A program made the position numbers and the translations under genes. A model generated the notes under the pieces. That model saw only the letters and a program-made list of their open reading frames with translations. It was not told the origin of the DNA and made no database searches. This document shows positions 1 through 40,290 of a stretch of 40,290 nucleotides of DNA, piece after piece. The first letter of the stretch is position 1; the number at the start of each line of letters is the position of its first letter. Source of the DNA: Paracoccaceae bacterium (GTDB lineage Bacteria > Pseudomonadota > Alphaproteobacteria > Rhodobacterales > Rhodobacteraceae); contig JAAELR010000004.1 of the NCBI GenBank assembly GCA_024226455.1, positions 1-40,290 of the forward strand. Direction: 5' to 3'.

Positions 1-1
1 G

Positions 2-820
2 GCCGGCGTGGCGCTGGTGGGATATTTCGCGCAAACGGTGCAAATCCACCGCCAGCAGCGCATTGAACGCGAGCTTGCCGCCCTGCGCTCGATCCAGGCC
101 CAGAAAATGGAGGCCACAGGGCAGCTGGTGGGCGGCGTGGCGCATGATTTCAACAACATCCTTACCGCGGTTCTGGGAAATCTGGAGCTTTATGGGGTGA
201 TGGAGGAACCCGGCGAAAGAGATCACCTTGTTGCCGAGGCCCGGCAATCGGCGGAACGGGCGGCGGAGCTGATCCGCCAGCTTTTGGCTTATTCCCGGCA
301 ATCGCAGCTGCAGATCGAGACCCAAAGCCTGCGGGCGGTTTTCGAACAGGTCCGCAACCTCAGTCACCGGCTGCTGCCCAGTTCCATAGAAACCGTCTTT
401 GCCATGCCGCCCGAGGCCATCAGGATCAAGGTGGATCAGGCCCAGTTGATCACGGCGCTGATCAACCTGCTGGTGAACGCCCGGGATGCGCTGGAGGACG
501 GCGGCAGGGTCTCGGTCGAATGGCGCCCGACAGAGATGGACGGGGTCGCGACGATGCCGGGCGGCTATGCGCCGAAACCGGGGCGCTATGTCGAGATCGC
601 CGTGCAGGATAACGGCCCCGGCATCGACCCGGACCAGATCGAAAGAGTGACCGAGCCCTTTTTCACTACCAAACCGATCGGCGAAGGGTCCGGCCTTGGC
701 CTTTCCATGGTTGAGGGCTTTGCGCGGCAATCCGGCGGCGGGCTGAGTATTCGCTCGTCCGAGGGTGGCACCCGTGTGTCGATCCTTTTGCCCTTGCCAG
801 AGCGCGGGGAGGTCCAATGA
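2..820 (+). CDS. Sensor histidine kinase, C-terminal part (cut by window edge)
   Basis: This is the kinase core of a two-component sensor; its reading frame is open to the left edge, so the N-terminal sensing region is outside the window. Counting from the GTG at position 8, the phosphoacceptor H-box GGVAHDFNN has its His at about residue 46 (near nucleotide 143). The HATPase_c boxes follow in order: N-box NLLVNARDAL, G1 box DNGPGID, F-box EPFFTTK and G2 box GEGSGLGLS. The H-box form HDFNN and the compact ATPase domain are typical of HWE-unlike, FixL/NtrB-style or hybrid kinases. It ends at 818-820, where its stop overlaps an ATG (ATGA). A receiver gene or domain would be expected at such a junction, but none is recognisable downstream. 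Family assignment is firm; signal and partner are unknown. Confidence 0.9.
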   Translation, partial: AGVALVGYFAQTVQIHRQQRIERELAALRSIQAQKMEATGQLVGGVAHDFNNILTAVLGNLELYGVMEEPGERDHLVAEARQSAERAAELIRQLLAYSRQSQLQIETQSLRAVFEQVRNLSHRLLPSSIETVFAMPPEAIRIKVDQAQLITALINLLVNARDALEDGGRVSVEWRPTEMDGVATMPGGYAPKPGRYVEIAVQDNGPGIDPDQIERVTEPFFTTKPIGEGSGLGLSMVEGFARQSGGGLSIRSSEGGTRVSILLPLPERGEVQ

Positions 821-955
821 GCGGAGGATCCGGCGGCGCAGGTTCCGGTGAGACAAGGCGCTGCACCCCGATTCGCGGGCGCAGGCCGCGGATGCGCCGA
901 TGGTCCGGTAGCCGCCGGTTCACCTGCCCGCAAACATCCCGGCGCCTTTCGTTCT

Positions 956-1379
956 ATGGCAAGGCCGATGCTCACTTTTGTCGTCGCCACTTTGCTGTTG
1001 ATCATCACTCCCGGTCCCGGGGGTGATGTCGGCGGCCGGTTTCGGCGCGACCTATGGCTCTCGGCTCTCGGTTTCCGGGCGCCCGCCGGGCTTGATGGCT
1101 GGGTTGTTGCTGCAGCCGATCAACCCCAAGGCCTATGTGGTCAACACCACGCTGTTTTCCGGTTTCGTGCTGGGGCCCGACGCCTATTGGGTCGAGGTGG
1201 CGGTCAAGCTGCTGGTCCTGAATGTCATCTGGATACCGATCCATCCGGGCTGGCTGGCCGCGGGGGTCTGGCTGGAACATTTCGACCTGCCCGAGCGCAC
1301 CCACCGGGCGATCAACATCGCCATGGCGGCGGCCATGCTGGCCGTGGTGGGGCTGGCGGCTCTGTCGGCCCGGGTATAG
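956..1379 (+). pseudogene. Decayed LysE/RhtB-family amino-acid exporter
   Basis: The N-terminal segment reads MLTFVVATLLLIITPGPG (ATG at 968, or at 956 with four extra residues), the signature first helix of LysE/RhtB exporters. The frame is then lost in a run of five G at 1019-1023. Dropping one G restores PGPGVMSAAGFGATYGSR and runs on to QPINPKAYVVNTTLFSGF and a final hydrophobic helix ending at the TAG at 1377-1379. Even after repair the product is about 135 residues, whereas the family is usually about 200. The block between helix 1 and the QPINPKAY motif, roughly 65-70 residues, is missing. A tandem 7-bp repeat CTCTCGG (1058-1064 and 1065-1071) lies near the apparent deletion junction. 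The family call rests on the two conserved motifs; loss of function is inferred from the deletion. Confidence 0.75.
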
Positions 1380-1495
1380 CGTCAGGGACGATTGGAGGCG
1401 AGGGATTTCGCCCGCTTCCCAAACCCGGCGGCGCAACATATAGTGCGCCCAGACAGGCAGGACGAACTGACGTAACGGGCAAAAAGGGGCAGACG

Positions 1496-2305
1496 ATGGC
1501 GCATATCATCGTCGTGGGCAACGAAAAGGGCGGCGCGGGCAAATCGACCGTGTCGATGCATGTGGCGACCGCACTGGCGCGCATGGGTCACAGCATCGGA
1601 GTGATCGATCTGGATCTGCGGCAAAAGACGCTGGCGCGCTATCTGGAGAACCGGCTGGGCTTCATGTCCAAGCACGGGCTGGACCTGCCGACGCCGGATT
1701 TTCGCGAGCTGCCCGAGGTGGAAAAGCGTCTGCTGAAGCCGGGCGAGAACGTCTATGACCGGCGCCTGTCGCTGGCGGTTTCCGGGCTGGAGGACAGCGC
1801 CGATTTCATCCTGATCGACTGTCCCGGCTCGCACACCCGGCTTTCCCAGGTGGCGCATTCGCTGGCCGACACGCTGATCACGCCGCTGAACGACAGTTTC
1901 GTCGATTTCGATCTGCTGGCGCGGATCGAGGGCGAGACCAACCAGATCCTTGGGCCCTCGGTCTATTCCGAGATGGTCTGGAGCGCGCGTCAGTTGCGCG
2001 CCCAGGCCGGGCTGAAGCCGGCCGACTGGGTGGTGGTGCGCAACCGGCTTGGCGCCCAGCAGATGGTCAACAAGAAAAAGATGGGTGACGCGCTGGATGA
2101 ACTGGCCAAGCGCATCGGTTTCCGCGTCGCGCCCGGCTTTTCCGAGCGCGTCACTTTTCGTGAGCTGTTCCCTCGCGGGCTGACGCTGCTGGATCTCATG
2201 GATATCGGCGTCAAGCAGCTAAACATCTCGATGGTCGCCGCGCGGCAGGAACTGCGCGACCTGATGAACGCGCTGAACCTGCCCGGCGTGAAGGTGGATT
2301 TGTGA
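1496..2305 (+). CDS. mipZ: MipZ-type ParA-family ATPase, division-site positioning
   Basis: This 269-residue deviant Walker-A ATPase matches MipZ, which in alphaproteobacteria forms a gradient from ParB at the poles and inhibits FtsZ polymerisation away from midcell. The N-terminal NEKGGAGKST holds the deviant Walker A (KGGAGKST, residues 11-18, with K11 and K16). VIDLDLRQKTLARYLENR and DFILIDCPG correspond to the switch and Walker B regions, and NDSFVDFDLL is a MipZ-like segment absent from generic ParA. The ELFPRGLTLLDL segment near the C-terminus also matches MipZ. ATG 1496 follows an AGGGG ribosome site at about 1485. The frame is open further upstream through the LysE remnant, but that extension has no family similarity. 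It ends only 27 bases from the convergent tryptophanase gene. Confidence 0.92.
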   Translation: MAHIIVVGNEKGGAGKSTVSMHVATALARMGHSIGVIDLDLRQKTLARYLENRLGFMSKHGLDLPTPDFRELPEVEKRLLKPGENVYDRRLSLAVSGLEDSADFILIDCPGSHTRLSQVAHSLADTLITPLNDSFVDFDLLARIEGETNQILGPSVYSEMVWSARQLRAQAGLKPADWVVVRNRLGAQQMVNKKKMGDALDELAKRIGFRVAPGFSERVTFRELFPRGLTLLDLMDIGVKQLNISMVAARQELRDLMNALNLPGVKVDL

Positions 2306-2332
2306 GCTAGGGCCCGGCCGTGGCGTTTCGCC

Positions 2333-3700
2333 TTAGCCGAGGGGCTCGAACTTGCAGGTGAAATGGCGCATCAATTTCTGCTCCCAGGTGATGCGGTAAC
2401 CTCTCAGGCTATCCTTCATCGCGGCCAGTTCCTCAAAGACCTCGATGATGTAATCGGCGTGCGATTGCGTGTAGGTCCGTCGCGGGAAGGCCAGCCGGAC
2501 CAGATCCATCGCCGCGGGCACCTCGCTTCCGTCGGGCTGGCGGCCAAACATCACCGTTCCGATCTCGACAGCGCGAATGCCGCCCAGTTCATAAAGGGCG
2601 ACGGACAGGGCCAGACCGGGATAGGACAGCGGGTCGATATGGGGCAACCAGGCCCGTGCATCGATGAACACGGCATGTCCGCCCGCGGGCTTCACGACCG
2701 GAATGCCCATCGCGTCCAGCCGGTCGACAATGTAGGAATTGGTGCGGATACGGTATCTCAGATAGTCCTCATCCACGATCTCGACCAGACCCTGAGCCAG
2801 TGCCTCCAGGTCACGGCCCGACAGGCCGCCATAGGTCGGGAAGCCTTCGGTGCGGATCAGGTGGCCCCGTGCGATTTCAGCCAGGTCATCGTCATTCAGC
2901 GCCAGCCAGCCGCCGATATTGCCGAACGCATCCTTTTTCGCGCTCATCGTCATGCCGTCGGCTTGCGCAAAACAATCGCGCACGATCTCGGTGATCGAAC
3001 GCTCGCCCTGGCCCGTCTCGCGTTGCTTGATGAACCAGGCGTTTTCCGCAAAGCGGCACCCGTCGATGATGAACGGCTTGCCGAATTCCCTGGCCATCGC
3101 GGCCACCGCGCGAATGTTCTCCAGGCTTACCGGCTGACCGCCGCCCGCGTTGTTGGTGATCGTCAGCATTACGCATGGAACGGCATCCCCATGCTCTTCA
3201 AGATAGGCGCGCAGCTTGCCCAGATCCATGTTGCCCTTGAACGGATGCAGCGATTGCGGATCGAGCCCCTCGTCAATCACAAGGTCGGCCCCTTCGGCAC
3301 CCGAGGCCTCGATATTGCCACGGGTGGTATCGAAATGGGTGTTGTTGGGAATGCGCCGGCCGGGCCCTCCCATGATGGAAAACAGGATGGCCTCTGCGGC
3401 GCGGCCCTGATGTGTCGGAATGATGTGTTTGAAATTCATCAGGTTTTGCACTGCGGCCTGAAATCGGAAAAACGACGGTGAACCCGCATAGCTTTCGTCG
3501 CCGCGCATGACCGCGGACCATTGTGCTGCACTCATGGCGCCGGTGCCGCTGTCGGTCAGCAGGTCGATCATCACGTCCTGGGAATGCAACTGGAACGGGT
3601 TGAAATGCGCCTCTTTGATCAGGCGAACGCGTTCATCGCGCGTTGTTACCCGGATCGGTTCGACGGATTTTATGCGGAAGGGTTCAAAGATGGTTTTCAT
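2333..3700 (-). CDS. tnaA: Tryptophanase (tryptophan indole-lyase)
   Basis: This 455-residue PLP-dependent beta-eliminating lyase cleaves L-tryptophan to indole, pyruvate and ammonia. It aligns along its length with tryptophanase/tyrosine phenol-lyase: DLLTDSGTG near residue 47, PTHQGR near 95, ARF-like CRFAEN near 215, and the PLP lysine in MSAKKD (K256). Two positions separate the two enzymes. Tyrosine phenol-lyase has an Arg in its SMERG segment, where this protein has RAVEIG as in tryptophanase. It also has MRHFT near the C-terminus, the tryptophanase His, where the phenol-lyase has Phe. ATG 3700 is chosen because an AGGAG site lies just upstream and the family N-terminus starts there; the frame is open 17 codons further. 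No tnaC-like leader or tnaB permease is recognisable nearby. Confidence 0.93.
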   Translation of the reverse strand: MKTIFEPFRIKSVEPIRVTTRDERVRLIKEAHFNPFQLHSQDVMIDLLTDSGTGAMSAAQWSAVMRGDESYAGSPSFFRFQAAVQNLMNFKHIIPTHQGRAAEAILFSIMGGPGRRIPNNTHFDTTRGNIEASGAEGADLVIDEGLDPQSLHPFKGNMDLGKLRAYLEEHGDAVPCVMLTITNNAGGGQPVSLENIRAVAAMAREFGKPFIIDGCRFAENAWFIKQRETGQGERSITEIVRDCFAQADGMTMSAKKDAFGNIGGWLALNDDDLAEIARGHLIRTEGFPTYGGLSGRDLEALAQGLVEIVDEDYLRYRIRTNSYIVDRLDAMGIPVVKPAGGHAVFIDARAWLPHIDPLSYPGLALSVALYELGGIRAVEIGTVMFGRQPDGSEVPAAMDLVRLAFPRRTYTQSHADYIIEVFEELAAMKDSLRGYRITWEQKLMRHFTCKFEPLG

Positions 3701-4204
3701 CAGGGGCTCCTGTCTGTCGGCCCCCTTTTTCGCGCGGCAACCAATGAACACGGGGCGGGCCAGCGCTACGGTTGTCCGATCTGCGGACCGCGCTCAGCGC
3801 CCTTAAGGTTGCAGCCCATGTGATTTCACGTTCGAAGGCCTCGATCAAGCCCTTGATGCAGATTTCAGGGAGATGCCGAAATGGCGGGCTTGACCCATTG
3901 CCGGATACCGCGATGCAGCCGGTTCTCGGGTCTTTGCCGTTTGATGGTGATCGTGCCCATGCGCGGAACAAGCCGTAATTCAACGCGCCAAGAGCGCGTG
4001 TTGCAACGCCGTCACCCTGGCTCTGCGCCTGTCCGGCTTGGCGCGCTGGCAGCGATGCGGGACGCGGGGCCGGATTTGCTGGCCGGGCAGAACGGGCGGT
4101 TGGGCGCGAAGGTCAAGAGCGGCATTGATGTCGCTGGCAGGCGGTTTTGGCCGGATTGCGGCTGTTTAGCTGGCCCTGTGCAGAACTGGGAACGGAGCGC
4201 GGCG
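3701..4204. other. Intergenic region between tnaA and the URO-D-family gene
   Basis: About 500 bases separate the divergent tnaA and URO-D-family genes. Several short open frames exist on both strands, but none shows a recognisable domain or a convincing ribosome site with a family start. A loose inverted repeat (CAACGCGC against GCGCGTGTTG, about 3979-4004) is the only structure noticed. The region presumably contains both divergent promoters; I could not identify convincing -35/-10 pairs. Confidence 0.5.
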
Positions 4205-5383
4205 ATGAACTCCAAGCAACGATTTCTGACGGCGCTGGGGCTTGGCATCCCCGACCGGGTGCCCATGTGGGACTGGTTCGATGAGCCCGTGGTCTATGAC
4301 GTGGCCGCCGAACTGGGGCTGATCCGGTCCGCCGATCTGGGGCTGCTCAGCCGGCGCGGCAGCGAGACCGGCGGCTATACCGAGCTTTATTGCGATATCA
4401 TCGGGGCGCTGGATGTCGACGGCACCCAGAACGTGATCGATACCGGGTTCACCCGGACCGGCGACGAGACCGGGCGCGACCGCTATGGTCGGCATTTCAT
4501 GCTCAGCACCCATGGCGAGCCCATGGTGCTGGAGCCAGCGGTGCGCACATCCGAGGATATCGCCGGCTACGATATGCTGTCGTTTCTGTCGGACCGGGAT
4601 TTCGATGGCATCCGCGAGGTGATCCGGCGCCATCCCGACCGGGCCCACGGGCTGAACGTCAAGGGCCCCTTTGCCGAGGCCTGGCTGAACATCGGCGGCA
4701 TGGACAAGCTGCTGGTGGCCTTCGGTTCCGATCCGAAGCTGGCGCATGACGCCATGGCCATGTCGGTGGGCTGGAGCAGGGCGGTGCTGGATCTGGCCGC
4801 CGAGGCGGGGATCGAGTTCGTGGTGACCGATGCCGATCTTTGCGGCAACGATTTTCCCTTGATGTCCTACGAGCATTTCCGGGAGTTCCTGGTGCCCTAC
4901 AAGCGCGAGCTGGTTGAGCACGCCCATGGGCTGGGGTTGAAGGTGATAAAGCATACCGACGGCATGGCCTGGCGGCTGATGGATGACTTCATCGCAATCG
5001 GTTACGATGGCTTTCACCCGGTGCAGCCGCAATGCATGGATCTGGCGACCACCAAGGCCTATTTGCGGGGCCGGATGAGTGTCTGGGGCAATCTGGACTG
5101 CCTCGATCTGCTGGTGTTCGCCACGCCAGAGCGGGTCGATGCCGCCGCCAGACAGGTCATCGCGCAGGGCGCGCCGGGGGGTGGCTATGTGTTCGCCTCG
5201 TCAAATTCGCTGCATCCGGGCTGCCGGGCGGAGAACGTGATCGCCATGTTCCGGGCGGGGCGCAAATACGGCGACTATGCGCATATCCCGGCCAATCTGC
5301 CCCCGGCCCCGGCGCCGCCCGACACCACGCCTGTGCGCCAACGGCGCCAGACCAGGCGCCGGGCGAAAGCGTTCGCCGGATGA
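4205..5383 (+). CDS. Uroporphyrinogen decarboxylase (URO-D) superfamily protein
   Basis: This 392-residue protein belongs to the URO-D superfamily, a TIM-barrel group that includes HemE and the corrinoid methyltransferases (MtaA, MtbA, CmuA). Family features visible are the N-terminal SKQRFLTAL...PDRVPMW, the mid-protein FVVTDADLCGND, a SYEHFREFLVPYKRELVEHAH stretch (residues just after 220), and WGNLDC in the C-terminal half. The zinc-binding HxC of MtaA-like methyltransferases is replaced by HTDG (in KHTDGMAW). This, and the lack of HemE substrate motifs, argue against a plain heme role. ATG 4205 has CGGAG about 8 bases upstream. The tail is Pro/Arg-rich and low-complexity. Its stop overlaps the next start (ATGA), so it heads a cassette of small-molecule catabolic enzymes. 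A methyl-transfer or decarboxylation role is inference. Confidence 0.82.
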   Translation: MNSKQRFLTALGLGIPDRVPMWDWFDEPVVYDVAAELGLIRSADLGLLSRRGSETGGYTELYCDIIGALDVDGTQNVIDTGFTRTGDETGRDRYGRHFMLSTHGEPMVLEPAVRTSEDIAGYDMLSFLSDRDFDGIREVIRRHPDRAHGLNVKGPFAEAWLNIGGMDKLLVAFGSDPKLAHDAMAMSVGWSRAVLDLAAEAGIEFVVTDADLCGNDFPLMSYEHFREFLVPYKRELVEHAHGLGLKVIKHTDGMAWRLMDDFIAIGYDGFHPVQPQCMDLATTKAYLRGRMSVWGNLDCLDLLVFATPERVDAAARQVIAQGAPGGGYVFASSNSLHPGCRAENVIAMFRAGRKYGDYAHIPANLPPAPAPPDTTPVRQRRQTRRRAKAFAG

Positions 5384-6018
5384 CCCCGCGGGTCGAGGTG
5401 TTTTACTCGCTGCAAAGCGACTACTGCTATTTCCTGCTCGACCGGTTGCTGGGGCTTAGCCGCGGCGGGGTCGATGTTGCGGTCCGCCCGGTGCTGGGCG
5501 GTGTGATCCGCATCCCCGACCGCTATCGCGGACGCCAAGCGCTGGAGCAGCGCTATTTTGACACCGACACGAACCGCACGGCAGCGTTTCTGGGTCTGCC
5601 CTACGCCTATCCCGACCCTTCGCCGATTGCCTTCGAGCCCGGCTCGCTATGGGTCGCGCGAGGTGAACAGCCGAGAAACGAGCGCCTCAACCGGCTGTTT
5701 GTCGGGGCGGTGCGGGCGGGGCGGGGGTTGGAGTTTCTTGACCATGTGGGGCGGATGCTGTGGGACGGGTCCACCCCCGGCTGGGATCGGGGTGACCACC
5801 TGGCGCGCGCGATGGCGGCGGCGGGGCTGGAGATCGGGGCGGTGCTGGCGGGTAATGGCTGGGAGAGTGTGGCACAGGCACTGGCAGCCAATGACCATGC
5901 TTTGCACACCGCGGGTCATTGGGGCGTTCCGCTGATGGTGTATGAGAGAGAGCCGTTCTACGGTCAGGATCGGTTTGACCAGCTATTGTGGCGGATGAAG
6001 AGGCGAGGTGCCCGATGA
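5380..6018 (+). CDS. DsbA-like / 2-hydroxychromene-2-carboxylate isomerase family protein
   Basis: This 212-residue protein has the thioredoxin fold with inserted helical domain seen in DsbA, kappa-class GST and 2-hydroxychromene-2-carboxylate (HCCA) isomerase. The N-terminal VEVFYSLQSDYCYF occupies the place of the family active-site loop, whose usual form is SPYS. Here it is SDYC, keeping the Ser and substituting the rest. The central helical part (GAVRAGRGLEFLDHVGRMLWDG) is family-like, and the C-terminal HWGVPLMVYEREPFYGQDRFDQL matches the GVPTF...FWGQDRL signature of kappa/HCCA enzymes, including the cis-Pro after GV. The start overlaps the stop of the preceding gene by ATGA, so translation is probably coupled. 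A glutathione-dependent isomerisation is a reasonable guess, given the downstream GST; the substrate is unknown. Confidence 0.8.
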   Translation: MTPRVEVFYSLQSDYCYFLLDRLLGLSRGGVDVAVRPVLGGVIRIPDRYRGRQALEQRYFDTDTNRTAAFLGLPYAYPDPSPIAFEPGSLWVARGEQPRNERLNRLFVGAVRAGRGLEFLDHVGRMLWDGSTPGWDRGDHLARAMAAAGLEIGAVLAGNGWESVAQALAANDHALHTAGHWGVPLMVYEREPFYGQDRFDQLLWRMKRRGAR

Positions 6019-6281
6019 TGGTGCCCGGGAAACGGGCGGCAAGAAACCAGGCCCTTGCCGTGACAGATGGGTGTCGCGGAACGGTGCGCGCCCTTCAATC
6101 TGCCCGTTGTGCCGCTGGCGGCATGTCATTCGAGGCGCCTGGGCTGGCGTTGAAGGCAGGCGGCTATGGGGGCGCTATGGGGAACTATCCGGTGCGTCAG
6201 AGCGTGCAAGGCAGGTGTATCACGGGGCGAAACCGCATTACGATCACCTCTACGCGCATCGGATTCGGCTGGGGGGAATAA

Positions 6282-7724
6282 ATGGATAGCTATTGGCAGA
6301 ACTGGATCGGTGGCGAATGGGTCGATGGCGGCGCCGGGCGGCTGACGGTCGAGGACCCGGGCAGCGGCGAGGTGCTGGCCGAACAGGCGGCGGCGGATGG
6401 CGCGGATATCGACCGGGCCGTGGGCTCGGCCCGGGCTTGCCTGACCAGCGGCGTGCTGACCGACATGCGCCCCATGGAACGCGGTCGTCTGGTGCAGGAG
6501 ATGGGCCGCTGGATCGCGGCGCGGGTGGACGAGATCGCCCAGATGCTGACCTGCGAGCAGGGCAAGACCCTGTGGGAGGCGAGGACCGAGGCCAGCAACT
6601 GCGCCCGGTATTTCGAGTATTACGGCAATCAGGCGGCGACGCTGGAGGGGCGTTCGATCCCGCTCGGCGCCGGTTATCTCGACTTTACCGCGCTGGAGCC
6701 CTATGGCGTCTCGGCGCAGATCATCCCGTGGAATTTCCCGCTGGAGATCACCGCCCGCTCGATCGCCTGCGGGCTGGCCACCGGCAATGCCTGCGTGGTG
6801 AAATCATCCGAGATGACGCCGATGTCGTCGCGCTATTTCGCGCTGGCCGCCGAGGCGGTGGGGCTGCCCCGGGGCGCGCTGCACATCCTGACCGGCTGGG
6901 GGCATCAGGCGGGCGCGGCGCTGGCGGGGCATCCGGATATCAACCAGATCGTGTTTACCGGCTCGGTGGCGACGGGGCAGAAGATCGCCGCCGCCGCGGC
7001 GCAGACTGTGGTGCCATGCGTGCTGGAACTGGGCGGCAAGTCGGCGGCCATCGTGCATGACGACGCCGATCTGGCGGCGTTCGAGATGGATGTGCGCCGC
7101 GGCATCTTCGTCAATGCCGGGCAGATCTGTTCGGCCATGTCGCGTGTGGTGGTGCATGAGGCGGTGCATGACGAACTGGTCGAGCGCATCGCGGGCGTGG
7201 CGCGGTCGCTGTCGGTCGGGCCGGGCATCGAGCGGGCGGAATTCGGGCCCAACATGGGGCCGATGATTTCTGAAAAACAGCGCGACCGTGCGCTCGGCAT
7301 GGTGGCAGAGGCCGAAGCCGCGGGCGTGCGGCTGGTGACCGGCGGGCGAAGCCCGAACCTGCCGGGGTTCTTCATGGAGCCGACGGTGCTGGCGGATGTC
7401 GCGCCGGGGATGCGCATCGCGCAGGAAGAGATATTCGGCCCCGTGGTCAGCGTGCTGAAATTCCGCGACGAGGCCGAGGCCATCGCCATCGCCAACGGCA
7501 CGCAATACGGGCTGGTGGCGGGCGTCTTCACCCGCGATCTGGACCGGGCGACGCGGGCGGCAAGGGGCTTGCGCGCGGGTCAGGTGTTCGTCAACGAGTG
7601 GTTCGCCGGCGGGGTCGAGACGCCGTTTGGCGGCTACGGCAAGTCGGGCTATGGCCGCGAGAAGGGCTGCGAGGCGCTGATGAACTATGTGCAGACCAAG
7701 AACGTGGCGATCAGGTTGCGCTGA
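6282..7724 (+). CDS. NAD(P)-dependent aldehyde dehydrogenase
   Basis: This 480-residue member of the aldehyde dehydrogenase superfamily oxidises an aldehyde to the carboxylate. The oxyanion Asn lies in PWNFPLE (N151), the general base in VLELGGKS (E249) and the nucleophile in GQICSAMSR (C283). FTGSVATG supplies the nucleotide-binding loop, and EEIFGPV and the C-terminal PFGGYGKSGYGREKG are also family-typical. Length is normal for the class. It begins 263 bases after the isomerase gene and shares its stop with the start of the next gene (TGATG). The neighbours (URO-D-like, HCCA-isomerase-like, GST, CMD) suggest a catabolic aldehyde. Substrate class cannot be read from sequence; betaine-aldehyde, succinate-semialdehyde or aromatic aldehydes all remain possible. 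Confidence 0.95.
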   Translation: MDSYWQNWIGGEWVDGGAGRLTVEDPGSGEVLAEQAAADGADIDRAVGSARACLTSGVLTDMRPMERGRLVQEMGRWIAARVDEIAQMLTCEQGKTLWEARTEASNCARYFEYYGNQAATLEGRSIPLGAGYLDFTALEPYGVSAQIIPWNFPLEITARSIACGLATGNACVVKSSEMTPMSSRYFALAAEAVGLPRGALHILTGWGHQAGAALAGHPDINQIVFTGSVATGQKIAAAAAQTVVPCVLELGGKSAAIVHDDADLAAFEMDVRRGIFVNAGQICSAMSRVVVHEAVHDELVERIAGVARSLSVGPGIERAEFGPNMGPMISEKQRDRALGMVAEAEAAGVRLVTGGRSPNLPGFFMEPTVLADVAPGMRIAQEEIFGPVVSVLKFRDEAEAIAIANGTQYGLVAGVFTRDLDRATRAARGLRAGQVFVNEWFAGGVETPFGGYGKSGYGREKGCEALMNYVQTKNVAIRLR

Positions 7725-8455
7725 TGGCGAACTACACGCTCTACTACCACCCGATCCCGTTTCGCGGTCAGTTCATCCGCTGGGTACTCGCCCATGCCGG
7801 TGCCGATTGGGACGAGCCGGCGCATGGCGAGGTTCTGGGGCTAAAGTCCCTGTCCGTTACCGATCAGCCGGTACCCTTCATGGCGCCGCCGCTGCTGGTC
7901 GATCACGATGCCGGGCTGTCGCTGGCGCAGATGCCGGCGATACTGACCTATCTGGGGCAAAAACACGGGGCGATGCCCGACGATCCGGCCCGGGCGGCAT
8001 TGACCGGCAAGGTGATCGCCGATGCCAATGACGTGCTCGACGAGATGACGCGGTATGGCGGGCGCTCGATGTGGACGCAGGTGGCTTGGGACGGGTTCGC
8101 CGCCGACCGGCTGCCGCGCTGGATGCAGATCTTCGAAGAGACCGGGCGGCGGCACGGGCTGAGCCGGCAGACGGGGTTTCTGCTGGGCGGCGATGCGCCG
8201 GGGCTGGCCGATCTGGTGACGGGTTGTCTGTGGTTCACCATGACCAGCAAGCTGCCGGTATTGCAGCCGATGCTGGCCCGGCATGCTCCGGCGGTGGCGG
8301 CGCTGTCGACCCGGATGGCCGGTCGGCCGCCGGTTGCCGCCCTGCGGGCACGCACGGATGCGGCCCTTGGCGATACCTGGTGCGGGGGGCAGATCGAGGC
8401 GTCGCTGCGCCGGGTGCTGGGGGGCATGAAAACCGGGAAAAGGATGAGGGCATGA
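7724..8455 (+). CDS. Glutathione S-transferase family protein
   Basis: This 243-residue protein opens with a thioredoxin-like GST N-terminal domain (YTLYYHPIPFRGQFIRWVLAHAG) and a MAPPLLVDHDAGLSLAQMPAILTYLG segment. The latter corresponds to the cis-Pro strand and the glutathione-binding Gln/Ser-Met turn. A helical C-terminal domain follows, with GFLLGGDAPGLADLVTG matching the conserved N-capping region of GSTs. The Tyr residues near the start could serve as the glutathione-activating residue, but the class is unclear. The length is slightly above the usual 200-220, with a basic tail (GKRMRA). Its start overlaps the aldehyde dehydrogenase stop and its stop overlaps the next start (ATGA), indicating an operon. 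Conjugation or glutathione-dependent cleavage in the cassette's pathway is inferred from context. Confidence 0.87.
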   Translation: MANYTLYYHPIPFRGQFIRWVLAHAGADWDEPAHGEVLGLKSLSVTDQPVPFMAPPLLVDHDAGLSLAQMPAILTYLGQKHGAMPDDPARAALTGKVIADANDVLDEMTRYGGRSMWTQVAWDGFAADRLPRWMQIFEETGRRHGLSRQTGFLLGGDAPGLADLVTGCLWFTMTSKLPVLQPMLARHAPAVAALSTRMAGRPPVAALRARTDAALGDTWCGGQIEASLRRVLGGMKTGKRMRA

Positions 8456-8841
8456 GCCTGTTTGACGAGGATTTGTTCGAAAAGGGGCTGGCCCGGCGCA
8501 AGAGCACGCTGGGGGCTGAGTATGTGGAAAGGAACCTGGCGGCGGCGGATGAGTTCACCCGGCCATTCCAAGAGGCGATGACCGCCTGGTGCTGGGGGTT
8601 CGGCTGGGGTGACGAGGTGATCGACGCCAAGACCCGCAGCATGATGAACCTTTCGATGATCGGCGCGCTGGGCAAGATGCACGAATGGGAAATCCACCTG
8701 AACGGCGCGCTGAACAATGGCGTCAGCAAAGAAGAGATCCGGGCCATCATCCACGTGGTCGGCATCTATTGCGGCGTGCCGCAATCGCTGGAGTGCTTTC
8801 GGGTGGCGCGCAAGGTGCTGGAGGAACGCGGGCTGCTGTGA
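8452..8841 (+). CDS. Carboxymuconolactone decarboxylase (CMD) family protein
   Basis: This 129-residue protein has the size and pattern of single-domain CMD-family proteins related to PcaC. The features are a WCWGFGWGDEVIDAKTRSMMNLSMIGALGK core, then HEWEIHLNGALNNGVSKEEI, and a C-terminal IYCGVPQSLECFRVA resembling the CGVPAA..AFR of gamma-carboxymuconolactone decarboxylases. The redox CxxC of AhpD-type members is absent, so a peroxidase role is unlikely. PcaC acts in the protocatechuate branch of aromatic catabolism, but no other pca gene is present here; a paralogous role on a different lactone or keto acid is equally plausible. It is the last gene of the overlapping 4205-8841 series. Confidence 0.85.
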   Translation: MSLFDEDLFEKGLARRKSTLGAEYVERNLAAADEFTRPFQEAMTAWCWGFGWGDEVIDAKTRSMMNLSMIGALGKMHEWEIHLNGALNNGVSKEEIRAIIHVVGIYCGVPQSLECFRVARKVLEERGLL

Positions 8842-9106
8842 CCGGCTGCCGCCCTTTGTCGCCGCAATGCCGCCTGACGCAGATCGTGCGGATCGAGGGA
8901 CAGGCCAACAACGTGGTTCCGGGCCAGGTCAGCTGAGTGCACTTGCAAGACGATAGCCTGCCGGAAGGGCGTTTCGACGCGCCGAGATCCACGCCCCCGG
9001 GCGCGGCTTGGGCAATCGGGACTTTTCAGTTATGCGTGATCGCTTTAGTCTCTACCGACCGAGCCACAGATCCCGCGGCCCTATTTCGATTACCGGACCT
9101 ATGTGA

Positions 9107-10408
9107 ATGCGACCCACCTTTCTGTTTCCCCTCCTTGTCGCCATGGCCACCACAGCCAGCGCCAAGCCTCTGATTTCCGACAGCGAATCAAGCCTGGCGA
9201 TTATCTGCATCAACTACCGCGATACCGATGAGCGGATCGTCGAGATCTGCAGCCGGGCGCTTGCCGAGGCGCCCGGCGCCAGCCCCAGGCAGATCCGGCA
9301 AATGCGCAAATCGCTTGGCGATGCCTTCAACGCTCTGGGAGAGACCGAAAGGGCGCGCGTCGAATACGAGACCATCCTGCGGCAGAGCCCCGATGCGACC
9401 GCCGGTCATCTGGGGCTGGGCTGGTTGTTGCTAGCCGACGATCCCGCCGCCGCGGCACGGCATTTTGACCGTGCCGCAAGAACGGGAGTTTCGGCCGAGG
9501 TCGTCGGCGGGCGCGCCAAGGCGATGTACAAGGCCGGTGAGATCGGCTTCGACGACCTGGTCGAAATGCTCGACGCCGCGATTGCCATTGACCCGGAATA
9601 CAGCTGGGCGGTGCGGGAAAAGGGCTGGCAGCTGATCGATCTCAACCGCGAGGAAGAGGCGATCGAGGCTTTCACCACGGCATTGGGTATCCACCCCGAA
9701 GATGCGAACGCGCTGTTCGGATTGGCCAAGGCGCGGCTCTATTCCGCGCCGGAACTGGCGCTTGGCGACGTGAACCGCGCCCTGCAGATTGAATCCGACG
9801 ACTTCTGGGGTCTGGATCTGCGGTCGCAAATCATGTTCAATCTCGAACGCTACAGGCAATCGATACGAGACGCCGAGCGGGTGATCGCATTGGAGCCCGA
9901 CTATGCCGATGGTTTTGTCCGCAAAGCCCGAGCGTTGGCCGAGTTGGGAGAGCGTCAAACTGCGTTGGACCTGCTCGAGAAGCTTGCAGAGCGCGAGAAT
10001 TTCACCTCCAACGGATACCTGCGCTATTGGCGTGCCTCGCTAATGGCCGACGAACAGGATTGGCGCGGCGCCAAGCGGGTGCTGCAAGTCGGGTTCGACG
10101 CGGGCGAAGGCGATCAATATGACCACCGTCTGATGGCCTATATCCTGATCGAGCAGGGCCGGACCGGCCAGGCTATGCGCCATATCGAAACTGCGCTGAA
10201 AGCCGCACCCGACTGGGCGCTCTTGCATTTTTACAGGTCCAAGGTACTGGCCCTGAAACGCCAGCCTGCCAAGGCATTCGAGGCTTTTGCCGTGGTGCAT
10301 GGCCTGGGCGTTGAGGGCTGGATGGTCGGTGAGTTTGCCGCGGCGCTGGTCAAGCGCGGCTATTTCGTCGAGGCGATCCGGGCCCGGTTGCAGTTCCGCT
10401 CTTTCTGA
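9107..10408 (+). CDS. Exported tetratricopeptide-repeat protein
   Basis: This 433-residue protein starts with a probable Sec signal peptide (MRPTFLFPLLVAMATTASA, cleavage after ASA near residue 19), so it is likely periplasmic. The rest is a string of TPR-like helical pairs, for example RKSLGDAFNALGETERARVEYE, EKGWQLIDLNREEEAIEAFTTAL and MAYILIEQGRTGQAMRHIETAL, with the usual G/A/P spacing. No catalytic domain is visible, so it is probably a scaffold or binding protein. ATG 9107 follows an in-frame TGA and begins the signal peptide exactly; the ribosome site is weak. It lies alone, 265 bases after the catabolic cassette. Specific function is unknown. Confidence 0.8.
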   Translation: MRPTFLFPLLVAMATTASAKPLISDSESSLAIICINYRDTDERIVEICSRALAEAPGASPRQIRQMRKSLGDAFNALGETERARVEYETILRQSPDATAGHLGLGWLLLADDPAAAARHFDRAARTGVSAEVVGGRAKAMYKAGEIGFDDLVEMLDAAIAIDPEYSWAVREKGWQLIDLNREEEAIEAFTTALGIHPEDANALFGLAKARLYSAPELALGDVNRALQIESDDFWGLDLRSQIMFNLERYRQSIRDAERVIALEPDYADGFVRKARALAELGERQTALDLLEKLAERENFTSNGYLRYWRASLMADEQDWRGAKRVLQVGFDAGEGDQYDHRLMAYILIEQGRTGQAMRHIETALKAAPDWALLHFYRSKVLALKRQPAKAFEAFAVVHGLGVEGWMVGEFAAALVKRGYFVEAIRARLQFRSF

Positions 10409-10700
10409 TCTCGGGCGCCAGCGCCACGGTCAGGCCCGACAGCACCCCGGTGCGGGGCTGGCCCGGGCGGGGCGTGTCGCCGAATAGGGCGGGCAGCGCA
10501 TGTTGCGTGGGCGGGCGGTCTGTCGGTGCGCGGCAATCGGGGGAGTATCCGGTCTTGCGCCCGCAGCATCAGCGCAAACATCCGCCGAAATCACTCGGCC
10601 CCGGTGCCCAGCCATCATGCGCGCAGGTCATCGATTGCAATTTGCCCGCGTGTGCGTATCACGGGGGGCGGACGACATAGGCATTCAGGGGACGGCAGAG

Positions 10701-11572
<872 letters not shown>

Positions 11573-11576
<4 letters not shown>

Positions 11577-12862
11577 TCCTGCCTGCGGGTGCCCGGGTGC
11601 TCGTGCTTGGCGCCGGCGGGTTCATCGGGCTGCATATCGGCCTGGCGCTGCGGCGGGCGGGCCATCATGTGATCGCATCCGCCCGTGACGTGACGCGGCT
11701 GCAGGCGCTGGGGTTCGAGTGTTTCTGCGCCGATCTGGCACGTGCCGAGACCCATGAGCCGGAGTTCTGGCAGGATGCCATGCGCGATTGCGCCGGCGTG
11801 GTGAACGCCGCCGGGTTGCTGACCGGAACGCCCGAGCAGATGCGCGCGGTACATGTGCTGGCCCCGGCGGCGGTTTATGCGGCGATGCCGGATGGCGCGC
11901 GCGGGGTGCTGATCTCTGCCATCGGGGTCGAGGGAGACACCGGCTTTGCGGTGACCAAGCGCCAGGGCGAGACGGCCGCACAGACCAGCGCGCGCGCCAT
12001 CGCCATCCTGCGCCCGGGGCTGGTGCTGGGCGACGGCAGCTATGGCGGTTCGTCTCTGGCCCGCGCGATGGCGGTCCTGCCGGGGCTGTTGCCGGTGGTG
12101 GGCAGCGGCACGGAACGCTTCAACCCGATCCATGCCGACGACCTCTCGGCTATCGTCGTCGAGGCGTTGCTTTTGCCGGTGCCCGACGCGCCGGTCGAGA
12201 TCGGCGGCCCCGAGACGTTGACACAAGCCGAATTTCTGCAATCCCTGCGCCGCTGGCTGGGCCTGCGCGCCGTACCCGTCCGGCGCCTGCCCTACGGGTT
12301 GGCGCTGTGGTTTGGCCGGATCGGCGACGCGCTGCGCCTGGGTCCGGTCTCTGCCACTGCGGTGCGGCAGCTTTCGCTGGGCGCCGAGGCGGCGACAGAG
12401 GCGATGCGGGGCCGTTTCGCGCACCGCCCGCGCGGCTTCAGCGCCTTCCTGTTCGACCGGCCGGCGGGCACCCAGGACCTTTGGCACGCGCGGCTCTACC
12501 TGTTGCGCCCGGCACTGCGGCTGGGGCTGGCGCTGATCTGGCTGGCATCGGCGGCGCTGGGGCTGCTGACGCCGCTGCAGGCGATGCCTGGGGCGGTGCA
12601 GGGGTCGGGCCTGCCGGACCTGGCGCTGCTGGCCATGGCGCGGCTTGGCGGGCTGGCCGATCTGGCGATCGGGCTGGCGCTGTTGCGCGGCTGGCGGCTG
12701 CGGCTGATGGGGTGGCTGCAGCTGGGGCTGGTGGCCGGCTATACGGCGGGGCTGACGCTGATCGCCCCGGCACTCTGGCTCGACCCGTTGGGCGGGATAC
12801 TGAAAAACCTCGCCGTCATGCTGCTGATCGCGGTGCATATGGTGCTGGAACGAGAGCGATGA
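11573..12862 (+). CDS. Atypical SDR (NAD-dependent epimerase-like) fused to a DoxX-like membrane domain
   Basis: This 429-residue protein has two parts. Residues 1 to about 290 form an atypical short-chain dehydrogenase/reductase with dinucleotide-binding GAGGFIG (13-19), VVNAAGLL, and IAILRPGLVLGDGSYGG. The catalytic YxxxK is altered to FAVTK (125-129), as in NDUFA9-like or binding-only atypical SDRs. From about residue 308 it becomes strongly hydrophobic, with about four predicted membrane segments (LYLLRPALRLGLALIWLAS and similar), matching a DoxX-like domain. Start and stop both overlap neighbours by ATGA, so it is co-translated with mtnP and the DUF2269 gene. The fused membrane part suggests a quinone- or redox-linked role at the inner membrane, which is inference. 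Confidence 0.85.
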
Positions 12863-13338
12863 GCGATCCCTATCTGTTGCTGAAATGGCTGCATATCCTG
12901 TCCTCGACTGTACTTTTTGGCACCGGCATCGGCACCGCCTTCCAGATGGTCCGGGCGATGCGCAGCGGTCATGTCGGCACCATCCACGACGTCGCCCGCG
13001 GCGTCGTGCTGGCCGACTGGATGTTCACCACGCCTGCCGGTATTGCGCAGCCCGCTACCGGGCTGGCGCTGGTCTGGCTGCAGGGCTGGAGCTTGACCGA
13101 GCCCTGGCTGATCGCCACCTATGCGCTTTATCTGCTGGCCTTTGTCTGCTGGGCGCCGGTGGTGCATCTGCAGATCCGCATCCGCGACCTTTCCGGCGCG
13201 GTGCTTGCAGATGGCGGCCCACTGCCCCGGGCGGCAAGGCGGCTCTACCGTATCTGGTTCGCGCTGGGCTGGCCCGCCTTCGCGGCGCTGCTGGCGGTGT
13301 TCTGGCTGATGGTCGCCAAGCCGTCGCTTTGGGGCTGA
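12859..13338 (+). CDS. DUF2269 family integral membrane protein
   Basis: This 159-residue protein has four likely transmembrane helices: LLLKWLHILSSTVLFGTGIG, a central WMFTTPAGIAQPATGLALVWL, LIATYALYLLAFVCWAPVV, and a C-terminal FALGWPAFAALLAVFWLM. The KWLHILSSTVLFGTGIGTAF opening and the FTTPAGIAQPATG segment match the DUF2269 family of unknown function. The conserved His in the first helix could be a heme or metal ligand. Its start overlaps the SDR-DoxX stop (ATGA), and the same pairing with a DoxX-fused SDR suggests the two work together in the membrane. No function is proposed beyond that. Confidence 0.83.
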   Translation: MSDPYLLLKWLHILSSTVLFGTGIGTAFQMVRAMRSGHVGTIHDVARGVVLADWMFTTPAGIAQPATGLALVWLQGWSLTEPWLIATYALYLLAFVCWAPVVHLQIRIRDLSGAVLADGGPLPRAARRLYRIWFALGWPAFAALLAVFWLMVAKPSLWG

Positions 13339-13526
13339 CCTGCCGTACGCAAGGTTAACCGGGCGCAAACCCGGACAGGGTAGGACCCTTACCGATGATC
13401 TTCGCCTCAGTGCGCCCGCATCCAAGCGCGCCCTTGCGCGCGCCACCGGGTTTGGGCATGAACACCCCCGAAACCGCCGCCGCAACCCGCAACGCCCCCC
13501 GTCTGCCCGTAAGAAAGGCCCAGCCC

Positions 13527-14066
13527 ATGACACCGCAGCCCAGCGTCAAGGACTATATCCGCACCATCGTCGACTTCCCGCACGAGGGCATCCTGTTTCG
13601 CGATGTCACCACCCTATTCGCCGATCCGCGCGGTTTTCGCATGGCCATCGACCAGATGCTGCACCCCTATACCGGGCAGCGCATCGACAAGGTTGTGGGG
13701 CTGGAAGCGCGCGGTTTCATCCTGGGCGGCGCCATTGCGCACCAGCTGAGCTGCGGCTTCGTGCCGATCCGCAAGAAGGGCAAGCTGCCCGGCACCACGA
13801 TCAGCGAGGAATACACACTGGAATACGGCGAGGCGATCGTCGAGATCCACGACGACGCCATCGCCGCCGGAGAGACCGTGCTGATCGTCGACGACCTGCT
13901 GGCCACCGGCGGCACCGCCGAGGCCGGCATCAAGCTGCTGGAACGTCTGGGCGCCGAGATTGTCGGCTGCGCCGTGATCATCGACCTGCCGGACCTGGGC
14001 GGGCGCCGCAAGCTGGAACAGATGGGCATGGACGTGCACGCCCTTTGCGCCTTCGAGGGGTTGTGA
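13527..14066 (+). CDS. apt: Adenine phosphoribosyltransferase
   Basis: This 179-residue purine salvage enzyme converts adenine and PRPP to AMP. The N-terminal [23 protein letters not shown] is diagnostic of Apt, [15 protein letters not shown] holds the purine-site loop, and [14 protein letters not shown] is the PRPP-binding motif with its paired Asp residues. ATG 13527 is chosen because AAAGG lies 8-10 bases upstream and the family N-terminus begins there; the frame is open 44 codons further upstream without similarity. It is separated by 188 bases from the DUF2269 gene, so it may have its own promoter. A short GC hairpin (13359-13374) lies in that gap. It complements mtnP, whose product adenine it recycles. 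Confidence 0.95.
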
Positions 14067-14160
14067 CGCCGGGTCGGCCCCCGGTCGGCCAATTGGCAAG
14101 CGGCTTGAACCGGCCCCTGCGGGGGCGACCGGAGGTCACCGCCGACCAGTTCCCGGCGCG

Positions 14161-14919
14161 TCATAGTAGAAACGGAATCAACGCCTTGCGCTCCGACGGG
14201 TAGTCGGGGAATGTCTGGCGGTACCAGCGGTGATGCGCGATGGCGCGGGGGGCGAGATTGGCCGCGGTCCAGACCGCGAAGGCCAGCGCTGGCAGGTTCC
14301 AGCAGGCGATGGCAAAGCCGGTCCACTCGACGATCTCGCCCAGATGGTTGGGGCAGCTGACCCAGCGGAACAGGCCGCCCTTCGGGATCACGTAGGTCTG
14401 CGGTTCGCCGTGGTCGCGCAGCGCCACCAGCCGCCGGTCGGCGCGGATGTTGATCGTGGCTCCGAGGGCAAATACCGCCAGCCCGATCCAGAACCGTGGG
14501 TCGGCCAGCCATTGGCCCCCGTATCCGCCCCAGCCCTGCGCCAGGTAATAGCCGTTGGCCCAGCCGTTTGCGGTGTTGAACAGGATGGCACTTGCCACGA
14601 TGACCAGTGGGATCTTTTTGCCGCGGGTGCGCATGGTCAGCGGGTAGATCACCGAGCGCTGCAGGTAATGCGCCAGCCAAAGACCCAGGAACACCGCCAC
14701 CGGCGCGCTGACCGCGCCACCGGCCGCGAATGGCGCAAGCAGCGCCACGGGAGACACGATCTCCATCACGATCCAGCCCAGCCGGTTATCAATGCCGGGG
14801 CCCCATTTGCCGCTGGCGTGCCGTCCGTAGCCCGGGGTCAGCCACAGTTGCACCGGCACCAGCGCCACCGCCAGCAGTGCCCAGCAAAGGATAAGCCAGT
14901 TGAATGTCTGCAGGCTCAC
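14161..14919 (-). CDS. Steroid 5-alpha-reductase/DUF1295-like membrane protein
   Basis: This 252-residue, mostly hydrophobic protein has about six membrane segments. The C-terminal part carries the 5-alpha-reductase/isoprenylcysteine-methyltransferase-like signature: YVIPKGGLFRWVSCPNHLGEIVEWTGFAIA, followed by RAIAHHRWYRQTFPDYPSERKALIPFLL at the end, where the conserved NxxGE (here NHLGE) and HHRWY motifs lie. Such proteins reduce C=C bonds of steroid-like or polyprenyl substrates; in bacteria the substrate is usually unknown. The GTG start at 14919 overlaps the stop of the upstream FAD oxidoreductase (GTGA), implying co-translation with it. The product ends 94 bases from the convergent apt. 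Confidence 0.8.
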   Translation of the reverse strand: MSLQTFNWLILCWALLAVALVPVQLWLTPGYGRHASGKWGPGIDNRLGWIVMEIVSPVALLAPFAAGGAVSAPVAVFLGLWLAHYLQRSVIYPLTMRTRGKKIPLVIVASAILFNTANGWANGYYLAQGWGGYGGQWLADPRFWIGLAVFALGATINIRADRRLVALRDHGEPQTYVIPKGGLFRWVSCPNHLGEIVEWTGFAIACWNLPALAFAVWTAANLAPRAIAHHRWYRQTFPDYPSERKALIPFLL

Positions 14920-16337
14920 GGCGCGTCGGGGGTCAGAACGGCGCCGGGGTTCATGATGCCCACCGGGTCGAGCGCGGCCTTGATCGCCCGCATCGCAGCC
15001 AGCTTGGCCGGATCGCCATAGCGCACCAGATCTGCCGCCTTGATCCGCCCGATCCCGTGTTCGGCGCTGATAGAGCCCTCCATCGCCGTCACCAGATCAT
15101 GGACCGCGCGTATCACCGCCGGCTTCTCGGGCAGGCGTTCGGCCCGGGTCTGGCCGGGCAGGGGGTAGACATTGTAATGCAGATTGCCGTCGCCCAGATG
15201 ACCGAAGCAGTTGGTGCGGTAGTCGCCCAGGCGGGCCAGCGTCTCGGCGCACAGCCGGATGAAATCGGGGATCAGGCTCAGCGGCAGAGATATGTCGTGG
15301 CTCGAGATCGAACCGATGCGCCGGTTCGCCTCTGGGATCGATTCGCGCATGGTCCAGAACTCCTGCCGCTGGGTTTGCGATTGCGCAATCAGCCCGTCGC
15401 TGACCAGCCCGGCATCGTGCGTTTCTGCAAAGAGAGTCTCCAGTTTCCTTTGCGGATCCTGATCCGCTGCAAGGCCGAGATCGATCAGCACCAGCCAGTC
15501 TGGCGGTTGCGCAAAAGGAAGGCGGATTTGTGGCATAGTTTCGGCCAAAAAGTGCAAACTCTGCCCGGCGATCAGTTCGAAGGCCGAAACCCCGTCGCCG
15601 ATCTGGTGAAGGCTGGCGTTCAGCAGGTTCAGCGCCGCCCGCGGGTCGGGCACCACCAGCAGCGCCGTGCCGGTCCTGGCGGGGCGCGGCAATAGCCGCA
15701 GCGCCGCGGCGGTGACCACCCCCAGCGTGCCCTCGGCGCCGATCAGCAGGTTGCGCAGGTCATAGCCGGTGTTGTCCTTCCTGAGCCGCCGCAGCCCGTG
15801 CCAGACGGAGCCATCGGGCAGCACCGCCTCGAGCCCCAGCGTCAGGTCGCGCATATTGCCGTAGCGCAGCACGTTGACGCCGCCGGCATTGGTGCCCAGA
15901 AGTCCGCCGATCCGGGCCGAGCCCTCGCTGGCCAGCGACAGCGGGAAAAGCCGGTCGGCATCCTCGGCGGCCTGCTGCACCGTGGCGAGGACCGCACCGG
16001 CCTCGGCGACGATCACGTTCTCGGTCGGATGGAGCGCGCGGATCGCCGTCATCCGCTCCATCGACAGTACCAGCGGCAACGACCCGTCGGGCATGATCTG
16101 CCCGCCCACCAGACCGGTGCCGCCGGCATAGGGCACCACCGGCACCCGCGCGTCTGCGGCGGCGGCGATGACAGAGGCGGTCTCGGCGGTGTCGCCCGGC
16201 GCCACCACCAGCCCGGCCTGGCCATGCAGGATGCCGCGCGGCTCTTGCAGGTAGTTGGGCGTGATGTCGCGGAACGCGGCGGTGGGAAGCCGGGCGCGCA
16301 GGTGATCGGCAAAGGTTTGGGTGACGGGGTTCAGCAT
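14916..16337 (-). CDS. FAD-binding oxidoreductase (GlcD / D-2-hydroxyacid dehydrogenase type)
   Basis: This 473-residue flavoprotein belongs to the FAD_binding_4 plus FAD-oxidase_C family (glycolate oxidase GlcD, D-lactate and D-2-hydroxyglutarate dehydrogenases). The FAD domain shows VVPYAGGTGLVGGQ and IGGLLGTNAGGVNVLRYGNMRD. The C-terminal domain shows CFGHLGDGNLHYNVYP and SAEHGIGRIKA, with the His residues that bind metal/substrate in this family. ATG 16337 (MLNPVTQTF) is chosen; a GTG at 16355 is an alternative, and neither has a clear ribosome site. It is co-translated with the 5-alpha-reductase-like gene. A strong palindrome lies 38 bases upstream of the start. The substrate is probably a D-2-hydroxyacid; which one is not readable. 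Confidence 0.88.
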   Translation of the reverse strand: MLNPVTQTFADHLRARLPTAAFRDITPNYLQEPRGILHGQAGLVVAPGDTAETASVIAAAADARVPVVPYAGGTGLVGGQIMPDGSLPLVLSMERMTAIRALHPTENVIVAEAGAVLATVQQAAEDADRLFPLSLASEGSARIGGLLGTNAGGVNVLRYGNMRDLTLGLEAVLPDGSVWHGLRRLRKDNTGYDLRNLLIGAEGTLGVVTAAALRLLPRPARTGTALLVVPDPRAALNLLNASLHQIGDGVSAFELIAGQSLHFLAETMPQIRLPFAQPPDWLVLIDLGLAADQDPQRKLETLFAETHDAGLVSDGLIAQSQTQRQEFWTMRESIPEANRRIGSISSHDISLPLSLIPDFIRLCAETLARLGDYRTNCFGHLGDGNLHYNVYPLPGQTRAERLPEKPAVIRAVHDLVTAMEGSISAEHGIGRIKAADLVRYGDPAKLAAMRAIKAALDPVGIMNPGAVLTPDAP

Positions 16338-16375
16338 GGGATCAAGGAGAAGCACGCGCGCAATTCAGGCGCAAG

Positions 16376-16445
16376 CGCTCATCGGGCCCTTCGGGTCCCT
16401 CCTCGCGGCGGTCGGCGGGGAGGGACCCGAAGGGCCCGATGAGCG
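16376..16445. repeat. Perfect 27-bp-arm palindrome, 16-base centre
   Basis: The arms 16376-16402 and 16419-16445 are perfect reverse complements over 27 bp. Inside, one G-T pair (16403/16418) and three further pairs (16404-16406 with 16415-16417) leave a short loop. Each arm is built from the nested words GGGCCCTTCGGGTCCC and its complement. No T-tract follows on either strand, so it is not a standard intrinsic terminator. It sits between the FAD oxidoreductase start and an MBL-fold gene remnant; it resembles a REP-like or mobile palindromic unit. Whether it is repeated elsewhere in the genome cannot be seen here. Confidence 0.9.
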
Positions 16446-16740
16446 GCATTTCGTCGAAAGCCGGCCCGGGCAGCGGTTCCGGCACCAGAACCGTGGGCCG
16501 CCGCGGCATGCCGCGCAGCCACATTTCAATCGAAGGCGCGCCGTTGCGCATGGTGGCCAACTCGTCCGGCATGCCCGGGATGAACCGGTCCAGCGGCAAT
16601 GGCCCGAATCAGTGCATCGGGATCGCCACCGAGGATTTCAGCCGTTTCATGATCCGCACCATGGTTCCGGTGGGCAGCGTCATCCCGCCATCCACCGCCG
16701 CCATCACCATGTCGAGCCGGCCAATGGCGGCTGCGCCCGG
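16441..16740 (-). pseudogene. Remnant of an MBL-fold metallo-hydrolase gene, C-terminal end only
   Basis: Read on the minus strand from 16740, the frame gives about 43 residues ending in a segment of the form MVMAAVDGG...RLKSSVAIPMH, then a TGA at 16611-16609, then continues in the same frame as FGPLPLDRFIPGMPDE and RGMPRRPTVLVPEPL. VDGG(x)T...VIPMHWF...LDRF is the usual C-terminal pattern of small MBL-fold hydrolases. The TGA falls where a Trp codon (TGG) would normally follow IPMH, a single-base nonsense change. The N-terminal part with the metal-binding HxHxDH is missing: the frame meets a stop just upstream of 16740. The 3' end runs into the palindrome at 16376-16445. The family call is by pattern and is moderate. 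Confidence 0.55.
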
Positions 16741-17024
16741 GATTGGGCAGAGACCCCCACCGGTCGAATCTCAAGGGGGTGAGGAGGGTCTCAGCTTTGC
16801 CAGAACGCCCAAACCCACGGGTTTTGTCTTGCGCCACCGCGAACCGGGCCAGCGCCGGGCCATGCCCGAGAGAGGCGTTGCTGCATGATTCGCGTTCAGG
16901 TCGATCTGCGCAGATCGGGGGTTCTCGCAGAAATCCCGCGGTTTCAACAGCTAACGCGATTTTGACTGGCCGTTGCGCAGAATAGTGGTAAACTGGGCTT
17001 CAAATCGCGGGGACGACCGGACTG

Positions 17025-17726
17025 ATGCGAGCCCTACTGCTGACAAGTTTTCTGGCCCTATCGGCATGTTCGATGCTGCCGACGCCTCCCTCCGGGGACG
17101 GAGAGATGCTGCGCGCCGGCTTGCCCTCGCCCGAGGTTGCGGCCGAGAATTTCCTGTCTGTCGTCGATCTGGTCGAGCCGGTGGCCGAACGTGTCTGCCG
17201 GGCTGAGGCCGCCGAGGCCGGACCAACCTGCGATTTCCAGATCGTGGTAGACAGCCGTCCCGGTCTGGCGCCGAACGTATACCAGACCAGCGACCCCGCC
17301 GGACGCCCGATCATCGTGTTCACCGTGGCGCTGATCGGCGAGGCGCGCAATCGCCAGGAACTGGCCTTTGTCCTGGGGCATGAGGCGGCGCATCACATCG
17401 CCGGCCACAGCCCTGATCCGCTGATCAAACCCGCTGCGGTGCCGCCCGGCACCCTGTCGACCAAAGGTTCCGGTGTCGTTGCGCCGCCGGCCTGCACCGC
17501 GAAATCGATCGCCGAGGATCCGGGGACCTGCCGCTATACCGGCGGATCGGAACTGGAGGCCGACGCGCTGGGTGCGGTGATAGCCTATCGCGCAGGCTTC
17601 GACCCGGTAGAGGGCGCCGAGTTTTTCCGCCGCGCCGCCGAGGCCGGCACCGGGTTCCGCGCCGCGCATCCCCAGGACGCAGAGCGGATCGAGACCGTCC
17701 GCCGCACCATGGCCGACCTGCAATAG
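17025..17726 (+). CDS. M48-family metallopeptidase lipoprotein
   Basis: This 233-residue protein has a lipoprotein signal (hydrophobic LLLTSFLALSA followed by Cys15, lipobox LSAC), so the mature protein is probably anchored in a membrane on the periplasmic side. The zinc motif HEAAH (119-123) and the downstream ELEAD (176-180), which supplies the third ligand, identify an M48-like peptidase resembling BepA/LoiP housekeeping proteases of the outer membrane. A two-residue spacing around GHEAAHHIAGHS is typical. Unusually for M48, the domain is short, and several Cys residues (C58, C69, C157, C169) could form disulfides. A weak promoter-like run lies upstream. A role in outer-membrane protein quality control is inference from the family. 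Confidence 0.88.
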   Translation: MRALLLTSFLALSACSMLPTPPSGDGEMLRAGLPSPEVAAENFLSVVDLVEPVAERVCRAEAAEAGPTCDFQIVVDSRPGLAPNVYQTSDPAGRPIIVFTVALIGEARNRQELAFVLGHEAAHHIAGHSPDPLIKPAAVPPGTLSTKGSGVVAPPACTAKSIAEDPGTCRYTGGSELEADALGAVIAYRAGFDPVEGAEFFRRAAEAGTGFRAAHPQDAERIETVRRTMADLQ

Positions 17727-17846
17727 CGCCAGACCCGCCGGTGTTCTGCCTGATGCCGGGGATCCGGATCGCCCCGCGACGGATCGTGTTTCAATAATTG
17801 CGAAAATCACGCTAGCCTTTCCCGGGGCACCGGGGAGGGCGCGCGC

Positions 17847-18209
17847 ATGATGGAAACTCTGAAATCCGAGGCACACCGGCTGAAGATGACCGTGGTGTGG
17901 TCGCTGCAGGGCTGGCAGGCGGCCTGGGCCAGCGAAAAGACCCTGCGGCAATGGACGCTGGCCAACGTGCTGTCGGCGGGGCTGGCGCTGGTGCTGGACC
18001 TTTCGGCCGCGGAACGGGCGCTGGTGATCGGGTTCGGGCTGCTGATCCTGGCCGCCGAGCTGATGAACACCGCGGTGGAAGAGGCGGTGAACCGGATTTC
18101 GCGGCTTGATCATCCGTTGTCGAAAAAGGCCAAGGACGTGGCCAGCGCCGCGGTGGCGCTGACCGCTATCGCGGCGGGCGCGGTCTGGCTGATCGTGCTG
18201 ATCGGCTAG
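17847..18209 (+). CDS. dgkA: Diacylglycerol kinase
   Basis: This 120-residue integral membrane kinase of the DgkA family phosphorylates diacylglycerol (or undecaprenol) with ATP. The conserved block ILAAELMNTAVEEAVNRIS, holding the catalytic and metal-binding Glu and Asn residues, is followed by DHPLSKKAKDVASAAVAL, the second conserved segment. Three hydrophobic helices are visible. Two start codons (ATG 17847 and 17850) are adjacent; a GGGAGGG ribosome site about 12 bases upstream fits either. It is convergent with rimO, whose end is 144 bases away. Confidence 0.93.
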   Translation: MMETLKSEAHRLKMTVVWSLQGWQAAWASEKTLRQWTLANVLSAGLALVLDLSAAERALVIGFGLLILAAELMNTAVEEAVNRISRLDHPLSKKAKDVASAAVALTAIAAGAVWLIVLIG

Positions 18210-18352
18210 GGTGCGCCGCCATCTTTCCTATTCATCCCGGTCCATGAGACAGGCAACGAAATCTTCCCGAAGGTTTTGAAAAAACATGGTTTTCCAGAAA
18301 ATCCTGCCCTTCGGAGTACTGGCGCCCGTGACCCCGATCCGGGCGACTGGCT

Positions 18353-19735
18353 TCAGACCAGCCGGCCCCACAGATCGTATTCCCCGGCCTCGTCGACCGC
18401 TACCGAAACGATATCGCCGGGGCTCAGTGGCTCGAATCCTTCGTCGATGAAGAGATTGCCGTCGATCTCTGGCGCGTCGGCCATGGTCCGGCAGACCGCC
18501 GCGTCGTCATCGACCTGATCGACGATCACCTGCATGCGCTGGCCGACCTTGGCCGCCAGCCTGGTCTCGGATATCGCCTGCGCCTTTTGCATGAACCGCT
18601 GCCAGCGGTCCTGCCTGACGGCATCGGGCACATGATCCGGCAGCGCGTTCGACTGCGCCCCGGCGACGTTTTCGTACTGAAAGCACCCGACCCGGTCGAG
18701 CTGTGCCGCGTCGAGCCAGTCGAGCAGGTACTGGAATTCGGCCTCGGTCTCGCCGGGATAGCCCACGATGAAGGTCGATCGCAGCGTCAGGCCGGGGCAG
18801 TCGCGGCGCCAGGCGGCGATCTCGTCGAGGGTCCTGGCGGATGCCGCGGGCCGGGCCATGCGTCTCAGCACATCCGGATGCGCGTGCTGGAAAGGGATGT
18901 CGAGATAGGGCAGCACCCGCCCGCCGTTTTCCGCCGTCTCGCCCATCAGCGGCACCAACTGGCGCACATGCGGGTAGGGATAGACGTAATGCAGCCGCAC
19001 CCAGGCGCCAAGCTGCCCCAGATCACGGGCCAGATCGGTGATATGGGCGCGGTGGCCGTGGTCTTCGGCGTGCCTGATGTCGATGCCGTATGCGCTGGTG
19101 TCCTGGCTGATCACCAGCAATTCCCTTACCCCCGCCTTGACCAGCCGTTCGGCCTCGCGCAGCACCGCATGGGCCGGGCGGCTGACCAGGCGCCCGCGCA
19201 TGTCGGGGATGATGCAGAATTTGCAGTGGTGATTGCAGCCCTCGGATATCTTCAGATAGCTGTAATGCCGCGGCGTCAGTTTCACGCCGCTGGCAGGCAG
19301 CAGGTCGGTGAATGGGTCGGGGTCGGGCGGTACGGCGGCATGCACCGCGTCCAGCACCTGCTCGTATTGCTGCGGGCCGGTGACGGCCAGCACCCTGGGA
19401 TGCGCTTGGGTGATGTACCCGGGCTCGGCGCCCAGGCAGCCGGTGACGATCACACGGCCGTTTTCACGCAACGCCTCGCCGATGGCCTCGAGGCTTTCCA
19501 TCTTGGCGCTGTCGAGAAAGCCGCAAGTGTTGACCACCACCGCATCGGCGCCCTGATAGTCGGGCGAGATGCCATAGCCCTCGGCGCGCAGCCGCGTCAG
19601 GATGCGTTCGCTGTCGACCAGAGCCTTGGGGCAGCCCAGGCTGACCATGCCGATGGTCGGCTGGCCGTCACGGTGGGATTCACCAAGATGGGCGGACGCG
19701 ATGTCGGGGCGCAGGTCGGGCGGGTTCTGGCTCAT
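18353..19735 (-). CDS. rimO: Ribosomal protein S12 methylthiotransferase
   Basis: This 460-residue radical-SAM enzyme adds a methylthio group to an Asp of ribosomal protein S12. It has the UPF0004 N-terminal domain with three cluster cysteines (C35 in [13 protein letters not shown]71 in VNTCGF, C100 in VTGCLG), the radical-SAM motif CNHHCKFC (C167, C171, C174), and a C-terminal TRAM domain. PKALVDSE after the first Cys distinguishes RimO from MiaB. The frame is open well upstream of ATG 19735, but similarity to the family begins only near residue 20, so the start is placed at the first ATG that fits family length. No strong ribosome site is seen. It is divergent from the FadL-type gene. Confidence 0.95.
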
Positions 19736-19934
19736 GCCGGGGCTATAGGGCGTTTGCCGCGCAAGGGGAATGGCAGACGCGCAACAGGCGGGTTCGCCCG
19801 CGCTTTGCGCCAGTTTACTGGAATCACATAATCTGCATATGTGAACATCATAATAATAAGGAAGAATGGCGGCGCATGTTCCTGGTCGCGCGATTTTGCC
19901 GGAACCGCAGTCAGAAAACGACAAGGGAGAGGAT

Positions 19935-21197
19935 ATGACATTGCTTGGAAACACCAGACGCTCGGCGGCAACAGCGCTGATTGCCGGAACCGCCGCCCTT
20001 GCGGCGCTTCCCACACAGGCGACCGAGGGCTATTTCGCGCTGGGCTACAGCCCGGCGCAACGCTCGCTCGGCGGCGCCGGGGTGGCGCGCGGATTTGAGG
20101 CCATGTCGACGGCAATCAACCCGGCCGGTGTCGCCGGGGTGGGGACCCAGTTGCAATTCGGGCTGGAACTTTTCTCTCCGTCGCGGGGCTATACCGGCAC
20201 TGGCACCGGCTTTGTGCCTACGGGCACGGTCGACAGCGACGAGAACCTGTTCTTCGTTCCCAACTTTGCCTATAACCGCGCGCTGCAGAACGGCGCCGTG
20301 CTGAACTTTGCCATGTATGGCAATGGCGGTATGAACACGACCTACCGCACCGGGCTGGCAGGTTGCGGGTCGGTGTTCTGCGGCGGCCAGGCCGGTGTGG
20401 ACCTGATGCAGATGTTCCTGTCTGCCACTTATGCCAAGAAGGTTGGCGCTTTCAGCTTCGGTATCTCGCCCACGGTTGCGGTGCAGCGGTTCGAGGCAAC
20501 CGGGCTTGGCGCTTTCGCCGCTCTTTCGGCCGACCCCGCCAACCTGACGGATAACAGCTATGACATGTCCTATGGTTTCGGTGTGCGGGCCGGGATCGAG
20601 GTAGAGTTGTCGCCGACCTTGCGCTTTGGCGTCGCCGGACAGACCAAGATGGATATGTCGGAGTTCTCCAACTATGCGGGGCTCTTCGCTGACGGTGGCG
20701 ATTTCGACATCCCCGCTTCTGTGACGGTGGGCCTGGCCTGGCAGGCGCAGCCCGGCCTGACGCTGATGGCCGACTACCAAAAGATCTTTTACAGCGACAT
20801 CCCGTCGATCGCCAATCCATTCGGCGCGGGGCTGCTGGGCTCTGCCGGCGGCCCAGGGTTCGGCTGGGAGGATGTCGACGTGTTCAAGATCGCCGCCGAA
20901 TGGCGGCAGAACGATACGATGACCTGGCGCGCGGGCTATACCTATTCGACCAATCCGGTTGGATCGGACGACGTGACGTTGAACATCTTGGCCCCCGGTA
21001 TCGTGCAGCACCACATCTCTGCCGGCGGCACCTGGACGATGAACCAACGCGACTCGCTGGATTTCTCGGTCGGTTACGTGCTGCCCAGCACGGTCAGCGG
21101 TCTTGAAGTTACACCGCTCGGGGCGACGCCGGGCAGCAATATAGAGCTGAACATGCACCAGCTCAGCGCCAGTGTAGGCTGGACCCGCAGGTTCTGA
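19935..21197 (+). CDS. FadL/OmpP1/TodX-family outer membrane transport protein
   Basis: This 420-residue protein has a signal peptide (basic start, then [19 protein letters not shown], cleavage after residue 29) and then [22 protein letters not shown]. The latter matches the N-terminal plug segment of FadL-type porins (GYG..A.GMGGAG). The rest is amphipathic beta strands with a C-terminal Phe (SVGWTRRF), the usual outer-membrane insertion signal. FadL-type channels take up long-chain fatty acids or aromatic hydrophobic compounds. Ribosome site AAGGGAGAGG lies directly upstream of ATG 19935. An unusually AT-rich stretch (about 19822-19861) precedes it, a likely promoter region shared with divergent rimO. 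A strong hairpin follows the stop. Confidence 0.9.
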
Positions 21198-21223
21198 ACC
21201 GAACGCGAAAAAACAAAACGATT

Positions 21224-21255
21224 GCCGCCGTCCGGCTTGTTAGCCGGGCGGCGGC
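21224..21255 (+). terminator. GC-rich hairpin after the FadL-family gene
   Basis: The arms 21224-21237 and 21242-21255 form a 14-bp stem with one G-U pair and a 4-base loop (TGTT), 26 bases after the stop at 21197. No U-run follows on the plus strand. The A-rich run just before it (about 21208-21218) would be a U-run on the minus strand. It may stop read-through into the AsmA-family gene, or act on minus transcripts. Confidence 0.5.
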
Positions 21256-21300
21256 TGCGTATCGTGGACCCCAGGCAAGCGGTTAGCGGAGTGATGCGCG

Positions 21301-23247
21301 ATGAGATGGCTGATCAGGATTTTCTTCGGGTTGTTGGTGTTGGCGGTGGCCGCGCTGGCGGCGTTGTTCCTGCTGCCATCCGAAAAGATCGCCAAATTGC
21401 TCACCGACCAGTTTGAGGCTGCGACCGGCCGGGCGATGACCCTGCAGGGCGACCCGCGTCCCTCGCTCTGGCCCGAACTGGGTGTCAGCACCGGGCCGGT
21501 GACGGTGGCCAATGCAAGCTGGGGCAGCGCCGCGCCGCTGCTGCAGGCAGAGGATCTGTCGGTGGGGGTCGATATCATGGCGCTGCTGGGCGGCAGCATT
21601 CATATCAACCGCGTCGATATCGTATCACCCCGCCTGGTGCTGGAGCTTGCCGCCGACGGGCGCGGCAACTGGGAGATGGGCAGCGGGTCGGAGCCGACCA
21701 CAGGCGGCAGTTCCGGTGGGTTGCCTGCCTTCGCGCTGGATCGCGCCGTACTGCGCGGCGGGCGGCTGAGTTTCATCGACCACGGCCGGGGCAGCCGCAC
21801 CGATCTGACCGATGTCGACGCCACCATCCGCCTGCCGGACGTGGCCGGCGAGGCGAAACTGGAAATGTCCGCCGCCATGGCGGGCAGTGCCTTTGAACTG
21901 GAGGCGAGCGTTGCCCGGTTCGCGGAATTCCTCAGCAGCGGCGCGGTGCCGGTCACGCTGGATTTCAGCGCCGGGGGTTCTTCGATCGGCTTTGACGGGC
22001 GCGTCGGCCTGTCGCCGCTGGCCGTGGGCGGGCAGCTTGACGCGGACCTCGGCGATCCCGGTGCGGTTTTCGGCCTTGCGGGGCTGGCCGCACCCGACCT
22101 GCCCCATGGGCTGGGCCAGTCCATGGGCCTGAAGGGCGTGGTGACGTTCACCGAAGCCGGCGGTGTCACCCTGCGAGACGGCACCATCCGGCTGGACCAC
22201 AACACCCTGACCGGTTCGGTCGACATCACGCTGGCCGACAAGCCGCGGGTCACGGCGCAACTGGCCGCGGCGGGCCTGGACTTTTCTGCCCTGACGGGCG
22301 GCGAAACGCCCGATCCGCCCGCCGATGCCGGGCCCACGGGTTGGCCGCGCGACCGGATCGACGCCAGCGCGCTGCAATCGCTGGATGCCCAGATCGCGCT
22401 GGCGGCGTCATCCATCGACCTCGGCATCGCCAAGCTTGGCAAGACGGTGATCCTGACCAAGCTCGACAACGGTCGGGCGGTGACCGAAATCAGTGAACTT
22501 GCGGCCTATGACGGCAGCTTTGCGGGGTCTTTCGTGGTCAACAGCCGCGGCGGGCTGTCGGCCCGGGCCAACCTGACAGGCACCGGCTTTGCGTTGCAGC
22601 CGTTCTTGACGGACATGGCCGATTATGACCGCCTGCTGGCCACCGGCGATCTGTCGGTAAGCCTGCTGGCCGTGGGCAACGACATGGCGGCCCTGATGTC
22701 GAGCCTGTCGGGCGAGGGGGCGTTGAACCTCGGCCAGGGAGAACTGCGCGGGCTCGACCTGGCTGGCATGCTGCGCAATCTCGACACGTCCCATATCGGA
22801 GAGGGGGCCAAGACGATCTTCGAGAGCATCAGCGGCACGTTCAAAGTGGATCAGGGCGTGCTGCGCAATGACGACCTGCGCATGACGGCGCCGCTGTTGA
22901 ATGCCGACGGCAAGGGCAGGGTGGGCATCGGGGCGCAAGACCTGGACTACCGCGTCACCGCGGCGCTGCTGGAGGGGCAGACCAATGGCGGGCTGCGGGT
23001 GCCGTTGATGATCACCGGGCCGTGGAGCGACCCGAAATTCCGCCTCGATCTGCAGGCGCTGGCCGAACAGGAGCTGGCGGACGATGTAGAGGAACTGCGC
23101 GACAGGGCCGAAGAGGTGGTCAAGGACAAGCTGAAAGAGGAACTGGGGGTCGAGGTCGAGACGCTGGAAGAGGCCGGGGATGCGCTGAAGGAAGAACTGG
23201 AGGACCGGGTGCGCGATGGGCTGATGGACCTGCTGGGTGGGAACTAG
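21301..23247 (+). CDS. AsmA-family protein
   Basis: This 648-residue protein begins with one membrane anchor (WLIRIFFGLLVLAVAALAALFLLP) followed by a long periplasmic region. The motif ATGRAMTLQGDPRPSLWPELGVSTGPVTVAN matches the N-terminal AsmA signature. The family belongs to the VPS13-like repeating beta-groove proteins implicated in moving phospholipids between membranes. The C-terminal end has an acidic coiled-coil-like tail rich in Glu and Lys (EELRDRAEEVVKDKLKEEL). ATG 21301 begins the anchor directly. It stands alone on the plus strand, 250 bases from the end of convergent argF. Confidence 0.88.
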   Translation: MRWLIRIFFGLLVLAVAALAALFLLPSEKIAKLLTDQFEAATGRAMTLQGDPRPSLWPELGVSTGPVTVANASWGSAAPLLQAEDLSVGVDIMALLGGSIHINRVDIVSPRLVLELAADGRGNWEMGSGSEPTTGGSSGGLPAFALDRAVLRGGRLSFIDHGRGSRTDLTDVDATIRLPDVAGEAKLEMSAAMAGSAFELEASVARFAEFLSSGAVPVTLDFSAGGSSIGFDGRVGLSPLAVGGQLDADLGDPGAVFGLAGLAAPDLPHGLGQSMGLKGVVTFTEAGGVTLRDGTIRLDHNTLTGSVDITLADKPRVTAQLAAAGLDFSALTGGETPDPPADAGPTGWPRDRIDASALQSLDAQIALAASSIDLGIAKLGKTVILTKLDNGRAVTEISELAAYDGSFAGSFVVNSRGGLSARANLTGTGFALQPFLTDMADYDRLLATGDLSVSLLAVGNDMAALMSSLSGEGALNLGQGELRGLDLAGMLRNLDTSHIGEGAKTIFESISGTFKVDQGVLRNDDLRMTAPLLNADGKGRVGIGAQDLDYRVTAALLEGQTNGGLRVPLMITGPWSDPKFRLDLQALAEQELADDVEELRDRAEEVVKDKLKEELGVEVETLEEAGDALKEELEDRVRDGLMDLLGGN

Positions 23248-23497
23248 GTCACGATTTCCGGGAGCGCAAACGCAGGCTCGGCTCCGGCCTGGTGCCGGAT
23301 GGGCAATGGAACCGGAGGAGCCGAACCCTCGAAGAGAGTTTGCGGGGCAATCCTGCCCCGCTGGATCTGGTGAAAGATTATCGGAAAAGCTGTTTGGCGC
23401 CGTTTCGACCTGCCGGCAACATTCACCATCGCGCGTCGGCGGTGCTGCGGGCGCGGGCAGGGGCGCGCGCATGTTCGGAGGGCGTGATCCCGGTGGG

Positions 23498-24403
23498 TCA
23501 GACGCCGAGACACCAGCGCATGATGGCTTTCTGGGCGTGCAGCCGGTTTTCTGCCTCGTCGAAAACTACCGAATGCGGCCCGTCCATCACCGCCGAGGTG
23601 GCCTCTTCGTCGCGATGCGCCGGCAGGCAGTGCATGAACAGCCCGTCGGGATTGGCATGGCCCATCAGGTCGCCATTCACCTGATAGCCGCGCAACTGGT
23701 TGTGGCGGCGTTCGCGGGCGCTTTGCGGGTCGTGCATCGAAACCCAAGTGTCGGTAACCACCAGATCGGCGCCCTTGACGGCCGCCTGCGGGTTGCGCTG
23801 TGTGCGGTAGAGCCCGTCCAGCGCCGGTTCGGGATCGAGCGTTTCGGGGCCTGTGAAGACAAGGTCGAAGTCGAATTGCCTGGCGGCATGTGCAAAACTG
23901 GCAAAGACGTTGTTGCCGTCGCCTGACCAGACCACCTTTTTGCCGGTGATCGGGCCGCGATGCTCTTCGAAGGTCATGACGTCGGCCATGATCTGGCAGG
24001 GATGGGTGCGGTTGGTCAGCCCGTTGATCACCGGCACGGTGGCGTGTTCGGCCATCTCCAGAATGGTGTCCTCTTCGAAGGTGCGCATCATGATCAGGTC
24101 GACATAGCGCGAAAGCACCCGGGCGGTGTCGGCGATGGTCTCGCCATGTCCCAGCTGCATCTCGCTGCCCGACAGCACCAGCGTCTGGCCGCCCATCTGG
24201 CGCACGCCCACGTCGAAGGACACACGGGTCCGGGTCGAGGGTTTTTCGAAGATCAGCGCCACCATGTGGCCCGATAGCGGCTGGTCGTCGTCGGGCGTGC
24301 CTTTGGGGAGACCCTTGCGGGCTGTCTTCATGGCGATGGCGTGGTCAATCATGCCGCGCAGGTCGGCGGGGTCGGTCTTGTGGATGTCGAGGAAATGCTT
24401 CAT
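23498..24403 (-). CDS. argF: Ornithine carbamoyltransferase
   Basis: This 301-residue arginine biosynthesis enzyme makes citrulline from ornithine and carbamoyl phosphate. Carbamoyl-phosphate binding motif STRTR is at residues 56-60, HPCQ at 134-137, and the ornithine-site HCLPAHR near 258-264. These distinguish it from aspartate carbamoyltransferase. Length is normal for anabolic ArgF. It lies 90 bases after argD on the same strand, so the pair is probably one operon or coordinately regulated; a GC hairpin lies in the gap. Confidence 0.96.
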
Positions 24404-24430
24404 GGATCAGTGCCTTTGTCAGCCGGGGAA

Positions 24431-24450
24431 GCGGGGGGCCAGCCCCCCGC
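24431..24450. repeat. GC hairpin in the argD-argF gap
   Basis: A 20-base inverted repeat (arms 24431-24438 and 24443-24450, loop CCAG) sits between argD and argF and is followed by CACCCCCCGAGGTATTTTGC. On the minus strand no T-run follows, so it is not a classic terminator. From memory, similar GC hairpins joined to a CCCCGAGG(T/A)TATTT run recur between genes in roseobacter-type genomes; that recurrence cannot be tested within this window. Confidence 0.55.
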
Positions 24451-24493
24451 ACCCCCCGAGGTATTTTGCAAAGAGAAGAACCCCCCCCGGGGG

Positions 24494-25675
24494 TTATTTC
24501 ACCGCAGTTTCGATGGCGGTGGCGGCGGTTTCCAGCCGGGTGAGCGCCTCGGCGATATCTTCGTCGCTGATGGTGAGCGGCGGTAGCAGGCGGATGGCAT
24601 TGCCGGCGGCGGGAACGGTCAGGACATTGGCGTCATAACCCGCCTGCACGACATCCAGATTGGGCGCCTTGCAGACCAGCCCCAGCATCAGCCCCGAGCC
24701 GCGCACATTTTCGAACACTTCCGGATGGCCGGCTACCAGCCCCTCGAGTTTTTGCCGCAAGAGCCCCGCCTTGCGGTTCACCTCGTCCAGAAAGGCCGGG
24801 TCGGTGACGATCTGCATCACTTTCAGCCCCACCGCGCAGCCCAGCGGATTACCGCCATAGGTCGACCCATGGCTGCCCGAGACCATGCCGCTGGCGGCTT
24901 TTTCGGTTGCCAGCAACGCACCCAGAGGAAAGCCGCCTCCGATGCCCTTGGCGACCATCATGATGTCGGGCGCGATCCCGGCCCATTCATGGGCAAAGAG
25001 CCGCCCCGTCCGGCCCATGCCGCATTGCACCTCGTCGAGGATCAGGAGCGCGCCGTGCTCGTCGCAGAGCGCCCGCATGTCGCGCAGCACCTGGTCGGCG
25101 ACGGGGATGATACCGCCCTCGCCCTGGACCGGCTCGACGATGATCGCCGCCGTCCTGTCGCAGATGGCGGCGCTGAGGGCGTCCATGTCGCCAAGCTCCA
25201 GATGGGTGAAGCCGGGCAGAAGCGGCCCGAAGCCTTTGGTCAGCTTGTCGCCCCCGGCAGCGGCTATGCCGGCGGCCGACCGGCCGTGGAAGCTGCCGTT
25301 GAAACCGATGATCTCGACCTTTTCGGGCTGTCCGGCATCGTGGAAATGCTTGCGCGCCATCTTGATCGCCAGTTCGCAGGCCTCGGTGCCGGAATTGGTG
25401 AAAAACACGGTTTCGGCGAAGGTGTGCTCGACCAGCATGTCGGCCAGCGCCTGCTGGTTCGGTATCTGGTAGAGGTTGGATGTATGCCACAGTTTGCCGG
25501 CCTGTTCGGTCAGCGCCTCGACCAGCGCCGGGTTGGCGTGGCCCAGCGAATTCACCGCGACGCCGGCGCCGAGATCGAGATATCGTGTGCCCGATGTCTC
25601 GATCAGCCAGCTGCCCTCGCCCTGTTCAAAGGAAAGCGGAGCACGGTTGTAGGTAGGCATGACGGACGGGATCAT
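24494..25675 (-). CDS. argD: Acetylornithine aminotransferase
   Basis: This 393-residue class-III PLP aminotransferase converts N-acetylglutamate semialdehyde to N-acetylornithine. Motifs are NSGTEACELAIKMAR, FHGRSAAG, EPVQGEGGI, LILDEVQCGMGRTG (PLP Asp at about 214), and the PLP lysine K243 in VAKGIGGGFPLGA. Start ATG 25675 follows AAAAGGA with good spacing; an ATG at 25660 is an alternative. Pairing with argF directly downstream supports the arginine role rather than a generic ornithine or diaminobutyrate aminotransferase. Divergent to gcrA across a 500-base gap. Confidence 0.95.
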   Translation of the reverse strand: MIPSVMPTYNRAPLSFEQGEGSWLIETSGTRYLDLGAGVAVNSLGHANPALVEALTEQAGKLWHTSNLYQIPNQQALADMLVEHTFAETVFFTNSGTEACELAIKMARKHFHDAGQPEKVEIIGFNGSFHGRSAAGIAAAGGDKLTKGFGPLLPGFTHLELGDMDALSAAICDRTAAIIVEPVQGEGGIIPVADQVLRDMRALCDEHGALLILDEVQCGMGRTGRLFAHEWAGIAPDIMMVAKGIGGGFPLGALLATEKAASGMVSGSHGSTYGGNPLGCAVGLKVMQIVTDPAFLDEVNRKAGLLRQKLEGLVAGHPEVFENVRGSGLMLGLVCKAPNLDVVQAGYDANVLTVPAAGNAIRLLPPLTISDEDIAEALTRLETAATAIETAVK

Positions 25676-26188
25676 CGGTTTGGTCCTTTTCAAGAAAAGA
25701 GTTGAAGACGTGCCGGATCGGCAGCTTGGTGTCAACGGTTCGGAGGAATGCGCGGCGCGGCGCGCGCGATCAGGGGGGCGCAGGCGGACGCGGTCAGCGT
25801 CGGCGTCGGCAAGCGAAATGGAAGACCCGGATCATGGGCGGGCTTCTAGCCGGGATGCGGACCGCAAGGCAAGCAGGAATTGCGCAGAGGCCGCAAAGCC
25901 CGCCCGCCACTGCACAGCCGCAATCTGCCGCTGCACTCGGGCGCGGGCGCGCGCGGTGGCTGGCACTGGCGGGGATCGCCGTTCTGATGGCGCAGGCGCA
26001 GGCGCGCCATGTCAACTCTCTGGCCCGGGCCGAGGTTGTGACGGCGGCGGGGATGACTGGCACATTGCCGCGCTTCCATCGGCTGACATCTTGCACTAGA
26101 TAGAGCCAACACGTATCAGACCGTCTTGGCGGGCCGGGCTCTATGGCGTCCGGGGCTCGTCTGGCCGTTTTCGAATTGGGGAAGAACC
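25676..26188. other. Intergenic region between argD and gcrA
   Basis: About 500 bases separate divergent argD and gcrA. A plus-strand open frame (25702-26103) could give up to 133 residues including a hydrophobic WLALAGIAVLMAQAQA segment, but most of it is Arg/Ala/Gln-rich, with no domain and no convincing ribosome site. I do not call it a gene. The region presumably holds both promoters. Confidence 0.45.
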
Positions 26189-26749
26189 ATGTCCTGGACC
26201 GACGAGCGCGTTGAGCTGCTGAAGAAGATGTGGGGCGAGGGCCAAAGCGCCAGCCAGATCGCCAAGGAACTTGGCGGCGTCACCCGCAACGCGGTGATCG
26301 GCAAGGTGCATCGGCTGGGGCTGTCGAACCGCGCCACCGGTGCGGGATCTGGAGGCTCGGCAAAGCCGGCCGCCGGTGACAAGCCGGGGCCCAAGGCGAA
26401 ACCGACCAAGGCCGAGGCAGCACCGGCCCCGGTGGCCGAGGTTGAACCGGCGCCAGTGCCTGTGGTGCGCAAGCCCATCATTCCCGCCGGCCAGCCGTTG
26501 CCGCCGCAACCTTCGGCCAACGAGATCAGCCCCGAGGCGCTGGCCTCGGTGCGCGAGGTCGAGAAGAAGGCCAAGCGGATCAGCCTGATGGAGCTGACGG
26601 AGCGGACCTGTAAATGGCCGATCGGCGACCCGGCGACAGAGGATTTCTGGTTCTGCGGTCTCGCGGTGCAGCCCGGCAAACCCTACTGCGAGGCGCATGT
26701 GGGCGTGGCTTTCCAGCCGATGAGCTCGCGCCGCGACCGCCGGCGCTGA
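26189..26749 (+). CDS. gcrA: GcrA cell-cycle transcriptional regulator
   Basis: This 186-residue regulator belongs to the GcrA family, which in alphaproteobacteria binds DNA, often at methylated GANTC sites, and contacts the primary sigma factor. The N-terminal helix-turn-helix reads SWTDERVELLKKMW...SASQIAKEL, then VTRNAVIGKVHRLGLS. A long Pro/Ala/Lys-rich linker (about residues 50-120) follows. The C-terminal sigma-interacting domain carries TCKWPIGDP, FCG and PYCEAH, with three Cys and one His. ATG 26189 is chosen as the exact family start; a GGGGAAG site lies just upstream. The C-terminus ends in a basic run. It supports assignment to alphaproteobacteria. Confidence 0.95.
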   Translation: MSWTDERVELLKKMWGEGQSASQIAKELGGVTRNAVIGKVHRLGLSNRATGAGSGGSAKPAAGDKPGPKAKPTKAEAAPAPVAEVEPAPVPVVRKPIIPAGQPLPPQPSANEISPEALASVREVEKKAKRISLMELTERTCKWPIGDPATEDFWFCGLAVQPGKPYCEAHVGVAFQPMSSRRDRRR

Positions 26750-26791
26750 TACCGGGCGCCCAGCCCACGGGGATACCCGATTCGGAGCAAG

Positions 26792-26841
26792 TGTTTCGCC
26801 CGGGAAACAAGTTACCTATTGCCAATGGGTTAAGCCCCATT
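26792..26841. repeat. Two inverted repeats after gcrA
   Basis: Arms TGTTTC/GAAACA (26792-26797 and 26804-26809, 6-base GCCCGG centre) and AATGGG/CCCATT (26824-26829 and 26836-26841, centre TTAAGC) stand in tandem 43 bases after the gcrA stop. The second is followed by a short GGGATTTT. They could be gcrA terminators or regulator sites. Confidence 0.4.
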
Positions 26842-26901
26842 TGCGGGATTTTGTGTTGCCGGAACGTCGCCGTCTTTGCTTTTCCCCCGTGCCCCGGGGC
26901 A

Positions 26902-26936
26902 GTTGGTTTTTACCAACCGGGACAGTATGTTACGAT
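26902..26936 (+). promoter_or_regulatory. Possible promoter with overlapping operator-like repeat upstream of the PanE-family gene
   Basis: A 6-bp inverted repeat GTTGGT-TTTT-ACCAAC (26902-26917) lies upstream of the GTG start at 26964. A possible -35 TTGGTT (26904-26909) and -10 TATGTT (26926-26931), spaced 16 bases, overlap it, so a repressor bound at the repeat would cover the -35. An alternative -10 is TACGAT (26931-26936). This is pattern reading only. Confidence 0.35.
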
Positions 26937-26963
26937 GTTTACCTTACCGGGTGAGGGATAATC

Positions 26964-27884
26964 GTGAAAATAGCGACAATGGCCACTGGCGGGATCGGCG
27001 GTTTCCTGGCCGTGAAGCTTACCCAAACCGGCCACCGGGTGGCCACCATCGCCCGCGGCGCGCATCTTGGCGCGATCCGCGAGAACGGTCTTACGCTGGA
27101 GGGTCCGGGCGGCGGTGAAACGGTCCGGCCCTGGATTGCCACCGACGACCCTGCCGGGGTCGGGCAGGTCGATGCGGTGATTTTCGGGGTAAAGGGAGAC
27201 GCGCTTGATGCCGCGGCAGAGGCCTGCCGGCCGATGTTGGGCCCGAACACGGTGGTGGTGCCCTTTCTGAATGGCGTCGAGGCGGCGGACCGTCTGGCGG
27301 CCATCCTGCCCGGCGGCAATGTCGGCAACGGTCTGGCGCAGGTATCGACGACAATCGCGGGCCCCGGGCTGATCCGGCAGACCGGCGAATTCGCGCGGTT
27401 TTCCCTGGCCGAGCGTGACAGCCGCCCGTCCGAACGGATCGGGCGCCTGCAGGACGCGATCCGCGAGACCGGATCCGAGGCGCCGGTGGTCGACGATGTC
27501 GAGTGCGATGTCTGGATGAAGTTCATATTCTTTGCGGCGCTTTCTGGCGTGACGGCCGCGGGCCGATGCACCCTGCAGATGGTTCGCGGCAACGATGCCC
27601 TGAGCCGGCTCTTTCGCGACGTAATTGCAGAGACGGCGGCGCTTGCCCGGGCACGCGGCGTGGCGATCCCGGGCGACGCGGAGGAAATCACCTGGAACCT
27701 GGTCAATTCCCTGCCGGGTGGCATGCGTGCCTCGACCGCCATCGACCTCGAGAGGGGGCGGCCGCTGGAAATCGACTGGGTCACCGGTGCCGTGGTGCGG
27801 CTGTCCCGGGCGATTGGGCTCGACGCGCCGCTCAACAGCACGATCTACGCGCTGCTGAGCCCGTACAAGACCCCGCCTGCCTGA
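26964..27884 (+). CDS. Ketopantoate reductase (PanE/ApbA) family protein
   Basis: This 306-residue protein has the two-domain ketopantoate-reductase fold, NADPH-binding N-terminus then a helical C-terminal domain. The dinucleotide motif usually GxGxxG is here AxGxxG (A7, G9, G12 in MATGGIGG), a substitution at the first Gly. VFGVKGDALDAA corresponds to the KA..T segment, PFLNGVEAADRL to the QNG motif, and DVWMKFIFFAALSGVTAAGRC carries the conserved catalytic Lys. It starts at GTG 26964 with GAGGG about 8 bases upstream. The family is used in pantothenate synthesis, but many paralogues act on other 2-oxo acids. Since no panB/panC neighbour is present, I leave the symbol blank. Confidence 0.85.
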   Translation: MKIATMATGGIGGFLAVKLTQTGHRVATIARGAHLGAIRENGLTLEGPGGGETVRPWIATDDPAGVGQVDAVIFGVKGDALDAAAEACRPMLGPNTVVVPFLNGVEAADRLAAILPGGNVGNGLAQVSTTIAGPGLIRQTGEFARFSLAERDSRPSERIGRLQDAIRETGSEAPVVDDVECDVWMKFIFFAALSGVTAAGRCTLQMVRGNDALSRLFRDVIAETAALARARGVAIPGDAEEITWNLVNSLPGGMRASTAIDLERGRPLEIDWVTGAVVRLSRAIGLDAPLNSTIYALLSPYKTPPA

Positions 27885-28065
27885 AACGTCTACCGCAGGC
27901 GCATCGGTCCTCGGGGCGGCGGCCTTCTGCTGCTGCCCCGCAAGGAGTCTCTCCCGGCCATGCCGGTGCATGTCATCCCCGCTGCGGCGCCGCGTCCCGC
28001 GACGGCTTGAAACCTGGCGGGCCGACGCTAGGTTTGGGCCAGAGCGGCGGATGGCGGAGGACAGC

Positions 28066-29478
28066 ATGGCAAAGGCACGGATCGGGCTGATCGGGCTGGG
28101 GGTGATGGGGGCGAACCTTGCGCTCAACATCGCGGAAAAGGGGTTCCCGGTCGCGGTTCACAACCGCACCACGCCCGCAATCGACGCTTTCATTGCCGGG
28201 GCCGGCGACCTGGCCGACCGATTGGTTGCCGCCCCGACGCCCGCGGCGCTGGCCGCGGCGCTGGCGCCGCCGCGGGCGATTATCCTGATGGTCAAGGCGG
28301 GCGCCCCGGTCGATGCCACCATCGCGGCGCTGCGACCGCATCTGGAGCCGGGCGACATCATCATCGATGCGGGCAATGCCGATTTCAACGACACCAGACG
28401 GCGCGAGGCGGCGCTGCGCGAGGCGGGGCTGGCGTTCGTCGGCATGGGCGTGTCGGGCGGTGAAGAGGGCGCGCGGCACGGGCCGTCGATCATGGTTGGC
28501 GGCACGGCGCAGGCTTTTGCCCCGATCGCCGGGATCGTCGAGGCCATCGCCGCGTGCTACAACGGCGCCTCCTGTGCCGCGCATCTGGGCCCGGATGGGG
28601 CGGGGCATTTCGTCAAGACCGTGCATAACGGTATCGAGTATGCCGACATGCAGATGATCGCAGAAATCTACGGACTGCTGCGCCATGCCGAGGGCCGCCC
28701 CCCCGCCCGCATCGCCGCGCTGTTCGACGAGTGGAATGGCGGGCCGCTGAGATCCTATCTGGTCGAGATCACCGCAAAGGTGCTGGCCGCCAGTGATCCC
28801 GAAACCGGGCTGCCGATGGTCGATGTGATCCATGACTGCGCCGGGCAGAAGGGCACCGGGCGCTGGACGGTGATCGAGGCGCTGAGACTGGGTCAGTCGG
28901 TGCCGGCCATAGAGGCGGCGGTGGGCGCACGGGTCTGGTCGGCGGCCAAGGATTTGCGGCTGGCCGGAGAGGCGGTGCTGCAGGGCCCGGACCCGACACA
29001 AGCCGGGGCGGGATTGCTGGATGCCGACCTCGAACGCGCGCTGCTGGCGGCGCGGGTGATAGGCTATGGGCAGGGTTTTTCGCTGCTGGCGGCGGCGTCA
29101 GGGGAATTCGGCTGGCAGCTTGATCTGGTGCGCATAGCCGAGATCTGGCGGGCCGGCTGCATCATCCGCTCGGCATTGCTTGACGACATCGCGTCGGCCT
29201 TTGCCGACCCGCCGCCGGGTGGCAGCCTGATCCTGAGCCTGCATTTCGCGCAAGTCCTGAGCGGCAATACCGGCGCCTTGCGCCGGGTGGTTGCGCGGGC
29301 GGTTCAGGCCGGGATGCCGGTGCCGGTGCTGTCGGCGGCGCTGGCCTGGTACGACACGATGCGCCGGGCCCGGGGCACGGCCTCGCTGATCCAGGCGCAG
29401 CGCGATTTCTTTGGTGCGCATGGGTTCGAACGGGTTGATCGCGACGGCGGCGGCTATCACGGGCCGTGGGGCGGCTGA
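28066..29478 (+). CDS. gnd: 6-phosphogluconate dehydrogenase (decarboxylating)
   Basis: This 470-residue enzyme of the pentose phosphate pathway converts 6-phosphogluconate to ribulose-5-phosphate, CO2 and NADPH. Cofactor loop GLIGLGVMGANLALNIA is at the N-terminus, IIDAGNADFNDTRRR and GVSGGEEGARHGPS follow, and the catalytic set lies in GHFVKTVHNGIEYADMQ (K184, N188, E191). HDCAGQKGTGRWT is the usual 6PGDH-specific loop in the C-terminal domain. Length is typical of the long (homodimeric) type. GGAGG lies 7-11 bases upstream of ATG 28066, which decides the start over the in-frame ATG at 28051. Confidence 0.96.
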   Translation: MAKARIGLIGLGVMGANLALNIAEKGFPVAVHNRTTPAIDAFIAGAGDLADRLVAAPTPAALAAALAPPRAIILMVKAGAPVDATIAALRPHLEPGDIIIDAGNADFNDTRRREAALREAGLAFVGMGVSGGEEGARHGPSIMVGGTAQAFAPIAGIVEAIAACYNGASCAAHLGPDGAGHFVKTVHNGIEYADMQMIAEIYGLLRHAEGRPPARIAALFDEWNGGPLRSYLVEITAKVLAASDPETGLPMVDVIHDCAGQKGTGRWTVIEALRLGQSVPAIEAAVGARVWSAAKDLRLAGEAVLQGPDPTQAGAGLLDADLERALLAARVIGYGQGFSLLAAASGEFGWQLDLVRIAEIWRAGCIIRSALLDDIASAFADPPPGGSLILSLHFAQVLSGNTGALRRVVARAVQAGMPVPVLSAALAWYDTMRRARGTASLIQAQRDFFGAHGFERVDRDGGGYHGPWGG

Positions 29479-29921
29479 CCAGGTGATTGTCGGAATTCGC
29501 CGGGCAATACAGCCCTGGCGCGAACCGATTGGCAGAACCGGTCCGGTGGGTTGCGGCCTGTTAATCGCAAACCGCAGCAATGTGGTATTTGTGGTTGCTC
29601 GCCGATCAAGGGATGGTCGCGATTTTTGGCTTCATGAGATGCATGAGGAAACGGTCGCAAGAGATTGATCTTGTAGAAAAATACTCAACATTACTCGATC
29701 TCGGTCCGCCGGAGGGCGTGGTTTCTCTGACTCGCAATGGCAAAACTCGTGTTCGAATAGGTCAAGCCGAGAGGAAATTCTGGAAACCCCCGAAATGCTT
29801 GCACATACCGAATATAGCACCTCGATTGTTGGAATTGTCTCGGCCTGTGCTGGTAACGCAAAGCAAAGGGCGGCGCGGTTTCCCGCGCCGCCCGGCCTGT
29901 CTTTGTGCTTGGTGTCCTGGC
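29479..29921. other. Low-GC intergenic region between gnd and the QxW-repeat gene
   Basis: No gene is recognisable here. The stretch 29641-29700 has 24 G or C in 60 bases (40 percent by count), far below the surrounding genes. A plus-strand frame starting near 29580 runs on through the complement of the repeat gene, so most of it is a shadow. The segment may be a foreign fragment, a small RNA, or a regulatory region; no promoter pair is convincing. Confidence 0.5.
29868..29893 (-). terminator. Hairpin terminator of the QxW-repeat gene
   Basis: An 11-bp perfect stem (arms 29868-29878 and 29883-29893, loop TTTC on the plus strand) begins 29 bases after the stop of the minus-strand repeat gene. 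On that strand it is followed by the T-rich TTTGCTTTGCG. It fits an intrinsic terminator. Confidence 0.75.
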
Positions 29922-30836
29922 TCAGTTGGCGCGCAGCATGATCCATTTCTGGGTGTTGTTGTTCTGCGCCGGACGGGTCACGACGTTGTTGTCGTTCTGG
30001 TCCAGATAGGCATCCAGATAGTTGCCGGTGCTGACCTGGCGGATCGTGTAGGTGTTGCCGCCCGCCGGCACGATGAGCCAGACCTGCGTATTGTTGTTCT
30101 GCTGTGGGCGGGTCACCACATCGTTGTCGTTGCTGTTCACATGGGCATCCAAATAACGCCCGTTGCTCTGGTGACGCAGGGTGTAGCGATTGTTGCCCAA
30201 TGCGGCGACGATCCACCGCTGGCTGGCGTTGCCCTGGAAGTTGCGGGTCACCACAGAGAAGTCGTGGCCCTGATCCAGATGTGCGTCCATGAACATATGC
30301 GAGCTTTGCTGCTGGATCGTGTAGACCCCGCCCAGTTGCGGCGGCGTGGAGCGCTTGAGCTTCCAGACCTGGGTGTTGTTGTTCTGGAAGTCGCGGGTGA
30401 CGACCTCGTTGTCGTTCACGCCCTCATGGGCGTCGAGGAAACGGCCGTTGCTTTGCTGTTGGATGCGGTAGGTGTCGGGGCCGACCTTGTTGAAGATCCA
30501 GACCTGGGTCGCGTTGCCCTGCTTGGCCCGCGTGACGACGCCATTGTCGTTGACGCCCTGATGCGCGTCGGCATACAGCCCCGTGCTTTTCTGCTGCATC
30601 GTGTAGGTGTTGCCGCCCAGGTGCTTCAGCACCCAGACCTGGGTGTCGTTATTCTGCTGGTTGCGGGTGACCACCCGGTTGTCGTTGCTGTTCACATGGG
30701 CGTCGAGATAGCGCCCGTTGCTTTGCTGCTGGATGGTGTAGTCGCCCGACAGGCTTAGCGCCGCGGTCGGGGCGGCGAGCCCGGTGGCGATCAGCACTGC
30801 GCCGAACATGGCGCGGATCTTGCGTTGAAAAGTCAT
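29922..30836 (-). CDS. Secreted protein of six QxW (ricin-B-lectin-like) repeats
   Basis: This 304-residue protein has a signal peptide (MTFQRKIRAMFGAVLIATG..., cleavage near residue 27) and then nothing but six repeats, each about 45 residues. Each ends in QxW: Q66-W68, 111-113, 156-158, 206-208, 251-253 and 296-298. The Trp spacing is 45, 45, 50, 45, 45, so five extra residues sit between repeats 3 and 4. Repeats share (Y/R)IQQQSNG.(Y/F)LDA, NDN, VVTR and NNNTQVW. QxW in threes is the mark of ricin-B beta-trefoils; six repeats imply two trefoils joined at the 5-residue insert. Carbohydrate binding is the family expectation; the target is unknown. An AAGGA site precedes ATG 30836. No catalytic domain is attached. 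Confidence 0.9.
   Translation of the reverse strand: MTFQRKIRAMFGAVLIATGLAAPTAALSLSGDYTIQQQSNGRYLDAHVNSNDNRVVTRNQQNNDTQVWVLKHLGGNTYTMQQKSTGLYADAHQGVNDNGVVTRAKQGNATQVWIFNKVGPDTYRIQQQSNGRFLDAHEGVNDNEVVTRDFQNNNTQVWKLKRSTPPQLGGVYTIQQQSSHMFMDAHLDQGHDFSVVTRNFQGNASQRWIVAALGNNRYTLRHQSNGRYLDAHVNSNDNDVVTRPQQNNNTQVWLIVPAGGNTYTIRQVSTGNYLDAYLDQNDNNVVTRPAQNNNTQKWIMLRAN
29925..30749 (-). repeat. Six tandem 135-bp coding repeats
   Basis: The repeat gene is built from six units of 135 bp (45 codons), with a 15-bp insert after unit 3. The stretch encoding VVTR...NNNTQVW is closely similar at the DNA level between units 1, 3, 5 and 6, implying recent duplication or gene conversion. Confidence 0.8.
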
Positions 30837-31035
30837 GGTTTGTCCTTCGTTATTCCGTTTCCCTTGGTGCCGGGCCGTTGGGGCAGATCCTGTGACAGGC
30901 GCCGACTGGTAGGGGCAATTCGGCAAAAAGCCGCCCGTTGCTCAATATCAGCCGATTGTTATCCGATGACGACAGGGCTGCCATGGTCTCATCTACATGA
31001 AAGAAAACGGAAAATCAAATAGGCGCATGAAGGCT

Positions 31036-33471
31036 TCATGATTTGCGCGGTTTGGCGCGCAAGGTGGGGACGGCCTGGGTCGGGTCCTCTGGCCATGGGT
31101 GTTTGGGGTATCGCCCGCGCATGTCCTTGCGCACGTCCGCGTAGGTTGAGACCCAGAACCCCGGCAGGTTGGTGGTGGTCTGCACCGGGCGGCCCGCCGG
31201 CGACAGCAGCGTCACTTTCAGCGGCAGGCGCCGTGGCCCGATGGCGGGATGCGTGGTGACACCGAACATCTCTTGCAGCCGCACCGAGATCCCGGGCTGT
31301 CCTGCCTCATAGTCGATGGCGACGCGGCGGCCCAGCGGCGTGGTGAATTTGGCCGGGGCCAGCCGGTCGAGCCGTTCCTGCGCCTGCCAGCCCAGCCGGG
31401 TCTGCAGCGCCGGCGCCAGATCAAGCGACCTGAGATCGCCGGCGCTGCGAATGCCGTCGAGCCAGGGCAGAAGCCAGTTGTCCAGTTCGGCCATCAGCCC
31501 TGCATCGGAACAGTCCGGCAGGTCTTCGCCCTGGCCGCGCATCAGCTCTATTCGGGTGCGCAGGCGGCGGGTGGGCCCGGACCATGGCAAGCCCAGGTCG
31601 CGCACCCCGTCCAGCATCGCGCGGGCAACGGCGTCGGCGGGCGCGTCGTCATGGTGCCGGTCGCTCAGCACCAGTGCGCCGAACCGTTCCTGTCGCCGCG
31701 CCACCACCCGGCGTTCGCGGCGTGACCACTCGCAGACGTCCTGCCAGCCGATCCGGTCGCCATAGAGCCCGCGTAGTTCTGCCTCCGATAGTTCCACCGC
31801 CTGCCGCACCGTCGCCTCACGGCCGCGCCCGTCGAGATCGGTGGCCACGATCAGCCGGGCGTTCGCCAGCGGGTCTGCCTCGAGCATCGCCGCCCCGGTG
31901 CCTCCCGACAACACCCAGCGTGGCGCGTCACCCTTGCGGCGCAGGCCAATCCGGTCGGGATAGGCCAGTGCCGCCATCCCGGCGGGCGACAGGCCGGTTT
32001 GCGCCCTGGGCGCCAGCCGCCGCAGCCGTTTTGCCTCTACCCCGATCCGTTCCAGCGCGCCGCGGGCCGCGCCGTGCCGCGCCTGGTCGCGCAATGCTTT
32101 CAGGCGCAGGGTCAGGTCGGTGCCGGCGCCGCGCAGCGGATCGCGTTCGTTCATCAGTGCTGCCAGTTCCGCGGCACCCGGCCCGGCGGCGGTCAGCATA
32201 TGCGCCAGCCGCGGATGCAGCGGCAAGGTGGCCAGCACCCGCCCGTGGCCGGTGATCGCGCCGTCCTCGGCCAGCGCACCCAGGTCGCGCAGAAGCCGTT
32301 CCGCCTCGGCCCAGGTGCCCTCTGGCGGTGGTGTCAGAAAGGCCAGATCGCCGGTGCCACGCGCACCCCAAAGCGCCAGGTCCAGCACCAGCCCGGCCAG
32401 ATCTGCCGCCGCGATCTCGGGCGGTGGAAAGGGCAGCAGCCCGCCCTCTTCGCCGCGGGTCCAGAGCCGATAGCAGATGCCCGGCGCCACCCGCCCGGCG
32501 CGGCCCTGCCGTTGGGTGGCCTCGGCCCGGGTGACGCGTTCGGTGACCAGCCGCGACATGCCGCGCCCCGGATCGAACCGCGCCCGTCGCGCCTTGCCGC
32601 CGTCTACCACGACGCGGATGTCGCGGATCGTCAGCGCGGTTTCCGCAATGGCGGTGGCCAGCACCAGCTTGCGGCCGGTCCTCGCCGGAGCAATCGCGGC
32701 GCGCTGGGCGGCAAAGGGCAGGGCGCCATAGAGAGGGTGGACGGCGATATCGCCGGGCAGATCGTTCAGCTGCGCCGCCACGCGCCTGATCTCGCCCTCG
32801 CCGGGCAGGAAGGCCAGAATACCGCCTGTGGTCTCTGCCGCCGCCTGACGGATCAGCCCGGCCATGGCGGTCTCGAACCGCAGTTGTTTCGGCACCGGAC
32901 GAGGCAGCCAGCGGGTCTCGACCGGGTAACTCTGGCCCTCTGACGTCACCAGCGGCGCGTCGTCCAGAAGATGCGCCACGGCCCCGGCGTCGAGCGTCGC
33001 CGACATCACCAGCAAAACCAGATCCTCGCGCAGTGCCGCCCGCGCCTCGCAGGCCAGCGCCAGCCCCAGATCGGCATTCAGCGAGCGTTCGTGAAATTCG
33101 TCGAAGATCAGCGCGCCGATACCGTCGAGCCCGGGATCGGACTGGATCATCCGGGTCAGGATACCCTCTGTCACCACCTCGATGCGGGTATCGCGGGAAA
33201 CCCTGGCCTCGCCGCGCATCCGGAAACCGACGGTCTGGCCCGGCTGTTCGCCCAGTGTCTCGGCCATACGCTCGGCGGCGGCCCGCGTCGCCAGACGGCG
33301 CGGTTCCAGCATGACGATCCGTCCGGGGGACAATCCGGCCTGCAGCATGGCCAGCGGCACCCGCGTGGTCTTGCCCGCCCCGGGCGGCGCCTGCAGCACG
33401 GCGCGACCGTCGCGGGTCAGTGCGGCCAGAAGCTGGGGCAATGCGCCGTCGATGGGGAGAGGGTCGGTCAC
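31036..33471 (-). CDS. hrpB: ATP-dependent helicase HrpB
   Basis: This 811-residue DEAH-type helicase matches the HrpB family in length and motif order: Walker A PPGAGKTT (about residues 29-36), EPRRLATR, TEGILTRM, DEFH box in LIFDEFHERS, SATLD, FLPGEGE, ATAIAETALTI and QRQGRAGR. A C-terminal HrpB-specific region ends in FWVSTYADVRKDMRGRYPKHPWPEDP. The HrpB role is not settled; it is widespread in proteobacteria. GTG 33471 (VTDPLPIDGALPQLL) is chosen since the family starts there, although the frame is open for about 90 codons upstream through the next gene's coding region. It begins 7 bases after the stop of the DUF3108 gene on the same strand. Confidence 0.93.
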   Translation of the reverse strand: MTDPLPIDGALPQLLAALTRDGRAVLQAPPGAGKTTRVPLAMLQAGLSPGRIVMLEPRRLATRAAAERMAETLGEQPGQTVGFRMRGEARVSRDTRIEVVTEGILTRMIQSDPGLDGIGALIFDEFHERSLNADLGLALACEARAALREDLVLLVMSATLDAGAVAHLLDDAPLVTSEGQSYPVETRWLPRPVPKQLRFETAMAGLIRQAAAETTGGILAFLPGEGEIRRVAAQLNDLPGDIAVHPLYGALPFAAQRAAIAPARTGRKLVLATAIAETALTIRDIRVVVDGGKARRARFDPGRGMSRLVTERVTRAEATQRQGRAGRVAPGICYRLWTRGEEGGLLPFPPPEIAAADLAGLVLDLALWGARGTGDLAFLTPPPEGTWAEAERLLRDLGALAEDGAITGHGRVLATLPLHPRLAHMLTAAGPGAAELAALMNERDPLRGAGTDLTLRLKALRDQARHGAARGALERIGVEAKRLRRLAPRAQTGLSPAGMAALAYPDRIGLRRKGDAPRWVLSGGTGAAMLEADPLANARLIVATDLDGRGREATVRQAVELSEAELRGLYGDRIGWQDVCEWSRRERRVVARRQERFGALVLSDRHHDDAPADAVARAMLDGVRDLGLPWSGPTRRLRTRIELMRGQGEDLPDCSDAGLMAELDNWLLPWLDGIRSAGDLRSLDLAPALQTRLGWQAQERLDRLAPAKFTTPLGRRVAIDYEAGQPGISVRLQEMFGVTTHPAIGPRRLPLKVTLLSPAGRPVQTTTNLPGFWVSTYADVRKDMRGRYPKHPWPEDPTQAVPTLRAKPRKS

Positions 33472-33478
33472 GCCCACC

Positions 33479-34189
33479 CTATCTGCGAACGATCGCGGCG
33501 GTGCCATAGGAACTGTCGAAGGCCACGCGCTCGACCCGCAGCATACCGCCGCCAGCGTCGGAATAGCTGAGCCGGAAGTCGAACTTGCGGTGCCGTGACA
33601 CCTCGCGCGCTGTAAAGCCACGCAGCCGCTCGTACCGGCCCTTGCAGACCGGTAGCCCGTCCGCCTTGCCCGCGGGGACCATCCAGATCCGGCTGCGCCG
33701 CCTGCCGTCGAAGATAGCCACGTCCAGCGCGCAGGCGCTACCACGCGGCACGTCGCGCAACAGCGCCCAGATCGCGCTCAGCGGATCGAGCGTGCCGCCT
33801 TGAGTGGCGGGGTCGGGTGTATCGGGCCCGGCCTCTTTGGTAGAGTTGTAGTGGATGACGCGCGGCACCCCGGCGCTGTATTCGATCAACGCATCGGAAC
33901 TGCGCCGCCCGGTATCGGCGGTCTCCTGATAGTGTTCCGGCTGCAGCCTTGCGCCCTGCACCCGGCCAGCGGCGGATCCGCGGAACGAGAATTGCCGGAC
34001 CGCGGCGACCAGTCCGGTGCTCTGGATCACGCCGGAAACCGCATAGCTGTCGGTGTTGGCGTGGCTGGTCAAATACACCGCGCCGACGCGCAGACCCGAG
34101 ATCTTGAGGTGGAACGCATCATTGCCCGCCCGGGCGCCGGTCGTCGCCAGGCCCAGGCAGATGGTCACAACAGTTACCAGAAGTCGCAC
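33479..34189 (-). CDS. DUF3108 family exported protein
   Basis: This 236-residue protein starts with a short signal peptide ([19 protein letters not shown], cleavage after ARA) and then a beta-rich region resembling DUF3108 proteins. [14 protein letters not shown] and [27 protein letters not shown] are family-like. [26 protein letters not shown] and [17 protein letters not shown] follow in the usual order. Periplasmic location is likely; the function of the family is unknown. It begins at GTG 34189 and is translated just before hrpB. It is divergent from meaB with about 100 bases between. Confidence 0.8.
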
Positions 34190-34295
34190 CGCTTCCCTTT
34201 CTGAATCGGGTTATCGCCCGGGCTGGACATTGCCCAAGTGTTGCGGGCATGACAACGCTTGCAAGCATGGCAGGCTGGCAAGAAAGGCGCAATTG

Positions 34296-35291
34296 ATGGC
34301 GAAAACCGATCCTGGCGATCTATCGCGGCGAATTCTTGCCGGTGAACGCCGTGCGCTGGCGCGTGCCATCACACTGGTTGAAAGCCGCCGCGACGATCAC
34401 CGGGCCGAGGCGGCAGAACTGCTGGACCTGTTGAAACCGGTCGGTCGCACGGCGCTGCGCATCGGGCTTTCCGGCACGCCAGGGGTGGGCAAGTCGACCT
34501 TCATCGAGAGCTTCGGCGCCATGCTGACCGGACAGGGTCTGCGGGTGGCGGTGCTGGCGGTCGATCCCTCGTCGGCGCGCTCGGGCGGGTCCATTCTGGG
34601 CGACAAGACCCGGATGGAACGGCTTAGCCGCGATCCGGGCGCCTTTATCCGCCCGTCGCCGTCGCAGACCCATCTGGGCGGCGTGGCGCGGCGCACCCGC
34701 GAGGCGGTGGCGCTGTGCGAGGCGGCCGGGTTCGACGCGGTGCTGATAGAGACGGTAGGGGTCGGGCAATCGGAAACCGTGGTGGCCGAGATGTCGGATC
34801 TGTTCATCTTGCTGATCGCGCCGGCCGGCGGGGATGAGCTGCAGGGGGTCAAGCGCGGTATCATGGAGATCGCCGACATGATCCTGGTGAACAAGGCCGA
34901 TGGCGACCTGAAAGCCGCCGCGGCGCGCACCTGCGCCGACTATTCCCAGGCGCTGCGGCTGCTGCGGCCCCGGGTGCAGGACCTGAAGGGATTTCCCAGG
35001 GCGATGACGGTCTCGGCGTTGGCCGAGGACGGGCTGGCAGAGGCCTGGGCCGGGATGCAGGCGCTGGCAGACTGGCGGCGCGACAACGGCCACTGGCAGG
35101 CGCGCCGGGCGGCGCAGGCGCGGCACTGGTTCGAGGAAGAGGTGCGCCAGGGCCTGCTGGCGCGGCTGCACACGCAAGAGCCGGTGCGCGCGCGCATGGC
35201 GGCACTGGGCGAGGCCGTGGCCGAGGGCGCGCAATCGCCGGTGCAGGCAGCGACCGAGGTGCTGAAGCTGCTGGCGGGCGGCACCGGCTGA
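34296..35291 (+). CDS. meaB: Methylmalonyl-CoA mutase-associated GTPase MeaB
   Basis: This 331-residue G3E-family GTPase protects and loads the adenosylcobalamin-dependent methylmalonyl-CoA mutase (or ethylmalonyl-CoA mutase). The Walker A is GTPGVGKST (residues 60-68). [48 protein letters not shown] and LVNKADGD (guanine specificity) are diagnostic of MeaB/ArgK. An AAAGG site lies 10 bases upstream of ATG 34296. No mutase gene is in the window, so its partner must be elsewhere. It is convergent, 11 bases apart, with the Crp/Fnr-like gene. Confidence 0.94.
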
Positions 35292-35302
35292 CGAAACAGA
35301 CC

Positions 35303-35824
35303 TTACCGTCGTCTGGCGAGTTCCCGGTAGAGCGCCTCGGGCGTGACGCCCAGTTCATGGGCCAGATCCTGCCACTGGCCCCGGGGCGGCAGGGCCCGCT
35401 CTTTGCCCAGCCACGCGTCGAGCCGCTCGGCCACGGTGCGCAGCGTGCGAATCTCTGCCCGGATCCGGGCCGATTGGACCGAGTGGGCGAGAGAGGCGGC
35501 CCAGTGTTCCGAAGCGCGGGGGTCCGCGCCCAATCGCCTGAGGAACCGCGCGCGGCCCACCGCGACCAGTTCTGCCGGGGCGGTTGCCACGGCGTTGCAG
35601 TGATAGCGCTCGGAATAGGCCGAAGCCTCGGCCAATACCTGCCCCGCCACGGCCAACTGCAGGACAATCGGCGTGCCGGACCTTGTGTGCCGGATCAGGC
35701 CGACCTTGCCGCCGGTCACCAGGAACATGACATGCACCGGGTCACCGGCGTGAAACAGCGTCTCGCCTTCGGCCAGCTTTCGGGCGCTGCCGCCCGTGAA
35801 CAGGTCTTTGATATTGCCCGACAT
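35303..35824 (-). CDS. Short Crp/Fnr-family regulator lacking a normal winged tail
   Basis: This 173-residue protein has a cyclic-nucleotide-binding-like beta-roll (AEGETLFHAGDPVHVMFLVTGGKVGLIRHTRSGTPIVLQLAVAGQVLAEASAYSERYHCNAVATAPAEL condensed over residues 16-85), then a dimer helix and an HTH-like helix pair (DLAHELGVTPEALYRELARRR). The product ends just after the recognition helix; the beta-wing normal in Crp/Fnr (about 220 residues in total) is missing. No N-terminal Fnr Cys cluster is present. Two starts are possible, ATG 35836 and ATG 35824; both lie in or beside a perfect 14-base palindrome. It is divergent from the His-containing periplasmic gene. Regulation of that gene is a reasonable inference. 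Confidence 0.8.
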   Translation of the reverse strand: MSGNIKDLFTGGSARKLAEGETLFHAGDPVHVMFLVTGGKVGLIRHTRSGTPIVLQLAVAGQVLAEASAYSERYHCNAVATAPAELVAVGRARFLRRLGADPRASEHWAASLAHSVQSARIRAEIRTLRTVAERLDAWLGKERALPPRGQWQDLAHELGVTPEALYRELARRR

Positions 35825-35836
35825 GATTGCAATCAT
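35823..35836. promoter_or_regulatory. Palindrome resembling an FNR/CRP-type box
   Basis: ATGATTGCAATCAT is a perfect palindrome and matches TGAT-N4-ATCA, the core of FNR-type boxes (TTGAT-N4-ATCAA) except for the outer bases. It overlaps both candidate starts of the Crp/Fnr-like gene and lies in the 71-base divergent region. Autoregulation, or control by another Fnr-family protein, is plausible. Confidence 0.5.
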
Positions 35837-35895
35837 ATGAGTTGGCGCCGTGGTATGCCATCCCGGGCAAACCGCGTGAGCTATGGAGACCTGAA

Positions 35896-36495
35896 ATGAG
35901 ACCTGTCCGCCCGTTTTTTCTGGCTTTGGCTGTCACCCTGCCGGCGGTCGCGCTTGCCGCTGGCGACCACGGCCATGGCGATGCCAAGACCCCCTATGCC
36001 GGGCTGCAGGCCCGCGCGATCAAGAGCCTGTCCGAGGAAGATATCGCCGAATTAAAACGCGGCGGCGGCTGGGGACTGGCGCTGCCGGCAGAGTTGAACG
36101 GCAAGCCGGGGCCTGCGCATCTGCTTGAACTGCAAGAGAAAATCGGGCTATCCCCCAAGCAGGTCGCAGCCCTCTCGGCACTGCATGACGAAATGCGCGT
36201 CGCCGCCATCGCCGCCGGAGACCGGCTGATAGCCGCTGAGGCCGCGCTCGACCAAGCCCTGCAACAGCCCGGTCTGACAGACGAGGGGCTGCGCACGCTG
36301 ATCGATGTCGCCGCTGCCGCCCGGGCCGATCTGCGCTATGTGCATCTTTCGGTGCATCTGGCGACCCCGGCGCTTCTGACCGAAGCCCAGATCGCCAGCT
36401 ACAACCGCCTGCGCGGCTATGCCGACGACCCCTGCGATGCAGTGCCAGAGGGCCACAACCCGGCGATGTGGCGCAAGCACAATGGTTGTGAGTAG
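35896..36495 (+). CDS. Periplasmic Spy/CpxP-like protein with a His-containing N-terminus
   Basis: This 199-residue protein has a signal peptide (PFFLALAVTLPAVALA, cleavage after residue 21 or so), then GDHGHGDAKT, a His-rich start to the mature chain that could bind metal. The body is helical (LLELQEKIGLSPKQVAALSALHDEMRVAAIAAGDRLIAAEAAL), with LSPKQ and LLTEAQIASYNRL in the place of the LTxxQ motifs of Spy/CpxP/ZraP-type periplasmic sensors. GGAG lies upstream of ATG 35896. It is divergent from the Crp/Fnr-like gene. The metal-sensor or chaperone role is inference; no enzyme motif is visible. Confidence 0.7.
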   Translation: MRPVRPFFLALAVTLPAVALAAGDHGHGDAKTPYAGLQARAIKSLSEEDIAELKRGGGWGLALPAELNGKPGPAHLLELQEKIGLSPKQVAALSALHDEMRVAAIAAGDRLIAAEAALDQALQQPGLTDEGLRTLIDVAAAARADLRYVHLSVHLATPALLTEAQIASYNRLRGYADDPCDAVPEGHNPAMWRKHNGCE

Positions 36496-36507
36496 GACTG
36501 CCTACTC
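36490..36507. terminator. Hairpin covering two convergent stop codons
   Basis: Arms GAGTAGG (36490-36496) and CCTACTC (36501-36507) enclose ACTG. The TAG of the periplasmic gene (36493-36495) and the TAG of the ALDH16-type gene (complement of 36502-36504) both lie in the stem. No U-run follows on either strand, so strength as a terminator is doubtful. Confidence 0.45.
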
Positions 36508-38853
36508 GCCGTAGGGCACCCAGACCGTCTTGACCTCGGTGGCCGCGGCCAGGAATTCGCGGCCCTCGCCGTCGCTGCCGGACCAGTCGCGGCTGCGGGC
36601 GTTGTTGACCCATGTGCGTTTGAGGTTGCCCGCCGCCTCGCTCTCGACAAGGCCCGAGATATCCGACGACGAGAAGCTCCACACCGCGTCGACCCCCAGA
36701 TGCCCCGCCAGATGCGGCCCAAGCTCTGTGTGGCTGCCGGTCAGGATGTTGACCACACCGCCGGGAACGTCTGATGTATCAAGCACTTGGTAGAAATCCG
36801 TGGCGGTCAGCGGGTACGGCTCTGAGGCCACCAGAACACATCGGTTGCCCATGGCGATAGCGGGCGCCATGGTGCTGATCAGGCCCAGCAGGGGTGCTTC
36901 GTCGGGGCAGAAGGCGCCGATGATGCCCACGGGCTCGTTGATCGCCAGCGCGATGCCGCGTAGCGGCACCGGCTTGGCGGCGCCGTCGAGCTTGTCGGCC
37001 CAGGCGGCGTAGGTGAACAGGCGCGAGATCGCGGTTTCGACCTCGGCCCTGGCGGTGCGGGTGTTGGTGCCGGTTTGATGGCGGATGCGGGCGGCGAACT
37101 CATCACCGCGGGCAGAGAGATTTTCTGCAATGAAATAAAGGATTTGCGCCCGAAGATGCGCGGTGGTCCCCGACCAGCCGACAGCCTTCTCGGCGGCCTC
37201 GACGGCGTTGCGGATATCCTTGCGGCTGCCCAACCCCACATGGCCCAGCAGCTTGCCGCGGGGGCTGCACACGGGTCGCGAATAGCCGCTGTCGGGGCGG
37301 GCCTGCTTGCCGCCGACATACATCTTGGGCGTCCGGTCGATCTCGTCCGCTACCGAGCTTGCGGCGGTGCCCGACGGCATCAGGGGTTTGAGCGGTTTGG
37401 TGCTGCGTATTCGGCGGGAATAGGCCATCATGCCTTCCCATCCACCCTCTCGGCCAAAGCCCGACTCGCGCACGCCGCCGAAACCGGCGGCGGCGTCGAA
37501 GAGGTTGGTGGCGTTGATCCAGACCACGCCCGCGGCCAGCTTGGGTGCGATGCCGAGGGCTAGATTTATGTTTTCAGACCAGATACTTGCGGCCAGACCA
37601 AAGCGGGTGTTGTTGGCCAGCCCAACGGCCTCTGCCGGGGTTCGGAAGGTGGTGGCGACCAGCACGGGGCCAAAGATTTCCTCTTGCATCAGCGGGTCGG
37701 ACTGCTCCAGCCCGGTGATCAGCGTGGGGCGGAAAAAGCAGCCCGTCTCGGGCAAGGGGATGTCGGGTTGAAAGACCTCTCCGCCGCTGCCTGCGACCTT
37801 GTCGGCGATCTGCTGCCATTGCACCGGGTCCACGACGGTGCCGATGTCGATGCACTTGTCGAGCGGGTTGCCGATGCGGAGATTTTCCATTCTTTTCCGC
37901 AGCTTGGCGTGGAACGGCTCGGCGATGCCCTCTTGCACCAGCAGGCGCGAACCGGCGCAGCAGACTTGGCCCTGATTGAACCAGATGGCGTCGACCAGCC
38001 CTTCGACCGCGCTGTCGATATCGGCGTCTTCAAACACGATGTAGGGCGACTTGCCGCCCAGTTCCAGCGTCAGTGCCTTGCCCGATCCGGCGGTGGCGCG
38101 GCGGATGATGCGGCCCACTTCGGTGGAGCCGGTGAAGGCGATTTTGGCGATATTTGAATGGCTTACGATCATCTCGCCCACCGCGCCGTCGCCGGTGACG
38201 ATGTTGACGACGCCCTTGGGCAGCCCCGCCTCGCGGCAAAGATAGGCAAAGGCAAGCGCTGTCAGAGAGGTGTATTCGGCGGGCTTCAGCACCACGGTGT
38301 TGCCCATGGCGATGGCGGGCGCCACCTTCCAGGCCAGCATCAGCAGCGGGAAGTTCCACGGCACGATCTGACCGCAGACGCCCAGCGCTTCGCGGTCGGC
38401 CAATTCGGTGTCGGCAAGCTGCGCCATGCCGGCGTGATAGTAGAAGTGGCGGGCCACAAGGGGGATGTCGATATCGCGGCTCTCGCGGATCGGTTTGCCG
38501 TTGTCGAGCGTTTCTAACACGCTGAGAAGGCGGCAATGTTTCTGCACCAATCGGGCCAGCGCATAGAGGTATCTGGCCCGTTTGTGACCGGACAGACGGG
38601 CCCATTTCGGCTGTGCCGCGCGGGCTGCGGATACGGCGGTGTCGACCTCGTCCGAGGTGGCCTGCGAAAGATGCGCCAGCACCTCTGATGTGGCGGGATT
38701 TCTCGACGAGAAATCGCTTCTGGGCTCTGTCATGGCACCGTCGATGAAATGTCCGAACCGGTCGCCGCGGTCGACCAGCCAGGCCAGCGCCTCGGCCGCG
38801 CTTTCGGGGGCGGGGCCATAGTCCATGGTCTCGAAAATCTCTGGCACGGTCAT
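36502..38853 (-). CDS. ALDH16-type two-domain aldehyde dehydrogenase
   Basis: This 783-residue protein is a tandem of two aldehyde-dehydrogenase domains. The N-terminal domain (to about residue 500) is complete: PWNFPL with N167, LTLELGGKSP with E264, and GQVCCAGSR with C298. The C-terminal domain (from about 508) has the fold's PVGIIGAFCPDEAPLLGLISTMAPAIAMGN and GGVVNILTG segments, but no catalytic Cys motif or LELGGK. This arrangement is that of ALDH16; bacterial members, including one from Loktanella, are known to keep the active first domain while the second is non-catalytic. Ribosome site GGAGG lies 8 bases upstream of ATG 38853. It follows deoC on the same strand, which makes acetaldehyde from deoxyribose-5-phosphate a plausible substrate. 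Confidence 0.92.
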   Translation of the reverse strand: MTVPEIFETMDYGPAPESAAEALAWLVDRGDRFGHFIDGAMTEPRSDFSSRNPATSEVLAHLSQATSDEVDTAVSAARAAQPKWARLSGHKRARYLYALARLVQKHCRLLSVLETLDNGKPIRESRDIDIPLVARHFYYHAGMAQLADTELADREALGVCGQIVPWNFPLLMLAWKVAPAIAMGNTVVLKPAEYTSLTALAFAYLCREAGLPKGVVNIVTGDGAVGEMIVSHSNIAKIAFTGSTEVGRIIRRATAGSGKALTLELGGKSPYIVFEDADIDSAVEGLVDAIWFNQGQVCCAGSRLLVQEGIAEPFHAKLRKRMENLRIGNPLDKCIDIGTVVDPVQWQQIADKVAGSGGEVFQPDIPLPETGCFFRPTLITGLEQSDPLMQEEIFGPVLVATTFRTPAEAVGLANNTRFGLAASIWSENINLALGIAPKLAAGVVWINATNLFDAAAGFGGVRESGFGREGGWEGMMAYSRRIRSTKPLKPLMPSGTAASSVADEIDRTPKMYVGGKQARPDSGYSRPVCSPRGKLLGHVGLGSRKDIRNAVEAAEKAVGWSGTTAHLRAQILYFIAENLSARGDEFAARIRHQTGTNTRTARAEVETAISRLFTYAAWADKLDGAAKPVPLRGIALAINEPVGIIGAFCPDEAPLLGLISTMAPAIAMGNRCVLVASEPYPLTATDFYQVLDTSDVPGGVVNILTGSHTELGPHLAGHLGVDAVWSFSSSDISGLVESEAAGNLKRTWVNNARSRDWSGSDGEGREFLAAATEVKTVWVPYGE

Positions 38854-38879
38854 GCGTCTGCCTCCTGCGAGGTGAACGA

Positions 38880-38927
38880 GGGGTTAACGCCGGGATCGCG
38901 GCAGATGCGCAGATCCGGGGTTAACGC
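38880..38927. repeat. Direct repeat upstream of the ALDH16-type gene
   Basis: GGGGTTAACGC occurs at 38880-38890 and 38917-38927, 37 bases apart start to start. A third GTTAAC (about 39010-39015) lies near the deoC end. Such repeats upstream of a start can be operator sites; the binding protein is unknown. Confidence 0.5.
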
Positions 38928-39038
38928 GTTGTTTTGCAGGGAATTGCGCTGTCGGCGTTGCGTCGGAAAAACGTCGGCTTTGCGTCGGACCCGGTAGCGG
39001 CAAATCCCATGGTTAACAGAGCGTACGGCGGTCATCGC

Positions 39039-40052
39039 CTATGCCGCCGGATGGCGCCAGCCGGTCGAATACCGCCCGGTGACCTGGTGTTCGAGCTGGC
39101 GTTCGATGTCGCCAAGCAGTGAACTGGCGCCGAAGCGGAAAAGGTCTGGGGAAAGCCAGCGCGTGCCCAGTTCTTCCTTGATCAGCGCCAGATAGGTCAG
39201 CGCGTCCTTGGCCTTTGAAATGCCGCCGGCGGGTTTGTAGCCGATATGGATGCCGGTGCGGTCGTGATAGTCGCGCAAGGCCCGGATCATCACCAGCGAC
39301 ACGGGCAGGGTGGCGTTAACGCTCTCCTTGCCGGTCGAGGTCTTGATGAAGTCGGCGCCTCCCATCATGCAGACCAGCGAGGCGCGGGCGACGTTGCGCA
39401 GCGAACCCAGCTCTGCGGTGGCGAGGATGGTCTTCATATGGGCCTCGCCGCAGGCCTGGCGCATGGCGCGGGTCTCGTCATAGAGCGCCTGCCAGTTGCC
39501 GGTCAGGGCGTGGCGGCGCGAGATGACGATGTCGATTTCCTGGGCTCCGGCGGCGACGCTGGCGCGGATCTCGGCGATGCGGGTGTCGAACGGCGACAAC
39601 CCGGCGGGAAAGCCGGTGGAGACGGCTGCGACAGGAACGCCGCTGGCCTGCAGGGCATCGACAGCGGGGGCGATCATGTCGTGATAGACGCAGATGGCGC
39701 CCACGGTGATCGGGGCCATGCCGAGGGCGCTCAGGATGTCGGCGCGCACCGGCTGCATACCCTTGGCGCAAAGCCGACGGACCCGGCCCGCCGTGTCGTC
39801 GCCCGCAAGCGTGGTCAGGTCGATGCAGGTGGTGGCCTTTAACAGCCACGCCGCCTGATGGTCTTTCTTGAGAGAGCGGCGGCCCGGCAGGGTTCTGGCG
39901 CGGCGTTCGATGGCAGATGTGTTGGCGCGGGCCCCGAGCACCCAGTCGAGGTCGAGCGCCATGCCGGGATTACGCGGCTCCGCCACCTGCGGCAATTGCG
40001 CGGGGCGGTCATGCGCGGGTTTTTCGGTCTGCCGGGTGTCTTCTTGCTGCAA
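39039..40052 (-). CDS. deoC: Deoxyribose-phosphate aldolase
   Basis: This roughly 337-residue class I aldolase cleaves 2-deoxyribose-5-phosphate to acetaldehyde and glyceraldehyde-3-phosphate, in deoxynucleoside catabolism. GADFIKTSTGK holds the Schiff-base Lys, IHIGYKPAGGI is the second Lys-containing motif, and EIDIVISRRHAL holds the Asp of the relay. The upstream TTG 40052 has GGAG with 8-base spacing and gives the longer N-terminal arm; ATG 39962 (MALDLDWV) is an alternative with no good ribosome site. The length exceeds E. coli DeoC (about 259), which fits the long alphaproteobacterial form. It is upstream of the ALDH16-type gene on the same strand. Confidence 0.9.
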   Translation of the reverse strand: MQQEDTRQTEKPAHDRPAQLPQVAEPRNPGMALDLDWVLGARANTSAIERRARTLPGRRSLKKDHQAAWLLKATTCIDLTTLAGDDTAGRVRRLCAKGMQPVRADILSALGMAPITVGAICVYHDMIAPAVDALQASGVPVAAVSTGFPAGLSPFDTRIAEIRASVAAGAQEIDIVISRRHALTGNWQALYDETRAMRQACGEAHMKTILATAELGSLRNVARASLVCMMGGADFIKTSTGKESVNATLPVSLVMIRALRDYHDRTGIHIGYKPAGGISKAKDALTYLALIKEELGTRWLSPDLFRFGASSLLGDIERQLEHQVTGRYSTGWRHPAA

Positions 40053-40176
40053 GGCGTGCTCTCCGTCATGGCGGCAACCGCGCTTAGGGTGGCACGGGCG
40101 GTGGGCCATGACAAGCGGGCGCTGGGCGGCCCTCAGGGCAATCGACTGAATAGACTGGTGACGTGGGCGTGGTTTT

Positions 40177-40211
40177 CTGACTCAAAGCCATGTGAGCTTA
40201 CCATGAGTCAG
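40177..40211. repeat. Inverted repeat near right edge
   Basis: CTGACTCA (40177-40184) and TGAGTCAG (40204-40211) are 8-bp perfect inverted arms with 19 bases between. It lies upstream of deoC and may be an operator for it or belong to a feature beyond the window. Confidence 0.4.
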
Positions 40212-40261
40212 TTTTGCCATCTGACCCACAGTTTTGGGATCTTGAGCCTTCGTTTGCATCT

Positions 40262-40282
40262 GGCCTGAATGGCTCTCAGGCC
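40262..40282. repeat. Small hairpin at right edge
   Basis: GGCCTGA (40262-40268) and TCAGGCC (40276-40282) form a 7-bp stem with a 7-base loop. There is no T-run before the window ends, so terminator status is undecided. Confidence 0.35.
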
Positions 40283-40290
40283 GCGTTTGA

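Follow-up and report, generated by a model that had tools for sequence, protein, structure and literature searches.

Gene content and junctions of the cassette

The window, that is, the whole stretch of 40,290 nucleotides that was analysed, comes from a Paracoccaceae bacterium and carries on its forward strand, between positions 4205 and 8841, five open genes in the order URO-D, HCCA, ALDH, GST and CMD. The Pfam matches were URO-D (1.2e-21), DSBA (1.6e-9), Aldedh (4e-153, 510.7 bits, above the superfamily cut-off), GST_C_8 (6.4e-57) and CMD (1.6e-18), so that the family names given to the five genes in an earlier note on this DNA were right. The same note had counted a fifth junction; there are only four between five genes, but the overlaps and the gap that it described are real. 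Three of the four junctions overlap: URO-D and HCCA by an ATGA (5380-5383), ALDH and GST by one common base in TGATG (7722-7726), and GST and CMD by a further ATGA (8452-8455). The sole exception is the 263-bp gap between HCCA and ALDH (6019-6281). The third-codon GC is 0.76-0.87 across the five genes versus 0.62-0.68 in the measured gap frames, and pN/pS in comparison with relatives, crudely estimated, ranges from 0.17 to 0.57 (with the synonymous sites of HCCA saturated); both are consistent with working genes. A scan of positions 3700-9200, which is a weak test in this high-GC genome, gave three terminator-like and no promoter-like sites where 3.0 and 1.0 are expected by chance, and neither kind of site fell in the gap. 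The five genes may be transcribed together.

The ALDH (6282..7724, 480 aa) retains the catalytic residues E249 and C283, as befits the aldehyde-oxidising enzyme that had been proposed. Its best score among 44 families was to the betaine-aldehyde dehydrogenase TIGR01804 (411.5 bits), which is below the cut-off of 668.6; its nearest family is thus BADH. The GST (7724..8455, 243 aa) scored 333.5 bits against the Atu5508 family NF052468, above the cut-off of 245. The CMD-family protein (8452..8841, 129 aa) lacks the CxxC motif and scored 118.5 bits against PcaC TIGR02425, below the cut-off of 155.7. It is a PcaC-like member of the CMD family.

The HCCA-type protein (5380..6018, 212 aa) is the second of the two members of glutathione-using families recognised earlier, the GST being the other. 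Its predicted model (pLDDT 92.8) has the thioredoxin fold with a helical insertion that is characteristic of the HCCA/kappa type, and the top structure matches were 2imd, 3fz5, a DsbA-like protein and kappa GSTs, with HCCA isomerase as the best. Sequence identity to the solved structures of the HCCA and kappa types is 14-22%. The protein has in common with them Ser13, the catalytic position in the glutathione-dependent cis-trans isomerisation or transfer carried out by HCCA isomerase and kappa GST, and Pro184, both invariant in 9/9 aligned sequences; its motif is SLQSDYCYF, in contrast to SFRSPYSY of HCCA isomerase and kappa-class GST. HCCA-type relatives of about 40% identity in the class form another subfamily with different surroundings and were set aside; no ALDH, GST, CMD or URO-D was found at the 11 loci opened out of 49 other genomes matched.

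The related clusters and the relic in the gap

Among 247 other genomes of the same family, 96 carry CMD relatives at E <= 1e-40, with identities of 50-90%, mostly 78-90%. There were 98 CMD matches outside the window, of which 80, from 79 genomes, entered the neighbourhood count, 4 were opened separately and 14 were not opened. As the flanks reached at most about 8 kb and were shorter at contig ends, the counts are lower bounds: a Rieske gene was present in at least 30 of the 80 neighbourhoods, RpiR in at least 26, DMGDH in at least 22 and ALDH in at least 16. In 47 of the 80, none of Rieske, ALDH, GST, HCCA, GFA, AMD and SULF was found, which suggests that CMD also works elsewhere.

The cluster seen in the same family runs RpiR - Rieske - GFA - AMD - SULF - ALDH - (GST) - CMD, with a divergent DMGDH-like gene; here RpiR is a regulator, Rieske an oxygenase, SULF a sulfotransferase-like protein and DMGDH dimethylglycine dehydrogenase. 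The orders observed include ALDH-CMD, ALDH-GST-CMD and Rieske-HCCA-(decayed ALDH)-CMD, and one locus (L188) has Rieske-GFA-AMD-SULF-ALDH-GST-CMD. Gene order in the cluster is variable: SULF precedes CMD without an ALDH in L119 and L190, follows CMD in L204 and, in L076, is located apart from ALDH on the opposite strand, and in L222 and L117 a BCCT or GFA gene separates ALDH from CMD. For the Rieske protein of L072 the best NCBIfam match was GbcA (157.7 bits, far under the cut-off of 670), and the likeness of the window to GbcAB-type demethylation of glycine betaine or proline betaine runs through this protein of the relatives; the window itself has no Rieske gene. The relatives' cluster is probably of betaine type, with an N-methyl amine as putative substrate. 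No description of a Rieske-SULF-ALDH-CMD cluster was found in the literature searched, subscription journals being outside its reach.

The cassette has the ALDH-(GST)-CMD tail of this cluster, with ALDH (64-79% identity) and CMD in the same order and, as in L188, a GST between them. Searched alone, GST lay directly upstream of CMD in 3/10 other genera (E <= 1e-40). The nearest relatives of the HCCA-type protein (69%, and a truncated one of 58%) are also found within betaine-type clusters; HCCA stands directly behind Rieske and near CMD in L072 and L077 and, searched alone, had a CMD within 5 kb in 3/6 other genera with strong matches. The genome search with ALDH covered the bacterium's own genome only; each of the other four genes was searched in other genomes. 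In a tree with rows drawn from the CMD neighbourhoods (an ALDH fragment, L116, and L008 being left out), the ALDH fell in a clade of 17 rows (support 100/99) together with the ALDHs of betaine-type clusters. It grouped first with that of G132 (100/99) and then with that of G125 (86/65), which carries the full Rieske cluster. The G132 locus, with the closest ALDH (79%), has desaturase-like and TIM-barrel genes before CMD and neither a Rieske gene nor a SULF relic; the ALDH-CMD pair may thus serve unlike substrates.

The front of the betaine-type cluster is missing here: the window contains no RpiR, Rieske, GFA, AMD, intact SULF or DMGDH. The cluster's Rieske found no match in the bacterium's own genome, in a search that had no positive control. 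The DMGDH-like proteins of this genome are full-length at 30-37%, apart from an 84-residue fragment (50%) that contains a stop, compared with 72-86% to the L072 protein for those within clusters. Together these results suggest that the remaining pathway is absent or different in this genome.

A trace of the missing front was found in the gap. A stretch of 33 codons (6173..6271, forward strand) corresponds to the C-terminal end of SULF and matches 7/7 SULF proteins compared, at 42-64% identity. It scores 47.8 bits, whereas 500 codon shuffles reached at most 24.6 and 290 other segments of the window at most 23.9, and SULF proteins searched against the whole window gave a single match at E <= 1e-3 (6173-6268). 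The position also mirrors the betaine-type cluster: ALDH and SULF were both present (at >= 60%) at 5 of the 80 CMD loci, and in all five SULF ends from -4 to 31 bases ahead of the ALDH match. No SULF relic precedes the ALDH of L245. Judged by this similarity, the gap holds a fossil of the relatives' cluster, namely the putative end of the sulfotransferase-like gene preceding ALDH. Comparison with the open reading frames of 15 loci revealed no relics at E < 0.1 upstream (3752-4204) or downstream (8842-9106) of the cassette.

The complete five-gene set occurred in no other genome examined. The earlier note had held that an order conserved in no relative would speak against the cassette; among the genomes examined the five-gene order is indeed seen nowhere else, but two- and three-gene orders recur. 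Plasmid records gave 3 weak URO-D matches, no HCCA and 83 GST matches, and the five GST regions opened contained no other cassette gene.

The URO-D-fold protein

The first gene (4205..5383, 392 aa) encodes a URO-D-fold enzyme of a rare subfamily, with the motifs KHxDG, HPVQPQCM, GNxDC and SSNSxHP. It scored 19.2 bits against HemE (TIGR01464, cut-off 302.95); it is therefore a URO-D-type protein, as had been noticed, that is not HemE. The score against MtaA/CmuA (TIGR01463) was 65.9 bits, also below the cut-off of 235.4. Over residues 1-363 the first structural match was MtaA (4ay7) with Z 34.3, on a par with UROD (33.4), and the subfamily profile picked up MtaA (3.3e-12), CdmB (1.4e-5) and HemE-type proteins (1.3e-6). 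The fold is thus common to this protein, the UroD-fold methyltransferases (MtaA, CmuA, CdmB, MtvB and VdmB) and HemE; unlike them, the cassette protein lies under the NCBIfam cut-offs tested and has no adjoining corrinoid gene. The zinc motif of MtaA is H-x-C ... C, with three ligand residues. At these positions the cassette protein has H250-x-D252 and N334, so that two of the three ligands are replaced, and these residues are invariant in 22/22 aligned subfamily members (the window and 21 of 33 loci, L029-L033 and L035-L041 being left out).

The subfamily is scarce among close relatives. A search with the single protein gave matches in 3/149 genomes of the family (E <= 0.001); those in the two other genomes were 29-30% identical over about half its length. 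With the profile, 2/394 same-family genomes were found at E <= 1e-50 (its own and G706, 46% identical) and 1/308 genomes of the class at E <= 1e-80 (its own); at the G706 locus none of the other four cassette genes lay within 19 kb. Neighbours were counted at 15 of the 33 loci, 18 being left out: at 11/15 LysR lay upstream, at 6/15 the gene immediately upstream codes for an HD protein, and the other four cassette genes were absent except for one ALDH (42%) 9 kb away.

Proposed origin and function of the cassette

Gene content, the gene orders of relatives, the relic and the folds were observed directly, and with about even confidence we consider the cassette a rebuilt descendant of the same-family catabolic cluster, in which the front end was replaced by URO-D then HCCA. 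The front from RpiR to SULF would have been lost, leaving the last 33 SULF codons before ALDH, and URO-D followed by HCCA would now occupy its place. For the substrate and each reaction step we infer the following. We propose that the URO-D-fold protein is the front-end enzyme and would strip a methyl or other C1 group, or a carboxyl group, from a small, probably N-methylated, carboxylate. The BADH-like ALDH would oxidise the resulting aldehyde, a reactive intermediate may be rearranged or trapped with glutathione by the HCCA/kappa-type protein and the GST, and CMD may work on the ALDH product or be accessory. Our best guess is a front end that removes a methyl, C1 or carboxyl group and supplies an aldehyde dehydrogenase with its substrate.

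It is possible, although we lean away from it, that the locus consists of two neighbouring units that differ in origin and function. These would be URO-D with HCCA, and ALDH-GST-CMD with its own promoter in the gap, joined by rearrangement and without a common pathway. The gap is the only junction without overlap, the URO-D loci examined have LysR and HD neighbours and lack the other genes save the distant ALDH, and the ALDH-CMD pair is found behind unlike front ends. However, HCCA goes with the tail, to judge from its position in L072 and L077, the URO-D and HCCA genes overlap, and the scan, weak as it is, gave no promoter-like site.

We consider it rather unlikely that the URO-D-fold protein acts as a methyltransferase I, as CdmB, MtvB and VdmB do, replacing the Rieske N-demethylase and handing the methyl group on to a corrinoid protein whose gene lies elsewhere. 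MtaA tops the structure matches, the profile picks up MtaA and CdmB, and three genes for corrinoid proteins (PF02607) occur in the bacterium's own genome outside the cassette, one of them beside an MttB-like gene (a label read from sequence). CdmB works without zinc (PMC13222342). On the other hand, HemE-type structures tie with MtaA and HemE-type proteins are also picked up by the profile, two of the three zinc ligands of MtaA are replaced, the cassette contains neither a corrinoid protein nor an activator, and the recurring LysR and HD neighbours of the subfamily are not corrinoid genes.

That a methylated aromatic is broken down by glutathione-linked cleavage of a ring or chain, as suggested in the earlier note, is highly improbable: the HCCA isomerase, GST and CMD families include members in aromatic pathways and HCCA isomerase is the best fold match of the second gene, but no ring-activating or ring-cleaving gene is found among the ten annotated between 1 and 11.6 kb, CMD lies under the PcaC cut-off, and the genes that recur beside HCCA, ALDH, GST and CMD in relatives belong to a betaine-type cluster.

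The rebuilt-descendant reading gives the cassette a testable history, with a source cluster, genes lost and genes put in. In its most specific form, which we regard as quite unlikely, an oxygen-independent UroD-fold demethylase replaced an oxygen-dependent Rieske demethylase at one locus while the aldehyde/glutathione tail was retained; if true, this would be a natural front-end swap in which a relic of the former operon survives, and it would give this URO-D subfamily its first function. If the URO-D-fold protein does the job of the Rieske enzyme, it would give a handle on this rare subfamily and would mean that bacteria swap the first, substrate-choosing enzyme and keep the downstream genes. 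Otherwise, ALDH-CMD would be a reusable tail served by several front ends (Rieske, desaturase-like and URO-D), which would be useful for the annotation of betaine-type clusters.

Structure of the cassette and its first protein

The five genes that the earlier note described all lie on the forward strand: URO-D (4205-5383), an HCCA/kappa-like gene (5380-6018), ALDH (6282-7724), GST (7724-8455) and CMD (8452-8841). The junctions had been miscounted by one: the genes overlap at three junctions, and a single gap of 263 bp lies at the remaining one. The GC content at third positions (0.76-0.87) and the pN/pS against relatives (0.17-0.57, a crude estimate) of the five genes are compatible with working genes. 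The ALDH catalytic residues E249 and C283 are present, and CMD is PcaC-like without CxxC. The window covers positions 1-40290 of contig C4 in a draft genome of 4.36 Mb (98% complete), which is the sole representative of its genus among the genomes searched. A tryptophanase/tyrosine-phenol-lyase-like gene (2333-3751, reverse strand) is divergent from URO-D; it passes the PRK13238 subfamily cut-off and scores under the equivalog cut-offs listed for TnaA and TPL.

As judged from the structure model of URO-D (pLDDT 88.5), MtaA (4ay7; Z 34.3, rmsd 2.4, 318 aligned) and human UROD (1uro; Z 33.4, rmsd 2.8, 328 aligned) tie as structural matches. The protein fails the NCBIfam cut-offs for HemE and MtaA/CmuA. 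The H-x-C and the third Cys of MtaA, which we take to be zinc ligands, align with H250-x-D252 and N334 of URO-D, respectively; all 22 aligned members share H250, D252, N334, C277 and C299. Even without the zinc motif the protein could transfer methyl groups: CdmB shares the fold and does not need zinc (PMC13222342). In the neighbour check of URO-D relatives, which covered 15 loci of 33, 11 loci had LysR upstream and 6 had an HD protein, one that matches PhnZ and TmpB, directly upstream. At L010, L011, L013, L015, L020 and L025, LysR is divergent from this HD protein and the URO-D relative comes next after the latter; the arrangement forms a small unit that recurs in MAGs. The MAG isolate codes at many URO-D-relative loci (Cli, Bse, Vin, Cca, Ust) presumably denote reef-sponge species.

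Distribution of the parts and the betaine-type cluster

The five-gene set is not conserved; its parts are. Separate searches of other genomes were made for each cassette gene save ALDH. URO-D (E <= 1e-50) was found in 2 of 394 same-family genomes, own genome counted, and the other, G706, has none of the remaining four genes within the 19 kb opened. HCCA, GST and CMD are all absent from the flanks, several of them short, of the 33 URO-D loci of named genomes, among which only L037 has an ALDH (42%), about 9 kb from the URO-D relative. With the own genome counted, CMD and GST (both at E <= 1e-40) occur in 97 and 11 of 248 same-family genomes, respectively; GST is directly followed by CMD in 3 of the 10 other genomes with GST (G097, G109, G141). 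Strong HCCA matches were obtained in six other genera among the 248 genomes. Three of these (G036, G193, G199) have CMD at most 5 kb away and a Rieske gene in the cluster (49% in G193); in the other three CMD was not seen on contigs of 4.5-10.4 kb, nor was Rieske in L073, the one of them in which it was looked for. At L077, an HCCA relative between Rieske and CMD (9166-9522) matched over just 119 of 212 residues.

Eighty CMD neighbourhoods were opened from 98 non-window matches, and neighbours were counted within 8 kb. Rieske (at >=60% to that of L072) was present in 30, RpiR in 26, a DMGDH-like (dimethylglycine dehydrogenase) gene in 22, ALDH in 16, a GFA-like gene in 11, AMD in 8, SULF in 8, GST in 2, and HCCA and URO-D in none; these are lower bounds because some contigs end early. 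Rieske was also present in 14 of the 16 neighbourhoods with ALDH, and 47 of the 80 were without any of Rieske, ALDH, GST, HCCA, GFA, AMD and SULF. The AMD and SULF labels were taken from L076 relatives (Amdase, Sulfotransfer_5), and the GFA label is our reading of the sequence.

The order at L188 is RpiR, Rieske, two GFA-like genes, AMD, SULF, ALDH (70%), GST (54%) and CMD (87%), and that at L072 is RpiR, Rieske, HCCA (69%), decayed ALDH and CMD (85%), with DMGDH-like, alcohol-dehydrogenase-like, DMSP-lyase-like cupin and three enolase-superfamily genes on the divergent side. The L072 ALDH remnant, between HCCA and CMD (8113-8458), consists of two fragments in differing frames. Glycine betaine monooxygenase GbcA is the best NCBIfam match of the Rieske protein, far under cut-off. 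Like dimethylglycine dehydrogenases, the FAD protein is built as DAO-GCV_T; cis-3-hydroxyproline dehydratase is the nearest family to the enolase-superfamily proteins, which score under its cut-off, and L076 and L222 have a BCCT transporter gene. We call the cluster betaine-type for this putative substrate class; no account of it was found in the literature searched. The order of its genes varies: L119 and L190 have SULF before CMD and no ALDH, L204 has SULF behind CMD, SULF and ALDH stand apart in L076, and BCCT or GFA separates ALDH from CMD in L222 and L117.

A sulfotransferase relic and the ALDH-CMD tail

In the 3' part of the 263-bp gap (6173-6271), 33 translated residues match the C-terminus of SULF, a sulfotransferase-like protein, in all 7 SULF proteins compared (identity 42-64%). 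The score was 47.8 bits; 500 codon shuffles gave no more than 24.6 and 290 other pieces of the window no more than 23.9. A tblastn of SULF against the whole window gave no other match at E <= 1e-3. The reading frame of the relic continues to a stop at 6289, just within ALDH. Five of the 80 CMD loci carry both SULF and ALDH at >=60%, and in all of them SULF ends -4 to 31 bases before the ALDH match. The relic is direct evidence that the cassette ALDH formerly sat behind SULF.

The ALDH tree had 30 rows, with six further ALDHs from this genome among them; rows were drawn from CMD neighbourhoods and thus adjoin CMD by construction. The window ALDH groups with L245 of G132 (support 100/99) and next, weakly, with L216 of G125 (86/65), and all of these belong to a clade of 17 rows (100/99). 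The information added by the tree is that the six own-genome ALDHs fall outside this clade. L216 carries the full Rieske cluster. At L245 (region 4653-8460), where Rieske and a SULF relic are absent, genes that we read as desaturase-like and xylose-isomerase-like TIM-barrel stand immediately upstream of ALDH (79%) and CMD (82%), which gives this tail a third front end. The ALDH-CMD pair therefore has at least three unlike front ends. Taken together, the relic, the gene orders and the tree make it likely that the cassette derives from a betaine-type cluster.

Remaining pathway genes and proposed working

A search of the own genome, run without a positive control, gave no match to the cluster Rieske. 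The genome holds 22 matches to the DMGDH-like protein: 11 cover the full length, at 30-37% and in two cases with an internal stop, and one is an 84-residue fragment, itself with a stop, at 50%; none is as near as the DMGDH-like proteins of the clusters are (72-86%). There are also three corrinoid-protein genes. N-methyl chemistry is therefore prominent in this genome, but via other genes. The full-length paralogs, of DAO-GCV_T type, lie on contigs 158, 442 and others, with an adjacent pair on 442 and a closely spaced pair on 158. On contig 393 (L273, 6841-9094) a corrinoid protein adjoins what we read as an MttB-like methyltransferase; this contig also carries a DMGDH-like gene and the genome's second closest ALDH.

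We infer a reaction chain in which URO-D would perform the substrate-choosing step, ALDH would oxidize an aldehyde, and the HCCA/kappa-type and GST proteins would act with glutathione. This chemistry is a guess, and it is weakened by the tail, which does not fix the substrate because it meets unlike front ends. The cassette is most likely a rebuilt form of a type of cluster seen repeatedly in this family, with Rieske beside CMD in 30 of the 80 opened loci.
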